Positions 1 through 64,000 of a stretch of DNA of 64,000 nucleotides are shown piece after piece. How positions within the stretch are numbered: the stretch's first letter is position 1; each line of letters starts with the position of its first letter. The translations under genes were made by a program, and so were the position numbers. The notes beneath the pieces were generated by a model, which was not told where the DNA came from, searched no databases, and saw only the letters and a program-made list of their open reading frames with translations. Source of the stretch: an uncultured Acidobacteriia bacterium (GTDB lineage Bacteria > Acidobacteriota > Terriglobia > Bryobacterales > Bryobacteraceae); the NCBI GenBank assembly GCA_903875575.1, contig CAIQWJ010000073.1, forward strand, positions 1 through 64,000, written 5' to 3'.

Positions 1-113
1 CTATGTAGGCTCAAAAGGATAAAACGAAGCGATGCGCCAGCTTGTTCACAAAATCCTTTTTCAGGATATCACGCGGGGCCGGAAATTATCGCAAAGTATT
101 GAAACAAATACTT
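1..113. other. Window edge, no gene recognised
   Basis: This short, relatively A/T-rich stretch lies downstream of the minus-strand gene pair that follows. I see no reading frame and no clear hairpin with a T-run in it. It probably contains the 3' untranslated region of the accA unit. Confidence 0.4.
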
Positions 114-389
114 TTACTGTTTCCATTTGACACTGACCGGTTCCGTATTGGGGCACTGCGAAAAGCCGCCGGCGCCAAGGTCTGAACAGGCAAGGTCCGT
201 TGCAATGCGCTGCGCCTCCCGCTCCGTCGCGGCTGCGCCGTTCCGGCAAACCGTTCTGCCGTTGAAATTCATGCAGACTTCGCAGTGGAATTTCGACACG
301 CTGGAGGTCGTCATCATCATCGCCACAATGAAGCCTGCGATGAACAACACTCCCAGGATCATCGGCCACTTCTTTTTTGTGCCTGCCAT
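114..389 (-). CDS. Small Cys-containing membrane-anchored protein, unknown function
   Basis: This is a 91-residue protein I do not recognise. After a basic start (MAGTKKK) residues about 8-27 form one hydrophobic segment, giving a single N-terminal anchor with the rest probably outside the membrane. The outer part has five cysteines (CEVC near residue 36, then three more), which would suit disulphides in the periplasm. Its ATG overlaps the stop codon of accA as TAATG, so it is probably translationally coupled to accA and in the same transcript. No catalytic motif is visible, and nothing ties it to fatty acid synthesis except position. Confidence 0.7.
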   Translation of the reverse strand: MAGTKKKWPMILGVLFIAGFIVAMMMTTSSVSKFHCEVCMNFNGRTVCRNGAAATEREAQRIATDLACSDLGAGGFSQCPNTEPVSVKWKQ

Positions 390-1228
390 TATGCCCCCAG
401 GAAGAAGTTCCCCATCCTGCGGAATTTCTGGTAGCGCGTCTCCACCAGTTCCTCCGCCGAAAGCTTCCCAAGGTCCGCCAGACTGTGCAGCAGGCGCTCC
501 TTCAGCAGCCGCGCCGCTTCATCGTAGTCTTCATGCGCGCCGCCGGAGGGTTCCGCAACAATGCCGTCCACCAGGCCCAGCTTCACCATGTCATCCGCGG
601 TCATCTTCAGTGCAGCCGCAGCGAGCTCTGCTTTCGCCGAATCGCGCCAGACGATAGCCGCGCAGCTTTCCGGTGAAATAACGCTGTAGACCGCGTTCTC
701 CAGCATGAAAACGCAATTCCCCACGCCGAGTGCCAATGCTCCGCCGCTGCCGCCTTCGCCGATACAAACGGAAATCACCGGCACCGGCAACCGTGCCATT
801 TCCCGAAGATTCCTTGCAATCGCTTCCGCCTGTCCGCGCTCTTCCGCGTCAATGCCAGGGTAGGCCCCGGGGGTGTCCATCAGCGTGATGATTGGGCGCT
901 TGAACTTCGCCGCCAGGTGCATGGCCCGCAATGCCTTGCGGTAGCCCTCCGGTTTCGGCATGCCGAAGTTTCGCAACAGCTTTTGCCTCGTGTCGCGGCC
1001 CTTCTGCTCGCCAATGAGCATCACGGGCGTGCCATCGAGCTTGCCAAAGCCGCACACGATTGCCGCGTCATCGCCGAAAAGACGATCCCCGTGGATCTCC
1101 TGAAAATCCGTCAGGATGCGCTGGATGTAATCCAGCGTGTGGGGACGCTTCGGGTGTCGGGCATTCTGAACCCTTTGCCATGGGGTTCCCTGCTGCGCGT
1201 TTTGGCCGGTTTCCGCCTCAGATGGCAT
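389..1228 (-). CDS. accA: Acetyl-CoA carboxylase carboxyltransferase subunit alpha
   Basis: This is the alpha half of the carboxyltransferase that moves CO2 from biotin on AccB to acetyl-CoA, making malonyl-CoA for fatty acid synthesis in the cytosol together with AccD. The crotonase-like core is complete: QKGRDT near residue 75, DTPGAYPG at about 118-125, [10 protein letters not shown] at about 157-166 and SPESCA at about 185-190. At 279 residues it is about 40 shorter than the E. coli protein, and the missing part is the N-terminal helical region. The ATG used is the only plausible one before the conserved core. accD, accB and accC are not in this window. A small membrane protein gene follows with a one-base overlap. 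Confidence 0.95.
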
Positions 1229-1281
1229 CCCTCTAACTATACTGAACCCGCCCGCGCGCCTTTCGGGCGCCGGTGAAATTT

Positions 1282-2823
1282 CTACGAAGTCGCGTTCTTC
1301 CGCGCCCCTGGCACCCGGTTTGCCACCGGGACCGTCATCCCCCGCCGATACTCCGCGATAGCCTCAAACACTGCGTCGCCCAGCTGATTCACGTCGTCGT
1401 CCGACAGGCACCGCTGCGCCCACTCCGCGCACATCCCCTGCCACAACACGTTGCCGGGTACTGCCAACCGGTCGGCCGCATACCGAACCCACTCGTGGTG
1501 GTCGTTCACCAGGGTTGCCGCCCGGCACGCATCGGCCACATCTGCCGGCGACCGGCTTAGTCGTGATGCAACACCCGCTACCCCGCCTTCCACTCCGCCC
1601 GCCACCAGAGCCTCGAAAACCACACGCTCGGGAGCGTCCTCCCCTGGCAGCAGCAGGCAACCTTCGCTCTCCATCTGGTCGCCATCCATGAAAACCACGG
1701 ACGGTCTCGGAAACCGCCGTTCCTTCGCCATCTGCCCCAGCGCCCGCCCCACATTCGCCGCGCCGTACGGAATGATCTGATACTTCAAAATAAGATCCCG
1801 CTGGCGCGAAAAGGCGACAATCTCGTTCACCATCGTGGCCGAGCGCTCGTCTTCCGTATAAACATCCGCCTCGGGATGCACTTCGTCGTCCATCTTGGTC
1901 ATCGCGAAAGCCGGGCTCACCCCCACAATCGTCTTCTTCCGGCCATCGCTCTCCATCAGATAAACGCGACCCGCCGGCGGCAGTTCATCCAGAATGTAAG
2001 GCGAGTGAGTGGTCAGAATGCATTGCAGTTCCAGCGTGCGGCACAGCGTCGCAATATCCCGAATCAGCCGACGCTGCGTTCGCGGGTGCAGCGAAGTCTC
2101 AATTTCGTCGATCAGCAGCAGCGAATACTTCGGGATCCTGCGCTGCAGCAACTCCGCCATGACGATCTCGCCCGCACCACCATGAAACCCGGAAAACCGC
2201 CGACCGTCTTTCGAAAGCACTGGCACCGTGCGAGTCTCGTCCACTTCCGTCTTCGATAGCTGCGCCAGATCGTAGTTCCGGCCCATGATCCCCGACATCC
2301 GCCCCATCATGCCCGCATCGAACGCTTCAAAGCCGGTCTCGCGGACTTCCTTCTTTGCCATCCGGGCATAACCCGTCCGCGCCATCATCGGCTGGATGCG
2401 GCGCAGATCGATGTACTCCACATTCCGCTCCCGACGCTCTTCATTGCCCCGCCACCGCTCGTTCGGCTTCCGCACGCTCGTAATGATGGAGCCCCCCGCG
2501 TAGCCTTCCCGGACCGATGCCCGGATTTCCGCCCCTGTCACCTGTTCCCACGGCGTATCCGGAAAGAAGTCCGATGCAAAGTGTTGATTCTCCCCGGGCC
2601 CTTTATGGCACGCCGCCACCCCCTGCAACAGACTGCTTTTCCCGATTCCGTTCTCCCCCACCAGCGCCACAATCGGAAATGGAAACTCAATCCGCTGGCC
2701 GTTCCAGCCCCGGATGCCGTATAACTCTATCCATTCAAACCGCTTAGGCCACCCCTGGCTACCATTCCAGCGGCTCTCCAGCAGTCTCATATCCTTCGAA
2801 ACCGGCACCCACGCACCTCCCAA
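1282..2823 (-). CDS. OLD-like AAA ATPase with C-terminal TOPRIM nuclease domain
   Basis: This 513-residue protein has an ABC-type ATPase head: Walker [10 protein letters not shown] at about 56-64, a signature-like SGFHGGAGE at about 211-219, Walker [11 protein letters not shown] at about 235-244 and the TTHSPYIL switch near 271. The C-terminal third looks like a TOPRIM domain, with a first glutamate in TEDERSA (about 324) and a DxD pair in FMDGDQ (380-382). This layout is that of the OLD (overcoming lysogenization defect) family, ATP-driven DNA nucleases that often act in phage defence. No GajB-type helicase gene is adjacent, so a Gabija system is not supported. It stands alone between accA and a phage-tail-like gene. 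The head-plus-TOPRIM assignment is clear from motifs; the substrate and role are inferred. Confidence 0.75.
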
Positions 2824-3096
2824 GCCGCCCTAAACCATCTCCATCCGCGCCCAAAGCCAGCCCCATCTCAACTTAACATCATATTTCTTCTCCCTATCCA
2901 AATCAACAAGCGGTTTTAGTGCCATTTTGAACCGCCATCCGGTTCGCCAACACCTCCGCGACCGGCAAACAACAGCTTCGTTGGCACATTAAACCGCCAC
3001 GATCTTAATTTAACGGATATTTTTTTATTACTATTTACATGTTTCCTTGACTCGCAATTCACTTGGCCCCGCCATCTCCCGGTCAAACCCCACCCT

Positions 3097-6000
3097 TCAA
3101 GCCGCCTTCCCAAACGACCGTCGCTCCAGTTGCCCCTCCGGAACCTGAAGATTATAAAGGCAAACATGATCGAACGCCCACAAGTTGTTCGTCTTAAGTC
3201 CAGCCCCCCGCGCCAGCGCCAGTTCCCTCACCCAGGGGCAGGCCGACCCAAATACCGGCACCAGATACCGCAACCGGTCCACCGGCCATCCAAACCCCGG
3301 AAACAACTCGATGGCCTCCCGCGATAGATTCAGATTTCGCATTCCCGTCGCAAACGCCAGCGCCTCCACCTTGATACGATCCAGCCCGCCCGTTTCCGGC
3401 GTCTTCCACTCCACCGGCAGATTCACAAAGTAGTTGAGCCTCCCGCCAAGCGAATCTGCCAGAGGCGATGGATAGTTCACGTCATAAGGCCAAAGCAACT
3501 CGCAGATCGCGGCTGGATATTCCGACCGGATGTCGCTCATCAGCGCCGCCACATGGTCCCGTAACCGATTGCGCAGAAATGTCGCATCCGCGCCGGCATT
3601 CACCGCCGGGTCGTCATTCTGTCCATTGAACAGATAGAGTGAGTGTCCCAGCGCAGCCACTGCCGCTGCCGAAGTTTCCGCGTCGTAAAACGCCATCGGC
3701 TGGCTGGTCACGCTGCCCCCACCTGTATACGTCCCATTCCCCGCCGATCCATCCAGCGTGAAATGTGTCGCATCCGTCACCGTGACTCGCCAAACCCCAT
3801 TCGCCCCGGGGTTCCCCCCCACGCCGGAGACCGTTACCTGCTGCCCGTTCACCAGTCCATGCGCAGCCGCAGTCCCCACCGAAATCGGCGAAGTATAGCT
3901 TGCGTACCCTACCGTCGCCTGCTGATTCTGCGAAAAATACCACCACAAAAACTCGCCGTATTGCAGACAAGGTGTCAGCCCCGCCGCCGCCTGCAATCCA
4001 GCAATACACCGATACGCAGCTTTTTGATACGCCAGTACCGCTGCTCCGCCAATCGCGCACTGCGTGGAAGACAATGACCCAAATCCCGTAGCCGTCATCA
4101 CCGGCGTCCCGTTCGGAAACTGCGCGGCATACCCCGACGGAGGATTCACCAGTTCCATCGAACACGCCGTCATAATCTCGCGTTCCCGCGCCGCGCCCAG
4201 CGCATACAAATCCGCATGCCAGTCCCGCGCAGCCCGGTTCAACGGCGGGCTCAGGCTGTCGTCAATCACCCACGTCCCCACAACTCCTGCCACTGGCGCT
4301 TCCGTGAGCGTCACGGTGCCCCCAGTGGACGTCGTCGAGTGCGTGATCGTCACCGTATACGCTGGCTCAGCCGACCGCCCGGTAATCGTCAGCACTCCCG
4401 CCGCGGCAGCCGCCCACACGCCCACAAATGCCCCGTTAATCGTCGCTGCGAAATGCGTCGCAATCGTCTCCGGCGTATCCCCGGGAAACACCGTCTTTCG
4501 CAGCGCCGTAGCGTTCAGCGTCAGAAACACTTCGTCGCCTGACGAAAAGGTCCCCGCGAACGTCAGAATCGCCTGCGAAAACATCGCCCCCACCTGTACC
4601 CGCTGGTTCCACCAGAACACACCCAGGTATTCGTTCATCGGACCCGTATACCCCAACTGGTCCATCATCCACATGATCCGCGCCGGCGGCAGCTTATACG
4701 AATGATCTGTGTCGAAATCGAGCGCCGGAGAAACGCCGCCCCGCGCCGCCAGCGCCGCAGGCACGTCCCCCGCCACCGCGGCTTCCAGAAAATTGAAATA
4801 GAAGTAGCCAGTCGTCGTCGGCGTAATTGTCACCGTGTGACGGCCAGCCGCTACTCCCGTCCTTGCTCGCCGCCTCGTCACGATCGCCGAATCCACTGCC
4901 AACCGGCAAACCACCGGCGTGCCCGCGTCGCCATCCACGCTCACCGCCAGATTCGCACGGTCCGAATAGAGCGACGTTCCAAGCCACAACTCATGCTCGT
5001 ATGCGCAGGTGTAACTGACCGTTACCGAACCATTCGATTCCCACGAAGTCGCGGTCACTGACGTCCCGCTCACATTCGCCAGCCCCGTTTCCAGTCGAGA
5101 CGCCATACTCCACGCCACTCCCGCTCCGGAACTCCCCGGACCCGCCGCCGTTGTCAGAGTCAGTTGCGTCGCCGAGTCCACGCTCGCTACTGCATACGGC
5201 GTTCCGTTCAGCACGATCGACGTACCCGCGCCTGCGCCCGAAAACACTGTTGGCGTCACGCTGGCGAAATACTTCGAATAGAAGCCGGCCTCCTCCGCCC
5301 AGGTCCCCGCGTAAGTGCAGGCCCGGTCCGCCTGGTCCAGCCGGATACTCCCCGGCCCCGGTACCTTCAGGAGCCGCTTCGTCTCCGGGCCCGTCACCTG
5401 CCAGTTCCAAAACTGCGCCGCCCAGTCCGTGGCCTCATAACTTCCGGTCACCAGCCACGGCGCAAACGTCAGCCAGCATTGCCGCAGACTGTCAATCCCC
5501 AGCGCGGTGAAGTCCAGCGTGCAAGTCCACGTCACATCGGAACTCCCGCCCGTCAATGGGTAGGTCGCCTGATCGAAATGAAGCGAGTCGGTCTGCCAAA
5601 GCGCCAGCAGTTCCACCAGGTTGCCATCATGCCCGCCACGTGGTGCCACCCACGCGACATCGGCCCCCAACGCCGAAGAATCCGGATCGCTTCCCAGTGT
5701 CAAATCCGTGGGCGAATCCACGCTCGCAACAGTGTTCTCAAATCCGCCCACCCAAATCGTGGACCCTGACGTGATCCCGGAAAAGCGCGTCGCCGTTGTA
5801 GCGGTAACAGACCTCCCGCTCACCGTCGCCTTCCCATACCGCGCCGCCGTCACCGTGATGGTCGCGTCGGTGCTCGTCGCCATTAGCGCAAACGGAGCAT
5901 TGGCCGAAACCCAGTCCGTACGGTTGATTTCGTCCGCAAGCTTCTTCGCCACAAATGGGAGTGACGTATACCGCAGCGTCGCCGTCGACGTCCCATATGC

Positions 6001-6789
6001 CCCATCCGTCGCGCTCACCACAAACGGAATCCCATCCTGCGCAGGCGGAGTCGTAATCACCGTAAGCTTCACGGCATTCGTAATCCCGGGCACAGCCTCA
6101 GCCGTCACATACGGCTGCGCCCCCGGTGCATTGATCGCCTCCATCAGTGCACTTGCCTGCAAGTCGCTGCCTTCACCCAGCGGATCGCTCTCTGTATGCG
6201 AAAACGTTGTCCCGTTGATCGTGATCGAATGTGTAAATCCCGTGCCCTGGGCAAAGAATTCAAATGTCACTGACTTCCCGCCCGCCGGCACTGTGTAATC
6301 AAACGCCAGGTTCTGATACCACAACGTGGCACGGTCGAAGGCCTGAATCCCCGTATCGCCCGTCATCAGCGTACATGTCGCCTGTGCCGCCGAAAAGGAC
6401 CCGCTTGCCAGCATCGCATTGTCGAACAACCGCACCTGGGCCGTACTGCCGTCATCCCGGATGCAATCGAGCGTCGCCCAGTCGATCCAGTTGTACTTCG
6501 GCGAATCGATCGGCTGCAGGCCGTCGCTGTAGTTCAGGTCGAAGCTGAGCGTTAGCCCCGAAAGATCGAAATCCGGCAGATATTTGATGTGCGGATGTTC
6601 GTAATAATTGTCGACGTCATAGAGCACGGCCACGGCAAAGTCGGCGGGATCCCGAAAAGTGCCGCTGATGGTAAACCCGGTGGATGACGCGGAGTGGATA
6701 CTGGCGGCGGCGGCGAACGTGTTGAAGCCCCGGAGATAAACCGTCCGGTCGGGCTGGAATTTCGTGATAGTTTCGGACAATGGCTGCAA
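3097..6789 (-). CDS. Large phage-tail-like protein (non-contractile tail sheath type)
   Basis: This 1230-residue protein has no signal peptide or membrane segment. The N-terminal half is beta-rich, and it contains several copies of a module of the form SGxTVxVTSxxxGxANGxW or TSIVxNGxxYxVASVDSxTxLTL (for example around residues 345-375 and 520-550, and again near 995-1040). Such modules are common in phage tail and receptor-binding proteins. The middle and C-terminal parts (about 680-1200) read like an alpha/beta barrel with many Trp and Tyr. The overall architecture resembles the proteins named non-contractile tail sheath protein in acidobacterial genomes; I assign it from memory of that family, not from a search. 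No other phage gene lies nearby, so it is either a domesticated tail gene or the remnant of an injection or tail-like device. Confidence 0.6.
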   Translation of the reverse strand: MQPLSETITKFQPDRTVYLRGFNTFAAAASIHSASSTGFTISGTFRDPADFAVAVLYDVDNYYEHPHIKYLPDFDLSGLTLSFDLNYSDGLQPIDSPKYNWIDWATLDCIRDDGSTAQVRLFDNAMLASGSFSAAQATCTLMTGDTGIQAFDRATLWYQNLAFDYTVPAGGKSVTFEFFAQGTGFTHSITINGTTFSHTESDPLGEGSDLQASALMEAINAPGAQPYVTAEAVPGITNAVKLTVITTPPAQDGIPFVVSATDGAYGTSTATLRYTSLPFVAKKLADEINRTDWVSANAPFALMATSTDATITVTAARYGKATVSGRSVTATTATRFSGITSGSTIWVGGFENTVASVDSPTDLTLGSDPDSSALGADVAWVAPRGGHDGNLVELLALWQTDSLHFDQATYPLTGGSSDVTWTCTLDFTALGIDSLRQCWLTFAPWLVTGSYEATDWAAQFWNWQVTGPETKRLLKVPGPGSIRLDQADRACTYAGTWAEEAGFYSKYFASVTPTVFSGAGAGTSIVLNGTPYAVASVDSATQLTLTTAAGPGSSGAGVAWSMASRLETGLANVSGTSVTATSWESNGSVTVSYTCAYEHELWLGTSLYSDRANLAVSVDGDAGTPVVCRLAVDSAIVTRRRARTGVAAGRHTVTITPTTTGYFYFNFLEAAVAGDVPAALAARGGVSPALDFDTDHSYKLPPARIMWMMDQLGYTGPMNEYLGVFWWNQRVQVGAMFSQAILTFAGTFSSGDEVFLTLNATALRKTVFPGDTPETIATHFAATINGAFVGVWAAAAAGVLTITGRSAEPAYTVTITHSTTSTGGTVTLTEAPVAGVVGTWVIDDSLSPPLNRAARDWHADLYALGAAREREIMTACSMELVNPPSGYAAQFPNGTPVMTATGFGSLSSTQCAIGGAAVLAYQKAAYRCIAGLQAAAGLTPCLQYGEFLWWYFSQNQQATVGYASYTSPISVGTAAAHGLVNGQQVTVSGVGGNPGANGVWRVTVTDATHFTLDGSAGNGTYTGGGSVTSQPMAFYDAETSAAAVAALGHSLYLFNGQNDDPAVNAGADATFLRNRLRDHVAALMSDIRSEYPAAICELLWPYDVNYPSPLADSLGGRLNYFVNLPVEWKTPETGGLDRIKVEALAFATGMRNLNLSREAIELFPGFGWPVDRLRYLVPVFGSACPWVRELALARGAGLKTNNLWAFDHVCLYNLQVPEGQLERRSFGKAA

Positions 6790-6944
6790 AGCCTCCGCCC
6801 CGATTCTGTCATCGCGATTCCAAAAAGCCGGCTTATCTCAGGCCGCTTTTCCCTGTCTTGATTGAAATAAGACGCTTCGTTTGAAACGTTTAGCGGGAAG
6901 CGAAAAAAAGTCCCACATGCTGTGACTGAAACTGCCCCCGCCTC

Positions 6945-9440
6945 CTACTGCACAACCAGGGCCGCAATCTCGTCGGCAGCCCCCCGCACCCCGCCCTCGC
7001 TGACCGCCTGCGCCAGCTTCAGTACATCCCCCCCGCCACCCGAGCGCGCCCCCCGCCGCCGTCGCTTATCCGAATACATCTTTTGATCCGCGTCCGCCAA
7101 TAGCGCAGCCGCATCTGTCGCCCCGGAATCCGCCACAATCGCTCCAATGCTCAGCGATAACCCCGGAAATCCCATCTCCCGCCCCGTAGCTTCCACCGCC
7201 GTGCGGAAACGGCTCAAATGCTCCGGCAAACTGGCTTCGTCGAACTCGCCCAGCACGATTACGAACTCGTCGCCACCCATTCTCGCCACATAGTCAAAGT
7301 TCCGGCATCCCTGTTTCAGCGCGCCCGCCACCGCCTTCAGCGCCCGGTCGCCCGCCGGATGCCCGAACTCGTCATTCACTTTCTTGAAACCGTCCAGATC
7401 GCAAACCAGCACTCCCAGCAATCCGTCCCCGCCTGCGCTATCGGACACGGAGCCCCGCCGCCTCGCCAGTTCGGCGTCCAGGTGCAGATAGAGCGATCTC
7501 GAATTCGGCAGCCCCGTCAGATAATCCGTGACCGCACTGTCCTGCGCCTCTGTCAGCTTCCGCCCATTGCTGAGCGCCGCCCCAAGCCTCGGGCTCATCG
7601 TCTGCAGTATGCGCAGATGATCCCGGCTGAACGTATTCTTCGTCGCCGAATACAGCGTCAGCACCCCGATCGCGCTGCCCTCCTGTTCGAGCGGCACCGA
7701 TAGCGCCGACTTGAGATTCGTCATGGCCTTTGGATCGCCCAGATAACCCGGCTCCACCGAAGGATTGCCATTCACCACCGACGCATTGTTCTGCGCCACC
7801 CACCCCGATAAACCCTCCCCCACCGGAATGCGCAGCGTCGAGTAAAAGGCGCTCTCCCTGCCCGCTGTATACTCCGGCTGCAGCGCATTGTGCTCAATCG
7901 AGTAGATGCAGATCAGATCGTACGGAATAATCGTCCCGAGCTTCGATCCGAACATCGAAAGCGTATCGCCCAGTCCCAGCGAGTGCCCCAGATCCGCTGA
8001 CAATTCGAACAGTGTCTGTACCTCCTGGCGCGCCGCCGCGATAGAGGTCAGGAAACCGATCTTGTCACTGTCCGACGCCGCCGTCTGAGTTTCCTCGAAA
8101 CCCGCGGCAGGTGCATCCCCTCTGGTCGCAGTTTGAGGCGGCGCCGGGTTCAGCGTCACCTGCGCCTCCGCCGGAGCCACTCGCGCCAGCGCTTCCAGTT
8201 CCCGGTAACGGCGCTGCAGAATCGCTACAATCCTGGGATCGAAGCTCTTCCCCGCCTGTGCCGCCACCATCTCCATCGCCTCGTCCAGTGGCAAAGCCTT
8301 CCGGTATTGGCGGTCAGAGGCCAGCGCATCGAGACAATCCACCACACCTAACACCCGAGCGCCAATCGGGATTCCCTCGCCCGAAAGCCCGTCCGGATAT
8401 CCGCTCCCATCCCATTTCTCGTGATGGGAACGAACAATCGGTACCACCGGATAGGGGAAATTCGCCCGCTCCAGAATCTCCGCCCCCACCACCGGATGAA
8501 TCTTCATCTTCTCGAACTCTTCCGGTGTCAGCTTCCCGGGCTTCGAAATGATATGTTCCGGCACCGCCAGCTTGCCGATGTCGTGCAGCATCGCGGCCGC
8601 CTGGATCGCGTCCATCTCCGGCCCGGATAGCCCCAGTTCTTTGCCAATCTCCGATGCGTAAACCTTCACACGCTGCAGATGATCGTGCGTGGTCTGGTCC
8701 TTCGCGTCAATGGCCATCGCCAGCGCTTCAATCGTTCTCAGATGCAGCGCAGCAACGTCTTCGGCATGTTTCTTCTCCGTCTGAAGCCGACCCAGATAAA
8801 AATGGTAGGCCGCGTAAAGCACATATAGCGCAGGCAGAGATACAAACGCCGCCTGCCACCCGAACTTCGCCGCCAGCCGATGGAATGCCCATGCAAACCC
8901 GGCCCCCACAAAAAAGAATGGGAACGCCCACAGGTAACACTCCCGCCAGACCCTCCAGATCCTCTTCGATTCCGTCAGCGCGATGATCGTAGTCACACCC
9001 AGCGTGTTGGCCACAAAGTAAACGACGGACGAAAACGTCAGCCGCAGCAACAGCCCGATCCCCTGCGCGTGCAGATAGCGGGAGTGAAACGCCGCGCCGC
9101 ACAGCGCAATCGACAACGCCAGGTTAGCCGCGTTGAACGCCACCTGAATGGCCTTCGGCCGCTTCGCCGCGTGCGCTATCGTCTGCACCCCCGCCGATAG
9201 CGTCCCCGCCAGCATACATTCCGCCAGACTCAGATCCGCCAGGCCGATCAACACGAAAACATACGTCACCGACAATGTCCCGTAGATGCCCGGCAGCTGC
9301 ACCTTCAATACGGCCGCACCGAGCGCCAGCGTGCAGTAACAGGCAAACTCCACCGGATCGCGCGGAGCAAACCCGGCCAGCACCAGAGTCGCCACACACG
9401 CACCCGCCAGCAGCACGCCGTAAAGATAGAGTTTCGTCAC
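6945..9440 (-). CDS. Membrane HD-GYP / GAF / GGDEF cyclic-di-GMP protein
   Basis: This 831-residue signalling protein makes and breaks cyclic di-GMP by family knowledge. Residues 1-220 hold six or seven hydrophobic helices, a likely membrane sensor. An HD-GYP phosphodiesterase domain follows, with HDIGK at 286-290, HH at 339-340 and DGSGYPDG at 344-351. A GAF domain (about 475-625) comes next, then a GGDEF cyclase domain with GGDEF at 722-726. The inhibitory site RNFD (713-716) sits exactly five residues before GGDEF, so product inhibition is expected. Having both an intact HD-GYP and an intact GGDEF in one chain suggests a switchable enzyme. The gene stands alone. Its ATG is directly followed by the first membrane helix, which supports the start. 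Confidence 0.9.
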   Translation of the reverse strand: MTKLYLYGVLLAGACVATLVLAGFAPRDPVEFACYCTLALGAAVLKVQLPGIYGTLSVTYVFVLIGLADLSLAECMLAGTLSAGVQTIAHAAKRPKAIQVAFNAANLALSIALCGAAFHSRYLHAQGIGLLLRLTFSSVVYFVANTLGVTTIIALTESKRIWRVWRECYLWAFPFFFVGAGFAWAFHRLAAKFGWQAAFVSLPALYVLYAAYHFYLGRLQTEKKHAEDVAALHLRTIEALAMAIDAKDQTTHDHLQRVKVYASEIGKELGLSGPEMDAIQAAAMLHDIGKLAVPEHIISKPGKLTPEEFEKMKIHPVVGAEILERANFPYPVVPIVRSHHEKWDGSGYPDGLSGEGIPIGARVLGVVDCLDALASDRQYRKALPLDEAMEMVAAQAGKSFDPRIVAILQRRYRELEALARVAPAEAQVTLNPAPPQTATRGDAPAAGFEETQTAASDSDKIGFLTSIAAARQEVQTLFELSADLGHSLGLGDTLSMFGSKLGTIIPYDLICIYSIEHNALQPEYTAGRESAFYSTLRIPVGEGLSGWVAQNNASVVNGNPSVEPGYLGDPKAMTNLKSALSVPLEQEGSAIGVLTLYSATKNTFSRDHLRILQTMSPRLGAALSNGRKLTEAQDSAVTDYLTGLPNSRSLYLHLDAELARRRGSVSDSAGGDGLLGVLVCDLDGFKKVNDEFGHPAGDRALKAVAGALKQGCRNFDYVARMGGDEFVIVLGEFDEASLPEHLSRFRTAVEATGREMGFPGLSLSIGAIVADSGATDAAALLADADQKMYSDKRRRRGARSGGGGDVLKLAQAVSEGGVRGAADEIAALVVQ

Positions 9441-9505
9441 TTCGCCTCAAAAGCGGAATCAAAGGACTTATCGTCACTGGCCCCGCTAAGTCGAGGCCAA
9501 AAGCG

Positions 9506-9535
9506 AATACCCCGCCCTGGATAGGGCGGGGTATT
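9506..9535 (-). terminator. Perfect 13-bp hairpin after the subtilase gene
   Basis: Two 13-base arms (AATACCCCGCCCT and its exact complement) enclose a four-base loop. The stem lies between the stop codon of the upstream subtilase and the next minus-strand gene. The A/T ends of the stem give some U at the 3' side but there is no long U-run, so termination could be in either direction or the stem may protect the RNA end. Confidence 0.7.
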
Positions 9536-9572
9536 CCTGGTGCCACAAGGGTCAGTTCAGGCCGGCCTCGCG

Positions 9573-11279
9573 CTAGTTACCCTCCCCATTCACCAGCACG
9601 TTGCCCGTATCCGCCGCCTGCGAATTCAGATTCGCGCTCCCCCACACGATCGAGTTGCCAAAGACGGTGCCCGATCCCCACACAATCGAATTTCCGAAGA
9701 TCGTGCCCGTCGCCGTCGCAAACAGATTCGACGTCCCCCAAACCATCGAATTGCTCCACACCACTCCGTTCGAACCAGCCGACGAACCCCATATCACCGA
9801 CGAGCCCCAAACGATCGACGAGCCCCACACCATCGACGAGCCGGAGACCAGTTGCACCGCACCCGTCGAAGTGAACGTCATAGCGGGTGACGCCGCGCTC
9901 AGCGCCGCGGGCGCCACATCCGTGTTGAAAAGCGCATTGCCAATATTCAGATAACCCGCTCCAACCGTGAAGACGTCGTACTGCGCCTTGTAAGTGATTC
10001 CCGTCGAAGGGTCCGTATAGCTGCTCGTCGCCGGAAAATGCGTTTTGTCCGCCGTCTTCATCAGCCGAGCCTTTACCTGATTCGGCGTCAGTTCCGGGTG
10101 CTGCTGCAACACCAGGGCCACCGCCGCCGAAACGAACGGCGTCGCCATGCTGGTGCCGCTCAGCTGTATGTAGCTCGTCGAGTTCCCTTTGTTGCCTCCG
10201 TTCTGGTAAAGATTCATCGGAATCCCGGCCTGCGGATTATTGTTGACCATGTTGCTCGCGAGCGAACGCGTCGAATCGATCAGGTTGCCCGGGGCCACCA
10301 GATCGGGCTTCGCCACCATGTCGTATAGCGTCGGCCCCTTCGAACTGTAAGTTGCAATCATGTCGTCGCTCAGCGCCGGCGTACCCATATCCTTCATCGC
10401 CCCCACCGTAATCGCGTATGGGTCGTTGCCCGGAGCCGTAATCGTGCCGTAACCATAAGTGGTCGTCGGGTTCGTGCGGCCGTAGTTGCCCGCCGCCACT
10501 ACCACCACAATGCCGGATCTCCACGCCTGCTCCACCGCCATGCACAGCGGATCCAGCCGATAGCTCTCAAACACCGGCCGGCCCAGCGAAAGATTGATCA
10601 CCCGGATGTTGTAGATGTTTTTCAGAACGATGGCTTGCTCAATGGCGGCAATGACCGCGCTATCGCTGCCCGCCCCGTTCTGATCCAGCACCTGGAGATC
10701 GATCAGATTGACTCCCTGGGCTACCCCCTGAAATGTCCGGAAGAACGCCGCACCCTTCGAATCGTTGCCGCCGCCCGCGATGATGCCAGCCACGTGCGTC
10801 CCATGACCGTAGGCGTCCTGTTTATTCCCCTGAATGAACTGCTGTTCGTAAACAACCTTGCCCACAAGGTCGTTCGAAGGCCCTATGCCGCTGTCGATCA
10901 CAGCAACGCCAACGCCCTTTCCATTGACGTTATAAGAGGCGGCCAGGTTGGCGCCAATGGTGACATCGGCCTGGTCAAGATTGGCCTGTACCGGTCGATC
11001 CGGCGAGATGTAAGCGACGTCGGGATCGCTTGCCAGTTGCGCCAGCGCCGCGGCCGGAATGCTGTAGTGCCGCGCGTTGATTACGCCCAACTCGCGCTTC
11101 AGCGTGCCGCCCATATTGCGGACCGCGTGGCCGTGCGCCTCCGTGGGCTGCGTCCTGTACTGGATAATGACGTCGATATTGCCGGTCCGAGTCCTGCTCA
11201 GTTCCGGCGACAGCTTCCCGCCGGCTGCGAAGGCTACTGCGCAGCTAAGACTGAGGGCGAGAAAGATTAAATGTTTCAT
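9573..11279 (-). CDS. Secreted subtilisin-like (S8) serine peptidase with V-W-G repeat tail
   Basis: This is a 568-residue exported protease. The ATG chosen begins a clear signal peptide (MKHLIFLALSLSCAVAFAAG) and has an AGGAG sequence about 12 bases upstream; a TTG eight codons earlier would only lengthen the N terminus. A propeptide-like inhibitor region follows (about 20-100). The catalytic triad is complete: Asp in VAVIDSGIG (129), His in YGHGTHVAG (159) and Ser in SGTSMATPF (377). The last 100 residues contain at least six copies of a short unit ending V/I-W-G (for example SSIVWG, GNSIVWG), which should form a regular beta structure outside the catalytic domain. This kind of tail is seen in other acidobacterial subtilases. 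The gene is divergent from the TIGR03435 gene. Confidence 0.92.
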   Translation of the reverse strand: MKHLIFLALSLSCAVAFAAGGKLSPELSRTRTGNIDVIIQYRTQPTEAHGHAVRNMGGTLKRELGVINARHYSIPAAALAQLASDPDVAYISPDRPVQANLDQADVTIGANLAASYNVNGKGVGVAVIDSGIGPSNDLVGKVVYEQQFIQGNKQDAYGHGTHVAGIIAGGGNDSKGAAFFRTFQGVAQGVNLIDLQVLDQNGAGSDSAVIAAIEQAIVLKNIYNIRVINLSLGRPVFESYRLDPLCMAVEQAWRSGIVVVVAAGNYGRTNPTTTYGYGTITAPGNDPYAITVGAMKDMGTPALSDDMIATYSSKGPTLYDMVAKPDLVAPGNLIDSTRSLASNMVNNNPQAGIPMNLYQNGGNKGNSTSYIQLSGTSMATPFVSAAVALVLQQHPELTPNQVKARLMKTADKTHFPATSSYTDPSTGITYKAQYDVFTVGAGYLNIGNALFNTDVAPAALSAASPAMTFTSTGAVQLVSGSSMVWGSSIVWGSSVIWGSSAGSNGVVWSNSMVWGTSNLFATATGTIFGNSIVWGSGTVFGNSIVWGSANLNSQAADTGNVLVNGEGN

Positions 11280-11466
11280 TTTGCTCTTGAGCTCCTGTTT
11301 CAAAGCGGTTTTCTTTTATCAGAAGCGTTATCGACATCGTGTGTGGCCGGTAGAGATGAAGGGTTTCAAACCGGTACTGGTACCGAAGGGGGTATTACCG
11401 GGCCCAAACAAAGTCTGCACGGGCGAAGCTGGCTCAGCGTCTCAAAAGCAGAAGGTCCCGACCATC

Positions 11467-12207
11467 ATGCGTACAGCCCTCGCCATACTCGTTTTCAGCA
11501 CCACTGTCGCGTCCGTACTACCGACGCAGGCCCAGACCTTTGACGTTGCTTCAGTGAGAGTGAACCGCTTCGGTGACGGAAGTTCCAGCTACCCATCGCT
11601 CACAAATGGCAGGCTGACTGCGAAAAACGCCACGCTCCGGATGATCCTCCAGACTGCGTATGGCCTCAGTGCACTCCAAATCAACGGCCCGGGCTGGCTG
11701 GACTCAGATCGATATGATCTCGAGGCCAAATCACCTCCCGGCGTTCCGGACACCGAGATCATGCCCATGCTCCAATCCCTGCTCAAGGCCCGGTTTCTGC
11801 TCACGACCCACCGTGAATCCAGGGAAATGCCTGTGTACGATTTGATCGTGGCAAAGGAAGGCCTCAAAGTCTCACCGTTCGACCCCGAACATATTCCGCC
11901 CACGCCACCGCGCAACGGTGCCTCATCCATGATCATCGGCCCCATGACCATGTCTCAGCTTGCCGATCACATGACACCCGCCGCCGGCCGAACGGTTCTA
12001 AACAAGACAGGCCTCGAAGGACGCTATTTCTGCGCGCTGAGCTACAGCCCGCTCGCGGCAGAAGCAACCGGCAGCGCGGCAAATCCGGGCCCCCTGGATA
12101 TCTTCGCCGCCGTCCAGCAACAACTCGGACTCAAGCTGGAGCCTGCAAAAGAGCCCCTCGACATTCTGATCGTCGACCACGCCGAACGAGTGCCAACGGA
12201 GAATTGA
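11467..12207 (+). CDS. TIGR03435 family secreted protein
   Basis: This 246-residue protein begins with a signal peptide ending in TQA/QT, then has the family features: FDVASVRVN near the mature start, NATLRMILQTAYGL, GPGWLDSDRYDLEAK, MLQSLLKARFLLTTHRE, VLNKTGLEGRYFCALSYSP and the C-terminal LDILIVDHAERVPTEN. TIGR03435 proteins are strongly expanded in Solibacter-like acidobacteria and have no known function. The family is sometimes likened to BlaR1 sensor domains, but this copy has no peptidase domain. The ATG at the signal peptide is preferred; the frame stays open upstream but crosses the promoter region of the divergent protease gene. The stop codon touches the stop of the convergent toxin gene with no gap. 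Confidence 0.85.
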   Translation: MRTALAILVFSTTVASVLPTQAQTFDVASVRVNRFGDGSSSYPSLTNGRLTAKNATLRMILQTAYGLSALQINGPGWLDSDRYDLEAKSPPGVPDTEIMPMLQSLLKARFLLTTHRESREMPVYDLIVAKEGLKVSPFDPEHIPPTPPRNGASSMIIGPMTMSQLADHMTPAAGRTVLNKTGLEGRYFCALSYSPLAAEATGSAANPGPLDIFAAVQQQLGLKLEPAKEPLDILIVDHAERVPTEN

Positions 12208-12504
12208 CTACTGACGAAAAAATGCCTCGATGTCCCGGGCTCCATGCAGAACGTGGAGAATGACCACGTCGTCGCCTTCCAGTCGATAAAAAATCACGTG
12301 CTGCCGGATCGGGAAACTACGCAAGCCGGGCCGTAGATCATCCCGCCTGCGTCCGATGTGCGGGTTTTGGGAGAGCAGATAAAGCCGCTCTGTCAGATAC
12401 CCAACGTATTGATCAGCCCTGTCAACGCTGCCGCTCTCTTTTGCGATGTGATACCAGACATCATCCGGATCGGAATCTGCGCTGACGGCGCGTCGGTGCG
12501 CCAC
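12208..12504 (-). CDS. ParE/RelE-like toxin
   Basis: This 98-residue protein has the ParE-type layout: an N-terminal helix pair (AKESGSVDRADQYVGYLTERLYLLSQNP), then HIGRRRDDLRPGLRSFPIRQHVIFYRL and VVILHVLHGARDIEAFF at the C terminus. ParE-type toxins poison gyrase, while RelE relatives cut mRNA; the GRRRDDL...LRSF...HVIFYR pattern favours ParE. It starts with GTG, overlapping the antitoxin stop as TAGTG, so the antitoxin is made first and the toxin is coupled to it. The pair looks complete. Confidence 0.85.
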   Translation of the reverse strand: MAHRRAVSADSDPDDVWYHIAKESGSVDRADQYVGYLTERLYLLSQNPHIGRRRDDLRPGLRSFPIRQHVIFYRLEGDDVVILHVLHGARDIEAFFRQ

Positions 12505-12785
12505 TAGCGTGCCTGCCGCTGTTCTGCGGCAAGACGAGCGCGCCCGCGCTGTCCCACCTCTTCCGCAAGCTGGCGCATCGATTCCTCGGTGATCGCTCGC
12601 ACTTCGCCGCGCGCCAAAGAGGCCTCGGCCATATCAATCGACGCCAGTATCTCCGCACGCCGACGCTCCCGCTCTTCCCACATCAACAGCGCCTGCTGCA
12701 TCGCATCTTCCGGCCCAGTCAGCCGTCCACTCGCTACGGCATCGCGGACGAGAGCTTGCTGGTCGGGAGTGAGTTGAACTTCCAT
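12504..12785 (-). CDS. ParD-like antitoxin
   Basis: This 93-residue acidic and arginine-rich protein starts MEVQLTPDQQALVRDAVASGRL, which is the N-terminal ribbon-helix-helix pattern of ParD-family antitoxins, followed by EDAMQQALLMWEERERRRAEIL. The long charged C terminus should wrap the toxin. It precedes the ParE-like toxin gene by a one-base overlap. Such antitoxins normally bind their own promoter, which would lie just upstream of the start, but I do not see a clear palindrome there. Confidence 0.85.
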   Translation of the reverse strand: MEVQLTPDQQALVRDAVASGRLTGPEDAMQQALLMWEERERRRAEILASIDMAEASLARGEVRAITEESMRQLAEEVGQRGRARLAAEQRQAR

Positions 12786-12828
12786 GCCTCAAGTGTAGGG
12801 GTTCCGTCGCGACCGGTCAAATAGCCCC

Positions 12829-14712
12829 CTACTCCCCCAAAGCAAACGCCACATAAGCCCCCGCCACAGGCTCCGTCGACGCCGGATGCCCCGCCACCGC
12901 ATGCGTATGCGTCGTCGCCCGCGCCGCCGCGCAATACACCACATACTGCTTCCCGCCCACCTCATACACCGCCGGAATCCCCTCCACCGCGGCCTCCACC
13001 TCCGCCTTCCACAACTCTTTCCCCGTCTCCACATCCAGCGCCCGAATATCCCGGTCCCGCGTCCCCGTGAATATCAGCCCTCCCGCCGTCACCACAGGAC
13101 CCACCTTCGGGAAATGCGCCCCCGTATTCGTGATCCCCTTCGCCGCCAACTCCGGCACCTGCCCCAGCGGAATCTGCCACTTGATCGTCCCCGCATTCAG
13201 GTCATAAGCCGTAAACGTCGTCCACGGCGGCTTGATGGCCGATAACCCGCTGCTCGTCACCATAAATCCAAAAGCGCTCTTATAGCGCAGCGTCTTCGGG
13301 TCCCCGGTGGCGTCGCTCGATGAATTTGGCCCCGTCAGCCCGAGCTTCAGCATCGCCGGAAAATCCTTCGACACCACGAACATCGTCCCGTGCTCCGGAT
13401 CAATCGCCGCGCCGCCAAAATTCGCCCCGCCGTTGTTCCCCGGCATCTCAATTGTGTTCTTCAGCCCCGGCGGCGTAAACAGCCCCTCGTTCCGCGCCCC
13501 TTCTATGTCCGCCCGAAACCGCGCCGCCTCCGCCGCATCGTCAATATAAGGACTCAAATCCTTCACCCCAAACGCCTGCCGCGCAAACGGAGGCGGAGCC
13601 GTCGGAAACGGCTGCGTCGGCCAGGCCTCTTCGCCCGGCATGTCCGACTTCGGCACCGGCCTCTCCTCAATCGGCCACAGCGGCTCGCCCGTCACCCGAT
13701 TGAACACATACAGAAATCCCGTCTTCCCCGCCTGCGCCACCACATCCACCATCTGCCCGTTATGCCGCACCGTCATCAGCTTCGGTGCCGTCGCATTGTC
13801 GTAATCCCAGATGTCGTGATGCACCATCTGGAAATGCCACAGCCGCTTGCCCGTCCGCGCATCCAGCGCAAGCAGACAATCGCCAAACAGATTCGCGCCC
13901 TTCCGGTCCGCGCCATAGAAGTTGTACTTTGGGCTCGCCGTCGGCACATACAAAATTCCCCGCGCCACATCTACCGACATCTCCGCCCACGCATTCGCCC
14001 CGCCCACTGTCTTCCACGACGCCTCCGGTGAATTCGGCCACGTCTCATACCCAAACTCGCCCTCATGCGGAATCGTGTGGAAAGTCCACGCCAGCTTGCC
14101 TGTCCGCACGTTGTAAGCCCGAATATCCCCCGGCGCCGAATCATACTCCTGATTCGTAGCGGACCCCACAATAATCAAATCCTCAAACACCCTCCCCGGC
14201 GTCATCGACTGCACCGAGATCTTCGCCACCTCCCGACCCAGCCCTTCCCGCAAATCCACCCGCCCGTCGTTCCCAAACGCCGGCACCGCCATCCCTGTCC
14301 GCGCATCCAGTTCCACCAGATAGTTCGCGTTCGCATAAAGCAACCGCCGCGTGTTCCCATCCGCGCTCTGCCAGTAATTCAGCCCGCGCGTTGTAATGGC
14401 GCCGGCCCCGTTCGGGTGCGACCAAACCTCGCGCCCCGTCGCCGCATTCAGCGCGACGATGGAATTCCCCTTACCCATCACATACATCACGCCATCCACC
14501 ACCACGGGATTGAACAGATACAAACTCCCGTCGCCGATCTTATAACTCCACGCGACCTTCAGCTTGCTCACATTCGTGCGATTGATCTGGCTCAGCGCCG
14601 AATACTGCGAAGCATCCGCGTCGCCGCCGTAATCGCTCCACGTCGTGTGTGGTTTCGGGTTCTGTGCGAGCAGTAGCCCGGAGATCGCAATCGCGCCAAT
14701 GACGTGTTTCAC
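12829..14712 (-). CDS. PQQ-dependent (quinoprotein) dehydrogenase, secreted
   Basis: This 627-residue protein is an eight-bladed quinoprotein propeller of the glucose/alcohol dehydrogenase type, acting outside the cytoplasmic membrane. The repeated tryptophan-docking motifs can be seen (LDARTGKRLWHFQ, LDVETGKELWKAE, FNRVTGEPLWPIEER, LNAATGREVWSHP). The start chosen is a GTG that opens a signal peptide (VKHVIGAIAISGLLLAQN); the frame continues 38 codons upstream but those residues look non-coding and overlap the start of the opposite gene. The mature protein begins with WSDYGGDADASQYSALSQIN, typical of this family. There is no fused cytochrome c domain, so an unlinked electron acceptor is expected. 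The substrate cannot be told from sequence. Confidence 0.88.
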   Translation of the reverse strand: MKHVIGAIAISGLLLAQNPKPHTTWSDYGGDADASQYSALSQINRTNVSKLKVAWSYKIGDGSLYLFNPVVVDGVMYVMGKGNSIVALNAATGREVWSHPNGAGAITTRGLNYWQSADGNTRRLLYANANYLVELDARTGMAVPAFGNDGRVDLREGLGREVAKISVQSMTPGRVFEDLIIVGSATNQEYDSAPGDIRAYNVRTGKLAWTFHTIPHEGEFGYETWPNSPEASWKTVGGANAWAEMSVDVARGILYVPTASPKYNFYGADRKGANLFGDCLLALDARTGKRLWHFQMVHHDIWDYDNATAPKLMTVRHNGQMVDVVAQAGKTGFLYVFNRVTGEPLWPIEERPVPKSDMPGEEAWPTQPFPTAPPPFARQAFGVKDLSPYIDDAAEAARFRADIEGARNEGLFTPPGLKNTIEMPGNNGGANFGGAAIDPEHGTMFVVSKDFPAMLKLGLTGPNSSSDATGDPKTLRYKSAFGFMVTSSGLSAIKPPWTTFTAYDLNAGTIKWQIPLGQVPELAAKGITNTGAHFPKVGPVVTAGGLIFTGTRDRDIRALDVETGKELWKAEVEAAVEGIPAVYEVGGKQYVVYCAAARATTHTHAVAGHPASTEPVAGAYVAFALGE

Positions 14713-14854
14713 ATCCGCGAGTATATCCCCGAACACTCCGGCCCAGCCGGTGCAAACCGCGCCCCGCCGCCCATTATCGGAACGCAATCCGCCGGTCGCC
14801 CGCGGGGGCTGGAGCCTGCGAGCCACAACTCACCCTGAGATAGACTTCAATCGG

Positions 14855-16963
14855 ATGCCGGACATCGCTTCGATTCGTCGGCGCGCAGCACTCCTTTACC
14901 GGGGGCGTCAACTCCCCCCTGACAGTATCGACACCGGGGCGTACGAGAGCTTCCACATTCTCCTCATGAATGTGCTCCTCTGGGTCTGCGTTGAGGAATG
15001 TGTCGTCATCCCCCTATTTGCGGCCCGCAAACTCGCCGCCGCAATTCTGGTATTCATCGTGGGCGTGATCGCCCTGGTCTCGCTCTCCAGACTGCGACGA
15101 AGAAAGCTGCGTGCCGCCGCCTTTCTGTTTCTGAGCACGATGTGGTGTATCGCCGGCTTCATGTTTCTCCTGAGCGGCGGCGTCCGCGGTCCCGCCCCCG
15201 TCATGCTGCTGGTTGTCCTGATCGAAGTCACCTGGCTGCTGGGCCGCACCGCCGCCTTCGCCTTCGCTGGTGCCACCGTGACTCTCCTGTTTGTGGACGC
15301 TTTGATGGCGCAGTTGGGCCACTCGCCCCCTGCCTACTTTCCTGGTCCGCCCCTGGCACTCTGGGCCACTGAGGCCCTGGTCATCATCCAGGCCGTCGGC
15401 CCGGTATTGAACATTGTCGAAGTGCTGAAGAAGCAGGTCTCGGCCCTTCGCGATAGCGAGGAGCGCTTTCGAAGCATCTCCGACGCTTCTTTCGAGGGCA
15501 TCATGATCCACGACCGCGGCGTGATCCTCGATGCCAATCTCGCGTTTGCCCGCTTGTTCGGCTATGAACGGCTCGAAGACCTGATTGGCCGAAACGGCCC
15601 CGATCTACTGCTCACCCCGGAATCGCGTGCGCGCGTTCAGAGGCGAATGGAACTCCAGGAAACCGGAATCATTGAGTTGACCGGCATCAGGAAGGACGGC
15701 GCATTGATTACCGCCGAGACCGAAACAAGGCTTGTGAAGCATTTCGGACGCGACGCCAGAATCGTTGCCTGGCGGGACATCTCAGAGCGCAGACGTGCGG
15801 AACTCGAGAAGGAGGAACTGGAGGCCCGTCTCAATCAGGCTCACAAGATGGAGTCGATCGGTCGCCTGGCCGGTGGCATCGCCCATGACTTTAACAATTT
15901 ACTGACGGTCATCAACGGCTATAGCGATATGCTGGTCCGGCAAATCGACAACCCGGGCCGGAAATACGCCGAAGAAATCCTTCTTGCCGGCGGAACCGCC
16001 GCCAGTCTGACCAGTCAGCTCCTTGCCTTCAGCCGCAGCGACGTAACGCCTCCAGAGCGGGTTTTCGTGAATCAGCTGGTGAAGGAATCCGGAGACATGC
16101 TCGAACGCCTCGTGGGCGAACACATCGCCGTTAGAACATGGCTCCACGCGTCCCCCGATGCTGTCTCCGCCAATCCCAATCAGCTCCGCCAGTGCCTGAT
16201 GAACCTCGCCGTCAATGGCCGCGATGCCATGCCGCACGGCGGTCACCTGTCCATCCATACCGACAATGTCGATATCGCCCCGCACGAACTGCAGCCCGGC
16301 AGCAGCGGAACTCCAGGCCCCTATATCCGTCTATCCGTGCGCGACACCGGAATCGGCATGGACGAGGAAACCCGCCGCCGTATCTTTGAGCCCTTCTTCA
16401 CCACAAAGCCCCCCCACCAGGGTGTGGGCCTCGGCCTCTCCACGGTCTACGGAATTGTCAACCGCTGGGATGGTTTCCTGACGGTGACGAGCGAGCCCGG
16501 TAAAGGCTCGGCGTTCTGTATCTACCTCCCTCTGAACATCACCCCCCATGCGCCGGGAATTACGACCCAACCGGAGCCCGGACCTCTTGCCGTGCCTTCA
16601 GAAACGGTATTAGTGGTGGAAGTTCAGGACATCGTGCGTAAAGTCGTCGCCGAATTCCTGCGCACCGCGGGTTACCATGTACTCGAAGCCGGCAATGGAT
16701 TGGATGCACTGGCCCGCATCGAAAGTTCGCCCACCGATATCCATCTGATGATGACCGACGTCATGATGCCAGGCATGCGTGGCACCGAACTCGCCGCAAG
16801 AGCCAGAATCCTTCGTCCATCCCTGAAGGTACTGCTCATGACAGGCTACGCCGATGATCCCGTCGGCACCGCCGATATGCCGCATGGCGTGGACGAAGTC
16901 ATCATGAAGCCCTTTTCGTCGGAAGCTCTCGAAGCCCGCATGCGAGAGCTCCTCCATCGCTGA
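14855..16963 (+). CDS. Hybrid sensor histidine kinase (membrane, PAS, HisKA, ATPase, receiver)
   Basis: This 702-residue kinase has about five N-terminal membrane helices (residues 35-190), a PAS domain (about 200-310), then a HisKA segment with the phospho-histidine in GGIAHDFNN (His344), a HATPase domain with DTGIGMDEETRRRIFEPFFTTK-like N and F boxes split over that region, and a C-terminal receiver. The receiver keeps the phospho-acceptor Asp635 (MMTDVMMPG) and Lys685, but the usual acidic pair near its start reads VVEVQD, so one of the two Mg-binding residues is Val590. The ATG at the MPDIASIR start is preferred since upstream codons overlap the divergent dehydrogenase. No DNA-binding partner is adjacent. 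Confidence 0.88.
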   Translation: MPDIASIRRRAALLYRGRQLPPDSIDTGAYESFHILLMNVLLWVCVEECVVIPLFAARKLAAAILVFIVGVIALVSLSRLRRRKLRAAAFLFLSTMWCIAGFMFLLSGGVRGPAPVMLLVVLIEVTWLLGRTAAFAFAGATVTLLFVDALMAQLGHSPPAYFPGPPLALWATEALVIIQAVGPVLNIVEVLKKQVSALRDSEERFRSISDASFEGIMIHDRGVILDANLAFARLFGYERLEDLIGRNGPDLLLTPESRARVQRRMELQETGIIELTGIRKDGALITAETETRLVKHFGRDARIVAWRDISERRRAELEKEELEARLNQAHKMESIGRLAGGIAHDFNNLLTVINGYSDMLVRQIDNPGRKYAEEILLAGGTAASLTSQLLAFSRSDVTPPERVFVNQLVKESGDMLERLVGEHIAVRTWLHASPDAVSANPNQLRQCLMNLAVNGRDAMPHGGHLSIHTDNVDIAPHELQPGSSGTPGPYIRLSVRDTGIGMDEETRRRIFEPFFTTKPPHQGVGLGLSTVYGIVNRWDGFLTVTSEPGKGSAFCIYLPLNITPHAPGITTQPEPGPLAVPSETVLVVEVQDIVRKVVAEFLRTAGYHVLEAGNGLDALARIESSPTDIHLMMTDVMMPGMRGTELAARARILRPSLKVLLMTGYADDPVGTADMPHGVDEVIMKPFSSEALEARMRELLHR

Positions 16964-17025
16964 GCCCCTCGCAGCCCCCGCCAAATCCGTAGTATCATGA
17001 CCCTGGTCCGACACCTCAACCACCC

Positions 17026-18138
17026 ATGAAACTCCACCCCTCCGCCGCCATCCTCCTTGCCCTTTCGCTCCCCCTCTCCCAGGCCCAATCCCCACGCCCC
17101 GCCGCCACCACGCTGCACCACTACCTCTACGTCGCCAACCCCGGCACCCGCAACTACGTCGAATACGGCGGCACCGGTATCACCATCTTTGACATCGACA
17201 ACCACTACAAATTCGTCCGCCGCCTGCCCACCTGGAAAGTCACCGAAGGCCACGAACCCGAAAACGTCAAAGGCATCGCCGCCAGCGCCCAAACCGGCCG
17301 CATCTACGTCACCTCTCTCACCCGCGTCATGGCCCTCGACGCCATTACCGGCCGCGTCATCTGGGACAAAGCCTATGAAGGCGGCTGTGACCGCCTCGCC
17401 ATCTCGCCCGATGGCAAACTCCTCTACGTCCCCCAACTCGAAGGCCCCCAATGGCACGTCGTCGACGCCGCCACCGGCGACGTCATCAAAACCATCGAAA
17501 CCAAATCCGGCTCCCACAACACTATCTACTCAGCCGATGGCAGCCACGTCTACCTCGCCGGCCTCAAATCCCCCTGGCTCTCCATAGCCGACACCAAAAC
17601 CCACACGGTCACCAGCCAGGTCGGCCCCTTTGCCGACTTCATCCGACCCTTCACCGTCAACGGTGCCGATACCCTGGTCTACGTCAACACCAACGGTCTC
17701 CTCGGTTTCGAAATCGGCGACCTCAAAACGGGTCTCAAGCTCGCCCACGTCGAAGTGAAGGGCTATGAAAAGGGTGAAGTGAAGCGCCACGGTTGCCCCG
17801 CCCACGGCATAGCCCTGACCCACGATGAAAAAGAAATCTGGCTGGCCGATTGCCACAACACCGCTATCCACATCTTCGACAACACCGTCATGCCCCCGGT
17901 GCAAACCACCACCATCAAAGCCCGCGACTGCGTAGGCTGGCTCAGCACGAGCCTGGACGGCCGTTACGTCTACTCCTCAACCGGCGAAATCATAGACGTC
18001 AACACGAAAAAGGTAGTCGCGACACTGACGGACGAGCTGGGACGTCAGGTGCAAAGCGAGAAAATGCTGGACGTCTACATCGCGAACGGCAAGGTTACGA
18101 AGGTTGGTAACCAATTTGGGGTGGGCATGAAGCCTTAG
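17026..18138 (+). CDS. YncE-like beta-propeller protein, secreted
   Basis: This 370-residue protein has a signal peptide (MKLHPSAAILLALSLPLSQA) and a seven-blade propeller pattern: LYVANPG, GITIFDIDN, GRIYVTSLTRVMALDAITG, GCDRLAISPDGKLLYVPQLEG, VVDAATGDVIKTIE and ALTHDEKEIWLADCHNTAIHIFDN. YncE-type propellers are binding or surface proteins, and relatives are often encoded near quinoprotein dehydrogenases, one of which lies 2.3 kb away on the other strand. No catalytic residues are evident. The coding strand is extremely C-rich at third positions, as in its neighbours, so the antisense frame is also open but not real. Confidence 0.85.
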   Translation: MKLHPSAAILLALSLPLSQAQSPRPAATTLHHYLYVANPGTRNYVEYGGTGITIFDIDNHYKFVRRLPTWKVTEGHEPENVKGIAASAQTGRIYVTSLTRVMALDAITGRVIWDKAYEGGCDRLAISPDGKLLYVPQLEGPQWHVVDAATGDVIKTIETKSGSHNTIYSADGSHVYLAGLKSPWLSIADTKTHTVTSQVGPFADFIRPFTVNGADTLVYVNTNGLLGFEIGDLKTGLKLAHVEVKGYEKGEVKRHGCPAHGIALTHDEKEIWLADCHNTAIHIFDNTVMPPVQTTTIKARDCVGWLSTSLDGRYVYSSTGEIIDVNTKKVVATLTDELGRQVQSEKMLDVYIANGKVTKVGNQFGVGMKP

Positions 18139-18297
18139 CGAAGTGAACGGTTACAACTGGCAGGCGGGGCGGTTACGTGGAGCGAGCGACCGTGACAGTG
18201 CCCACGGCATGCGGGTCCGGCGGAAGGAATAGTGACTGGTCCGCTCCGGGCGGAAACCCAGGGGCAGGGCCGAAGCCCCGCCCCACAGCGTACCCGG

Positions 18298-19032
18298 TCA
18301 GAATTGCTTGATGCGTATGTTTTTGACTTCCATCTTCATGCCGGACTTGGTGACGTGAAGCTGAACTCCGATGACGCCATCCATTTTGCGGTTGGCCTTG
18401 TCGTCGTCCACCGTAACGCTCATCACGTGGCCGTTGATAATGTGAATCAAGGTATTGCCGCGGGCGATGATGTGAATTTCATTCCAGTCGCTGGCGTTGA
18501 TAAAACCCTTCAGCACATTGCTGTCACCAAGGGATCCGACCGACCCGGGCTTACCGCCATCCGGAACGTAGGCGATCTGCCCGCGCAGAGACACGAAACC
18601 GCGGTTGCGCTCCTCATATAACTGGCCGGTGTAGGTCTGTGCGACGTCCATATCGGCCTGATAGCCCTTCAGCACATACTTCGCGACTTCCGGCAGTTCG
18701 ACGCTGCGGTACTGCACGCCACTATTGGCCTCCGGGCCGGTGAGCTTGTACTGCATCTTGAATTCGAAATCGCCCGGCTTGCCACCGCGCCAGATCAGGA
18801 AGGTATTCTGCTTCGGCTGGTGGTCGGCTTTGGTTTCCCCGATCATCTCGCCGTTTTCCACGCGCCAAAAGTCGGTATCGCCATCCCAGCCGTTCATTGT
18901 CCTGCCGTCGAAGATGGATTGAAAGCCGGTTTCGGCCAGCGGCGGCACCTGCGTCTGGCCATACAGGCCAGCGGCGGTCAGCAGCGCGGCCACCGCGCCG
19001 ATGGCGAAAGAATTCGTTTTCGATGTGAGCAT
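18298..19032 (-). CDS. DUF1080 (3-keto-disaccharide hydrolase-like) secreted protein
   Basis: This 244-residue protein has a signal peptide followed by the DUF1080 fold: GFQSIFDGRTMNGWDGD at the start of the mature chain, FWRVENGEMIGET, FLIWRGGKPGDFEFKMQYKL, NSGVQYRS, and at the end WNEIHIIARGNTLIHIINGHVM with GVIGLQLH-like GVIGVQLHVTKSG. The fold is a concanavalin-like jelly roll. Relatives in Bacteroidetes and Planctomycetes hydrolyse 3-keto-glycosides, and others bind carbohydrates. The gene is single, upstream of the ABC exporter with a short gap and read in the same direction. Confidence 0.88.
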   Translation of the reverse strand: MLTSKTNSFAIGAVAALLTAAGLYGQTQVPPLAETGFQSIFDGRTMNGWDGDTDFWRVENGEMIGETKADHQPKQNTFLIWRGGKPGDFEFKMQYKLTGPEANSGVQYRSVELPEVAKYVLKGYQADMDVAQTYTGQLYEERNRGFVSLRGQIAYVPDGGKPGSVGSLGDSNVLKGFINASDWNEIHIIARGNTLIHIINGHVMSVTVDDDKANRKMDGVIGVQLHVTKSGMKMEVKNIRIKQF

Positions 19033-19070
19033 AGTTTAGATCCCCCGGAAAATTATCATATGCCATTCGG

Positions 19071-20924
19071 CTACGCCGATAAAGAGGTGCCGGCAAACTG
19101 GAGGCGATAGAGTTCGGCGTAGAGACCGCCGAAGCGCAGCAATTCCTCATGCGTGCCGGTTTCCACAATCCGTCCCTCACGCATCACCAGAATGACGTCG
19201 GCTCGGCGCACAGTGGAGAGACGGTGCGCGATCACGATGGAAGTTTTGCCTTCCATCAGGCGATCCATCGCCTCAAAAACAAGCTTTTCGGAGGCGGAAT
19301 CCAGACCGGAACTGGGCTCATCCAGCACCAGCAGCGGCGTATTGCGAATCACCGCGCGGGCTATCGCAATCCGCTGGCGCTGCCCGCCGGAAAGGGTCAC
19401 GCCGCGTTCGCCCACCACGCTGTCATAACCCTGCGGCATCTTCACGATGAATTCGTGGGCATTGGCCATCTGCGCGGCGCGCACGATCTGATCGAAATGG
19501 GCTTCCGGCAAACCGTAGGCGATATTTTCGCGGATGGAGGCGCGGAAGAGTACGCTTTCCTGCGAGACCAGACTGATCTGATCGCGCAGGGATTTTTGCG
19601 TAAAGTCGCGAACGTCGTGACCGTCGATGCGGACGGTGCCGGACGTTGCGTCGTAAAAGCGCGGAATTAGACTGATCAAGGACGTCTTGCCCGCGCCGGT
19701 GGGCCCGACGATGGCCGTGACCTGACCGGGGTGAATTCGGCAGGAGACATCGGCAAGCGCCGGGCTGTCACCGTTGTAACTGAGCGTGACGTGATCGAAC
19801 TCGATTTCGCCGCGGAACGGAGGCGCGTCCTTCGCGTTGGGGGCATCCTTCACCGTCGCGTCGGTCTCCAGCACTTCGCGAATGCGTTCGTAACCGATCG
19901 CGGCTTTGGAATACTGATCCGACATCTTCGAAAGATCCTGCATCGGCTTGTACATCTTATTCAGGTAGCTGAGGAAGAGTACGAGCGAGCCGGGAGCCAG
20001 TTGATCGGCCATGACCAGGCGTGCGCCGTAGAGCAGCACAATGCCCTGCCCGCAGGCCACGATGACGTCGATCACGGGCGTGAGGCGCGACTTGATCTGG
20101 CGCGCGCGCAGGGCGAGATTGATGCTCTCCATGGCGTCGACTTCGAGTTTCTGCTCCTCGAACTCCTCGCGCGCGAAGGCTTTCACCACACGGATCGATG
20201 AGAAGGTTTCCTGAATGCGGGAGGCGATTTCGCCCTGCTTTTGCCGTACCTGGCGCGCAGAGATTTTGATGCGGCGGGTATAGCGTGCGGCGATGAAGAC
20301 CATCAACGGGGTCACCGAAAGCGCAACCAGGGTGAAGCGCCAACTGAAGCTGAACATCATGGCCAGCATGCCGATGATGAGGAGGACGTCGAGCAGGGCG
20401 TCGAGCAGGCCGGAGGTAATGAAGCTCTGGATGGAGTCGATGTCGCTGGTGATGCGGGTCATGAGGTCGCCGGTGCGCGCGTTGTCGTGGAAGGAGAGGG
20501 CGAGGCGCTGGATGCGGGAGTAGACGGCGGCGCGGAGGTCATGGGTGACCCACTGGCTGGCGGTGGTCATGTAGAACTTTTCGAAGTAAGAGCAGACGGC
20601 GCCGAGGATGGCGATGAGGAGGACGGCGAGGGCGGCGGAAAGGACGATGACTTGGCGGTCGGTGCCGAGATGGGTGAGGATGAGGCGGGAGAGCCAGTCC
20701 TGGGGGGCGCGGGAGCGGAAGACGCTGTCGAGGACGACCTTGAGGGGCATGGGGCCGAGGAGGTCAAAGGCGGTGCCGAGGATGGAAAAGAGGAAGGAGC
20801 CGACGAGGGAGCCAGCGTGGGGGCGAAGAATGCCGCGGATGGTGCCGAGGGTGGTGGGTTTGGCCTGGTTTTGGTGGGCGGTCAAGGTGGCGATCCGGGT
20901 AAGGCTGTCCTGATTCTGGCACAT
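19071..20924 (-). CDS. ABC transporter, fused permease and ATPase (MsbA-like exporter)
   Basis: This 617-residue half-transporter has six membrane helices (about 35-330) and a C-terminal ATPase. Walker A GPTGAGKT is at 407-414, followed by the signature LSGGQRQRIAIARA, Walker B LLVLDEPSSGLD and the switch IVIAHRLSTV. It should work as a homodimer exporting lipids, peptides or drugs. Conserved coupling features such as SFHDNARTGDLMTRITSDID are present. The substrate is not indicated by its neighbours. The stop lies 38 bases from the DUF1080 gene start, so the two may be one transcript. Confidence 0.93.
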   Translation of the reverse strand: MCQNQDSLTRIATLTAHQNQAKPTTLGTIRGILRPHAGSLVGSFLFSILGTAFDLLGPMPLKVVLDSVFRSRAPQDWLSRLILTHLGTDRQVIVLSAALAVLLIAILGAVCSYFEKFYMTTASQWVTHDLRAAVYSRIQRLALSFHDNARTGDLMTRITSDIDSIQSFITSGLLDALLDVLLIIGMLAMMFSFSWRFTLVALSVTPLMVFIAARYTRRIKISARQVRQKQGEIASRIQETFSSIRVVKAFAREEFEEQKLEVDAMESINLALRARQIKSRLTPVIDVIVACGQGIVLLYGARLVMADQLAPGSLVLFLSYLNKMYKPMQDLSKMSDQYSKAAIGYERIREVLETDATVKDAPNAKDAPPFRGEIEFDHVTLSYNGDSPALADVSCRIHPGQVTAIVGPTGAGKTSLISLIPRFYDATSGTVRIDGHDVRDFTQKSLRDQISLVSQESVLFRASIRENIAYGLPEAHFDQIVRAAQMANAHEFIVKMPQGYDSVVGERGVTLSGGQRQRIAIARAVIRNTPLLVLDEPSSGLDSASEKLVFEAMDRLMEGKTSIVIAHRLSTVRRADVILVMREGRIVETGTHEELLRFGGLYAELYRLQFAGTSLSA

Positions 20925-20938
20925 CGGAGGCGGTGGTT

Positions 20939-20944
20939 TATAAT
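20939..20944 (+). promoter_or_regulatory. Consensus -10 box of tRNA-Arg
   Basis: A perfect TATAAT lies 17 bases before the first base of the mature tRNA. No good TTGACA-like box is visible at the usual distance, and the region overlaps the start of the opposite ABC transporter gene. Confidence 0.65.
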
Positions 20945-20960
20945 AGGCAAGTGGTGTTTT

Positions 20961-21037
20961 GCGCCCGTAGCTCAGCTGGATAGAGCGTCTGGCTACGAAC
21001 CAGAAGGTCGCATGTTCGAATCATGCCGGGCGCACCA
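20961..21037 (+). tRNA. tRNA-Arg (anticodon ACG)
   Basis: The 77-base sequence folds into a complete cloverleaf. The acceptor arms GCGCCCG and CGGGCGC pair fully, the anticodon stem is TCTGG/CCAGA with loop CTACGAA, the T loop is TTCGAAT, and the CCA end is encoded. The anticodon ACG is read as ICG after deamination and serves the CGU, CGC and CGA codons. The 3' end borders an accessory patch, as tRNA genes often do. Confidence 0.97.
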
Positions 21038-21063
21038 TTTAACCCCATTCGAAATAGTACATT

Positions 21064-21100
21064 AGGCGTCTGACACGGAAACGTGGCTGACGCCTTTTTT
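21064..21100 (+). terminator. Intrinsic terminator after tRNA-Arg
   Basis: AGGCGTC and GACGCCT form a seven-pair outer stem, with an inner CACG/CGTG stem closed by GAAA, followed directly by six T. It ends the tRNA transcript. Confidence 0.88.
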
Positions 21101-21165
21101 GCGGGCGTACCTACCCTCTAGACCTTGACGCGGCAAATCTCAGACATCAGCAGCCACGGAGGTTA

Positions 21166-21462
21166 GCACATTGGGCACACCACAGAAGAAGCCGCCCAGA
21201 AGCCCGAGTGGGAACGAAGACAAATGGAAAGAATAAGCCCGGAGCGTCGGACGGCGGCAGCAAGAAGGCTGCGGTGATCGCCCTAATCCGGCGGAAGAAT
21301 GGAGCCACACTGACGGAAGTCATGGCGGCGATCGGTTGGCAGTTTCTGTAGTGGCGCAGACCGCCACGAACCAGTGAATGTAAGTGCATGGAACAGATGG
21401 CGTCCTACGGGTACTGCCGGGCAGCATAGCGTAAATCGAGAGATGCGAGGTACCGGATTGAG
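21166..21462 (+). pseudogene. DUF3489 gene relic
   Basis: No start or open frame remains, but translation of one plus frame gives SKKAAVIALIRRKNGATLTEV followed by MAAIGWQFL and a TAG, which is the N-terminal helix-turn-helix part of DUF3489 (typical form SKQAAVIALLRRPEGATIAE). About 80 bases later another frame gives RDARYRIEP, which matches the C-terminal strand of the same domain. The middle is lost or shifted. DUF3489 genes are common in mobile regions of alphaproteobacteria and acidobacteria. The relic sits just downstream of a tRNA gene, which fits an old integration. Confidence 0.65.
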
Positions 21463-21480
21463 CCTGTAACGATTATCCCG

Positions 21481-21846
21481 TCACAGGGGGCTATCGATTT
21501 TGTTCAACGGCGGCTTCGATCCAGTTTCAAGGATCGATTGATTTATCCATCCACGTTCGACTGACGCGACATCTCTGGCGTCCCTGACACAGTAATGAAA
21601 CCAGTATGCCGTACCCAAAGAACAGCGTAGTCGTTTTTCAGGCGTATCAAGATGCACGCCCATCCGGTCTCGAATGCTCACCGTCGCCAGTCCAACATAC
21701 AAGACGTCTCCGCTGAAAGTTGTCAACGCATAGCACCCGGGTTCCGCCGGAATCCTGGCGTGATGTGACCAAGCGAAGAGCTCGCGCTTTGCCAAACGGG
21801 GCAATAGGCGATCCACATTGATGCTTTCGCCGTGACGCATCGTCAA
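21481..21846 (-). CDS. GIY-YIG family nuclease
   Basis: This 121-residue protein has the small GIY-YIG fold: PGCYAL (37-41) replaces GIY, VLYVG (48-52) replaces YIG, then SIRDRMGVH with arginines at 59 and 61, a glutamate at 97 (SVERGW) and an asparagine at 115 (PLNKI). These are the positions of the catalytic Tyr, Arg, Glu and Asn in the family, so it should be an active single-domain nuclease. It begins at TTG, or at an ATG two codons later, overlapping the DGQHR gene stop by four bases, and is therefore very likely co-translated with it. No DNA-binding domain is present; the partner may give specificity. Confidence 0.75.
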   Translation of the reverse strand: MTMRHGESINVDRLLPRLAKRELFAWSHHARIPAEPGCYALTTFSGDVLYVGLATVSIRDRMGVHLDTPEKRLRCSLGTAYWFHYCVRDARDVASVERGWINQSILETGSKPPLNKIDSPL

Positions 21847-22979
21847 AGAGCAATCTCACCCGCACCATCCTGGACGTTTATTGCTAGGCTCATTGCATTT
21901 GCCAATTTGCGGACACCGGCAGTATTGAGGCCGGACGCGACTCCTCCACGCTGCCACCATTCAGGGGAAGACATGCCGATGTTCTCACCGCTTAGATTGC
22001 CGAACCCGCGAGAAAGAACCTCCTTGATCGTGTCCGTCTTGAAATCGCGACGGTTAGCCAAGTAAAGAAAGACCGTGGCAGAACAGATATGAAAAAGATC
22101 GACGCCGTTCGTCTTAAAAATGACGGATGATTTCGGAGAGGCAGGGTCAACAAGGAGCTCTACGATGGCCTTCCAGTAGTTAGACAACATCTTGGACCGG
22201 TTAACGTCGAAACTGGCGTCAGCTAGCGGATTATTAGCCGAGAAGATATACTTCTTGATCGACTTTATGAAGCTCTTTTGGTTAATAGTGGCATCAGGAC
22301 CATCGTCATTAGCCATCCTAATCTTGTTGAGCCATGGTGAACCGGGATCAGTGTTGAGGTAGTTTGCCACGAGGAGTGCCCTCGCATCTTCCCCTTTCTC
22401 CACTTGCCGTCGAATCCAACGCGGAATTGTCGGCATGTGCTCCAGCTGTAACATCCCGGTGAGCCTGGCAATGATCTGCTGCTCCACGGCCTGATCGACT
22501 GAACGTTGGGTCGTGTTCACAATCAGGAAGTGACACATTTGGCTGATATCATTGAGGCAGACCGCAATGTTGACTGGGATCTCAAAATCCAGCAAGTCAG
22601 GGTTCTTGTCCGCTGCTGCAACCAATCCGGCGACACGATGTTGGCCGTCAACGACATTAAACGGCCCTACTTCCTTTACATCGAAACTAATCGAATTGGT
22701 CGAGGCATTAACATCTAGGTCCTTGTTCGTTGCAAGGAACAGCGAAGTAGGCAGGAACGCATCAGCTTCGGTGTGACCATCGAGCAGATAATCGGCGAGC
22801 TTTTTAGCCCTACCCTGATTCAGCAGTCTCTGGAAGCCCGGGCCAGCCCCCTCGGGATCCAGCTTATTGATTTGGTAGAAGCCGGGTCGTTTGAGATCGC
22901 GCACGGTTAGCGACGTTGCGTAAAGTTTCAACTTACCCTGACGAACCAAGGCTGCCGGACGAGTGAGCAATGATGACAT
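21843..22979 (-). CDS. DGQHR domain protein (DndB-like)
   Basis: This 378-residue protein carries the DGQHR signature in FNVVDGQHRVAGL (110-115) and the second conserved motif LIVNTTQRSVD (about 155-161), both typical of the ParB/Srx-like DGQHR family. DndB, the best known member, regulates DNA phosphorothioation, and other members occur in defence islands. No dndC, dndD, dndE or ptl genes lie nearby. The ATG of MSSLLTRP is preferred because it directly precedes the conserved N terminus, although the frame is open 49 codons further. It overlaps a GIY-YIG nuclease gene, and the two genes together look like a unit. Codon usage is less G/C-biased than in the surrounding housekeeping genes, which suggests transfer. 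Confidence 0.78.
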   Translation of the reverse strand: MSSLLTRPAALVRQGKLKLYATSLTVRDLKRPGFYQINKLDPEGAGPGFQRLLNQGRAKKLADYLLDGHTEADAFLPTSLFLATNKDLDVNASTNSISFDVKEVGPFNVVDGQHRVAGLVAAADKNPDLLDFEIPVNIAVCLNDISQMCHFLIVNTTQRSVDQAVEQQIIARLTGMLQLEHMPTIPRWIRRQVEKGEDARALLVANYLNTDPGSPWLNKIRMANDDGPDATINQKSFIKSIKKYIFSANNPLADASFDVNRSKMLSNYWKAIVELLVDPASPKSSVIFKTNGVDLFHICSATVFLYLANRRDFKTDTIKEVLSRGFGNLSGENIGMSSPEWWQRGGVASGLNTAGVRKLANAMSLAINVQDGAGEIAL

Positions 22980-23316
22980 TAGGACTCTAGGATACAAGAT
23001 TTGCCGATAGTCATGGTAGAAGACCGCCGAGCATTCCCGCTGGCTTTCTGGAAAACGTATGGACGACCGGGCGACACGCCGTAATTCCAAGCTTCGAGAA
23101 GGCAGTTTTTGGGCCTCTCCGGGCATATCCTACTAAGGTTGTAGTGGCCACCAGCCTTCACGGGGCGCGGCTGAAGTCTCGGCCTGTCAGTCGCGCACCA
23201 CACATCCGGCACGAGGCCTGGAGCCAATCCAGCCGTTCGGTATGTGGTACGATTTCTCACAATGTCGGCGTACAACGCACGAATCTGCTTCCAATGGGGA
23301 GCGAAAGGACCAATCG
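22980..23316. other. Divergent intergenic region between DGQHR and HigA-like genes
   Basis: This 337-base stretch separates two divergent genes and should hold both promoters. I looked for a HigB-type toxin gene on either strand before the HigA-like gene and see none. An AAAGGA ribosome site lies about ten bases before the HigA start. No strong palindrome stands out. Confidence 0.5.
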
Positions 23317-23631
23317 ATGCCGAAATCACCGACTACCACTAAACGCGAAACGAAACTGCCGCCGATCCACCCCGGCAGGATTCTGCATGAAGACATGGGG
23401 GACGAGGAGATCAGTATCAACGGACTGGCGCAGGCCATTCGCGTCCCGGCGAACCGTATCAGCCTGATCGTGAACGGGAAGCGCGGCATCACCGCGGATA
23501 CGGCCGCGCGCCTGGGCCGCTACTTCGGGACGTCGGCGCAATACTGGCTGAACATTCAGAATCGCTTCGATCTCGATTCGCTCGACCAGGCGCGGATCGA
23601 ACGCGATGTTTTACCAAGGCAGGCCGCGTAA
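23317..23631 (+). CDS. HigA-like XRE antitoxin, no toxin seen
   Basis: This 104-residue protein has the HigA pattern: PPIHPGRILHEDMGDEEISINGLAQAIRVPANRISLIVNGKRGITADTAARLGRYFGTSAQYWLNIQ can be read across residues 16-82, and it holds a helix-turn-helix. Antitoxins of this group bind HigB and repress their own operon. The ATG has an AAAGGA site upstream. HigB genes normally lie just upstream of higA, and here there is none, so it is an orphan, perhaps kept as a regulator or as an anti-addiction gene. Confidence 0.85.
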   Translation: MPKSPTTTKRETKLPPIHPGRILHEDMGDEEISINGLAQAIRVPANRISLIVNGKRGITADTAARLGRYFGTSAQYWLNIQNRFDLDSLDQARIERDVLPRQAA

Positions 23632-23728
23632 AAGGATTGCGGGTGTCGGCATCTTCCGCGCTCAACACGCTCCGTGGAATCATATGCAGCAAAGATCCGT
23701 ACGATTCAACCACAATAGAAGCACGGCC

Positions 23729-24106
23729 ATGCCACATCTACGCGAGTTCGGAGAAATGTTGAACAAGCTATCGGCGGGCGAGAAGGCGCAGGTCCTCAAG
23801 TGGATCGTTGAGGATCTGCGTGATGCCTTCCCTGGAATCGATTCCCGCGACGATGTTTGTGGTGGCGAAGCCTGCATCGTACGGACTCGTATTCCAGTCT
23901 GGTTGCTGGAACAGGCGCGTCGCCTGGGAACCACTGAGCAAGCATTGCTGGCGGCGTATCCGTCGCTGCGGGCCGAAGACCTTGTCAATGCATGGAACTA
24001 CGCGCGCTCCCACGAGGCAGAGATTGGGGCGCAGATTCGCGCGGCGCTTCTGGACGAGTCGTCGCTTGCGACTGACTGGAATCGAAGGGACGAGGACGCA
24101 GCATGA
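23729..24106 (+). CDS. DUF433 domain protein, antitoxin-like
   Basis: This 125-residue protein has a helical N terminus (MPHLREFGEMLNKLSAGEK) and a C-terminal DUF433 domain: GIDSRDDVCGGEACIVRTR, then IPVWLLEQARRLGTTEQALLAAYPSL and RAEDLVNAWNYARSH. DUF433 proteins are usually the antitoxin of a PIN-like DUF5615 toxin. Directly downstream an ATGA overlap opens only a 23-codon frame with no DUF5615 match, so the toxin is missing. The start chosen sits behind the first helical segment. Confidence 0.75.
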   Translation: MPHLREFGEMLNKLSAGEKAQVLKWIVEDLRDAFPGIDSRDDVCGGEACIVRTRIPVWLLEQARRLGTTEQALLAAYPSLRAEDLVNAWNYARSHEAEIGAQIRAALLDESSLATDWNRRDEDAA

Positions 24107-24261
24107 GCCCACTTGCAGCAGGGTTCGTAGCCCCCGTCCGAGCTATGTGCGCGGCACTTCATGTCGGGCGGTGAAGTGGCCGTCGAGCTGCGCTCGACCC
24201 CACAGGCTGAAGCCTATGCCACTCCGGACCTGCGATGAATCGCAGAAACGTGAGTGATTCT

Positions 24262-24618
24262 TTACGGGACCTTGCGCCACCGTCCCCACGCCACAAACGC
24301 GCAGAGTATTCCCGTGACAAACGGAAGCACTGCCATGGAGAGTTGCGGGCCTTTCGCCGTTATGGCCACCGCGCCGATCATAATGATCAGCAGGCCGGTT
24401 GCCGCCAGCGGCGTCAGACCCTTCTGAATCTTCAACAGCCGAGGCAGGACCAGACCCAACGCACCGAGAATCTCGCATGCCGCGATAAAGTGAAGGAACC
24501 CCAGCGACAGGCTCATCATCTTCTGCGCCTGGTCCGCGGACAGGGTGAATTTAATGCCGCCGGCAAAAAGAAACAACACCGCCAGCAACCCCTGCACGAT
24601 CCACAAAGCGCGATTCAT
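24262..24618 (-). CDS. DoxX-like small membrane protein
   Basis: This 118-residue protein has four membrane helices and the DoxX-like pattern: MNRALWIVQGLLAVLFLFAGGIKF, then LGFLHFIAACEILGALGLVLPRLL and LTPLAATGLLIIMIGAVAIT. DoxX-type proteins are inner-membrane proteins of uncertain role, sometimes linked to oxidative stress or quinone-dependent steps. The ATG giving MNRALW is preferred over one 11 codons upstream because the first helix starts there. Confidence 0.8.
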   Translation of the reverse strand: MNRALWIVQGLLAVLFLFAGGIKFTLSADQAQKMMSLSLGFLHFIAACEILGALGLVLPRLLKIQKGLTPLAATGLLIIMIGAVAITAKGPQLSMAVLPFVTGILCAFVAWGRWRKVP

Positions 24619-24686
24619 AGAAGACCATCGTACCCCGGTTAGCCCAATCATGCCGCGGCGAATTCATCCGCCGGATCGAACCAGGC

Positions 24687-25286
24687 TTAACGACGGCGCA
24701 CTGCCAACAGACACACACCGCCGAGAAGCGCGAGACCGATGGTACCTGGTTCGGGTGTCGCAGCCGCCGCCGACGTCCATCGACCTGGCGTGTGGTCGAT
24801 GAAGCCGACGTATTGAGGGGAGAACCCGAATACTACCTTCGACGTAGAATCGTCGTCGAAGATGGACAGACTGTTTCCCGTACTGATGGTGAGTTTCGGC
24901 AAGGGTCCGGTATAGCCAGGATCCTGATCCCTGCCCTGTATGACCCATGTTCCAATCGCGCCGAAGCTGTCGGTCGCAATAAAAATGAACGAACCGTTGG
25001 TGCCACTGGGATCGCTCACCAGGGGAGAAACGGAATCCTGTCCGTTGAACATTGTCCAGGCCAGCGGAGTAATGGCAACACCGCTCTGTCCGGAATTACC
25101 CCAGACATAAGTGGTTGACGCCGCAAGCGGCGAGGCGAATGTCAGCGAGACAGTGTCGTCTGTCAGGGCGGAACAGTCGCCCACCTGGCAACCGTTGAAT
25201 GGATTGCCGGTGTAGTTATAGGTGACGGCCCCCGCGAATGCGGAGATCTGGATGGTGAGCGCAAAGAGCAGAGCTCTTCCGAACAT
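24687..25286 (-). CDS. PEP-CTERM sorted secreted protein
   Basis: This 199-residue protein has a signal peptide (MFGRALLFALTIQISAFAGA), a beta-rich body, and the C-terminal sorting signal TPEPGTIGLALLGGVCLLAVRRR seen at residues 177-199, which is PEP, a hydrophobic helix and arginines. Exosortase systems recognise this signal and cut it at the membrane. Two Cys near residues 33-39 may form a disulphide. The function of the body is unknown. No exosortase gene lies in this window. Confidence 0.85.
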   Translation of the reverse strand: MFGRALLFALTIQISAFAGAVTYNYTGNPFNGCQVGDCSALTDDTVSLTFASPLAASTTYVWGNSGQSGVAITPLAWTMFNGQDSVSPLVSDPSGTNGSFIFIATDSFGAIGTWVIQGRDQDPGYTGPLPKLTISTGNSLSIFDDDSTSKVVFGFSPQYVGFIDHTPGRWTSAAAATPEPGTIGLALLGGVCLLAVRRR

Positions 25287-25405
25287 GGGACTTCCTCCTT
25301 GTCAGGCCGTTTTTAACGTCGCGGTCGTGACACTAACTAAGTGGAGCGTTCGAGGGGGGATATTACCGGGCCAGAGAGATCGCCGTCGAAAATATGGAAC
25401 TTCGT

Positions 25406-25768
25406 TTATGCAGAAAATTCGTCCGCAGGATCGAACTTGGGAAACACGATATTCAGGATGGTCATCTTCCCGATCGCGCGATGCCGAACGCCCGGGAGAA
25501 TCATGATGCACATGCCAGCACGTACGGGGATGATCTCGTCATCAAGCTGCATGCGCGCATCGGGGCCGCATTCCAGAAAGTAGTAAGTCTCGGTGAGGCG
25601 CTTGTGATAGTGGAGTTCGGCGTCCTCTGAGATGTGTGTGAGATGGATAGTGCCGGGATACTCGGGAACATCGTCAAACGCTCTGCGGGCGGTGCCGCAG
25701 GGGCAAGGAACACCCGGTAACTGCTGAAAATCGACCAGACGATATGCGGGTGTACCCATGGGCTCCAT
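25406..25768 (-). CDS. Cupin domain protein
   Basis: This 120-residue protein is a single small beta-barrel of the cupin type: LHYHKRLTETYYFLECG holds the metal-ligand pattern HxH(x)nE, and PVRAGMCIMILPGVRHRAIG holds the second motif with its histidine. A cysteine pair in VPCPCGTARR precedes the barrel. The chosen ATG begins MEPMGTPAYRLVDFQQLP; the frame is open 25 codons further upstream but those residues look unstructured. Its substrate is unknown. It lies 75 bases after the preceding gene on the same strand. Confidence 0.78.
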   Translation of the reverse strand: MEPMGTPAYRLVDFQQLPGVPCPCGTARRAFDDVPEYPGTIHLTHISEDAELHYHKRLTETYYFLECGPDARMQLDDEIIPVRAGMCIMILPGVRHRAIGKMTILNIVFPKFDPADEFSA

Positions 25769-25843
25769 GGTATCGCAGGCCGGAACGGAAGAGTCGTCGC
25801 GAGACGCGGGCCGAAGCCTTGGTCTCGCGACGGCGCGGGACAT

Positions 25844-26608
25844 CTACGTGTGCGAAGCGGTCACCACCATATGCGCAGTGGAATAGACGCCACGCAAAGG
25901 CAGGAAAGTGAACGTGGAGTAAGAATTGCCACCGATCAGTTTACCCAGAACGCTGTTCTTATCGGTAAAGAACGTGACGCTGGAACTGCCGAACGCGATA
26001 TCCGGAAACACGGAAGCCTGTTTGACATTGCCGTCTTTGCCGGCGTACCACCAATTGGCTCTGAACCCACCGGGGTAGGGCCCTGTGGGGTCGGTTTCAG
26101 TGCCCGCGATGAAGTAGTTCGACAGGCCGAACGCGTCGGCTGCTACATATAGATAGCCCGCCTTCCCGGTGGAATCGTAAGTGAATTGGTAAGTCAAATC
26201 CGGGTCGAGCAGCGCCGGCACACCAACCTTGTTGAATTGTTCGACGAGTTCCGGATTGTTCGAAACGTAGACCAGCGTGTAGTTGTTGATATCGCCGGTG
26301 CCATCCGGCGGGACGATCTCCACGCCGATCTGCGAGATGGTTGTGGGTACCGCGTGTCCGCCGTTTACCGAGACGCCCGCGCAGCTTGTCGCACGGATCA
26401 CGATGCCGCCGGTGGCGCCGACAGGCAGAGTACTGAAAACCGAGGGCACCAGAGCGGATGCCTTCGCGAAATTGATAGGACCCACGCCCGCGAACTCCGT
26501 GCATTGGGAGAAATCGACGGTGAACGACGGCGCGCCGGGATCGGCCCACACGAGGGACGCGCAGAATGATGCGCTCAAGAGTGCAGTAACAGCAAAACGT
26601 TTGGTCAA
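25844..26608 (-). CDS. Secreted protein of unknown function
   Basis: This 254-residue protein has a signal peptide (MTKRFAVTALLSASFCASLVWADP) and a beta-rich body with TYQFTYDSTGKAGYLYVAAD and a conserved-looking NWWYAGKDGNVKQASVFPDI. It lacks a PEP-CTERM tail and any enzyme motif I know. I recognise no family. It is in the same direction as the cupin gene after it. Confidence 0.65.
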   Translation of the reverse strand: MTKRFAVTALLSASFCASLVWADPGAPSFTVDFSQCTEFAGVGPINFAKASALVPSVFSTLPVGATGGIVIRATSCAGVSVNGGHAVPTTISQIGVEIVPPDGTGDINNYTLVYVSNNPELVEQFNKVGVPALLDPDLTYQFTYDSTGKAGYLYVAADAFGLSNYFIAGTETDPTGPYPGGFRANWWYAGKDGNVKQASVFPDIAFGSSSVTFFTDKNSVLGKLIGGNSYSTFTFLPLRGVYSTAHMVVTASHT

Positions 26609-26677
26609 ATGTTGCCTCCACGCGTGTAGAGGCGACAGAACGTTGCAACATTACCACCGAGTTCTTTGATGCAGGCT

Positions 26678-28015
26678 TCAGAACGTAAATCCGCGCGGAA
26701 TCAGGCGGTGCTCCCAGGCCTGACGTTCCAGGTCTTCCCGAAAGTCGGGATGAGCCAGAGCAATTAAGGCTGTTGCCCTTTCGGGCACTGACTTGCCTTT
26801 GAGATTGACCATGCCGTATTCGGTCACGATGTACATCGCGTCGGACCGGGGCGTGGTGACGATGTTGCCTGGCGTCAGATCCAGCACGATCCGGCTGCGT
26901 CTCTCACCGTGCTTCTCATACGTGGACGCCAGGCAGATGAATGACTTGCCGCCTTCGGAAGCATAGGCACCGCGCACAAACTGCGCTTGTCCACCCGTGC
27001 CGCTGATGTGGCGATGACCGTCGGATTCGGAAGCAATCTGGCCCTGAAGGTCAATCTGCGTCGTGTTGTTGATGGAAATCATGCGGCTGTTCCGCATGAT
27101 GAGATGCGGTGCGTTCGTGTATTCCACAGCGCAGCAATGAAAGTCGGGATTTCGCTGGATCGCGGCGTACATGCTGCGCGAACCGAGCGCAAAGGTGTAG
27201 ACGATCTTGCGCGGGTCCAGCGTCTTGTGCGAACCCGTGACACGGCCCGCCCGATAAAGGTCGACGAGACCTTCGGTGAGCATCTCCGTATGGATGCCCA
27301 GGTCCTTCACGCCGCTTTCCAGCAACAAAGTACAAACGGCATTCGGCATGCCGCCGATACCGATCTGAAGGCACGCGCCATCCTCGATTTCACCGGCGAT
27401 CAAACGGGCGACGGCGCGGTCAACATCGCAGGGCGGTGGATTCGGCAGCTCCGTGGCGGGCTCGCTGTTGCCCTGAATGATGTAGTCGACTTCGCTCAGG
27501 TGAACTCCCGTGCCTTCGCCAAACACGTAGGGCAGGCCTTCCGTCACTTCGACGATGACCATGCGGGCGCGTTCAATAATGGCCCGGTGCCAGATGTTCG
27601 TGCCGCCGAAGTTGAAGTAGCCGTGTTCGTCGATGGGGCAGGTCTTCAGGATGAGGATGTCGACGGGGTCAATGAACCGGCGATAGTAATCGGGCACTTC
27701 GCCGAGATGGAGGGGGATGTAGCTGCCGCGACCGGCGTCGTGTTTCTTCCGGTCGTAGCCGGAGAAGTGCCAGTTGAGCCAGTAGAAATGTTTGCCTTCG
27801 GGGTCCTGCTCCAGGACGGCCCGTGGCTTGACGGTCAGGGTGGCTCGGATCTTGACGTTCTCCAGCGATTCTCGCCGCGCGGCCAGCGCGTGATCAAAGA
27901 CATCCGGCTGACAGAGCGCGGCGGCGTAATCCAGCCACATGCCGGAGCAGACCAGAGCGGCGGCTTCGGTGGCGGAGATGTTGCGCGCGGGTGCGACGGC
28001 GGTTCTTTGAAGCAT
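26678..28015 (-). CDS. Acetyl-CoA hydrolase / CoA-transferase family protein
   Basis: This 445-residue enzyme belongs to the acetyl-CoA hydrolase/transferase family (butyryl-CoA:acetate and 4-hydroxybutyrate CoA-transferases). Typical segments are GIGGMPNAV near 218-226, GIHTEMLTEGLVDL with the likely catalytic Glu244, ALGSRSMYAAIQRNP, VEYTNAPHLIMRNSRMISIN and ISGTGGQAQFVRGAYAS. It should move CoA between short-chain acids by a glutamyl-CoA intermediate. The preferred acids cannot be told. Neighbours give no pathway hint. Confidence 0.88.
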   Translation of the reverse strand: MLQRTAVAPARNISATEAAALVCSGMWLDYAAALCQPDVFDHALAARRESLENVKIRATLTVKPRAVLEQDPEGKHFYWLNWHFSGYDRKKHDAGRGSYIPLHLGEVPDYYRRFIDPVDILILKTCPIDEHGYFNFGGTNIWHRAIIERARMVIVEVTEGLPYVFGEGTGVHLSEVDYIIQGNSEPATELPNPPPCDVDRAVARLIAGEIEDGACLQIGIGGMPNAVCTLLLESGVKDLGIHTEMLTEGLVDLYRAGRVTGSHKTLDPRKIVYTFALGSRSMYAAIQRNPDFHCCAVEYTNAPHLIMRNSRMISINNTTQIDLQGQIASESDGHRHISGTGGQAQFVRGAYASEGGKSFICLASTYEKHGERRSRIVLDLTPGNIVTTPRSDAMYIVTEYGMVNLKGKSVPERATALIALAHPDFREDLERQAWEHRLIPRGFTF

Positions 28016-28078
28016 AGGGGTGTGCGGCCCGGGACCAGAGCCGCTGCGGTCAGGGAGTATCTTATCAGGGACGGCGTG

Positions 28079-29614
28079 CTACTCGTTTCGCTGGAATTCG
28101 GCCACTCCCACATCGCCAAAGTCCCGCACCAAGTTGCTCCAGCCCGCGAATTCAGGCCGCGTGGCAAACCACTGCCGCCAGAAGCGGACCTGGCCGGTCT
28201 GGCCGTAAATTTCGAAGCCGGCCGTGCCGTTGAAACTGCCGCGCGCGAGTTCCCGCGCATAGCGGACGCCGTCTTTGTCTTCAAACGGAAAGAAGTAGAG
28301 CTTGCCGTGAATCGGGTAGCGCTCCAGGTGCGAGTAGAGGAACCCAGGCAAGGCGTAGTCTGCGGACCATGCCGGGGGCCGCGCCTCAATGAAAGGACTC
28401 ACCACGACAACCGGCGTGGATTCCTGCGCGAAGCGATTGGCCTCCGCGGCTGCGGAGCGCCAGTCCGACACGTCGTGCCGATACACCAAAGTTCCCCAGT
28501 GGCCTTGAAAAGCCAGCGCGGCCAACGCCATGCCTGCAGCCGCGAAACGCCACTTGTCGGCAGGCATCCACCAGGCTGCCGCCGCAGTCGCCGTCAGCGC
28601 CAAACCAGGCAACATGATGGAGAGATAGCGATCGACGTACAAACTGTTGCCGCTCACCCAGGCGTAGAGACAAATCACCACGGGCTGGCACAGCCACCAG
28701 GCGCCGATGAAAACGAGGTCGGGCCATACGATCTTCCGTGCTGACCCCGTCCATCCGCGCCACTTCGCGAAAAACCAAAACACAACCCCGCACAGCAGCG
28801 GAACGTTCCAGTGCAGCTCATGCAGGAAAACGCGCAGTGTAGGCGGCGGCGCAATGACATGGGCGGCAGCACCACGTGCGAGAGTCAACGCATTCATGGC
28901 CGGTGGCACCAACGCCAGCGCGATCAGCGCGGCAGCCGCGGCCCACTGTGGCCACCTCACCCGAGTTTCGCCGCTGATGACGCGGGACAAGACGTAAATC
29001 GCCATCAGGATATAGAAAGGCCAGTAGACAAGATGCACTCGCCACACCAGCGCCGCGGCAACGGCGAAGAGAGCCGCATCACTCCAGCGCGCTGAATCGA
29101 GCCACCTGACAAGCAGAAACACACTGGCGGCGGACACCATGATGCCCAGGGCATAAGGTCTGGCGTCGATCGCGTGATAGTCGATGCCGCGCAGCAGGAG
29201 ACAGGTGAACACGGCGAACCAACCGGCACGCGGATGAATCAAACGCGCAGCCAGACGGGCGATCAGACCGAGGGCAATCGCCATCGCCAGCATGGAGGGC
29301 AGACGGTATGAGATCTCAGATGAGCCCGTCAGCGCATGAGCGGCGCGCGGAAGGTAGTAATAGATGGACTCGAACGCTTCGCGCGCGCTGCCGAGCGAAG
29401 GGTGGCGCGGGTGAGCCGCGACGAATACGGTTTCCAGTTCGTCCACCCGGAAACTGGATGGCAGCGGCACAAGCCACAGGCGCGCGATGCAGATGCCGAA
29501 CAGCGCTGCAAGAGGCCACTGACTGGATTCACATTTCTCTTCGAACTTCCCTGCACCAGGGATTCGTTGAGAGCTTCGCAAACTGGATTCCATGTGCCTG
29601 GCTAAATGATACAC
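28079..29614 (-). CDS. GT-C-like polytopic membrane protein (ArnT/PMT-type)
   Basis: This 511-residue protein has about eleven membrane helices. The first outer loop carries FRVDELETVF, the acidic D-E pair that GT-C glycosyltransferases use after the first helix, and later loops hold HAIDARPYALG. The C-terminal third is soluble and would lie outside (RHDVSDWRSAAAEANRF, then FEIYGQTGQVRFW). The likely role is transfer of a sugar from a polyprenyl carrier; donor and acceptor are unknown. An ATG seven codons later (MESSLRSS) is also possible as the start. Confidence 0.7.
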   Translation of the reverse strand: MYHLARHMESSLRSSQRIPGAGKFEEKCESSQWPLAALFGICIARLWLVPLPSSFRVDELETVFVAAHPRHPSLGSAREAFESIYYYLPRAAHALTGSSEISYRLPSMLAMAIALGLIARLAARLIHPRAGWFAVFTCLLLRGIDYHAIDARPYALGIMVSAASVFLLVRWLDSARWSDAALFAVAAALVWRVHLVYWPFYILMAIYVLSRVISGETRVRWPQWAAAAALIALALVPPAMNALTLARGAAAHVIAPPPTLRVFLHELHWNVPLLCGVVFWFFAKWRGWTGSARKIVWPDLVFIGAWWLCQPVVICLYAWVSGNSLYVDRYLSIMLPGLALTATAAAAWWMPADKWRFAAAGMALAALAFQGHWGTLVYRHDVSDWRSAAAEANRFAQESTPVVVVSPFIEARPPAWSADYALPGFLYSHLERYPIHGKLYFFPFEDKDGVRYARELARGSFNGTAGFEIYGQTGQVRFWRQWFATRPEFAGWSNLVRDFGDVGVAEFQRNE

Positions 29615-29648
29615 GCACAGGCATCAAACAACAGCGGCCGTCAGGCAC

Positions 29649-30413
29649 CTATCTGAGCGGCGAGTAATCGGCAGGAGCCAGGAAGCGGTTGTCGTCCGGC
29701 GTGCGGGGCCCGGTGTTCGGCGGCGCGGGAACGCGCGCGTTGAACTCGGCCGTGAACGGGCGGAAGTCCGCCATGAATGTTCCCCACGATGCGCGGGCCG
29801 CTTCGCGATCCTTGTGTGCCAGAAGATAGATGAAGGAACTGTGGTCGTCCGCTGTCGAGTAGAAGATCGGCGTCATGCCCTGCTTTGTCAGTATCGCTGC
29901 CAGGCCCGATTTGAACTCTTCCACCATTCTGGGCAACCCCGCCTCGCCGGTATTGTATTTGCGCAGTTCGAACACGCGGTTTGTCGCTCCGGTTGTGGGC
30001 GCTTCCAAAACGGGTGAAAACTCCGTGGTGGTCGCGAAGATGGAGTACGCTGGCTTGGCCAGCAGCGAACCGGTTGGCGCGTCGAACGCCGCCCAGGTTT
30101 TCTCCGCGGCGGCGCGGTCTTTGTGCGCCACAATGCAAACAAGCATATTGGCGGCGTCGGTGCCGTCACTTCGTGCACCCTCTAATACGGTGCCATCAAA
30201 GAGATTCTCGATTCCGTTCTTCGCGAGGAGAGGCAGTGCCTGCGTGCGGAAGGCCGCCTGAAAGTCAGTCATTTTGCCGGCATTGGCGGTGTAGATCCGC
30301 AGTTCGAAAGTGCGGGCCTGGGACTGCGCGAATGCGCTCCCGACAATGACAGCGAACAGAAGAGCCAGATTGGCGATCGATGGAATACGAAGTATGCGCA
30401 TTTTTGCTCTCAT
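29649..30413 (-). CDS. NIPSNAP family protein, secreted, two domains
   Basis: This 254-residue protein starts with a signal peptide ending AFAQS and has two ferredoxin-like NIPSNAP domains: FELRIYTANAGKMTDFQAAF to VCIVAHKDRAAAEKTWAAF, and VFELRKYNTGEAGLPRMVEEF to YLLAHKDREAARASWGTF. Secreted NIPSNAP proteins are common in acidobacteria and planctomycetes and their role is unknown. It is divergent from the DUF1549 gene. Confidence 0.88.
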   Translation of the reverse strand: MRAKMRILRIPSIANLALLFAVIVGSAFAQSQARTFELRIYTANAGKMTDFQAAFRTQALPLLAKNGIENLFDGTVLEGARSDGTDAANMLVCIVAHKDRAAAEKTWAAFDAPTGSLLAKPAYSIFATTTEFSPVLEAPTTGATNRVFELRKYNTGEAGLPRMVEEFKSGLAAILTKQGMTPIFYSTADDHSSFIYLLAHKDREAARASWGTFMADFRPFTAEFNARVPAPPNTGPRTPDDNRFLAPADYSPLR

Positions 30414-30500
30414 GCGCCAGCATACGGGCGCGAGGCTGGTGTCCGATATCCCGATTCTGTCGAATCCTTGCCTGTTTCTCTGAGTTACCGTTGGAAACCG

Positions 30501-30620
30501 TTACGACGTCCCATCCACCGAAAACGCCGGCAACACGTTGCCGGGCAAGCCGCCCCAAACGCCGTAACCGGAATTGACGAACACCATTCCACCCGCGATG
30601 ACGGGCACGAGTCCGCATCG
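30501..30620 (-). pseudogene. C-terminal relic of a quinoprotein dehydrogenase
   Basis: One minus frame reads VPVIAGGMVFVNSGYGVWGG then LPGNVLPAFSVDGTS and a TAA. This is the last blade and C terminus of PQQ-type alcohol or polyvinyl alcohol dehydrogenases (typical form NGVVFAGSGYGFWGGMPGN, LLAFSVDG). A TGA lies in frame a few codons upstream, so only about 38 codons are left. It shows that a larger gene once lay between the NIPSNAP and DUF1549 genes. Confidence 0.6.
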
Positions 30621-30662
30621 CCCCGGTCATGACATGTGTAAAACACTCCCGCCGCAGCGTGA

Positions 30663-33600
30663 TTGACCTGTACACCTTGGCGTAGTAGGCTAATTCGTAA
30701 GCTTCTCCGGAACAAAAAGCAGGCCTTATTCCAAGTGCATCTTCCAACCTTCACTGCCGCGCCCTTTAAATTGCTGCCTGGCGCCTTCACCGGCGCGTTG
30801 GTCGCCCTGGCGCTCTCCGCAGCGCCGCCGGTGGATTTCGGACGCGATGTCAGGCCTATACTTTCCGACCGCTGCTTCTCCTGCCATGGGCCGGATGAGA
30901 CGAAACGTCAGATGGCATTGCGTTTCGATATCGAAGATGGCGCGAAGAAGGCCCGGGGCGCGCGTCCGCCCGTTGTGGTGCCAGGAAATCCGGAGGCGAG
31001 TGAAATCCTGAAGCGCGTCGCCCCGGCAGATCCTGCGCGGCAGATGCCCCCACCTTATTCGGACCGCAAGAAACTCACGGAACAGGAAGTCGCCACATTG
31101 CGCACCTGGATTGAACAGGGCGCGAAGTGGCAGAGTCACTGGAGTTTCACGCCTCCCGTGCGGCCCGCGGAGCCCGCAGTGCAGAACCGCGCCTGGGTGA
31201 AGAATCCAATCGACACCTTTATTCTGGCGCGCCTTGAGAAAGAGGGCCTGAAGCCCTCACCGCAGGTGGATCGCGACCGGCTACTTCGTCGCGTGAGCTT
31301 CGATCTGACGGGGCTGCCGCCGACGCTGGCCGAGTTGAACGCCTTTCTGGCGGATACCGCGCCGGATGCTTACGAGAAGGCCGTCGACCGCCTGCTTGCC
31401 TCGCCGCGCTACGGGGAGCGGATGGCCGTCGACTGGCTGGACGCCGCACGCTACGCGGATACGCACGGGTACCAGACGGATCCCGCGAAAGAGATTTGGC
31501 CCTGGCGCGACTGGGTGATCAAAGCGTTCAACAGCAACATGCCGTATGACCGCTTCACGATTGAGCAGTTGGCTGGCGACTTGTTGCCGAATGCGACCAT
31601 CGACCAGAAGATTGCCACCGGCTTCCAGCGGAACCATCGGGTGAATGCGGAGACCGGCGCGATTCCCGAAGAGTTCGAAGCGGAGACTCTGGTGGATCGC
31701 GCGGCCACTGCGGGGACAGTGTGGATGGGCTTGACGATGGGTTGCGCGCGCTGTCACGATCATAAGTTCGATCCGATCCTGCAGAAAGATTTCTACAGCC
31801 TGATTGCATTCTTCAACAACGTGGATGAAGTCGGCAACGGCGGGCCGGCCGATGGGCGTGGAAATTACAAGCCGTACCTGAAACTGCCCTCCCCGGAACT
31901 GGAAGCCGTGGTAGCGGCGAAGGAGGCGGAGCTGAAAGTCGCGCGGGCGAAGCTCAGTGAGATCGATAAGGGCCTCGCGGCGAAGCAAGCCGAGTGGGAA
32001 CAGACCGCGCTGACCTATCAGCCAAAGTGGGAAGTGCTGGTGCCCGCGACATTCAAAGCCGATAACGGCGTGACGCTGAAGGCGTTGCCGGATGGCTCTG
32101 TGATTGCCGGTGGCGCGATGCCCCCCGCGTCATTCTTCCAGGTGACGGCGGACACCGCGATGAAGAAGATCACCGCGTTTCGTCTGGAAATGATTCCGGA
32201 TGCCAGCCTGCCGGGTGGCGGTTCGGGACGCGGCGCGGATGGCAAGGGTGTGGTGACCTTGTTCGAAGTGCGCACGGGCGGTAAGAAGGTGGACCTCTCC
32301 CGCATCACGGCGGACTTCAAATCGGAGGAATCCGAACTGAATCTGGTGGTCAGTCCGGCGGATCAGTTGAAGCGCGGCTGGGGCGTGAATCCGGAAATGA
32401 ACCAGCGGCACTATGCCGTGATTGAGACGACGCGAATGTTCAGCCCGGAAGCCACGTTGACGTTCAGGATTGGCAGCGAGTATGAAGGCGCGCCTCTGGG
32501 CCGGTTCCGCATTTCCGTAACAGATTCCGAGGTCCCCGAAGTGGTGCCTGAAGATATGGCCTCGATCCTGCGCACGCCTGTCGCGGCGCGTTCGGAGAAG
32601 GATGCGATCGCGCTGACAAAGTACTTCGTGTCACATCCGGTGGAACGCCGTGCCGCGAACGAAGCGGCGACCACGCTCGATGCCGAACGACGTGCGGCGG
32701 AGAACAAGATCCCCAGCACCATGGTGATGGCTGAAATGGCGGAACCTCGCGACACATTTGTCATGCTGCGGGGCGCTTACGATAAGCCGGGCGACAAGGT
32801 CACGCCGTCGACTCCGGGTTTCCTGCCGCCTATGCCCGCGGATGCGCCCCGCAATCGCCTGGGCCTCGCCCAGTGGCTGGTTGCTCCTTCGAACCCACTC
32901 ACTGCACGCGTGGCGGTGAATCGCTACTGGCAGATGTATTTCGGCACGGGCCTCGTGAAAACGGCGGACGATTTCGGGAGCCAGGGAGAAGCGCCCAGCC
33001 ATCCGGAATTACTGGACTGGCTGGCGACGGAATTCGTGCGCACCGGTTGGGATGTGAAAGCAATGCAGCGTCTGATTGTGACCTCGGCAGCTTATCGGCA
33101 GGCTTCCGTAGTAACACCGGCACTGCACGAGCGTGACCCGGAGAACCGTTTGATCGCGCGCGGCCCGCGGGTGCGACTGGAAGCCGAGATGATTCGCGAT
33201 CAGGCCCTGTCCCTCTCCGGTCTGCTGAGCACGAAGATGGGCGGGCCTTCGGTGAAGCCGTATCAGCCGGAAGGTTTATGGGAGCAGCTTTCCGCATTTC
33301 AGGGACGGAAACTGTTTGAGCGGTCCACAGGAGAAGACCTGTGGCGCCGCAGCGTTTATAGCTACTGGAAGCGCACGGTGCCACCGCCGGCCATGACGAT
33401 CTTCGATGCGCCAACGCGGGAATCCTGCGTGGTGCGTCGACAGATGAGTTCCACGCCGCTGCAGGCTTTGGCACTGCTGAACGACGAAATGTATGTGGAA
33501 ACGGCGCGCAAGTTCGCGGAGCGCATGGTGAAGGAAGGCGGAGCGTCGGCGACCGAGCGGTTGTCGTGGGCGTTACGACTCGCGACTTCGCGGCCGGCGA

Positions 33601-33800
33601 GCGCGCAGGAAGTGAAGATTCTGGAGCAGGGCCTCACAAAGCGACTGGCGCAGTATCGCGCGGACAGCGCAGCGGCGGAGAAACTGCTTTCGGCGGGAGA
33701 CTCGCCGCGCGATAAGACAATCGATACGGCGGAACTGGCCGCCTATACAACCGCCGCCAGCGTCATTCTGAATCTGGACGAGGTCATCACACGCCAATGA
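30663..33800 (+). CDS. DUF1549/DUF1553 protein with N-terminal cytochrome-type domain
   Basis: This protein of up to 1045 residues has three parts. An N-terminal planctomycete-type cytochrome c domain carries one haem motif CFSCH (71-75) after FGRDVRPILSDR. A DUF1549 domain follows (RRVSFDLTGLPPT, YADTHGYQTD, CARCHDHKFDPI with a second CxxCH), and DUF1553 ends the chain (PLTARVAVNRYWQMYFGTGLV, LDWLATEFV, LQALALLND). These proteins occur in sulfatase and polysaccharide loci and may oxidise sugars outside the cell. The start is uncertain: a TTG at 30771 would place a signal-like LPGAFTGALVALALSAAP at the N terminus. The stop overlaps the DUF1501 start by ATGA. Confidence 0.9.
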   Translation: MTCTPWRSRLIRKLLRNKKQALFQVHLPTFTAAPFKLLPGAFTGALVALALSAAPPVDFGRDVRPILSDRCFSCHGPDETKRQMALRFDIEDGAKKARGARPPVVVPGNPEASEILKRVAPADPARQMPPPYSDRKKLTEQEVATLRTWIEQGAKWQSHWSFTPPVRPAEPAVQNRAWVKNPIDTFILARLEKEGLKPSPQVDRDRLLRRVSFDLTGLPPTLAELNAFLADTAPDAYEKAVDRLLASPRYGERMAVDWLDAARYADTHGYQTDPAKEIWPWRDWVIKAFNSNMPYDRFTIEQLAGDLLPNATIDQKIATGFQRNHRVNAETGAIPEEFEAETLVDRAATAGTVWMGLTMGCARCHDHKFDPILQKDFYSLIAFFNNVDEVGNGGPADGRGNYKPYLKLPSPELEAVVAAKEAELKVARAKLSEIDKGLAAKQAEWEQTALTYQPKWEVLVPATFKADNGVTLKALPDGSVIAGGAMPPASFFQVTADTAMKKITAFRLEMIPDASLPGGGSGRGADGKGVVTLFEVRTGGKKVDLSRITADFKSEESELNLVVSPADQLKRGWGVNPEMNQRHYAVIETTRMFSPEATLTFRIGSEYEGAPLGRFRISVTDSEVPEVVPEDMASILRTPVAARSEKDAIALTKYFVSHPVERRAANEAATTLDAERRAAENKIPSTMVMAEMAEPRDTFVMLRGAYDKPGDKVTPSTPGFLPPMPADAPRNRLGLAQWLVAPSNPLTARVAVNRYWQMYFGTGLVKTADDFGSQGEAPSHPELLDWLATEFVRTGWDVKAMQRLIVTSAAYRQASVVTPALHERDPENRLIARGPRVRLEAEMIRDQALSLSGLLSTKMGGPSVKPYQPEGLWEQLSAFQGRKLFERSTGEDLWRRSVYSYWKRTVPPPAMTIFDAPTRESCVVRRQMSSTPLQALALLNDEMYVETARKFAERMVKEGGASATERLSWALRLATSRPASAQEVKILEQGLTKRLAQYRADSAAAEKLLSAGDSPRDKTIDTAELAAYTTAASVILNLDEVITRQ

Positions 33801-35236
33801 ATCCGCTACGTGAGCACCAGTTGATGATGACCCGCCGGCAGTTGCTCGGACGCACGGCGACGGGCATCGGCGCTGCGGCACTGAGTTCGCTGCTGGCCCC
33901 GCGTGCGCAGGCTGCACCGGGTCTGCCTGGCTTTCCAAACTTCCCCGCGAAGGCGAAACGAGTCATTTATCTGCACCAATCCGGCGCGCCCTCGCAGATG
34001 GACTTGTACGACTACAAGCCAGGCCTCACCAAACGCTACGCCGAAGAGCTGCCGGATTCCATCCGCATGGGGCAGCGCCTGACGGGCATGACGTCGGCGC
34101 AGAAAAAATTCCCGGTGGCACCATCCATCTACAAATTCGCGCAGCACGGCAAGGCTGGCATCTGGCTCAGCGAACTACTGCCTTACACCGCGAAGATTGC
34201 CGATGAAATCACGGTCGTGAAAAGTACCTTCACCGAGGCCATCAATCACGATCCCGCCATCACGTTTATCCAGACCGGGAGTCAGGTGGCAGGTCGGCCA
34301 TGTTTCGGCTCGTGGGTAAGCTACGGCCTGGGCTGCGAGACGGATGATCTGCCAGCGTTCGTCGTGATGATTTCTCGCGGCACCGGTCGCAAAGTGGACC
34401 AGCCGCTCTATGACCGGCTGTGGGGCAGCGGTTTTCTGCCGACCGCCTATCAGGGTGTGAAGTTTCGTTCCGAAGGCGACCCGGTGCTGTACCTTTCCAA
34501 TCCTCCGGGCATTGATTCGGATCGGCGTCGCAGCATGCTGGACGATATCAAACAACTCAACGAGATCAACGAGCAGCAGTTCGGCGATCCTGAGATCGTG
34601 ACGCGCATTCGCCAATACGAAATGTCGTACCGGATGCAGACTTCAGTGCCGGATCTGACGGATCTTTCAAAGGAGCCCGCTTCCACGTTTGACCTGTACG
34701 GACCGGATGCGAAGAAGCCTGGCACGTATGCTTCGAACTGCATCCTGGCGCGTCGCCTCGCCGAGCGCGGCGTGCGTTTCATTCAGCTGTATCACATGGG
34801 CTGGGATCACCATGAGGGCGTTCCGCGTCAACTGCCGCCGCAATGTCTGGATACAGACCAGCCCTCGGCGGCGCTTATTCAGGATCTGAAGCAACGCGGG
34901 ATGCTGGACGATACCCTGGTGATCTGGGGCGGCGAATTCGGGCGGACCGTCTACTGCCAGGGCAATCTCTCCCCGGAAAATTACGGCCGCGACCACCATC
35001 CTCGCTGCTTTACGACATGGATGGCAGGCGGCGGTATCAAGAAGGGCCTCTCGTACGGAGAGACGGACGATTACAGCTACAACATCACGGAAAACCCCGT
35101 GCATGTTCACGATATGAATGCGACGCTGCTCCACTGTCTTGGCGTGGACCACACGAAGCTCACGTACCGTTATCAGGGGCGTGACTTCCGGCTCACCGAC
35201 GTGAAGGGCACCGTGGTTAAAGAGTTGCTGGCTTAG
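33797..35236 (+). CDS. DUF1501 protein, Tat-exported
   Basis: This 479-residue protein begins with a twin-arginine signal (MTRRQLLGRTATGIGAAALS), so it is exported folded. The body is the sulfatase-like DUF1501 fold: RVIYLHQSGAPSQMDLYDYKP, HDPAITFIQTGSQVAGRPCFGSWVSYGLG in the middle, IQLYHMGWDHHEG, VIWGGEFGRTVYCQ and GRDHHPRCFTTWMAGGGIKKG. The conserved Asp and His suggest a metal site. DUF1501 and DUF1549/DUF1553 genes are paired throughout planctomycetes, verrucomicrobia and Solibacter; the four-base overlap here shows they are co-translated. Function is still unknown. Confidence 0.92.
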   Translation: MNPLREHQLMMTRRQLLGRTATGIGAAALSSLLAPRAQAAPGLPGFPNFPAKAKRVIYLHQSGAPSQMDLYDYKPGLTKRYAEELPDSIRMGQRLTGMTSAQKKFPVAPSIYKFAQHGKAGIWLSELLPYTAKIADEITVVKSTFTEAINHDPAITFIQTGSQVAGRPCFGSWVSYGLGCETDDLPAFVVMISRGTGRKVDQPLYDRLWGSGFLPTAYQGVKFRSEGDPVLYLSNPPGIDSDRRRSMLDDIKQLNEINEQQFGDPEIVTRIRQYEMSYRMQTSVPDLTDLSKEPASTFDLYGPDAKKPGTYASNCILARRLAERGVRFIQLYHMGWDHHEGVPRQLPPQCLDTDQPSAALIQDLKQRGMLDDTLVIWGGEFGRTVYCQGNLSPENYGRDHHPRCFTTWMAGGGIKKGLSYGETDDYSYNITENPVHVHDMNATLLHCLGVDHTKLTYRYQGRDFRLTDVKGTVVKELLA

Positions 35237-35310
35237 TTGCTCGCGTGCGGGCAGGAAAACAGCCATTGATTCGACGCTTCTTACCGAACCGCGACTGTAG
35301 GGAGCGGCAC

Positions 35311-36705
35311 TCAGACATATTCTTGCGGCACCCCGTCGGACGCCGCTGCAAAGATCTTCCCTGGATTCATCCGATTGTCAGGATCGAGAGCGCGCTTGAT
35401 AGCGCGCATGGCATCGAGCGCGTTAGCGCCGTGCTCCGCTTCCAGATACGACATCTTCCCGGTGCCGACCCCGTGCTCTCCGGTACAGGTGCCGCCCATC
35501 GCCAGCGCGCGTTCCACTAACTGCGAAGAAAGACGGCGCGCTTCGGAGAGTTCATGTTCGCTGGTGGGATCCAGGATGTACATCAGATGGAAATTGCCAT
35601 CGCCGACGTGGCCGACAAGCGGCAGCGGGAACGGCGCGCCTTCGTGATCGCGTTTCGCCTGCAGGATGCAGTCGGCCAGACGTGAGATCGGCACGCAGAC
35701 GTCGGTGGTCCAACCGCGAGAACCGGGCCGCAGCGCGAGCGCCGCATAGTAAGCCTCATGCCGCGCCTGCCACAGCTTGTCGCGATCTTCAAGGCGAGTA
35801 GCCCATTCGAAGCCACGTCCGCCATGCTCTTCGGCCAGCGACCGCACCAGCGACGCGTGGTCTTCCACATGCCGATCATTCACGCCGTGGAACTCAAAGA
35901 ATAGCGTTGGTGCCACGGCATAGGAAGTGCGCGAACGCCGGTTTACAGCCGCGATGGCGGGCTCGTCGAGCAATTCCACGCGCGCCACGGGGATGCCGAG
36001 TTGGATCGTCTCGATAACGGTTCGCACCGCGCCTTCGAGCGTTTCGAACGGGCAGACTGCGGCACACACCGCTTCCGGCAACGGGTGCAATTTCACGATG
36101 AGTTCCGTAATCACGCCAAGCGTCCCTTCCGCGCCGATCAGCAGATGCGTGAGGTCATAGCCCGCCGCCGACTTACGGGCGCGACTGCCGGTGTGAATGA
36201 TGCGCCCATCGGCAAGCACGGCCGTGAGGCCGAGCACGTTCTCGCGCATCGTGCCGTAGCGAATCGACATAGTACCGGAGGCGCGCGTAGAAGCCATGCC
36301 GCCCATCGTGGCGTCGGCACCGGGATCAACGAAGAAGCCGACGCCCTGCGGATTGATCTTCGTGTTGAGCTGAACGCGCGTCACGCCGGCTTCCACGGTG
36401 GCATCCAGATCTTCCGTGCTCACGCGAAGGATCTGGTTCATGCCGGTCATATCGAGCGAGATGCCGCCGTGCAGCGCATGAACCTGGCCTTCAATGGAAC
36501 TGCCCGCACCGAAGGGAACCACTGGCACGTTGTGACGCGCACTGATCTTTAGAATCTCGCTGACCTCGGCTGTGGTGCGCGGATAGCAGACCACGTCGGG
36601 CACGCCAGGTGGATGCCAGGATTCGCCGTGGCTATGCTGCTCACGGATGATTTCGGAGGTGGAGACGCGCGGGCCCAGAAGCGCGGTTAGTTCGTCGATA
36701 AACAC
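35311..36705 (-). CDS. FAD-linked oxidase (D-lactate dehydrogenase / glycolate oxidase GlcD type)
   Basis: This 464-residue enzyme has an FAD-binding PCMH domain (PRTTAEVSEILKISARHNVP, VVPFGAGSSIEGQ, GADATMGGMASTRASGT, GAEGTLGVITE) and a C-terminal FAD-oxidase domain with HVGDGNFH and GGTCTGEHGVGTGK. This matches cytochrome-linked D-lactate dehydrogenases and GlcD. The GTG at VFIDELTALLG is chosen since it starts where the family starts; the frame is open 62 codons further but would cross the start of the divergent kinase gene. No separate iron-sulphur subunit follows, which favours the single-chain D-2-hydroxyacid type. Confidence 0.87.
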   Translation of the reverse strand: MFIDELTALLGPRVSTSEIIREQHSHGESWHPPGVPDVVCYPRTTAEVSEILKISARHNVPVVPFGAGSSIEGQVHALHGGISLDMTGMNQILRVSTEDLDATVEAGVTRVQLNTKINPQGVGFFVDPGADATMGGMASTRASGTMSIRYGTMRENVLGLTAVLADGRIIHTGSRARKSAAGYDLTHLLIGAEGTLGVITELIVKLHPLPEAVCAAVCPFETLEGAVRTVIETIQLGIPVARVELLDEPAIAAVNRRSRTSYAVAPTLFFEFHGVNDRHVEDHASLVRSLAEEHGGRGFEWATRLEDRDKLWQARHEAYYAALALRPGSRGWTTDVCVPISRLADCILQAKRDHEGAPFPLPLVGHVGDGNFHLMYILDPTSEHELSEARRLSSQLVERALAMGGTCTGEHGVGTGKMSYLEAEHGANALDAMRAIKRALDPDNRMNPGKIFAAASDGVPQEYV

Positions 36706-36769
36706 CTTTATAGGGTACTTGTTTAGCCTGTTCCTGCTCTCAAGTAGAATGGAACGACACACTCTTTCC

Positions 36770-39427
36770 ATGGAACTCACGCCCGGTGCAAGACTCGGCC
36801 CGTACGAAATCGTCGCCCGCATCGGCGAGGGCGGCATGGGACAGGTCTGGAAGGCTCGCGATACGCGCCTCGACCGCATCGTCGCCATCAAGACTTCGCT
36901 CGCGAAATTCAGTGAAAGATTCGAGCGCGAGGCCCGCGCTGTCGCCGCGCTGAATCATCCTCATATCTGCACGCTCTACGACGTCGGGCCGGATTACCTG
37001 GTCATGGAGTTCGTGGAAGGCTCAGAGGTCAAAGGCCCGCTGCCACTGGACCAGGCACTGAAGTATGCGATCCAGTTCGCAGGTGCCCTCGAAGCAGCAC
37101 ATCGCAAACTCGTGACTCATCGCGATCTCAAACCGGCAAATATTCTGATCACGAAAGCCGGCGTGAAAGTGCTGGATTTCGGTCTCGCGCAGTTGGGCAA
37201 GGCCGAGCCGCTGGGCACCATCACGGAAAACGATGCAACCCTGACGCGCGCGCTGACGCAGGAAGGGTCCATCGTCGGCACCCTCCAATACATGGCCCCG
37301 GAGCAGTTGCAGGGCAAGCCGGTAGACGTTCGCGCCGACATTTTCTCGTTCGGTTGCGTACTGTATGAAATGCTCACCGGCAAGCGCGCGTTCGGCGGAT
37401 CGAGCACGGCCAGCGTGATTGCCGCCATATTAGAGAGGCCTGCGCCTTCCGTGGGAGAGGTCGCCCCGGCTTCCCTCGATTGGGTGCTTGGACGCTGTCT
37501 GGCGAAAGAACCCGATGAGCGGTGGCAGACGGCGCGGGATCTTCGTGCGGAGCTGGAACGTTGCGCGTTGAGTGCGGCTGAAACACGTGAGGCGCACCCC
37601 GCGAGACATGTGCCGCTGCTGGCGTGGGCAACAGCGGGTGTGTTAGCGGTGATCGCCGGCGCGGTGTCCTTCATTCATCTGCGCGAAACCGCACCCGTTG
37701 CGGCGGCGATCCAGTTCTCCATTCCGTCACCCGACCACTCCACGTTTCGATCATGGGCCGAGCTTTCGCCGGATGGGAAGTTTCTGGCATACGACACCTC
37801 GAAAGACGGCATTCTGACAATATGGCTGCGCCCGCTGGATTCGCAGCAGGCACGGCCACTCGTCACCGAACTCGGAGCTGAGGGATCTATGTTGAGTCTC
37901 GGCTATGTATTCTGGTCACCCGACGGCCACTGGATCGGTTACAGTCATGGCGGGAAGCTCAAGAAGGTGGATGTCACCGCGGCCTCACCTGCGGCCCTGG
38001 TGATTTGCGATTGTATTTCCGGCTTTCGGGGAGGCGCGTGGGGCCGCGACGGCACGATACTGTTCTCTCCCAACCCAACCTCGCCGATCATGCGCGTCTC
38101 CGCGACCGGAGGAACTGCTGTACCCGCCACGACGCTCGATGCGCGCAACGAATTGCTGCATCGCTTTCCCACCTTTCTTCCCGACGGGCGCCACTTCCTG
38201 TATTACGTAGGTTCCTACGATGCCGCGCATTCCGGCGTATACGTGGGTGATCTCCAGACAACAGGGCCGGGGAGGCGCGTATTGGACGCGGACTCTCACG
38301 CGGTTTTCGTCCCTCGCTCACCGGGCAATTCTGCAGGACACCTTCTTTTTGTGAAGGACGCCACCTTGCGGGCTGTATCTTTCGACTCAGGGCGACTCGA
38401 AGTGACTGGGGAGCCCACCGTGGTCGCGCAGAATGTCGATCAGGTGAATTCGCACGGCGGTTTTTCGGCTTCTGCTACAGGCATTGTTTCGTTTTGGCCC
38501 GGGGATCCGTTCCCACCTCAGAATCTCGCCTGGTACGGTCGTGACGGCAAGCTCCAGGAAGCAATTCCGGGAGCTGATTCTCTGATGCGCGGCAGTCTGG
38601 ATGGTGTCAGTCTGTCCCAGGATGGTCAGTACCTGGCAATGGGGTTGGGGAGAACGCTCGGTGGGAAGAACAACCGAATCCTGCTTTTCGATTTGCCGCG
38701 TGGCAGTTCGCAGCAACTGGTCACGGGAAAGAACAGTGGCATTATGCCGGTCTGGGCAGCGGACGCCAAACGCCTTGCCTTCGGGTATTCCGATGCCGGG
38801 GCGCTGAATGTGTACTTGCAGGCACCCGGTCAGCCGAATACGCTGGAGCATCTTGTCAGTACGGCCACGCAGGCCTGGCCGACGGACTGGTCTCTCGACG
38901 GCAATCTGCTGTTATATGTGGTCGATAACAGCGGTCAGTTCGATCTGCGGGCGCTCACGATGCAGGATAAGAAGGCTCATGTCTGGCTGAAGAGCCCGGA
39001 CTCGGCAACGCAGGCGCAACTCGCCCCCGGCGCAATGAATCCATGGTGGGTTGCTTACGTGTCCACGGAGTCCGGGCACAGCGAGGTTTACCTGGAAAGC
39101 TTTACGCTGGAAGGGCAGCGAGCCGGGCGTATCCAGGTCTCCACCAATGGCGGAACGGATCCACGGTGGCGGGGCGATGGCAGAGAACTGTATTACCTGT
39201 CGACCGATAGCAAGATAATGGTCGTGGATGTCACGTCGGGCTTCACGGCGGGCGCCCCGAAAGAATTGTTTAAACCTCCTGCCCTCGCCGGAAGTTCGAT
39301 CTACCGCCCGCATCGGTACGCCGTCACGCGCGACGGGAAGCGCTTCGTCCTGGCAACGGCGCCAGTGGAGCAGGATGTGACGCCGCTTTCCGTGATCGTC
39401 AACTGGCAGGAACAGCTTCACCACTAA
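36770..39427 (+). CDS. Ser/Thr protein kinase with TM segment and TolB/WD40-like propeller
   Basis: This 885-residue protein is the kinase-propeller fusion typical of Solibacter-type acidobacteria. The kinase domain has GEGGMGQVW (19-27), Lys41 in VAIK, HRDLKPAN (117-124), DFG (136-138) and MAPEQ (175-179). One membrane helix (282-304) leads to a large outer beta-propeller (SPDGKFLAYDTSKDGI, FWSPDGHWIGYSH, LFVKDATLRAVSFDSGRLEV) that presumably senses or binds something. The ATG before ELTPGARLG is preferred because family members start so; an ATG seven codons earlier is possible, and a TAGAAT -10-like box overlaps it at 36745-36750. Confidence 0.92.
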   Translation: MELTPGARLGPYEIVARIGEGGMGQVWKARDTRLDRIVAIKTSLAKFSERFEREARAVAALNHPHICTLYDVGPDYLVMEFVEGSEVKGPLPLDQALKYAIQFAGALEAAHRKLVTHRDLKPANILITKAGVKVLDFGLAQLGKAEPLGTITENDATLTRALTQEGSIVGTLQYMAPEQLQGKPVDVRADIFSFGCVLYEMLTGKRAFGGSSTASVIAAILERPAPSVGEVAPASLDWVLGRCLAKEPDERWQTARDLRAELERCALSAAETREAHPARHVPLLAWATAGVLAVIAGAVSFIHLRETAPVAAAIQFSIPSPDHSTFRSWAELSPDGKFLAYDTSKDGILTIWLRPLDSQQARPLVTELGAEGSMLSLGYVFWSPDGHWIGYSHGGKLKKVDVTAASPAALVICDCISGFRGGAWGRDGTILFSPNPTSPIMRVSATGGTAVPATTLDARNELLHRFPTFLPDGRHFLYYVGSYDAAHSGVYVGDLQTTGPGRRVLDADSHAVFVPRSPGNSAGHLLFVKDATLRAVSFDSGRLEVTGEPTVVAQNVDQVNSHGGFSASATGIVSFWPGDPFPPQNLAWYGRDGKLQEAIPGADSLMRGSLDGVSLSQDGQYLAMGLGRTLGGKNNRILLFDLPRGSSQQLVTGKNSGIMPVWAADAKRLAFGYSDAGALNVYLQAPGQPNTLEHLVSTATQAWPTDWSLDGNLLLYVVDNSGQFDLRALTMQDKKAHVWLKSPDSATQAQLAPGAMNPWWVAYVSTESGHSEVYLESFTLEGQRAGRIQVSTNGGTDPRWRGDGRELYYLSTDSKIMVVDVTSGFTAGAPKELFKPPALAGSSIYRPHRYAVTRDGKRFVLATAPVEQDVTPLSVIVNWQEQLHH

Positions 39428-39437
39428 GTCGCCGCGA

Positions 39438-41750
39438 TTACTCCCCCGGCTTGGTCAGCAACCGCTTCATCAGCCGGGCTTCGGCGCTCTTTCGGCCCAA
39501 CCCCTGATGCTGCGCTTCCACCGCCGCAATCGCCGCCACGTTGACGATATCGTTCACCGTTGCACTGCGCTGTAAGACGTGCACGGGCTTCGACAGGCCC
39601 ATCAGAATCGGCCCGATCACCTGTGCCCCGCCCAAACGCGAAAGCAACTTGTAAGCGATGTTGCCCGCATCCAGATTCGGGAAGATCAAGATGTTCGCCC
39701 CGCCCTTCACCGCGCTGAACGGATACGTCTCATCCATGATCTGGCGCACTACGGCGGTGTCGGCCTGCATTTCGCCATCCATGGGCGTTTCGGGGAAGCG
39801 TTCCCGGGCGATCTTCACGGCTTCGCGAATCTTAATTGCCGTGGGATGCGCGCTGCTGCCGAAGTTGGAGTGCGAAAGAAAAGCAACGCGCGGCTCCTGA
39901 TCGAATTCGCGTGCCACGCTGGCCGCGCAGGCAGCGTTCTCCGCCATCGTTTCCGGACTGGGATCGATATTCACAGTGCAATCGGCCAAAAAGTACAGCT
40001 TGCCGCGTGTAGTGACTACGATGTACATGCCGGCCACTTTTCCAATGCCTTCCTGCATGGGAATGATTTGCAGTGCGGGACGCAGCGCGTCTGGATAGTG
40101 TCGCGTCACGCCGCAAATCATCGCGGCCGCGTCGTCCAGGTGCACCATCAGCGCGCCGAACATATCGGGATTCTGAATCAGTTCGGCCGCCTCACGGCGC
40201 GTGACGCCTTTGCGTTGCCGGCGTGTGTAGAGTTCTTCCACATAGAACGACGTTCGCGGCGAGACACGCGGATCGACGATCTGGCTTCCCTCCAGCTTGA
40301 GCCCCAGCACAGCGGCGCGCTGACGAATCTTGTCTTCGGCACCTAGCAGGATCGGGCTCGCCATGTCTTCATCGATCAGGATCTGAGCGGCGCGGAGGAT
40401 GGTATCCTCCTCGCCTTCGGTGAAGACGATCTTCATAGGCGCAGAGCGGGCTTTGCGAATCACCGAGCGCATGACGCCGGGTGAGGTGCCCAGGCGCCGC
40501 TCCAGACTTTCGCGGTATTCATCGATATCGAGTTGGATACGCGCGACGCCGGTTTCCATGGCGGCGCGGGCAACGGCGGTGGCTTCGCGAATGACGACGC
40601 GGGCGTCGAATGGCTTCGGAATGATGTAATGGCGGCCGAACTCCAGGTGATCCACACCGTAGATACGGCAGACGGATTCGGGCACATCTTCCTTGGCGAG
40701 GTCGGCCAACGCGCGCGTGGCGGCCAGCATCATTTCATCGTTGATGGTGGTGGCACGGGAATCGAGCGCGCCGCGAAAAATCGAAGGGAACCCAAGAACG
40801 TTGTTGACCTGGTTGGGATAGTCCGAACGGCCGGTGCCCATGATGATGTCCGGACGCGCTTCGTGCGCAGTCTCCCAGTCGATTTCGGGATCGGGATTCG
40901 CGAGCGCGAAGACGATTGGGTTGGCATTCATGCCGGAGAGCATGGCCGGGGTAACACAGTTGGCGACAGAAAAGCCGAAGAACGCATCGGCACCCACCAG
41001 AGCGTCGGTCAGAGTGAGAGCATCCGTCGCCACCGCGAAGCGCGCTTTGTAAGCGTTCATGCCCTTGGTGCGCGTGGTGGAGATGACGCCGTTGGTGTCG
41101 CACATCGTGATGTTTTCGCGGCGAACCCCAAGGCGGACGTAATGTTCAGCGCAGGCGATGGCGCTGGCACCGGCACCGTTGACGACAACGCGGAGTTGTT
41201 CGATCTTCTTGCCCGCGATTTCAATGGCGTTGAGCAGCGCAGCGCCGGAAATGATGGCAGTACCGTGCTGGTCGTCATGGAAAACAGGAATGCCCATGGT
41301 GCGCCGAAGTTCGTGCTCGATTTCGAAGCACTCAGGAGCCTTGATGTCTTCGAGGTTGATGCCACCAAAGGTGGGTTCGAGAAGTTGGCAGGTGCGGATA
41401 ATGTCTTTCGGGTCTTCGCTGCCGATTTCGATATCGAAAACGTCAATATCGGCGAAGCGTTTGAACAGGACGGCTTTGCCTTCCATGACGGGCTTGCCGG
41501 CGGCGGCTCCGAGATTTCCAAGACCCAATACCGCCGTTCCATTGGACACGACGGCGACCAGATTGGCCTTGCCAGTGTATTTGTAGACGAGATCGGGATC
41601 GCGGTGAATTTCCAGACAGGGAGCGGCGACGCCAGGGGTGTAGGCGAGACTGAGATCTCGCTGGGTGAGACAGGGTTTGGTGGAGGTGACGGCTATTTTT
41701 CCGGCTGGAAACGTGGAGTGGTATTCAAGAGCATCTTCGTCGCGTATCAA
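39438..41750 (-). CDS. maeB: NADP-dependent malic enzyme with phosphotransacetylase-like domain
   Basis: This 770-residue protein joins a malic enzyme ([63 protein letters not shown]) to a C-terminal phosphate acetyltransferase-like domain (from about 430; [43 protein letters not shown]). This is the MaeB form: it turns malate into pyruvate, CO2 and NADPH. In MaeB the second domain is regulatory, sensing acetyl-CoA, and is not expected to be catalytic. Length matches the family (about 760). It converges on the kinase gene with ten bases between stops. Confidence 0.95.
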
Positions 41751-41953
41751 TTGTGGGCCTCTGGGGATTGAGCTCCGGGGTGTGCCTGAAGCGGCGCGGT
41801 TCGGAGGGAAGGGTATGCGGGGGCAGTGGGGCGTTGCTGCGGCGGCGAATATCTTCCGCGCGGAATGGCCGAACCACCTGCATACTTTGATTACAACACC
41901 GCAGTTGCCGTGGACCGGAAAATGATAGACTCGCTTGCTTGAAGCTCTTTTCT

Positions 41954-43492
41954 ATGTCTGTTACCAGATTTTCCCTTGTACTCGGAGCGGCGTTTGCAAT
42001 GACGGCTCCCGCCTTCGCCCAATCCGCCTGCGAGAAGCTGGCGAGCGCCCATCTTCCGGGGCTCACGATCACCTCTGCAACGCCTGTGCCCGCCGGACCG
42101 TTTGTGGCACCGGCGGACGGCCCTCGTATTGCGGGTTTCGACGCGCCGGCGTTTTGCCGTGTGGCCGCTGTGGTCGGTGCCGAAGTGAAGTTCGAGCTCT
42201 GGATGCCGGAGAAGTGGAACTCGAAGCTGCTCAGCGTTGGTAACGGCGGCCTGGCGGGGACCATCGCCTATGCGCCGATGGTGAAGCCGCTGCAACTGGG
42301 ATATGCGACCAGCAGCACGGATACCGGTCACGCTGCCGCGAACACGAACGACGGCACGTGGGCGCTGGGTCACTACGAGCGAATCGTGAACTTCGCCGAC
42401 CGCGCCACGCATCTGATGGCGGAGGCGGATAAGGTGATTCTGTCGGCATTCTACGGGGCGCGCCCGACGCATGCGTATTTCAACGGCTGCTCGCAGGGCG
42501 GTCACGAGGCGCTGATTGAAGCGCAGCGCTATCCCGACGATTACGACGGCATCATTGCGGGCGATCCGGCGAACTACTGGACGCATCACTATGTGGGCGG
42601 ACATCTTTGGTCTGGCGTCGCCACGGATGGCGACGCGTACATCCCGGCGAGCAAGGTGCCGATCATTGCGGACGCTGTGAATGCGGAGTGCGATGAACTC
42701 GATGGCGTGAAAGATGGCGTGCTGAGCGATCCGCGCCGGTGTAAGTTCAATCCGAAGAAGCTGCTGTGTGTGGGCGCGGACACCACCGCATGCCTGACGG
42801 CACCGCAGGTGTCCGCGGTGGAGAAGATTTGGGCAGGGCTGAAGACTGCGGATGGGCGTCAGATCTGGCCCGGTCTTGTCCCCGGTGGCGAGGCGGGTAC
42901 GGGGGGTTGGGCGAACTGGATTACCGGCACGGGGCCGGGGCGCAGCGGTCATTTGAATTTGGGGATTCCCTTCTTCCGGTTCATGCTGTTTGACGATCCG
43001 GAGTGGGATTATCATACTTTCCGCTTCGAGAAGGCCGACGGTTTCGACAGCGACATCGAGTATCTGGACACCAAACTCGGTGCGTTGTTCAATGCGATCA
43101 ATCCGGATCTCAGCGCGTTTCGTGCGCGCGGCGGCAAGTTGATCCAGTATCACGGCTGGAGCGATCCGGATATCACGCCGCTCAACAGCATCAACTATTA
43201 CGAGAGCGTCCAGAAGACGATGGGGCCGTCGACCATGAGTTTCTATCGGCTCTATATGGTGCCCGGGATGCAGCACTGCAATGGCGGGCCGGGCGCGACG
43301 ACGTTCGACATGATCGGGCCGCTGGATCAGTGGGCCAGTAGCGGCGTCGCACCGGAGAGCGTGATCGCGTCGAAGCTGACCAACGGGGTGGTGACGCGAA
43401 CCCGGCCTCTTTGCCCTCATCCGCAGGAGGCGAAATATAAGGGCTCAGGGAGTACGGATGAGGCCTCGAATTTCGTCTGTGCGGCACCGTAG
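41954..43492 (+). CDS. Tannase / feruloyl esterase family hydrolase, secreted
   Basis: This 512-residue alpha/beta hydrolase has a signal peptide ending APAFAQS and many cysteines. The nucleophile is in FNGCSQGGHEAL (Ser180), with YHGWSDPDITPL holding the acid and VPGMQHCNGGPGA the histidine. The CS-D-HC cysteine arrangement, where a disulphide links the catalytic serine and histidine neighbours, is the hallmark of tannase/feruloyl esterases. It should cleave ester bonds of plant phenolics outside the cell, which fits a soil habitat. The ATG chosen is five codons inside a TTG-opened frame because it starts the signal peptide. Confidence 0.9.
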   Translation: MSVTRFSLVLGAAFAMTAPAFAQSACEKLASAHLPGLTITSATPVPAGPFVAPADGPRIAGFDAPAFCRVAAVVGAEVKFELWMPEKWNSKLLSVGNGGLAGTIAYAPMVKPLQLGYATSSTDTGHAAANTNDGTWALGHYERIVNFADRATHLMAEADKVILSAFYGARPTHAYFNGCSQGGHEALIEAQRYPDDYDGIIAGDPANYWTHHYVGGHLWSGVATDGDAYIPASKVPIIADAVNAECDELDGVKDGVLSDPRRCKFNPKKLLCVGADTTACLTAPQVSAVEKIWAGLKTADGRQIWPGLVPGGEAGTGGWANWITGTGPGRSGHLNLGIPFFRFMLFDDPEWDYHTFRFEKADGFDSDIEYLDTKLGALFNAINPDLSAFRARGGKLIQYHGWSDPDITPLNSINYYESVQKTMGPSTMSFYRLYMVPGMQHCNGGPGATTFDMIGPLDQWASSGVAPESVIASKLTNGVVTRTRPLCPHPQEAKYKGSGSTDEASNFVCAAP

Positions 43493-43527
43493 CTCAAACG
43501 GCCCTCGGGGTGCTGCTGAAGTCCTGC

Positions 43528-43938
43528 ATGAGGGACATGTTTCGAAGGTTTTCAAGGGCGGCGGCGAACACGGTCGGCCACCATGCGGCGTTTTTTCTTG
43601 GTGTCTTTCTGTTGTTGGTGTGGGCGTTCTCAGGCCCGTATTTTCACTACTCGCCGGGCTGGCAAACCGTCCTTGGGACCGGGGCCAGCGTGGGGGCGTT
43701 TCTGATCGTTTTCCTGATCCAGAACACCCAGAATCATGACGCTAAAGTCATGAATCTAAAGCTCGATGAGCTCATTCGCGCGGCCAAGACCGCCCGGACT
43801 GAACTGGTCCAGATGGAAGGTCTGACCGACGACGAACTGGAACACCTACAACAGGAGTTTCAGGCTCATCGCGACCGCTCGATTCGCAATCAACACCCCG
43901 AACGCTCAGCCCCTGGCGTTGGCGGCGATACGCATTAG
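43528..43938 (+). CDS. Low-affinity iron permease family membrane protein
   Basis: This 136-residue protein has two membrane helices (AAFFLGVFLLLVWAFSGPYF and VGAFLIVFLIQNTQN) followed by DAKVMNLKLDELIRAAKTAR, the bacterial low-affinity iron permease pattern. After the membrane part it carries an acidic coiled segment (LTDDELEHLQQEFQ). Fet4-type proteins in fungi move ferrous iron; the bacterial ones are much shorter and their transport is not proven. The last 33 bases overlap, tail to tail, the end of cimA. Confidence 0.8.
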   Translation: MRDMFRRFSRAAANTVGHHAAFFLGVFLLLVWAFSGPYFHYSPGWQTVLGTGASVGAFLIVFLIQNTQNHDAKVMNLKLDELIRAAKTARTELVQMEGLTDDELEHLQQEFQAHRDRSIRNQHPERSAPGVGGDTH

Positions 43939-45477
43939 TTCCAGACGCAGGGCGCTGACCAACGCGTCCCAGCTTGCTTCGATCACGTCTTCGGAAACGC
44001 CTACTGTCGACCAACTGCGGGTGCCGTCCGACCATTCGACGAGTACTCGGACGTTCGCCGCTGTGCCTTTACCGGAATCGAGGACGCGGACCTTGTAATC
44101 GGTGAGGCGCACGTCGCCGATTTGTGGATACAACTCGGAGATACATTTGCGCAGGCAGACGTCGAGAGCGTTGACCGGGCCGTTACCGGTGGCTGTGGCC
44201 GAATGTTCGCCGTCTCCGGCTTTCACTTTGACGCTGGCGGTGTGAGTGGTGTTTTCGCCTTCGGCTCGGATGACTACTTCGTAGCCCAGTACGTCGAAGA
44301 ACGTCTGGCCTGGATGCAGGGCGTCGAGCACGAAGAGTTCGAAGTTGCCATCGGCTGCTTCGAGATCGTAGCCCGCGAATTCGGCGTCTTTGATGCGTTC
44401 GAGAAGTTTCTTTCGGGAGTCTTCGTTGAGCAGGCCCTGCGGATCGTACTGCGTCAGTTTGTAGACGATGTTGCTGCGACCGGCGAGATCGCTCACTAGT
44501 ACGCGCTGATGATTGCCGACGAGTTCCGGCTTGATGTGTTCGTAGGTGGACGAATCTTTCATCACAGCGCTGACGTGGATGCCGCCCTTATGGGCGAAGG
44601 CGCTCTGGCCTACGAAGGCAGTGCCGCGCGGGATCTGGAGATTCGCGAGTTCCGAGATGTAGCGTGCAGCGGAGGTGAGTAACTGGAGCTTGTCCGGTCC
44701 GATGGTTTCCTGGCCGGCCTTGAGTTCGAGATTTGCAATTACGCTGGCGAGATTCGCATTGCCGCAGCGTTCGCCGTAACCGTTCAGGCAGCCCTGCACG
44801 TGCGATGCGCCATTTTCCACTGCGGCCAGAGTGTTGGCTACCGCCACGTCGCAATCGTTGTGCGCGTGAATGCCGATCACGCCGGTAAACTTTGAGCGAA
44901 CATCGGCAACTATTGCCGCGAGTTTCGAGGTCGCCATGCCGCCGTTGGTGTCGCAGAGGCAGAGTACGTCAGCACCGGCTTTGTGGGCGGCTGCCAACGT
45001 TTGCAGTGCATAGTCACGGTTGTGGGTGTAGCCGTCGAAGAAGTGCTCGGCGTCGTAGACCACTTCGCGACCGTGAGATTTTAAATACGCTACGGTTTCG
45101 GAGATCAGCGCGAGGTTTTCATCGAGCGTGATGCCGAGTGCGCGGAGGACGTGAAAGTCCCAGCTCTTGCCGAAGATGGAGATTACGGGTGTCTCGGCAT
45201 CGAGCAACTCGCGCACGTTGCGATCTTCCTCGACAGGATTTTTCGCAAAGCGCGTGGAGCCGAACGCGGTGAGTTTCGCGTGTTTCAGTTTCAGGTCTTT
45301 GGCGCGGGCGAAGAATTCGCGATCGCGCGGATTGGAGCCTGGCCAGCCGCCTTCAATGTAGTCAATACCCAGCTCGTCCAGTTTCCGCGCAATGAGGATT
45401 TTGTCATCGACGGAGAAAGAGACGGCTTCGCCCTGCGTGCCATCGCGGAGTGTGGTATCGAACGTTTGAATGCGCAT
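43906..45477 (-). CDS. cimA: Citramalate synthase
   Basis: This 523-residue enzyme condenses pyruvate and acetyl-CoA to (R)-citramalate, the first step of threonine-independent isoleucine synthesis. The HMGL-type barrel starts with FDTTLRDGTQGEAVSF, has YIEGGWPGSNPRD, GIHAHNDCDVAVANTLAAVENG and QGCLNGYGERCGNANL, and ends with a LeuA allosteric dimer domain (from about 380, VRAEGENTTHTASVKVKAG-like) that normally senses isoleucine. GGWPGSNPRD separates citramalate synthase from isopropylmalate synthase. It follows ilvC on the same strand; a strong hairpin lies between them, so it may have separate or reduced expression. Confidence 0.92.
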   Translation of the reverse strand: MRIQTFDTTLRDGTQGEAVSFSVDDKILIARKLDELGIDYIEGGWPGSNPRDREFFARAKDLKLKHAKLTAFGSTRFAKNPVEEDRNVRELLDAETPVISIFGKSWDFHVLRALGITLDENLALISETVAYLKSHGREVVYDAEHFFDGYTHNRDYALQTLAAAHKAGADVLCLCDTNGGMATSKLAAIVADVRSKFTGVIGIHAHNDCDVAVANTLAAVENGASHVQGCLNGYGERCGNANLASVIANLELKAGQETIGPDKLQLLTSAARYISELANLQIPRGTAFVGQSAFAHKGGIHVSAVMKDSSTYEHIKPELVGNHQRVLVSDLAGRSNIVYKLTQYDPQGLLNEDSRKKLLERIKDAEFAGYDLEAADGNFELFVLDALHPGQTFFDVLGYEVVIRAEGENTTHTASVKVKAGDGEHSATATGNGPVNALDVCLRKCISELYPQIGDVRLTDYKVRVLDSGKGTAANVRVLVEWSDGTRSWSTVGVSEDVIEASWDALVSALRLELMRIAANARG

Positions 45478-45497
45478 GTTTGTGTTTAGAAAATAGA

Positions 45498-45524
45498 GCG
45501 GGGCAGGCTTCGCGCCTGCCCCGC
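45498..45524 (-). terminator. 11-bp hairpin between ilvC and cimA
   Basis: GCGGGGCAGGC and GCCTGCCCCGC are perfect complements with loop TTCGC. On the minus strand the stem is followed by a T-rich stretch (TCTATTTTCT). It probably ends or weakens the ilvBNC transcript before cimA. Confidence 0.75.
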
Positions 45525-45541
45525 GGGTATTGCCTGTTTGA

Positions 45542-46564
45542 CTAAGCCTGCGGGATGCCGACTTCTTTGTTCTTCTTGAGGAACGTCATCATCTTGCGGA
45601 GTTCCGCGCCGACCTGCTCGATCTGCTGACCCTGCTGGGCATCGCGCATCGCCAGGAACTTCTTGCGGCCGCCGGTTTTGTTTTCCGCGATCCAGTTGCG
45701 GGCGAATTCGCCGGACTGAATTTCGGAGAGGATCTTCTTCATCTCGGCGCGGGTGGCGTCATTGATGATGCGCGGGCCGCTGACGTAATCGCCATATTCC
45801 GCGGTATCGGAAACGGAGAAGCGCATGTAGCTCAGGCCGCCCTCATAGATGAGGTCGACAATCAGCTTCAGTTCATGCAGGCATTCGAAGTAGGCGATTT
45901 CGGGAGCGTAGCCCGCTTCCACCAGCGTCTGGAAACCGGCGCAGATGAGTTCCGCGGCACCGCCGCAGAGCACTGCCTGTTCGCCGAACAGATCGCTTTC
46001 CGTCTCTTCACGGAAGCTGGTTTCAATGACGCCGGCGCGCATGCAGCCGAGGCCCGTGGCGTATGCCAGTGCGTTTTCGAGAGCGTGGCCGCTGGCATCC
46101 TGATAGATGGCGACGAGAGCGGGGACGCCCGAACCTTCGGTGAAGACTTCGCGAACGCGATGGCCGGGGGCTTTGGGCGCGATCATCGACACGTCGATAT
46201 CGGCGGGCGGCGTGATGGCCTTGAAGTGAACGCTGAAACCGTGGGCAAACATCAGGGTCTTGCCGGCCTTGAGGTTGGGGGCGATTTCGTTTTCGTAGAT
46301 ATCGGACTGGAGATGATCCTGAACGAGGACCATGATCACGTCGGCTGCCTTGGTGGCTTCCGCGGCGGTCATGACCGTGAGGCCGGCGGCGGTTGCCTTG
46401 GCGCGGCTCTTGCTCTCTGCCGGCAGGCCAACGACTACGTCGAGACCCGAATCGCGCAGGTTGAGCGCGTGCGCATGGCCCTGGCTGCCGTAGCCGATGA
46501 TGGCGATCTTTTTGCCCTTGAGGGGCTCGATGTTTCCGTCTTTTTCGTAGAAGCGTCTTGGCAT
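45542..46564 (-). CDS. ilvC: Ketol-acid reductoisomerase
   Basis: This 340-residue class I enzyme makes 2,3-dihydroxy-isovalerate and -methylvalerate, the second step of valine and isoleucine synthesis. The Rossmann motif [19 protein letters not shown] is near residue 21, and the C-terminal knotted domain has [19 protein letters not shown] and [29 protein letters not shown], with the metal-binding acidic residues. NADPH is expected by family but not proven here. It follows ilvN in the same operon. Confidence 0.97.
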
Positions 46565-46656
46565 TTGGAGATCTTTGTCCTTAAAGAAATTTGTGTAAAG
46601 AGTGAATAGCGCTAGTCGCTCCCTTGCGGTCGCGGCTCTCTAACTTTTGATCCGAA

Positions 46657-47187
46657 TCAGGCGACTGCCACACCGGCACCGGTGGGCACTGGTGGCTGCA
46701 ATCGAAGCTTTTTCGTTTCGAGCGACATGGCTACAGCGCCGGAACGCGAAACGTCGCTTTCACCGTAGCTGCGCATGACATCGATAAACTCGTCGAGCTT
46801 TTCCGTTACGCCGGTCGCTTCCAGCACGAAGCCTTCGAGCGATGAATCGATCACGCGCGCCTGGAAGATTTCCGCTTCCTTCAGCACGGCGGTGCGATGT
46901 TCCTGCGTACACTTGACGCGCAGCAGGACCATTTCGCGAATGACGGAAGGCGATTCCGTCATGTCAGTGGCCTGGAGTACGTTGACGAGTTTGCTCATCT
47001 GTTTGATGACCTGGGTGCGAAGGCGCTCTTCCACGTCGACCGTGATGGTCATGCGGGAAAGTTCGGGGTCCTGCGTTTTCGCGACTGTGAGGCCCTCGAT
47101 GTTGTAGCCACGCGCGGAGAGTACGCCGGTGACACGCAGCAGGGCTCCCGGCTTGTTCTCAAGAAGAATGGAAATTGTTTGCAGCAT
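46657..47187 (-). CDS. ilvN: Acetolactate synthase small (regulatory) subunit
   Basis: This 176-residue protein carries an N-terminal ACT domain (MLQTISILLENKPGALLRVTG, ARGYNIEGLTVAKTQDPELSRMT) and a C-terminal ALS small-subunit domain (FVLEATGVTEKLDEFIDVMRSYG). It binds valine and gives feedback control to IlvB. The ATG before LQTISIL is chosen since the family starts there; an ATG eight codons earlier, ten bases after ilvB, is also possible. It lies between ilvB and ilvC. Confidence 0.95.
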   Translation of the reverse strand: MLQTISILLENKPGALLRVTGVLSARGYNIEGLTVAKTQDPELSRMTITVDVEERLRTQVIKQMSKLVNVLQATDMTESPSVIREMVLLRVKCTQEHRTAVLKEAEIFQARVIDSSLEGFVLEATGVTEKLDEFIDVMRSYGESDVSRSGAVAMSLETKKLRLQPPVPTGAGVAVA

Positions 47188-47221
47188 TATTTTCTCTTTC
47201 TTTGGCTTCATGCGCTACGGG

Positions 47222-48994
47222 TTAATCGGCCGCCACGGGCTCAACGGGCCCCAGGACCATTTCGTAAACCGCGCCGCCGGCGGGCACCATCGGATAGACA
47301 TTTTCCATGGGCGCCACTTTGACGTTGAGCAGGTACGGGCCGGGCGTTTTGAACGCCGTTTCGAGGGCTTCGGCGAGTTGCTCCGGCTTATCGATGGTGC
47401 GACCGGTAAAGCCGTACGCACCGGCCAACTGCACCACATCCGGAAAACATTCCAGCGCGACGGAACTCAGCCTGTTGTTGTAGAACAGCGTCTGCCACTG
47501 GCGAACCATGCCGAGGCAACCGTTGTTCATCACGATGATCTTGATGGGCAGGCTGTGTGCCGCGATGGTGGAGAGTTCCGGAATCGACATCTGGAAGCCG
47601 CCATCGCCGCAGATCGCTATGACCAGTTTGTCCGGGCGGGCGAACTGCGCGCCGATCGCGGAAGGCACGCCGAAGCCCATGGAACCGAGACCGCCGGAAT
47701 TCACCCAGAGGCGCGGCTCGTTGAAGCGGATCAACTGGGCGGCCCACATCTGGTGCTGACCCACGTCCGAAGTGACGACGGCCTGACCGCCGGAGAAGCG
47801 ATCGATTTCATCCATCAAATGCTGGGGACGGATGACGTTCGGATCATGGCGGCGATCATAAGGATGCTCTTCCGCCCAACCGCGAACTTTCTGCCACCAT
47901 GCGACGCGGGCGGGGGCGTGCGCCTCACGCATTTCGGGCGCAAACTCCTGCACTGCTTTGTTGAGCTTCTGGAGAACGTGCTTGACGTCGCCGACGATCG
48001 GAATATCGGGATTGCGATTCTTGCCGACTTCGGCCGGATCGATATCGACATGGATGACGCGGGCGTGTTTGGCGAAGGAGCCAAGCTGGCCGGTGACGCG
48101 ATCATCGAAACGAGTGCCGAGCGCGATGAGGAGATCGCATTCGGTCATGCCCATGTTGGCGGCATAGCTGCCGTGCATACCGGGCATGCTGACGAAATTC
48201 GGATGGGAGGAAGAGAGTCCGCCGAGAGCCATCAGGGTGCAGACGGCGGGCATGTCGACGAGTTCCACGAGTTCAGTGAGTTCGGCCGAGGCCGCTCCGG
48301 CGAGAATGCCGCCACCCGCATATACAAAAGGACGTTCGGCTTCCCAGATCAACTGGGCGGCGCGACGGATCTGGCCGGCGTGGCCTTCGGTGAAGACCTT
48401 GTAGCCAGGGAGGTGGATGGAATCGACGGGCACGTAGTGACCCATGGCCTGAAAGACATCCTTGGGGATATCGACCAGGACGGGGCCGGGGCGGCCACTG
48501 GAGGCGAGATAGAAGGCCTCATGCACGATGCGCGGGAGTTCGGCGACGTTGCGCACCATGAAGTTGTGCTTGGTGGCGGGGCGGGTGATGCCGAAGGTGT
48601 CGGCTTCCTGGAAGGCGTCGCTGCCGATCAGCTTGGAGTGGACCTGACCGGTGATGGCGACGAGGGGGATGGAATCCATCAGAGCGTCGACGAGGCCGGT
48701 GACGAGATTGGTGGCGCCGGGGCCGGAGGTGGCACAGCAGACGCCGGTCTTGCCGGTGGCGCGCGCGTAACCGGCTGCGGCGAAGGCGGCGTTCTCTTCG
48801 TGGCGTACCAGAATGTGCTTGATGTGGGAATCGTAAAGCGCGTCGTAGAACGGCAGCGTTACGCCACCGGGGTAGCCGAAGAAGATATCGACGCCTTCGC
48901 GCTGGAGGCATTCGAGCAGCATCTCGGCACCGGACATGAGACGGCCGGCGTCGCCTGCGGGGGTCTTGCTTTGCGCCACGTTTGGAGTTGGCAT
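47222..48994 (-). CDS. ilvB: Acetolactate synthase large (catalytic) subunit
   Basis: This 590-residue thiamine-diphosphate enzyme makes acetolactate and acetohydroxybutyrate. The N-terminal domain has FGYPGGVTLPFYDAL and HEENAAFAAAGYARATGKTGVC with the catalytic Glu of HEENA, then GPGATNLVTG. The C-terminal domain has the ThDP motif GDGGFQMSIPELSTIAAHSLPIKIIVMNN, read around residues 460-490. The start ATG has an AGGAG site. It is the first structural gene of the ilvBNC operon, with a regulatory leader in front. Confidence 0.97.
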   Translation of the reverse strand: MPTPNVAQSKTPAGDAGRLMSGAEMLLECLQREGVDIFFGYPGGVTLPFYDALYDSHIKHILVRHEENAAFAAAGYARATGKTGVCCATSGPGATNLVTGLVDALMDSIPLVAITGQVHSKLIGSDAFQEADTFGITRPATKHNFMVRNVAELPRIVHEAFYLASSGRPGPVLVDIPKDVFQAMGHYVPVDSIHLPGYKVFTEGHAGQIRRAAQLIWEAERPFVYAGGGILAGAASAELTELVELVDMPAVCTLMALGGLSSSHPNFVSMPGMHGSYAANMGMTECDLLIALGTRFDDRVTGQLGSFAKHARVIHVDIDPAEVGKNRNPDIPIVGDVKHVLQKLNKAVQEFAPEMREAHAPARVAWWQKVRGWAEEHPYDRRHDPNVIRPQHLMDEIDRFSGGQAVVTSDVGQHQMWAAQLIRFNEPRLWVNSGGLGSMGFGVPSAIGAQFARPDKLVIAICGDGGFQMSIPELSTIAAHSLPIKIIVMNNGCLGMVRQWQTLFYNNRLSSVALECFPDVVQLAGAYGFTGRTIDKPEQLAEALETAFKTPGPYLLNVKVAPMENVYPMVPAGGAVYEMVLGPVEPVAAD

Positions 48995-49064
48995 AGTAAC
49001 TGATTGCTCCTGATTCTTTAAAAACTAATATCTGGGTGTCTTTTTATGTGATGGCAAAAAAGAA

Positions 49065-49131
49065 AGGCCATCGGCTGGGCTCGACTGCACCCCGCTGATG
49101 GCCTCGGAAGTTTTTGACTTAGCCGAAAGCC
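49065..49131 (-). promoter_or_regulatory. ilv attenuator: antiterminator arm and intrinsic terminator
   Basis: On the minus strand, AGGCCATCAGC and GCCGATGGCCT pair (eight pairs, one mismatch, two pairs) and are followed by TTTCTTTTTT, an intrinsic terminator about 70 bases before ilvB. A second arm, GGCTTTCGG at 49131-49123 just after the stop codon of the leader peptide, can pair with CCGAGGCC at 49107-49100, which includes part of the terminator's 5' arm. The two folds exclude each other. A ribosome stalled in the leader would free the antiterminator arm; a ribosome at the stop codon would cover it and let the terminator form. Confidence 0.8.
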
Positions 49132-49218
49132 TCAGACGGGGCCGGATACGACGACCACGGTAATGCTGACTACAGGTGTGGTCAGGGTAATGAGGCGGGC
49201 TGAGAAGCTGTACGGCAT
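49132..49218 (-). CDS. ilv leader peptide (ivbL-like), 28 residues
   Basis: A 28-codon frame begins at an ATG with a GGAGGT site eight bases before it. The peptide is dominated by branched-chain residues and threonine: LITLTTPVVSIT at 9-20, four consecutive valines at 21-24 and a last Val at 28. In total seven Val, two Ile, two Leu and four Thr. That composition, the position before ilvB and the hairpins after it are those of an ilv attenuation peptide such as E. coli ivbL. An upstream ATG five codons earlier is in frame but inside the ribosome site. Its only role would be as a sensor of charged tRNA-Val, -Ile and -Leu. Confidence 0.8.
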   Translation of the reverse strand: MPYSFSARLITLTTPVVSITVVVVSGPV

Positions 49219-49307
49219 TGCCAGAACCTCCATTTTAGAACGGAAAGGATTGGAAATGCAAGTTCGGTTGAGTATAAATATTTGTTATGGGAGAGCCAAA
49301 CCTTTTG

Positions 49308-49331
49308 CCACAGATGAACACAGATGAACAG
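49308..49331. repeat. CACAGATGAA tandem intergenic repeat
   Basis: CACAGATGAA occurs twice in tandem (CCACAGATGAACACAGATGA and on). This phrase is familiar from intergenic regions of many planctomycetes, verrucomicrobia and acidobacteria; its function is unknown. It lies in a G/T-rich stretch upstream of the ilv leader. Confidence 0.6.
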
Positions 49332-49746
49332 GGATTTTGGGGTTTTGGTGGCTTTTCGGTGGGTTTTGGTGGCTTTCGGTGGCTTATCGATTTTTGTTAA
49401 AGTGTTGATTCCATGTGGCTTTTTGGCTTCGTTCCGCGTTTTTTTGTTTTCGGCTGTACGGTTGGCTGTTTCGGTGCGGGCGGAGGGCGTCGAACCCGAT
49501 TCCCGGGTCGCCTCGGGTTGTTTGCCGGGTTTTCCTGGGTTATTCCCGGGTAGGGCTGAATTGCTAAGTGGTTTATTTTCGGTATGTTCCGGGGATCTAG
49601 TTGTCCCCGCGTTTTTTTGGGGGTTTTGGGGCTCGTGCGCGGGGGGAGGGTGGTGGAGGGCGGAAATAAGGTTGCCAGAGGTTGCCATATCATGAGTTTT
49701 ATCATGGCGGGTCGGCGGAATATATGGATGTTTATGATTCTATTGG
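49332..49746. other. G/T-rich non-coding stretch with short tandem repeats
   Basis: This region has strong strand bias with G and T on the plus strand. Its first 55 bases are made of GGTGGCTTTTCGG-type units. Near 49619-49660 there are five runs of G that could form a quadruplex (GGGGG TTTT GGGG and GGGGGG A GGG). Frames through it give low-complexity peptides rich in Lys, Thr, Pro or Gly with no recognisable domain. I see no gene. Confidence 0.6.
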
Positions 49747-50321
49747 TTAAAATCGACAGTAACGGAATTTGGGGAAGCCGGATTTCTCGCAGAGGCGCAG
49801 AGATCCGCAGGGGGACGCAGAGAAAGGCCTTTTTTGGTTAGAATCTGGGCATCTGGGTGCCCGTCGCGCGGAAATGTATCGCAGCCAACTGAGTTGTGCG
49901 AGCAAGCTCGATATCAGGGACTCCATTTGGGAGACATCCAACTCACCTTTGAGCCAGGCGTCGTCTGCCGAACGCAACGCAGCGTAATAAGGGTCCCTGT
50001 CGCCAACGATCAACTCAGGTATGTTCTTCTCTTCGGCGGGAGTGCCGGGACGGCGGCAAATTCTGGTGGGGTGTGATCGGCGCCATCCAGGAGCACTTTT
50101 CCATCCCGGAAGTGACCGGCGCACCGATAGATCTGGTTGACGGCCAGCCTTTGAAGTTCAAGGAGGAGTTCTGGTCCTACGAGCTGACCCGGGGTCCAGG
50201 TGGTTGCCTTGTGAAATATGAACTCCGCCTGAATAACGCCATTTCGCGTCTCCAAACGGAGCTTTTCGTCATTGTCCAGGTAGGCGACACCCTTAGGAAC
50301 AAATTGTGGTTGAATGGTCAC
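49747..50321 (-). pseudogene. Fic family gene, catalytic core deleted
   Basis: The first part (103 codons from a GTG) reads LRLETRNGVIQAEFIFHK, LLLELQRLAVNQIYRCAGHF and DGADHTPPEFAAVP, which is the region before the Fic core. In another frame the second part reads PGTPAEEKNIPELIVGDRDP and YYAALRSADDAWLKGELDVS then QMESLISSLLAQL, which is the end of Fic proteins. The 60-70 codons that should lie between, including the HPFxDGNGR AMP-transfer motif, are gone, and the join near 50050 shifts the frame. No stop follows the second part until a repeat is entered. The product could not be an AMP transferase. Confidence 0.75.
49786..49827. repeat. CGCAGAGG-type intergenic repeat
   Basis: Four spaced copies of CGCAG(A/G)G occur (CTCGCAGAGGCGCAGAGATC, then CCGCAGGGGGACGCAGAG). 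This repeat is known from the intergenic DNA of many unrelated bacteria. Here it lies at the 3' end of the broken Fic gene. Confidence 0.6.
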
Positions 50322-50502
50322 GCTCGAAGCGTAGAGAATCTACGGTTTGATCAATGTCACTCTTGGTGATTCGACTATTCTCCAAGTGGGTGTTCCCGTA
50401 GGCGAAGCTACGGACCTGGCGGGCCCTCTCCTCATCTGGAAAGCCTTTTTCCTGCCTGTACTTGCGTGCCATATCCAGCAGGTAATCTAAATGGTCAGAC
50501 AT
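50293..50502 (-). CDS. Small protein preceding Fic, antitoxin-like
   Basis: This 69-residue protein begins MSDHLDYLLDMARKYRQEKG, with an AAAGGAGG ribosome site four bases before the ATG, one of the strongest in the window. It holds RSFAYGNTHLENSRIT. Small genes with FAYGNTxxEN are found directly upstream of this type of fic gene, and the segment resembles the inhibitory (S/T)xxxE(G/N) motif of Fic antitoxins, although Asn replaces the Ser/Thr. The gene overlaps the fic start by 29 bases. It is intact while its partner is broken. Confidence 0.65.
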   Translation of the reverse strand: MSDHLDYLLDMARKYRQEKGFPDEERARQVRSFAYGNTHLENSRITKSDIDQTVDSLRFERDHSTTICS

Positions 50503-50564
50503 GCGGCCTCCTTTCTTCTCTTCGTTTCTTATATAGATGTTGAGCATACTAGTATCGTTGCAGG

Positions 50565-50580
50565 ATTGCAATGCTGCAAT
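50565..50580. promoter_or_regulatory. Inverted repeat, possible operator
   Basis: ATTGCA and TGCAAT flank ATGC, a perfect 6-4-6 palindrome about 60 bases before the Fic-associated small gene, in the region that also contains the 3' flank of the XRE antitoxin gene. It could be an operator for the small gene; no protein is assigned. Confidence 0.35.
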
Positions 50581-50716
50581 TTTGCGACCAAAATATGGCG
50601 GAGATGTTTTGGGCTAAGGCCGTTGCGCCACAATCGGAATGGATTACACAAGGCATACCGTCGAGAGTCGGCGCCTGGTCCACATCGGCGAAGTCATATT
50701 CGTGCGGAGTGCACGA

Positions 50717-51007
50717 CTACCGGCTGACGCCCTGCGGTTCGAAGGTGATGCGGCGCCGGGTTCCGGTCGCGACGGCGAGACGCTCCAGAGTCTGGGTTGA
50801 AGGGCGGGTGCGACCGCCTTCCAGTCGCGCTACTACGGATTGAGTGGTGGCCATGCGCTCCGCGAGCTGATGCTGTGTCAGGCCCGCTGCGACGCGGGCG
50901 TGGATGACGGCGCGGGCTACCTCAAATTCGGGTGCAAGGGCCTTGTGCGCTTCACGGTATTCTTTTTTCTTCATCCACTTCAGGTGAAGATCGTTTACTT
51001 TGGTCAT
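50717..51007 (-). CDS. XRE-family antitoxin
   Basis: This 96-residue protein has an N-terminal helix and a C-terminal helix-turn-helix: RAVIHARVAAGLTQHQLAER, MATTQSVVARLEGGRTRPST and QTLERLAVATGTRRRITFEP. It matches the antitoxins of RelE/HigB-type pairs with toxin first. A GGAG sequence precedes the ATG, and the ATG overlaps the toxin stop as ATGA. The toxin upstream is broken, so this is a survivor. Confidence 0.85.
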   Translation of the reverse strand: MTKVNDLHLKWMKKKEYREAHKALAPEFEVARAVIHARVAAGLTQHQLAERMATTQSVVARLEGGRTRPSTQTLERLAVATGTRRRITFEPQGVSR

Positions 51008-51200
51008 TTTGAAATCTCCTTTACCCGTTTCAGGGCCAGTTCGATCTCGCGATCCGGAGTCTTCTGACTTAAAAGACACGCGCGCGATCTGGCCGCGTCG
51101 TGCGGCTCGGCGGCTGTTCCTGAATCGTTTGGCGACGCCCGCCGCGTCCCGTGCGCTTCTGGGTCTTCTTGATGAAGGCACGGGCGACGATCACTCATGG
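51004..51200 (-). pseudogene. Broken RelE/HigB-type toxin
   Basis: Directly upstream of the antitoxin the end of a toxin can be read: SQKTPDREIELALKRVKEIS and a TGA that overlaps the antitoxin ATG. About 90 bases further up another frame gives VIVARAFIKKTQK, which is the segment that should directly precede TPDREIELA. The intervening DNA looks like an insertion or a shifted duplicate, and the N-terminal part of the toxin cannot be found. It is inactive. Confidence 0.6.
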
Positions 51201-51555
51201 AAATCATCTCTTCGATTATTACCCCCATCCGCCGTGTAGTGCTCAGTGGCGTTGGAGCCGATTTCATTCGGCGGACGTCGAGGTGTAGCGGGCCACGGAG
51301 AATGGCGGTTATCGTTGGCTGCGCGAGCTCGGGTGTGGTAAGTGGCTCGTTTTCAAGGGACTGGTGCGATTGGCAAAAGCGGGTCGGGAGGGGGGTACAT
51401 CCGGCATTTTGGGTAAGCGGTTGTGGAATGAGTCGGATAGCGGCAAAACGGAGGATTGGGGAAGATGACGGAAGGGCGAAATTTGGGCTTGACGGGGGAC
51501 ATCCGGCAAACTACTATCGTAAGTAGTTGGAAACGAATGGGTTTTTGAGGGAAGG

Positions 51556-51864
51556 GTTGGAAGCGGTACCCCGATGAGAAGGGGATTGAAACTTTGACGC
51601 GAAAAAGCGTGTGGAACTCGGGACCTTCGATGTTGGAAGCGGTACCCCGATGAGAAGGGGATTGAAACATTCGAGGCAGCTTCACACGCAATTCGGGCAA
51701 CCTGCATGTTGGAAGCGGTACCCCGATGAGAAGGGGATTGAAACATTCGAGGCAGCTTCACACGCAATTCGGGCAACCTGCATGTTGGAAGCGGTACCCC
51801 GATGAGAAGGGGATTGAAACTAAGTTCCATCATCGCGGGAACTCCCACTAAAGCAAGGTTGGAA
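51556..51864. CRISPR. Four-repeat CRISPR array, no cas genes nearby
   Basis: Four identical 37-base repeats start at 51556, 51632, 51708 and 51784. Each begins GTTGGAAGCGGTACCCC and ends AAGGGGATTGAAAC, with a CCCC/GGGG stem. The three spacers are each 39 bases, and spacers 2 and 3 are identical. After repeat 4 there are 37 more bases and then GTTGGAA (51858-51864), the first seven bases of the repeat, so a fifth repeat seems to have been cut. The ATTGAAAC end suggests transcription on the plus strand and a leader upstream; an ACTACT/AGTAGT hairpin lies at 51512-51529. No cas gene is in this window. Confidence 0.95.
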
Positions 51865-52066
51865 TCTGCCCGATATCGCAGGTCGGGGCATTCAGCGCCG
51901 AAAGGCGGGCAACTGAATCTTCACGAGAAGTGTTGCCCGACATATCCAGCACTGATGTCAACGCCTTGCGGACCCAGGCGCCTTTCGAAATTTGACCCCG
52001 CTGAGCGGCCTTATCAATCCGGGCATTGAGTTCGGCTGGGATGAGAACCTGGAGACGGTGACTCAT
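51848..52066 (-). CDS. Ribbon-helix-helix antitoxin, 3' end probably lost
   Basis: This 72-residue protein begins MSHRLQVLIPAELNARIDKA, followed by ISKGAWVRKALTSVL, the ribbon-helix-helix pattern of VapB-like antitoxins, and then VARLSALNAPTCDI. In relatives the chain continues after DI with a helix like xxMLAEIExGR. Here it changes to GQIPTLL and stops, and the changed codons are the complement of the CRISPR repeat start. No PIN toxin follows; the array lies in its place. The antitoxin may still bind DNA. Confidence 0.65.
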   Translation of the reverse strand: MSHRLQVLIPAELNARIDKAAQRGQISKGAWVRKALTSVLDMSGNTSREDSVARLSALNAPTCDIGQIPTLL

Positions 52067-52123
52067 ATGAGTACGGTAGCAAATGCGCGGCTGGAGTGGC
52101 TGGTGGTGGACCGCTGGTTCAGG

Positions 52124-52665
52124 TTCTTGCTTTTGGAACCCGGCCATCGCCGCAACGCATCCCCGGTTGCCGGAGACTTCAACCCGGAATCCATCACACA
52201 AAGCGGAATGCGATTGCCAGTTAGTGAAACCTATTGAAAATTCCCGAAAACTCGTATTGCTTTTGCGCGACGCCACTGCACGAAGACCCGGATCTTGTTG
52301 ACCCCTCCGGGCAGGCAGAATCCCGGCTGACGGACCACATCGAAAGGCGAGTCACAATGGGATTCGCCTGCGCCCAGTCTGCAACCAGCCTCGCGTCGCT
52401 CAGCGAGAAGACTTCCGGCTTGACGTCATTCAGTCCGATCATGGGGCAGATTCCAATTCGCGCGCGGATGCCATTATCCAGCATTTGCGCCACCGCGCCG
52501 TTCACGGCTGTCATTGCATGAGGGCCCATCGCCAGCGGGTCGGCCGCGCCGCCGTAATCCATCGTCATCAGGTTGACGACTGCTACTTTCACGCCGTGCG
52601 ACATGGCGCTGTTCAAAAGAGCGATGCCGCCCTGCGTTAAGCCGTTGGTTGCCACCGGAAGCGTG
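52124..52665. repeat. Partial duplicate of the GH18-like gene region, copy A
   Basis: This 540-base stretch is a direct repeat of 53647-54180, with scattered substitutions and small gaps. It covers the 3' half of the GH18-like gene and about 95 bases beyond its stop. The homology breaks just after CCACCGGAAGCGT on both sides. The two copies flank a nucleotidyltransferase/HepT-like pair. Confidence 0.85.
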
Positions 52666-52680
52666 GTAATCGCCGCATTG
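52221..52680 (-). pseudogene. Truncated duplicate of GH18-like gene
   Basis: Only the C-terminal 150 or so codons remain, from VATNGLTQGGIALLNS onward to the stop (EFSGIFNRFH). They are about 95 percent identical to the intact copy 1.5 kb away, with changes such as HGVKVAV for HGVRVAV. The upstream codons (LNAAITTL) are unrelated and there is no signal peptide, so the copy is not expected to be exported or active. The catalytic DxDxE is in the missing half. Confidence 0.85.
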
Positions 52681-52749
52681 AGTTTCCACGGCGGATTTGA
52701 TTGGTGTCCGTATCGAATGGGATAATAGTTATGGAACTGGCCGGAGAAT

Positions 52750-53049
52750 ATGCACGCGTCCACAATCATCACCACACTGCGTGAACATGAAGGGGAACTG
52801 CGCTCGGTCGGGGTTGAACACCTCTCATTGTTTGGCTCCTGGGCGCGGGGCACCGCTGTCCCGACGGCATCGGACATCGATCTTATTGCCGATTTCGACC
52901 CCGGACGCGAATATTCATTGCTGGACCGAGTGCGGCTGGAGAACCGCCTCGCCACCATCCTGGGGACCAAAGTGGACCTTGTGCCCGCGCGAGCGCTGAA
53001 GGATGGAATTCGCGAACGCGCCGTTCGCGAGGCACTCCGTGCCTTTTAG
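52750..53049 (+). CDS. MNT-domain nucleotidyltransferase (antitoxin of MNT/HepT pair)
   Basis: This 99-residue protein is a minimal nucleotidyltransferase: LFGSWARG followed by SDIDLIADFD gives the GSxARGxxxxxSDxDL motif with both metal-binding aspartates. MNT proteins of this size modify (AMPylate) their HepT partner to silence it. It overlaps the next gene by 11 bases. It lies between the two copies of the GH18-like region. Confidence 0.88.
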   Translation: MHASTIITTLREHEGELRSVGVEHLSLFGSWARGTAVPTASDIDLIADFDPGREYSLLDRVRLENRLATILGTKVDLVPARALKDGIRERAVREALRAF

Positions 53050-53428
53050 CGATTTCGGCCGAGCCTTTCGGGACATTGTGGACGCGATCAGCCTGATCGA
53101 CGAGTTCACGTCGGGAATGGACTTTGATGGCTTCCGTGAAGATCCCAGGACCATTGCGGCTGTCGAGCGCAAATTGCTGGTCATCAGCGAGGCAGCAATT
53201 CGGCTGGGCCAGGAAGGGGCGCTTCGGTGCCCGGGGCCGCCCTGGGGCGAGATCAGGGGTATCGGGAATTGGCTGCGGCACCAGTATGATGCCGTTGAAT
53301 TGCCGGTCGTATGGAAAACGCTGCGTGACGATCTTCCGCCTCTCAAGGCCGCAGTACTCCGCGCTTTGGCGGTGCCTTCGGAGGCATCGCCTTCGACGCC
53401 CTCCAACCCTCGGCGACCCTGGACTTAA
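53039..53428 (+). CDS. HepT-like (DUF86) toxin
   Basis: This 129-residue all-helical protein matches DUF86/HepT: FGRAFRDIVDAISLIDEFTS, RTIAAVERKLLVISEAAIRL and EIRGIGNWLRHQYDAVELP. HEPN toxins cut RNA with an Rx4-6H motif. Here the residue five before His81 is Gly, and arginines lie at 73 and 80, giving the RGxGNxLRHxY variant, so activity is less certain. A GTG at 53039 inside the end of the MNT gene is the preferred start. Confidence 0.8.
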   Translation: MPFSDFGRAFRDIVDAISLIDEFTSGMDFDGFREDPRTIAAVERKLLVISEAAIRLGQEGALRCPGPPWGEIRGIGNWLRHQYDAVELPVVWKTLRDDLPPLKAAVLRALAVPSEASPSTPSNPRRPWT

Positions 53429-53735
53429 AACAGTAGTGGGCGGAAGCGCTATGGCACGGCACGATCCGTTCTGCACCTCCGCCGGGTAAAGTTTCAAACG
53501 CCATTGGATGACGCAACGACTGCTCCGTCCGGATTAGTCGCCCGGAGATTCGTTCCGGCGTTTGGGCCCGGGAGTCCGCTATTCTCCGGGCGGCATGGGC
53601 CCAATATCGGCAGGTTACGTTTGCCCAACCCGCTCGCTGGTTTGCCTTCTTGCTTCCGGAACCCGGCCATCGCCGCAACCCTGCCTCGTTGCCGGAGACT
53701 TCACCCCGGCCCATCACACAAACAGAGATGGCCAG
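53429..53735. other. Gap before GH18-like gene stop; partly repeat copy
   Basis: The first 218 bases show no gene, RNA or hairpin with a T-run that I can support. The last 89 bases belong to the direct repeat shared with 52124-52665. Confidence 0.5.
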
Positions 53736-54180
53736 TTAGTGAAACGTATTGAATATTCCCGAAAACTCGTATTGCTTTTGCGCGACGCCACTGCACGAAG
53801 ACCCGGCTCTTGTTGAGCCCTCCGGGCAGGCAGAATCCCGGCTGACGGACCACATCGAAAGGCGGGTCACAATGGGATTCGCCTGCGCCCAGTCTGCAAT
53901 CAGCCTCGCGTCGCTGAGCGAGAAGACTTCCGGCTTGACGTCATTCAGTCCGATCATGGGGCAGATTCCGATTCGCGCGCGGATGCCATTATCCAGCATT
54001 TGCGCCACCGCGCCGTTCACGGCTGTGATTGCATGAGGGCCCATCGCCAGCGGGTCGGCCGCGCCGCCGTAATCCATCGTCATCAGGTTGACGACTGCTA
54101 CTCTCACGCCGTGCGACATGGCGCTATTCAAAAGCGCGATGCCGCCCTGCGTTAAGCCGTTGGTTGCCACCGGAAGCGTG
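53647..54180. repeat. GH18-like gene region, copy B of the direct repeat
   Basis: This is the second copy of the repeat, inside the intact gene and its 3' flank. Because it continues into a full gene with a signal peptide, it is the likely source copy. Confidence 0.85.
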
Positions 54181-54713
54181 TAAGAAACCTGAACGCCAGG
54201 GTTGGCAGTCTGGATGGCAGCGAGCGCTGCATTGCGCCGCTCGATGCTCGCTGCATCTTTGAGGGCGTTGCCTTCAATATCGAGGTCGAGCACGGCGACG
54301 TTGTATTTATCGATCACGGCCTGATACTGTGCCTGGAGCGCGGTCGCGTCATTGCAAACCAGGGCCAGTTCTTTGCCCGCCTCGCCCCCGAACGATATCA
54401 GGACGTCGCCGCCTTTTGAACGCAGATTCCGAATCGCGGGCGCGAGTGCCGTTTCCATTGCTCCAGGTGTGCGCGGACCCCAGGAGGCCTGACAGCCGGT
54501 GCCATCGCCACCGCGGTCGACAATAAAGGCGAGGGTGAAGTAGCGGATTCCCGAAACAGCGGAGAGCTGCGATAAGTAGTCGGGCGGCAGGTCGGGCGTG
54601 GGCTGCGGCATGAGGTACGGTGCGTAGAAGCGGCCGGCGGGAAAGACCGGTGGTGGGAGGGTTTGCGCTCCCAGCATGGCGGCATACAGCAGCAGAGAAT
54701 AACGGTAAGCCAT
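53736..54713 (-). CDS. Secreted GH18-like (chitinase-type) glycosidase
   Basis: This 325-residue protein has a signal peptide (MAYRYSLLLYAAMLGAQ) and a TIM-barrel pattern: FYAPYLMPQPTPD, IRYFTLAFIVDRGGDG, GGDVLISFGGEAGKELA, VAVLDLDIEGN and VAVVNLMTMDYGGA. DLDIE fits the catalytic DxDxE of family 18, with the glutamate as acid. It resembles chitinases of soil bacteria; whether chitin or another glycan is the substrate is open. No carbohydrate-binding domain is attached. Its 3' half is duplicated next door. Confidence 0.82.
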   Translation of the reverse strand: MAYRYSLLLYAAMLGAQTLPPPVFPAGRFYAPYLMPQPTPDLPPDYLSQLSAVSGIRYFTLAFIVDRGGDGTGCQASWGPRTPGAMETALAPAIRNLRSKGGDVLISFGGEAGKELALVCNDATALQAQYQAVIDKYNVAVLDLDIEGNALKDAASIERRNAALAAIQTANPGVQVSYTLPVATNGLTQGGIALLNSAMSHGVRVAVVNLMTMDYGGAADPLAMGPHAITAVNGAVAQMLDNGIRARIGICPMIGLNDVKPEVFSLSDARLIADWAQANPIVTRLSMWSVSRDSACPEGSTRAGSSCSGVAQKQYEFSGIFNTFH

Positions 54714-55018
54714 TGGGTCGATTGTCAGGGGTGGGGGCGGACGATGTCAATATCGGCAAGCCTGTGTGGCAATCGCGTTCAGGTTGCCTGTCGACCTACT
54801 CCTCGCTTCAGAGCATGGAGACGTGGTCGCAGTCCGCGCTGTTGCGGTTATCGCTGTAGGTGCGGCCGGTGTCTTGCCAGGCAGAGGATGCCATAGAAGG
54901 GCATTGAAACCTGCATTGCTTCATGGCAAAGCGGTCGTCACCACATTCAGGAAGAAGGATTCCCGGGCAGAAAAGGAAACGCCCGGACGCACCTTCAGAG
55001 AGCTATCTCCCTGAAGAG
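54714..55018. other. Intergenic, contains one CRISPR-like unit
   Basis: Apart from the CRISPR-like unit at 54871-54910, I see nothing that can be named. No frame gives a recognisable protein. Confidence 0.5.
54871..54910 (+). repeat. Lone CRISPR-repeat-like element
   Basis: A 40-base element ends in GGCATTGAAAC and carries the inner arms ATGCC and GGGCAT around ATAGAA. It looks like a CRISPR repeat of a different family from the one at 51.6 kb. It occurs once here, so it could be chance or the last repeat of a lost array. Confidence 0.35.
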
Positions 55019-55369
55019 TCAGAGCGGCAGCCGTCGAATCTGGTTGATCCATTCCTCTGCTTCTGAAACCTGCCAGATCAACAGGAGATCTTCGATAGCC
55101 GCTCCGATCGGCATCTTCTTCGGGACCAGAATCAAACCCGGAGATGGCCGTTCGGCCAAGAAATCGGAAAAATGGTCCGGCATTGTTCTCACGTCGTGGG
55201 TGACAATGATCCGGTTACGTGACGCGCCGAGTGCGAGGACCTGAGGGTCGTCCATTTCCTCCGGGATCACGTTCTGAGGCAGTTCAAAATCGAGCAGCGA
55301 CTCCCGCATCCGAAGACCCGCGACGATCTTTTGATTGAAATTGGCGTCGGCGAGAAAGCGGAGCTTCAA
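55019..55369 (-). CDS. DUF5615 PIN-like toxin
   Basis: This 116-residue protein starts KLRFLADANFNQKIVAGLR, with the PIN-like acidic residue at Asp8, and holds DPQVLALGASRNRIIVTHD with the second acidic site. It ends PGLILVPKKMPIGAAIEDLL. DUF5615 proteins are RNase-like toxins paired with DUF433 antitoxins. The four-base overlap with the upstream DUF433 gene shows a complete operon. Confidence 0.88.
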   Translation of the reverse strand: MKLRFLADANFNQKIVAGLRMRESLLDFELPQNVIPEEMDDPQVLALGASRNRIIVTHDVRTMPDHFSDFLAERPSPGLILVPKKMPIGAAIEDLLLIWQVSEAEEWINQIRRLPL

Positions 55370-55683
55370 GCCTGGCGGGGGGCCGCGTGTTCCCTGGCCT
55401 CGCGGAGTCTCGCCGACAGAGTTTCAGGCAACACGGTCTCGTTTGCCTTCACTTGCTCCCAGAGCTGATCCTGATCTCTCAGGTAAGCCTCGACCTTCTC
55501 CTGGTTCTCAAGATAGAAGATGATGGCTCCGTACACGCGAACCAGTGGGCCGGCCATCGGGAAGGATTGGAGAATTGTTTCCGGCGAGTCCCCGTCCTTG
55601 AATGCGAGGACGATGCTGTCGAGCGCGACCCGGGTCCCGGCGATGTAGTATCCGCCTTCACGCTGCTGCACATAGTCCTGCAT
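55366..55683 (-). CDS. DUF433 antitoxin
   Basis: This 105-residue protein has the DUF433 pattern YYIAGTRVALDSIVLAFKDG, SPETILQSFP and LVRVYGAIIFYLENQEKVEAYL, which includes a helix-turn-helix. It should neutralise the DUF5615 toxin that follows and repress the operon. The pair at 23.7 kb has lost its toxin; this one is whole. Confidence 0.85.
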   Translation of the reverse strand: MQDYVQQREGGYYIAGTRVALDSIVLAFKDGDSPETILQSFPMAGPLVRVYGAIIFYLENQEKVEAYLRDQDQLWEQVKANETVLPETLSARLREAREHAAPRQA

Positions 55684-55708
55684 GGTTTGGCCTCTCTTTC
55701 AGTTTAAG

Positions 55709-55731
55709 GGTTGCCCGTTGCCGGGGCAACC
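55709..55731. repeat. 8-bp inverted repeat before the DUF433 gene
   Basis: GGTTGCCC and GGGCAACC flank GTTGCCG, about 30 bases upstream of the DUF433 start. It could be an operator for the pair or part of a bidirectional hairpin. Confidence 0.4.
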
Positions 55732-55983
55732 GCCCGTTGCCATCAGGAATCGAATTATGGGCGCCCCCCGGTCCGCTTCGCCTCCGGAGCTCGACGCTCA
55801 TCGAACCTGGGCGAGGCTACCTGCCTCGGCCACCGGTTCATAACCACCAGGACCACCATATTTTGAGGCCGGAAGATTAACAACCCTCCATCTAATTCCC
55901 GCTAAATCATTGATTCCAGGTGGATAAACAGCTTTGGAAGCCTGGCCTTACAATTGCCTTATTCCATGCCGGAAGGTGTCACC

Positions 55984-56712
55984 ATGAAAAGCTTTCAAAC
56001 GAAAACGGCAGTTGCATTCCTAATCGTTGCGGGAGGCATTGTTCCCGCTTTCGGTCAATCGCGCGGCGATGGCGAGCGGAGTGGCGCCCGGCAGGGTGGC
56101 GGGCAGTTCCGTTCTGACCATTCGGCGCAGCAGGCACCGCGCGGCCAGATGCGTGAGCAGCAGGTACAGCAGGCACGGCCACAGCAGTGGGCTCGTCCGC
56201 AGGCGGCGTCTCCGCAAGCGGCTCCGCAGCGCGGATACTTCGGTAGCGGGGGCAGTCAGTTCCAGCAAGGAAATCGGAACGACAGCCGGTCGTTTCAGGG
56301 CGGTGGGCGGCAGCAGTTCCAAAGTGAGCGGCGGCAACCTGAGGTCCGTCAACAGAATGATTTCCGTGGCGGAAATTCATTCCAGCGGTTCGGCTCCTAT
56401 GACCGGAATAGTGACCACAGAAACTGGTCGGAGCGCGGAGGCTATCGCGGCTACCTGATTCCGCAGAATCGCTTCTACAGCTCATTCGGCCCGCGGAACT
56501 ACTTCCGGATCGGCCGGCCAGTGTTCTACGACGGCTTCCCCCGCTTCCGGTACGGTGGTTACTCGTTCCTGATGATGGACCCGTGGCCCGACTATTGGGG
56601 TGCTGACTGGTACGACTCAGACGACGTTTATGTCGACTACCAGGACGACGGTTATTACCTGTACAACCGCCGGTATCCGGGTGTCGGTCTGGCGCTCAAT
56701 ATCGAGTTTTAG
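55984..56712 (+). CDS. Secreted Gln/Arg/Gly-rich protein, unknown function
   Basis: This 242-residue protein has a signal peptide (MKSFQTKTAVAFLIVAGGIV) and a GGAAGG site before the ATG. The middle (about 30-150) is low-complexity, rich in Gln, Arg, Ser and Gly and presumably disordered. The C-terminal 85 residues are aromatic and structured-looking (YLIPQNRFYSSFGPRNYFRI, MMDPWPDYWGADWYD, YYLYNRRYPGVGLALNIEF). Proteins of this build are frequent in acidobacteria and unassigned. The high charge may suit envelope or matrix binding. Confidence 0.75.
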   Translation: MKSFQTKTAVAFLIVAGGIVPAFGQSRGDGERSGARQGGGQFRSDHSAQQAPRGQMREQQVQQARPQQWARPQAASPQAAPQRGYFGSGGSQFQQGNRNDSRSFQGGGRQQFQSERRQPEVRQQNDFRGGNSFQRFGSYDRNSDHRNWSERGGYRGYLIPQNRFYSSFGPRNYFRIGRPVFYDGFPRFRYGGYSFLMMDPWPDYWGADWYDSDDVYVDYQDDGYYLYNRRYPGVGLALNIEF

Positions 56713-56732
56713 ATCGGGGTAATTGCGGGCGC

Positions 56733-56794
56733 AGTTCAGTACCGCCGGCGTTTTCGGGGCCTTTTCGGAGGCACTGAACTCGCCGGCGGTTTTT
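56733..56794 (+). terminator. Terminator with nested alternative pairing
   Basis: ACCGCCGGCG (56741-56750) and CGCCGGCGGT (56781-56790) are perfect ten-base arms, followed by TTTT, so they form an intrinsic terminator. AGTTCAGT (56733-56740) and ACTGAACT (56773-56780) are also perfect complements. The arms are in the order a, b, a', b', so the two stems interlock as a pseudoknot or compete. Confidence 0.7.
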
Positions 56795-57025
56795 GTCGCG
56801 GAATGTCCGCGAAATAACCAGGCAAGCTAATGCACAGAGAAGGCCGGTTGGAAACCGGCCAGCAGGTTAAAAACAGTTAAAAACCTGCCCCACACGCTGC
56901 ACAGTTATTGCCTGGACACTACACAGAAGTGCCTGACCATCCCGAACACATCTGGAACTGGGGTAATATTGCCAATAGCGTTGGTTGGCAAGGTTAGCCA
57001 ATTGCAAAGCAGGAGAACGAAAGAA
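56795..57025. other. Upstream region of the esterase gene
   Basis: It contains a perfect 8-base hairpin (GGCCGGTT/AACCGGCC, 56842-56860) and, nearer the gene, an imperfect TTGGC/GCCAA palindrome around 56981-57000 that might be an operator. An AGGAG site precedes the ATG of the esterase. Confidence 0.45.
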
Positions 57026-58306
57026 ATGAAGAGATCGCATATTTTTGCCGCACTGGCAACCGCGGCATTGATGGTTGGTTCGCAGGCCGCGCTGGCTCAG
57101 TCGGTTGGCTGCGGGAGTTTGCCGCAGGCCAATGCCGCGCCGGCTTACACCACCGGTCCCGGGGCCGCTCTTGCGGTGCCGGGTGGAGCCCCGCTTGCTG
57201 CGTCGGGTGCCCCTCGGGGCGGTGGCGGTGGCGGGCTTGGGTTTTCGGGCGCCGGCCGCGGTGCCTTCGGAGGGTCGGGTGCGGGCCGCGGGGGCGGTGC
57301 TGCCGTTCGTGATCCGCATGCCGCCGGCAACGTTGACGCGAAGGATCTTGCGGATGGTGAGAATGCTCCGAACAATGTTGACGGCAACTTTGTGCTGGGG
57401 CCGACGCATCCCGCCGCTCCCGATACGGTGGAGAACGCGGGCGTGCCGAAGGGCGTCGTCTGCATCTTCGCGATGGAGTCGGGGGACAGCAAGATGTATC
57501 CCGGGATCACGCGGGCGCCGCGCGATCCGAACGCTCCTCCGCAACCGCCGAATTCGCGCATGATCTCCGTTATGCCTGCGCCTTATAGCCGTCGGGTATA
57601 CGTGTATATTCCGAAGCAGTATGTGGCGGGAAGTGTTGCTCCGTTCATTGTGGGTGCGGATGGTCCAGACAACGGGCTGTTCACTACGCTCGATAACATG
57701 ATCGCGGCGAAGAAGCTGCCGCCGATGATCGCGGTTTCCATCGGAAATGGCGGTGGTGATGGTCCGGGCAGCGAACGCGGCCTGGAGTACGACACGATGT
57801 CCGGCAAGTATGCCGAGTTTGTGGAGACGGAAGTTCTTCCTCTGGTTGAGAAGCGTTACGGCGTGAAGCTCAGTAAGGATCCGGAGGCGCGTCTGGCGAT
57901 GGGTGGCAGTTCGGGTGGATCGGTTTCGTTCGGCATGGCGTGGTTCCACAACGATCTCTATCACCGCGTGCTCACTTACTCGGGGACATATGTAAATCAG
58001 CAGTCGCCGACCGATCCGGAACTGCCGCATGGCGCGTTTGAACTGGAAGAGCATCTGATTCCGGCGGCGCCGGCGAAGCCGATTCGCATCTGGATGGAAG
58101 TGGGGGACCGCGATAACGGGCGTCCTGGTGATGACACTCACGACTGGGTGGCTGCGAACGAGATCATGGCTCGCGCGCTGGCTGCGAAAGGCTATCACTA
58201 CCAGTTTGTGTTCGCGCGCAACGCCGGTCACACGGATGGCGCTGTGAAGAAGCAGACTCTGCCGGAAGCCCTGGAGTACGTCTGGCAGGGTTATAAAGCG
58301 AAGTAG
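57026..58306 (+). CDS. Esterase-D-like secreted hydrolase with Gly-rich linker
   Basis: This 426-residue protein has a signal peptide (MKRSHIFAALATAALMVGSQAALAQ at 1-25), then a Gly/Ala-rich linker (about 55-100) and an esterase-D/feruloyl esterase-type alpha/beta hydrolase. The nucleophile elbow is MGGSSGGSVSFG, and NAGHTDGAVKK near the C terminus carries the histidine. Relatives cleave feruloyl or enterobactin-like esters. The ATG has an AGGAG site about ten bases upstream. Substrate is unknown. Confidence 0.85.
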   Translation: MKRSHIFAALATAALMVGSQAALAQSVGCGSLPQANAAPAYTTGPGAALAVPGGAPLAASGAPRGGGGGGLGFSGAGRGAFGGSGAGRGGGAAVRDPHAAGNVDAKDLADGENAPNNVDGNFVLGPTHPAAPDTVENAGVPKGVVCIFAMESGDSKMYPGITRAPRDPNAPPQPPNSRMISVMPAPYSRRVYVYIPKQYVAGSVAPFIVGADGPDNGLFTTLDNMIAAKKLPPMIAVSIGNGGGDGPGSERGLEYDTMSGKYAEFVETEVLPLVEKRYGVKLSKDPEARLAMGGSSGGSVSFGMAWFHNDLYHRVLTYSGTYVNQQSPTDPELPHGAFELEEHLIPAAPAKPIRIWMEVGDRDNGRPGDDTHDWVAANEIMARALAAKGYHYQFVFARNAGHTDGAVKKQTLPEALEYVWQGYKAK

Positions 58307-58704
58307 TCAGCGAAGCGGTCTGCGCCCGAGGCGTTTGACGCGACCGCGAATACTCCGTTCGACCGGTGTACCTTCAGAGCCGGACCGCCTGCGCAATTGA
58401 TTTACGAGGTAACGCTCGTGAAAGAGAAGTGCGGCGGTCCGGCTTTTCGGTAAATACGATGAATTATGGCGGGCGTACGCTGCGACGCAGGGCTGGTGCG
58501 CGGGCAAATTTGCGGTATTTGGACGCTGGGGGCAGACGGTGGCGGTGGCAAGGGGCGGACAGGCCGTCAAAGGGATCACGGTGCCCTTTGCGGATCTGAG
58601 GTTTTGCCCCGGGAACAGACCTCCCCGAATACTATAGAGATAAGGGAAACTTCAGGCGCCCCGATTTCGTAATCTTCAGCAAGGTTCTTTTTCACGGTCC
58701 CGGC
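58307..58704. other. Intergenic, no gene supported
   Basis: A minus frame of 90 codons is rich in Arg and Pro and lacks any domain. Near 58635 a TATAGA-like box lies about 70 bases before the next gene and could be its promoter. Nothing else is visible. Confidence 0.45.
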
Positions 58705-59613
58705 TTGCACATTATTAACGAGCACATTGAATCGCAGGTGATTGACCCGATTCTCGACCGCACACGCAAGTGGCACCCCACCCTGCGCTATCTGTCGCAG
58801 ACGGAGGTGCACGTCTATGCGTTGTCTATTGCGGCCAGCGTGATGCTAAGCCTGTACCCGTTCCTGACAGTCATGCTCTCGCTATTGCGGCAGGTCAGCG
58901 ATCTGGGCGCGGAATCGCTGATTGAGGCGGTGAAGGACTATTTTCCGGGCGAATTGGGCAAGTTCATCAGCGGCAATCTGCCGGTAAATCTGCTGAAGTC
59001 GGGCCATGTCAGGTTTCAGGTGGTGTCTCTGCTGTTGCTGCTGCTGACCGCCAATGGGGTTTTTGAACCGCTGGAAGTGGCGCTTAACCGCGCCTGGGGG
59101 GCGAAAGCTAACCGGAGCTACCTGAAAAACCAGGCGATGAGCTTTGGTCTGATCCTTTTCTGCGGGGGCCTGGTGATCGCGTCCGCCATGCTCACGGCCG
59201 TCAATCAGGAGTTCATCCAAAACCACATCAGCGCCACCGTCTGGAGGTGGGTACCGCTTCTGTTGTTCAAACTGGCGGCCGTGCCGCTGACCATGCTGGC
59301 GCTGTTCTTCACCTACTGGCTGCTGCCGAACTGCCGGGTGCCTTTTCGCCCCCTGATTCGGGTGTCAGTGGCGGTGGGTGCTGCGCTCGAAGTGCTCAAG
59401 TACGTCTGGCTGTGGTTTGGCGAGTGGATTACGAATAAGTTCAAGAATGAGTACGGCGTTTTCCAGCACTCGGTGGAGATTATTGTACTGGCGATGCTGG
59501 CGTCGTTTATCGTTCTGGCGGGTGCCGAATGGTCGGTGCGGCATGCGAAACAGATCAGCGTGGAGTATGTGCCGGAACCGGCGGCGATTCCGGGGCCGCG
59601 GCAAGCGGTTTAG
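58705..59613 (+). CDS. YihY/BrkB family membrane protein
   Basis: This 302-residue protein has six membrane helices and the YihY pattern: YALSIAASVMLSLYPFLTVM, LLLLTANGVFEPLEVALNRA, LFFTYWLLPNCRVPFRPLIR and FQHSVEIIVLAMLASFIVLAG. The family has been called RNase BN in error and has unknown function, perhaps transport or envelope integrity. The start is a TTG; there is no ATG before the first helix. It converges with the next gene after 12 bases. Confidence 0.85.
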   Translation: MHIINEHIESQVIDPILDRTRKWHPTLRYLSQTEVHVYALSIAASVMLSLYPFLTVMLSLLRQVSDLGAESLIEAVKDYFPGELGKFISGNLPVNLLKSGHVRFQVVSLLLLLLTANGVFEPLEVALNRAWGAKANRSYLKNQAMSFGLILFCGGLVIASAMLTAVNQEFIQNHISATVWRWVPLLLFKLAAVPLTMLALFFTYWLLPNCRVPFRPLIRVSVAVGAALEVLKYVWLWFGEWITNKFKNEYGVFQHSVEIIVLAMLASFIVLAGAEWSVRHAKQISVEYVPEPAAIPGPRQAV

Positions 59614-59625
59614 GTTGTGATGACG

Positions 59626-60495
59626 CTAAGCTGTGGCGACGATCTGGGGTTCCAGCTCTTCGGCGAAGCGGCGGGAACTGCCGGGCCAATCGAGCTGCAT
59701 GTCGCGCGAGACTTCGTCCAGCATGGACAAAGTGGCCTTTTTGTTGCCCATGGCGAATGCCGTGAGCAGCAGATTATCGGAGACCAGATTGATCAAACGC
59801 GGGATTCCCTGGGTGCGCTTGTGGATCTCATTCACGATTTCCGGCGAAAAGACGGTCTGCTCCCGCATGCCGGCCCGTGCCAGACGTGACGCAATGTATT
59901 CGCCACTCTCCATCGTGCTGAACGGACGCAGGCGGCATCGCAGACCTATACGTTGGCGCAACTGGCGAAAATTCGGCTCTTCCAGTTTCTTATCGAGTTC
60001 CGGCTGACCGGCGAGAATGATCTGAATCATCTTGCCGCGCCGGTTTTCCAGGTTGCCGAGCATGCGGATTTCTTCGAGCACGTCCCAGCTGAGGCTCTGC
60101 GCTTCGTCGACAATCAGCGCCGTGGTGAGATTCCGGTTCGCGCGCTCCAGAAGCAGATTGTTCAGAGCAAAAAGGACTTCGGTTTTGGACGTGCGGTCGC
60201 AGGGCAGGTCGAAATCGTAAGCCACCATTTCGAAAAACTGTTCCGGGGTCAGGCGTGAATTGAAGATAAACCCGAATGGCGTGTGGTGAGCAGCCAGGTA
60301 GTCGCGCAGGCACTCCAGCAGCGTGGTTTTCCCCGTGCCCACCTCGCCGGTGAGCATGATAAATCCTTTACGGCTGGTGACACCGTAGATCAGATTGGCC
60401 AGTGCCTCTTCATGGAACGGACTCTTATAAAGAAAAGAGGGATCCGGACTCAGATTGAACGGGTTGCTGGTGAGACCAAAGAACGCCTTATACAT
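59626..60495 (-). CDS. ExeA-like AAA ATPase
   Basis: This 289-residue protein starts MYKAFFGLTSNPFNLSPDPS, the typical start of ExeA-type ATPases, and has Walker A GEVGTGKTT (50-58) and Walker B ALIVDEAQSL (about 125-134), then LRLRPFS-like RCRLRPFSTMESGEYI and GIPRLINLVSDNLLL. Relatives work in type II secretion or with exosortase/PEP-CTERM export of exopolysaccharide. A PEP-CTERM protein is encoded 35 kb away; no secretion genes are adjacent. It lacks the C-terminal peptidoglycan-binding domain of ExeA. Confidence 0.88.
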   Translation of the reverse strand: MYKAFFGLTSNPFNLSPDPSFLYKSPFHEEALANLIYGVTSRKGFIMLTGEVGTGKTTLLECLRDYLAAHHTPFGFIFNSRLTPEQFFEMVAYDFDLPCDRTSKTEVLFALNNLLLERANRNLTTALIVDEAQSLSWDVLEEIRMLGNLENRRGKMIQIILAGQPELDKKLEEPNFRQLRQRIGLRCRLRPFSTMESGEYIASRLARAGMREQTVFSPEIVNEIHKRTQGIPRLINLVSDNLLLTAFAMGNKKATLSMLDEVSRDMQLDWPGSSRRFAEELEPQIVATA

Positions 60496-61052
60496 CGCCT
60501 ATGCATTAGAGATTATCACGTTATGCGCCAATTCGGTGCAGGTAGTCTAGAATCAATGCGATAAACAGTACCATGGGGCCTGGTTGTATGTCTTTTCGGC
60601 CAGGTGGGGAACGACGCGAAGGAGTATTACCAGACGCCGATGTGAGTAGCTGTGGTTGAGGTCGGAAATGGATTTGAGCGAGGCTAAGAGGCTTTTTTGC
60701 TATGACTTACGGCAGAATCGACGGCGCGGAGCCCGAAAACTCTCCGCAAGAAACGCCCGGGCTCGCACGGCGGGTTCTTCGCTGGCTCGGTGACGTAGTT
60801 CTGCCAGCTGTCCTCTGTGACGGGTGCCATTTGTACTTTCGCTGTAGCGAGGAACGGGCCGAGGCGCGCGACGAGGCGGGCGATGGTGTCACCCCGGACG
60901 TCACTCTGACGGCAGTCAGGTGAAGATTCCCCCGATCTCGTAAAAGAAGGATAAGATTCCAGGCCCTCCGCCCGCGCCCTCCCTGCTGATATCCTCAGAC
61001 GTACCGTGTTTTCCACAACACTTTCCACAAGGACTCTCCAAAAAACCTCCCG
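60496..61052. other. Intergenic, possible short ORF or relic
   Basis: On the minus strand a frame ending at 60684 reads GDTIARLVARLGPFLATAKV, QMAPVTEDSWQNYVTEP and RRVFGLRAVDSAVSHSKKAS with G/C-rich third positions. It could be a 44-residue ORF from an internal ATG or the end of a lost gene. I cannot name it. A sequence GAAGGAGTATTACCAG near 60618 resembles ones at 11379 and 25352. Confidence 0.35.
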
Positions 61053-62600
61053 ATGCGCGTTCACCTCGTAAACCCAAGCGACACTTCTTTCGGCATTGGC
61101 GTGATCACTCCGCGTTGGTTGTATGTCCTGGCCGCTGCGACACCGGCATCGTGTGGCGATCCCATCGTCACCGACGAGACGCTGGAACAGATGAATTTCG
61201 ACACCATCGAGGCTGGCGATATTGTCGGCGTGGGCATTCATACCGGCAATGCGCTGCGAGGCATGGAAGTGGGCCGTCAGGCGCGGAAGCGCGGGGCGCT
61301 GGTGGTTTACGGCGGCATTCACGCCACGCTTTATCCTGACGAAGCGCGCGATCTTGGTGGCGCGCATGTTGTGGTGAAGGGCGATGGCGACGTGGTCTGG
61401 GGCAAAGTGATTGCGGATCTGATCGCCGGAACGGCCCAGGCGGTCTATGACGGCGGCCGGATTTCGGGCGACCAGTTTGTACCTGCCCGCTGGGATCTGG
61501 CACCGCGCGCGAGTTACATGTGGGCGTCAGTGCAAACGGTGCGCGGCTGCCCGAAGCATTGTTCCTTCTGTTCGGTGTGGCGGACGGATGGGCAGAAACC
61601 GCGGCAGCGCTCGTCGGATATCGTCATTGGCGAAATCGTGCAACTGCGACGGCTCGGCTACCGCTTTATCGCTCTGGCAGACGACAACTTTTACCCTGTC
61701 ACTCTGACCGATATCGAACTGGCGGAAAAGCAGGACAATGCCGCACGCGTGGCGGAACTGCGGGCGATTCGGGCGGAGCGTTTTGAACTGATGGACAAAC
61801 TGGCCAAACTGCCGGACGACATGATCTTCTTTACGCAGATCACAATGGAAGCCGGTGAAGACACCCAGTTCCTGGATGCCATGCGTAAAGCGCGGATCAA
61901 GGGCGCACTGGTGGGAGTGGAGTCGGTTACGGAAGAAGGCCTGAAATCGGTCTTCAAGAACTTCAATTCGGCGGGAGGCGATCTGGTGACCCGGCTCAGC
62001 AAGTTTAAAGAGCACGGCGTTCACGTGCTGGGCTCTTTTATCTTTGGTTTGCCTTCGGATAAACGCGACACGTTTGACGCGACCGCGGCGCTGGCGAAGA
62101 AGGCCGGCATCACGTTCGCGCAATTCGTGATGATGACGCCGTTTCCCGGCACGGTGGATTTTGACCGTTGGGAAAAGAACATGGAAGGCAATACGCCCGA
62201 AGTGGGCGGCGTGCCAATCACCCGTTACTGGCTGATTCCCGCGGAAGTTCGCCCGAAGATGTTCACGCCGCACGGCCTGATGTCTACGGACGAGATCCGC
62301 GAGCGCACGCAGGGCGTGTGGGATAAGTTTTATGGCACGAAGGAAATCTGGCAGCGGTCGTCCTGCATCAAATCGCTGAAGGGACGTCTGGCGTTCATGC
62401 TGATTTCGAAACTGTACCGGCAGATGTACGCAAATACAGGGATCTCAACCGACAGCGCGCGGCGGCAGAAGGCGACGAAGATGGCGCGCATTCTGGCGGC
62501 GCAGTGCCGGCGGTTCTTCGAAGCGAAGCCGATGCCGGAACTGGAAATGCCGGTCATGAGCAAGACCGTGCCGTCGCTGACCAGTATCAATCTGGGGTGA
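61053..62600 (+). CDS. B12-binding-type radical SAM enzyme
   Basis: This 515-residue protein has an N-terminal cobalamin-binding-like domain (VGVGIHTGNALRGMEVGRQA, then GGIHATLYPDEA) and a radical SAM barrel with the cluster motif GCPKHCSFC (Cys166, Cys170, Cys173), followed by FIALADDNFYP and GVESVTEEGLKSVFKN. Typical members of this group include hopanoid methylases and other methyl- or ring-forming enzymes. The Asp-His motif for lower-ligand-off cobalamin is absent, as is common in the group. Neighbours do not show the pathway. The ATG lies after a ribosome-site-poor leader. Confidence 0.85.
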   Translation: MRVHLVNPSDTSFGIGVITPRWLYVLAAATPASCGDPIVTDETLEQMNFDTIEAGDIVGVGIHTGNALRGMEVGRQARKRGALVVYGGIHATLYPDEARDLGGAHVVVKGDGDVVWGKVIADLIAGTAQAVYDGGRISGDQFVPARWDLAPRASYMWASVQTVRGCPKHCSFCSVWRTDGQKPRQRSSDIVIGEIVQLRRLGYRFIALADDNFYPVTLTDIELAEKQDNAARVAELRAIRAERFELMDKLAKLPDDMIFFTQITMEAGEDTQFLDAMRKARIKGALVGVESVTEEGLKSVFKNFNSAGGDLVTRLSKFKEHGVHVLGSFIFGLPSDKRDTFDATAALAKKAGITFAQFVMMTPFPGTVDFDRWEKNMEGNTPEVGGVPITRYWLIPAEVRPKMFTPHGLMSTDEIRERTQGVWDKFYGTKEIWQRSSCIKSLKGRLAFMLISKLYRQMYANTGISTDSARRQKATKMARILAAQCRRFFEAKPMPELEMPVMSKTVPSLTSINLG

Positions 62601-62658
62601 TCGGGATACCCGCTCAAAGTCCGCGCGAGCGCGAATACCGCAACGAGCAGCGGCAGCC

Positions 62659-63999
62659 CTAATTGAGTTCGCCCGTAGATCGGAAGGAGAACCGCCCGGC
62701 AACCAGAGTTCCGGAGGCCAGGCAGTCGCGAATCGAGTCCCGGTTCGCGCCAGCGCTCTCGGCGGCATCGCGCAAACATCGAACCGCATCGGCCGGAGCT
62801 GTCCCGACCGCCAGACGGAAGATCCAGGGGACGTTCGTCGACGTCAGCGCCCGGTCATCCGAAATCGCGACTACGGGCAGCATGACCTTCACGGCAAGCT
62901 GCTCCGCCAGATGAGCCGACTCGCGATCCGTTGCTACAACGCCGATCACGTCGGGATCGTAGATCAATTTGACGAAGGCGTCCGAGGCTTTGCCCCACTG
63001 CAGGTCGGACGATATTCCCACCACCTGATAATTCTCACTGCCGAGTTTCGCAGCCAGGGCTTCCGCACCGGGGCCGAACAGTCCAATCTTCCGCACGGTG
63101 CCTGCGGTTGCCGAGTCCTTCGGACCGTTGGATTCCACACCGGTCGATCCGACCGTCGCATAGGGCTTGTCCAGACCGTAGCGCGTGTACTTAATTTGCC
63201 CGTTGTGAACCTTGCCGAGATACATGGGGGCGAGATTCTTCGCATTCGGGTCAAAGATCATTTCGCCGGTCACGCCTTTGTACTTTTCCAGAGCATAGAG
63301 CGCGTTCCGGATGCCGCCGCGATTCAGCCCTGCACGGCCGATGGCATCGAGCAGAATATTCATGGTGTCGAAGGCGAGGGCGGAGAAGGCATCCACCTTC
63401 GTGCGGTACGCGGCCTCATAGCGGCGTTGAAAATCCATCCACACCGGATCGGGCCGGTTGGGATCGAACGGATAGACCACTTCGAGACCCTCTGCGGCCG
63501 CACCGGCGGTTTCGATCAGCCCGGCGCCCACGACGCGCGAGCTTCCGAAGACGGGCTGCTTCATGCCCATCTGGCGCATTTCTTTGAGGATGATGCCAGC
63601 GGCTTCCGCATCGCCCCAGAGCACGATGGCGTCCACGCGCGAATCATTGATCACGCGCAACTGACTGGTGAAGCTCTCCGCGGTGGCGTCGAACTTCTGC
63701 TCAATCACCACCGGATGCCCCAGCCGACGCGAGGCATCGCGGAACTTCACGACGCCGAGCCTCCCGTAGCGTTCGCTCACGCGCAACAGACCTACACGCT
63801 TCAGCCCGAGATCGGAATAGATACGCCGCGCGAGCGTGTAGGATTGCACGCGGTCATCCTGAATGCTGGTGAGCAGCCAGGGAATGATGGTTTCCGGCAA
63901 CGTGGGGTCCGTGGCCGCGCTGTTCACGATCGGCAACTCGGCGCGCAACGAAACGCGCAACGCGATGTGCGTGGAGTCTCCGGCGATGGAGCCGAGCAT
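62659..63999 (-). CDS. ABC transporter substrate-binding protein (amino-acid type), 5' end outside window
   Basis: At least 446 residues of a Peripla_BP_6 protein are present (LPIVNSAATDPTLPETI, VLWGDAEAAGIILKEMRQMG, FDTMNILLDAIGRAGLNRGG, YLGKVHNGQIKYTRYGL). The frame is open at the right edge, and the first visible residues correspond to the interior of the first lobe, so the signal peptide and start lie beyond 64000. An extra C-terminal part, from about 300, with SDLQWGKASDAFVKLIYDPD and VVATDRESAHLAEQL repeats the fold of the first lobe, which suggests a duplicated binding domain. Branched-chain amino acids or related compounds are the usual ligands. Confidence 0.85.
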   Translation of the reverse strand: MLGSIAGDSTHIALRVSLRAELPIVNSAATDPTLPETIIPWLLTSIQDDRVQSYTLARRIYSDLGLKRVGLLRVSERYGRLGVVKFRDASRRLGHPVVIEQKFDATAESFTSQLRVINDSRVDAIVLWGDAEAAGIILKEMRQMGMKQPVFGSSRVVGAGLIETAGAAAEGLEVVYPFDPNRPDPVWMDFQRRYEAAYRTKVDAFSALAFDTMNILLDAIGRAGLNRGGIRNALYALEKYKGVTGEMIFDPNAKNLAPMYLGKVHNGQIKYTRYGLDKPYATVGSTGVESNGPKDSATAGTVRKIGLFGPGAEALAAKLGSENYQVVGISSDLQWGKASDAFVKLIYDPDVIGVVATDRESAHLAEQLAVKVMLPVVAISDDRALTSTNVPWIFRLAVGTAPADAVRCLRDAAESAGANRDSIRDCLASGTLVAGRFSFRSTGELN

Positions 64000-64000
64000 G

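What the first reader, a model, noticed from the sequence alone, without database searches (positions are those of the whole stretch)
49065..49218. Attenuator with a Val-rich leader peptide in front of ilvB
A 28-codon frame with a GGAGGT site has seven Val, two Ile, two Leu and four Thr, including four Val in a row. Right after its stop codon an arm (49123-49131) can pair with the 5' side of an intrinsic terminator (49065-49104 plus U-run). This is the complete logic of ribosome-mediated attenuation of ilvBNC. I know of it from enterobacteria and actinobacteria and am not aware of a described case in acidobacteria.
Basis: partly seen in the sequence, partly recalled or inferred. Interest (0 to 1): 0.75.

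Follow-up and report, generated by a model that had tools for sequence, protein, structure and literature searches.

The report
Valine-sensing leader switch before ilvB
A tiny valine-rich peptide gene with two competing RNA hairpins appears to switch on the genes for making valine and isoleucine when these run short, and it is kept across most of a family of acidobacteria.

Summary
On the minus strand upstream of ilvB (ilvBNC, then cimA) lie a 28-codon Val-rich frame (49218-49132) and an intrinsic terminator (49105-49056). It is conserved. A covariance model hits 136 of 150 family genomes. The terminator has compensatory change in 5 of 8 pairs over 32 loci. Native antiterminator arms pair better than arms swapped between species in 31 loci and in 40 further loci (p = 5e-5 each). 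Leader frames are 64% Val/Ile/Leu over 72 loci, other frames 20% and 4%. The correction: GGAGGT is probably no ribosome site. It lies directly behind the -10 box of a conserved promoter, is absent from the other 15 loci of the genus, and precedes the predicted transcript start. The leader is thus probably leaderless or nearly so. Sister attenuators precede cimA, ilvN and leuA in some relatives. No expression data exist. It is a new member of a known kind in a little-studied phylum.

The parts
49271..49288 (-). AT-rich stretch upstream of the -35 box, possible UP element
   Evidence: Similar stretch seen by eye in many relatives (sequences printed); function inferred
49256..49261 (-). -35 box TTGCAT
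   Evidence: TTGYRT-N16..18-TANNNT in 70 of 72 family loci, spacing 17 in 59
49232..49237 (-). -10 box TAAAAT (18-nt spacer)
49226..49231 (-).
   Evidence: Directly after the -10 box; absent from the other 15 genus loci; not beyond chance in the window
49222..49225 (-). predicted transcription start zone (7-10 nt after the -10 box)
   Evidence: Inferred from the -10 box; no RNA data
49132..49218 (-). leader peptide ORF MPYSFSARLITLTTPVVSITVVVVSGPV*
49123..49142 (-). antiterminator 5' arm: last leader codons, stop codon and GGCUUUCGG
   Evidence: duplex -29.7 kcal/mol, swap tests in two locus sets
49089..49107 (-). antiterminator 3' arm, overlapping the terminator 5' arm
49056..49105 (-). intrinsic terminator (hairpin 49105-49064, U-run 49063-49056)
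47222..48994 (-). ilvB, acetolactate synthase large subunit
   Evidence: TIGR00118, 774.9 bits
46657..47211 (-). ilvN, acetolactate synthase small subunit
   Evidence: TIGR00119
45542..46564 (-). ilvC, ketol-acid reductoisomerase
   Evidence: TIGR00465
43906..45477 (-). cimA, citramalate synthase (isoleucine branch); co-transcription with ilvBNC not shown
   Evidence: TIGR00977, 689.7 bits

Best explanation
A ribosome-mediated transcription attenuator senses charged tRNA-Val (and tRNA-Ile/Leu) for the ilvBNC(-cimA) genes. Transcription starts a few nucleotides before the leader AUG, so the leader is translated from a leaderless or near-leaderless RNA (inferred from promoter geometry). With enough Val, the ribosome runs to the stop codon and covers the antiterminator's 5' arm, which includes the last codons and the stop; the terminator forms and RNA polymerase stops before ilvB. 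When Val is scarce, the ribosome stalls in the VV/VVVV codons, the arm is free, it pairs with the terminator's 5' side as that side emerges, and transcription continues. Shown here: the parts, their conservation and covariation, and their mutual exclusivity on paper. Inferred: ribosome stalling, the amino acid response and the transcript start.
For: Leader of 28 codons with 7 Val in front of ilvB. In 72 family loci the frame is 64% Val/Ile/Leu in the 14 codons before the tail (other frames 20% and 4%). Terminator: 99.2% of cells paired, 5 of 8 pairs with change on both sides, 0 of 500 shuffles, slid versions at most 61.5% paired. Antiterminator: native arms -28.8 against -25.4 kcal/mol swapped, permutation p 5e-5 (the least that 20,000 permutations can give), 31 of 32 family loci (L027 dropped by the arm finder); 40 further family loci, -30.1 against -27.1, p 5e-5, 35 of 40 stronger than the mean of their own swaps (loci mostly found with the model, so somewhat preselected for likeness). 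With the ribosome placed at the stop, the terminator is the MFE in 32 of 32 family loci; with the ribosome upstream and RNA polymerase just past the 5' arm, the antiterminator forms in 31 of 32. Model R1 hits 136 of 150 family genomes, 104 of 109 of good quality, 73 of 76 genera; genomes that supplied the model are among them and most hits were not inspected one by one. Leader codons roughly follow the gene: Leu-rich before leuA (L202; gene), Ile-rich before ilvN (L199, L208), Ile/Leu-rich before cimA (L198, L212, L213, L214, L221) (genes). Leader start codon 5-18 nt behind the -10 box in 65 of 70 loci (other frames 4 and 1 of 70); strong SD pairing inside the predicted RNA in 3 of 70 leaders (10 of 70 if the DNA is taken regardless of the predicted start), against 30 of 32 ilvB starts, the latter the best of the in-frame ATGs, which favours ilvB.
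Against: No RNA or ribosome data. In the complete RNA with a stalled ribosome, the MFE still holds the terminator in 23 of 32 family loci (the window itself switches), so the antiterminator must win kinetically there. In the fixed column register the antiterminator pairs 83.9% of cells, and its 6 pairs with change on both sides are no more than versions slid by 2 or 3 columns show, though those pair at most 49.6% of cells; the register slips by one between clades. Swap test weak within the genus (p 0.04, 16 loci). The named Bryobacterales contig L052 has the promoter and an ATG 6 nt behind the -10 box, but the frame is not BCAA-rich and the model finds nothing there at E up to 10. 14 of 150 family genomes give no model hit. 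My terminator criterion found none in L030 and only a poor hairpin in L013. Two of 72 loci lack the promoter pattern; 5 of 70 start more than 18 nt from the -10 box. cimA leaders carry as much Leu as Ile, so the codon match is not strict.
Confidence: 0.9

Rival explanations
1. Same attenuator, but with an ordinary SD-led leader: transcription starts further upstream and GGAGGT (49231-49226) is a true ribosome site.
For: GGAGGT sits 7 nt before the ATG in the window. Leaders of two loci from other acidobacterial lineages look SD-led by eye (L180, L195). A few family loci have an AAGGA-like site and a longer distance from the -10 box (L018, L022).
Against: The other genus loci carry GGGGTT, GAAAGT, GGAAGT, GATAAT, AGAACT and the like at this place. 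A promoter with its -10 box directly before the site is kept in 70 of 72 family loci. The motif is not beyond chance.
Confidence: 0.15
2. A metabolite- or tRNA-binding leader RNA (riboswitch or T-box) controls the terminator, and the small frame is incidental.
For: A terminator with an alternative fold exists.
Against: No Rfam family matches here at gathering threshold. The reading frame itself is conserved, with control codons that fit the pathway, and the antiterminator arm starts inside the frame and includes its stop.
Confidence: 0.03
3. The small frame and hairpins are chance or a decayed remnant; the terminator simply ends an upstream transcript.
For: Terminator-like sites in the region occur at about the shuffled rate (8 against 6.6).
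Against: Conservation, covariation and frame bias across the family.
Confidence: 0.01

Closest known systems
ilvBNC attenuator of Corynebacterium glutamicum (PMC11857589, passages read)
   Same: Same genes; BCAA-codon leader; transcript start one nucleotide from the leader start codon; alternative hairpins and terminator; three Val-to-Ala changes abolish valine dependence there
   Different: Peptide of 15 aa with three Val, different hairpins, different phylum; here the antiterminator arm includes the leader's last codons and stop, with a conserved tail
Leaderless IlvL, LeuL and TrpL leaders of Streptomyces lividans (PMC8079986, passages read)
   Same: Leaderless leader peptides before ilvBHC, leuA and trpE
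   Different: 13-aa IlvL; a different peptide (MRTRILVLGKRVG)
Leaderless trpL of Sinorhizobium meliloti (PMC7298713, passages read)
   Same: Attenuator RNA beginning with the leader's start codon
   Different: Trp operon, other phylum; the S. meliloti peptide also acts in trans, which was not tested here
E. coli ilvB and ilvG attenuators (recalled)
   Same: Val/Leu/Ile codon-rich leader, terminator and antiterminator
   Different: SD-led and unrelated in sequence (recalled)
ilvB1NC attenuator of Mycobacterium tuberculosis (PMC13236596, passages read)
   Same: BCAA-rich uORF before ilvB1, conserved in mycobacteria; terminator
   Different: 166-nt leader; no acidobacteria named in the main text

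Membership tests
Ribosome-mediated transcription attenuator (trp/ilv type) | Short translated leader rich in codons for the pathway product | tested here: met
   7 of 28 Val; 64% Val/Ile/Leu in frame over 72 loci; translation itself not shown
Ribosome-mediated transcription attenuator (trp/ilv type) | Intrinsic terminator between leader and first gene | tested here: met
Ribosome-mediated transcription attenuator (trp/ilv type) | Antiterminator mutually exclusive with the terminator, exposed or hidden by the leader ribosome | tested here: met
   (computation only; complete-RNA MFE of the stalled state favours the terminator in 23 of 32 loci)
Ribosome-mediated transcription attenuator (trp/ilv type) | Expression responds to the charged tRNA of the control codons | not testable with these tools
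   needs RNA or reporter data
Leaderless-leader attenuators (C. glutamicum ilvBNC type) | 5' end of the RNA at or within a few nt of the leader start codon | tested here: inconclusive
   promoter geometry supports it: start 5-18 nt behind the -10 box in 65 of 70 loci, 13 nt in the window; no TSS data
Rfam RNA families, T-box included | Match at gathering score | tested here: not met
   only a tRNA in the whole window

The most novel reading that the evidence does not exclude
A family-wide, undescribed class of leaderless attenuators in Bryobacteraceae-like Acidobacteriota. One reusable tail (RNA GGCCCCGCCUGA, read as Gly-Pro-Ala-stop) serves as coding end, stop codon and antiterminator arm at once. 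It has been placed before ilvB, cimA, ilvN and leuA, with the control codons shifted towards each gene's product.
Probability: 0.65. Interest if true: 0.6.

Novelty: new member of a known kind. Interest (0 to 1): 0.48.

Why it matters
It puts classical ribosome-mediated attenuation into Acidobacteriota with comparative evidence. [quoted passage not shown] It supplies a covariance model that hits 136 of 150 family genomes. It suggests that attenuation leaders in this phylum can be leaderless, as reported for actinobacteria and a rhizobium. It also offers a case in which a peptide's last residues look dictated by RNA pairing rather than by peptide function (inference).

Tried and rejected
Second model hit in the window's own genome (G000:C74:108808-108880, 34.3 bits): no leader stop in place, taken as an ordinary terminator; likewise the weak hit on contig C83 (L207). 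Model hits in L201 and L205 follow frames that are not BCAA-rich, beside a gene that looks TPR-like by eye; rejected as attenuators.

Cognate leaders before other amino acid genes. trpE: 15 loci, all from the sister families and none from the window's family (one of them off frame), 4 with a two-Trp frame that is not shared. hisG: 30 loci, 22 of them from the window's family, 4 off frame, 1 weak. leuA-type: 30 loci, 2 weak. None looked conserved; this is a rough negative control. The leuA case with a leader (L202) stands alone: of the homologues found, L209 and L210 have none, and L211 was not examined.

Whole-RNA MFE as a test of the stalled state favours the terminator in 23 of 32 family loci and is told as evidence against. 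An earlier run of that script stopped with an error. An alternative in-frame CTG start 7 nt behind the -10 box in the genus was set aside because 3 of the 15 loci with a promoter call lack it. Phylum loci: 28 outside the family were scanned; L196 was mis-anchored, leaving 27, of which 7 have Val/Ile-rich frames (L169, L173, L177, L180, L181, L190, L195). Sister-family loci L043 and L045 got weak -12.5 kcal/mol hairpins, which I did not count as terminators.

Full report
WHAT IS THERE. Everything lies on the minus strand. ilvB starts at 48994 and is followed by ilvN, ilvC and cimA (NCBIfam TIGR00118, TIGR00119, TIGR00465, TIGR00977). Upstream, 49218-49132 encodes MPYSFSARLITLTTPVVSITVVVVSGPV*. 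A terminator hairpin at 49105-49064 (-25.4 kcal/mol) is followed by TCTTTTTT. No Rfam family matches at gathering score. The 201-nt leader region folds better than all 200 shuffles (z -3.66).

WHOSE IT IS. The best-matching named contigs in genome contigs are an Acidobacteria and two Bryobacterales MAGs with 71% IlvB identity (L051-L053), so the window is probably from Bryobacteraceae or a near family (Acidobacteriota, Terriglobia; lineage). The genomes searched bear handles, not names.

CONSERVATION OF THE LEADER. An IlvB-like match was found in 58 of 61 own and related genomes; 50 loci were taken and scanned for small frames. All 32 loci of the window's family have a Val/Ile/Leu-rich frame; 26 of 32 end in Pro-Ala or Pro-Val, and the stop is TGA in 28 and TAG in 4. 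Of the 17 loci of the sister families (L031-L047) 15 have a frame ending mostly in SPG, GPG or CPG, more weakly BCAA-rich in genus g21; L044 has one too, found with the model; none was found in L039. Seven of these keep a clear U-tract terminator by my criterion (L031-L036, L046), and L044 shows one by eye. Over 72 family loci the frame is 64% Val/Ile/Leu in the 14 codons before the tail, the other frames 20% and 4%.

THE TWO HAIRPINS. The terminator script found a hairpin in 31 of 32 family loci; L030 failed on its weak U-tract and L013 got a poor hairpin. The antiterminator is a long stem. In the window GCCCCG-CUGA-GGC-UUUCGG (49142-49123) pairs with CCGAGGCC-AUCAGCGGGGU (49107-49089), at -29.7 kcal/mol. 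Leader codons and the UGA stop are part of it. Where the leader tail changes, the other arm changes with it: L021 TTCGCC with GGCGAA, L050 GGCCTGCTTGA with TCAGCAGGC. Swapping arms between species weakens pairing (31 family loci: -28.8 to -25.4, p 5e-5, the floor of 20,000 permutations; L027 was dropped by the arm finder). Forty further family loci, from genomes not used in the first test, gave the same (-30.1 to -27.1, p 5e-5; 35 of 40 stronger than their own swaps); most were found with the model and so were preselected for likeness. Within the genus alone the effect is slight (p 0.04, 16 loci), and the 7 sister loci give p 0.02. Column counting on 32 loci gives 99.2% paired cells and 5 of 8 compensatory pairs for the terminator. 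For the antiterminator in one fixed register it gives 83.9% paired cells, against at most 50.8% in slid versions; its 6 of 12 pairs with change on both sides are matched by two slid versions and so say little.

LOGIC. With the ribosome at the stop, the terminator is the MFE in 39 of 39 loci (32 family, 7 sister). With a ribosome upstream and the polymerase just past the 5' arm, the antiterminator forms in 31 of 32 family and 5 of 7 sister loci. Without a ribosome, the terminator forms in 29 of 32 family loci but in only 2 of 7 sister loci. In the complete RNA with a stalled ribosome the terminator is still the MFE in 23 of 32 family loci, so control there would be kinetic (all). The window itself switches to the antiterminator in this state.

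THE START. The pattern TTGYRT-N16..18-TANNNT is present in 70 of 72 family loci, 59 with spacing 17. The first in-frame start codon lies 5-9 nt behind the -10 box in 26 of 70, 10-18 nt in 39 and further in 5; the two other frames give 4 and 1 of 70 within 5-18 nt. The genus has 12-13 nt in 15 of 15 loci with a promoter call, leaving a 5' UTR of about 3-7 nt. Pairing to the anti-SD inside the predicted RNA is strong in 3 of 70 leaders, in 10 of 70 if the predicted start is ignored, against 30 of 32 ilvB starts, the latter chosen as the best of several in-frame ATGs. GGAGGT-N7-ATG is expected by chance in 36 of 100 shuffles of the window. I conclude that the leader is probably leaderless or nearly so. 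This is inferred; no transcript start has been measured. Leaderless genes were predicted in 3 of 3 acidobacterial genomes, 13.3% on average (PMC3160421, passages read).

SPREAD AND SISTERS. A covariance model from the 32 loci hits 136 of 150 family genomes, 104 of 109 of good quality and 73 of 76 genera (source genomes are included, and most hits were not inspected). Of 28 phylum loci outside the family, 27 could be read and 7 have Val/Ile-rich frames; L180 and L195 look SD-led by eye. Other genes carry the same kind of tail: cimA (L198, L212, L213, L214, L221; TIGR00977 in all five, L213 a fragment below the cut-off), ilvN (L199, L208; TIGR00119 over the cut-off), an ACT-domain gene with only a weak ilvN match (L200) and leuA (L202...ILNLSLLALGLLTGPA*) (leaders; genes). 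The cimA leaders hold Leu as well as Ile. trpE (sister families only), hisG and common leuA-type upstream regions show no shared cognate leader. Exceptions: L052 has the promoter and an ATG 6 nt behind the -10 box but no BCAA-rich frame and no model hit, and 14 of 150 family genomes give no hit.

KNOWN OR NOT. It works like the ilv attenuators of enterobacteria (recalled) and most like that of C. glutamicum, whose transcript starts one nucleotide from the leader start (PMC11857589, passages). Leaderless leaders are also reported in S. lividans (PMC8079986, passages) and S. meliloti (PMC7298713, passages). Three searches for acidobacterial BCAA attenuators listed no such paper; of their listings I read passages of a few only. 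A survey of leader genes counts Acidobacteria among groups with a peak of leader genes, but its main text holds no 'ilv' or 'solibacter' (PMC4833913, passages). The library lacks most subscription journals, so older comparative work may exist.

VERDICT. The attenuator is very likely real by comparison (0.9); leaderless initiation is likely (about 0.8). It is a new member of a known kind, with a tail design worth naming.

Noticed in passing
45498-45524 (-): A strong terminator-like hairpin (11 pairs, 10 of them GC, then TCTATTTTCT) between ilvC and cimA; cimA may be transcribed apart from ilvBNC or only partly with it.
   Followed up: no
L037, L038, L040-L043, L045 (sister family, genus g21) and L047: The leader tail and the CCGGGGC counter-arm are kept before ilvB but no clear U-tract terminator was found; control may be translational or Rho-dependent there. 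L044 of the same genus does show a U-tract.
   Followed up: partly
L198, L199, L208, L200, L202, L212, L213, L214, L221: Sister attenuators with the same kind of tail before cimA, ilvN, an ACT-domain gene and leuA in relatives.
   Followed up: partly
L169, L173, L177, L180, L181, L190, L195: Val/Ile-rich frames before ilvB in other acidobacterial families; two look SD-led by eye (L180, L195).
   Followed up: partly
49300-49400: Direct repeats (CACAGATGAACACAGATGAACA and repeated GGTTTTGGTGGC-like units) just upstream of the promoter, seen by eye.
   Followed up: no
47129-49003 (+): A 624-codon open frame lies antisense over ilvB; most likely a shadow of the GC-rich ilvB frame.
   Followed up: no
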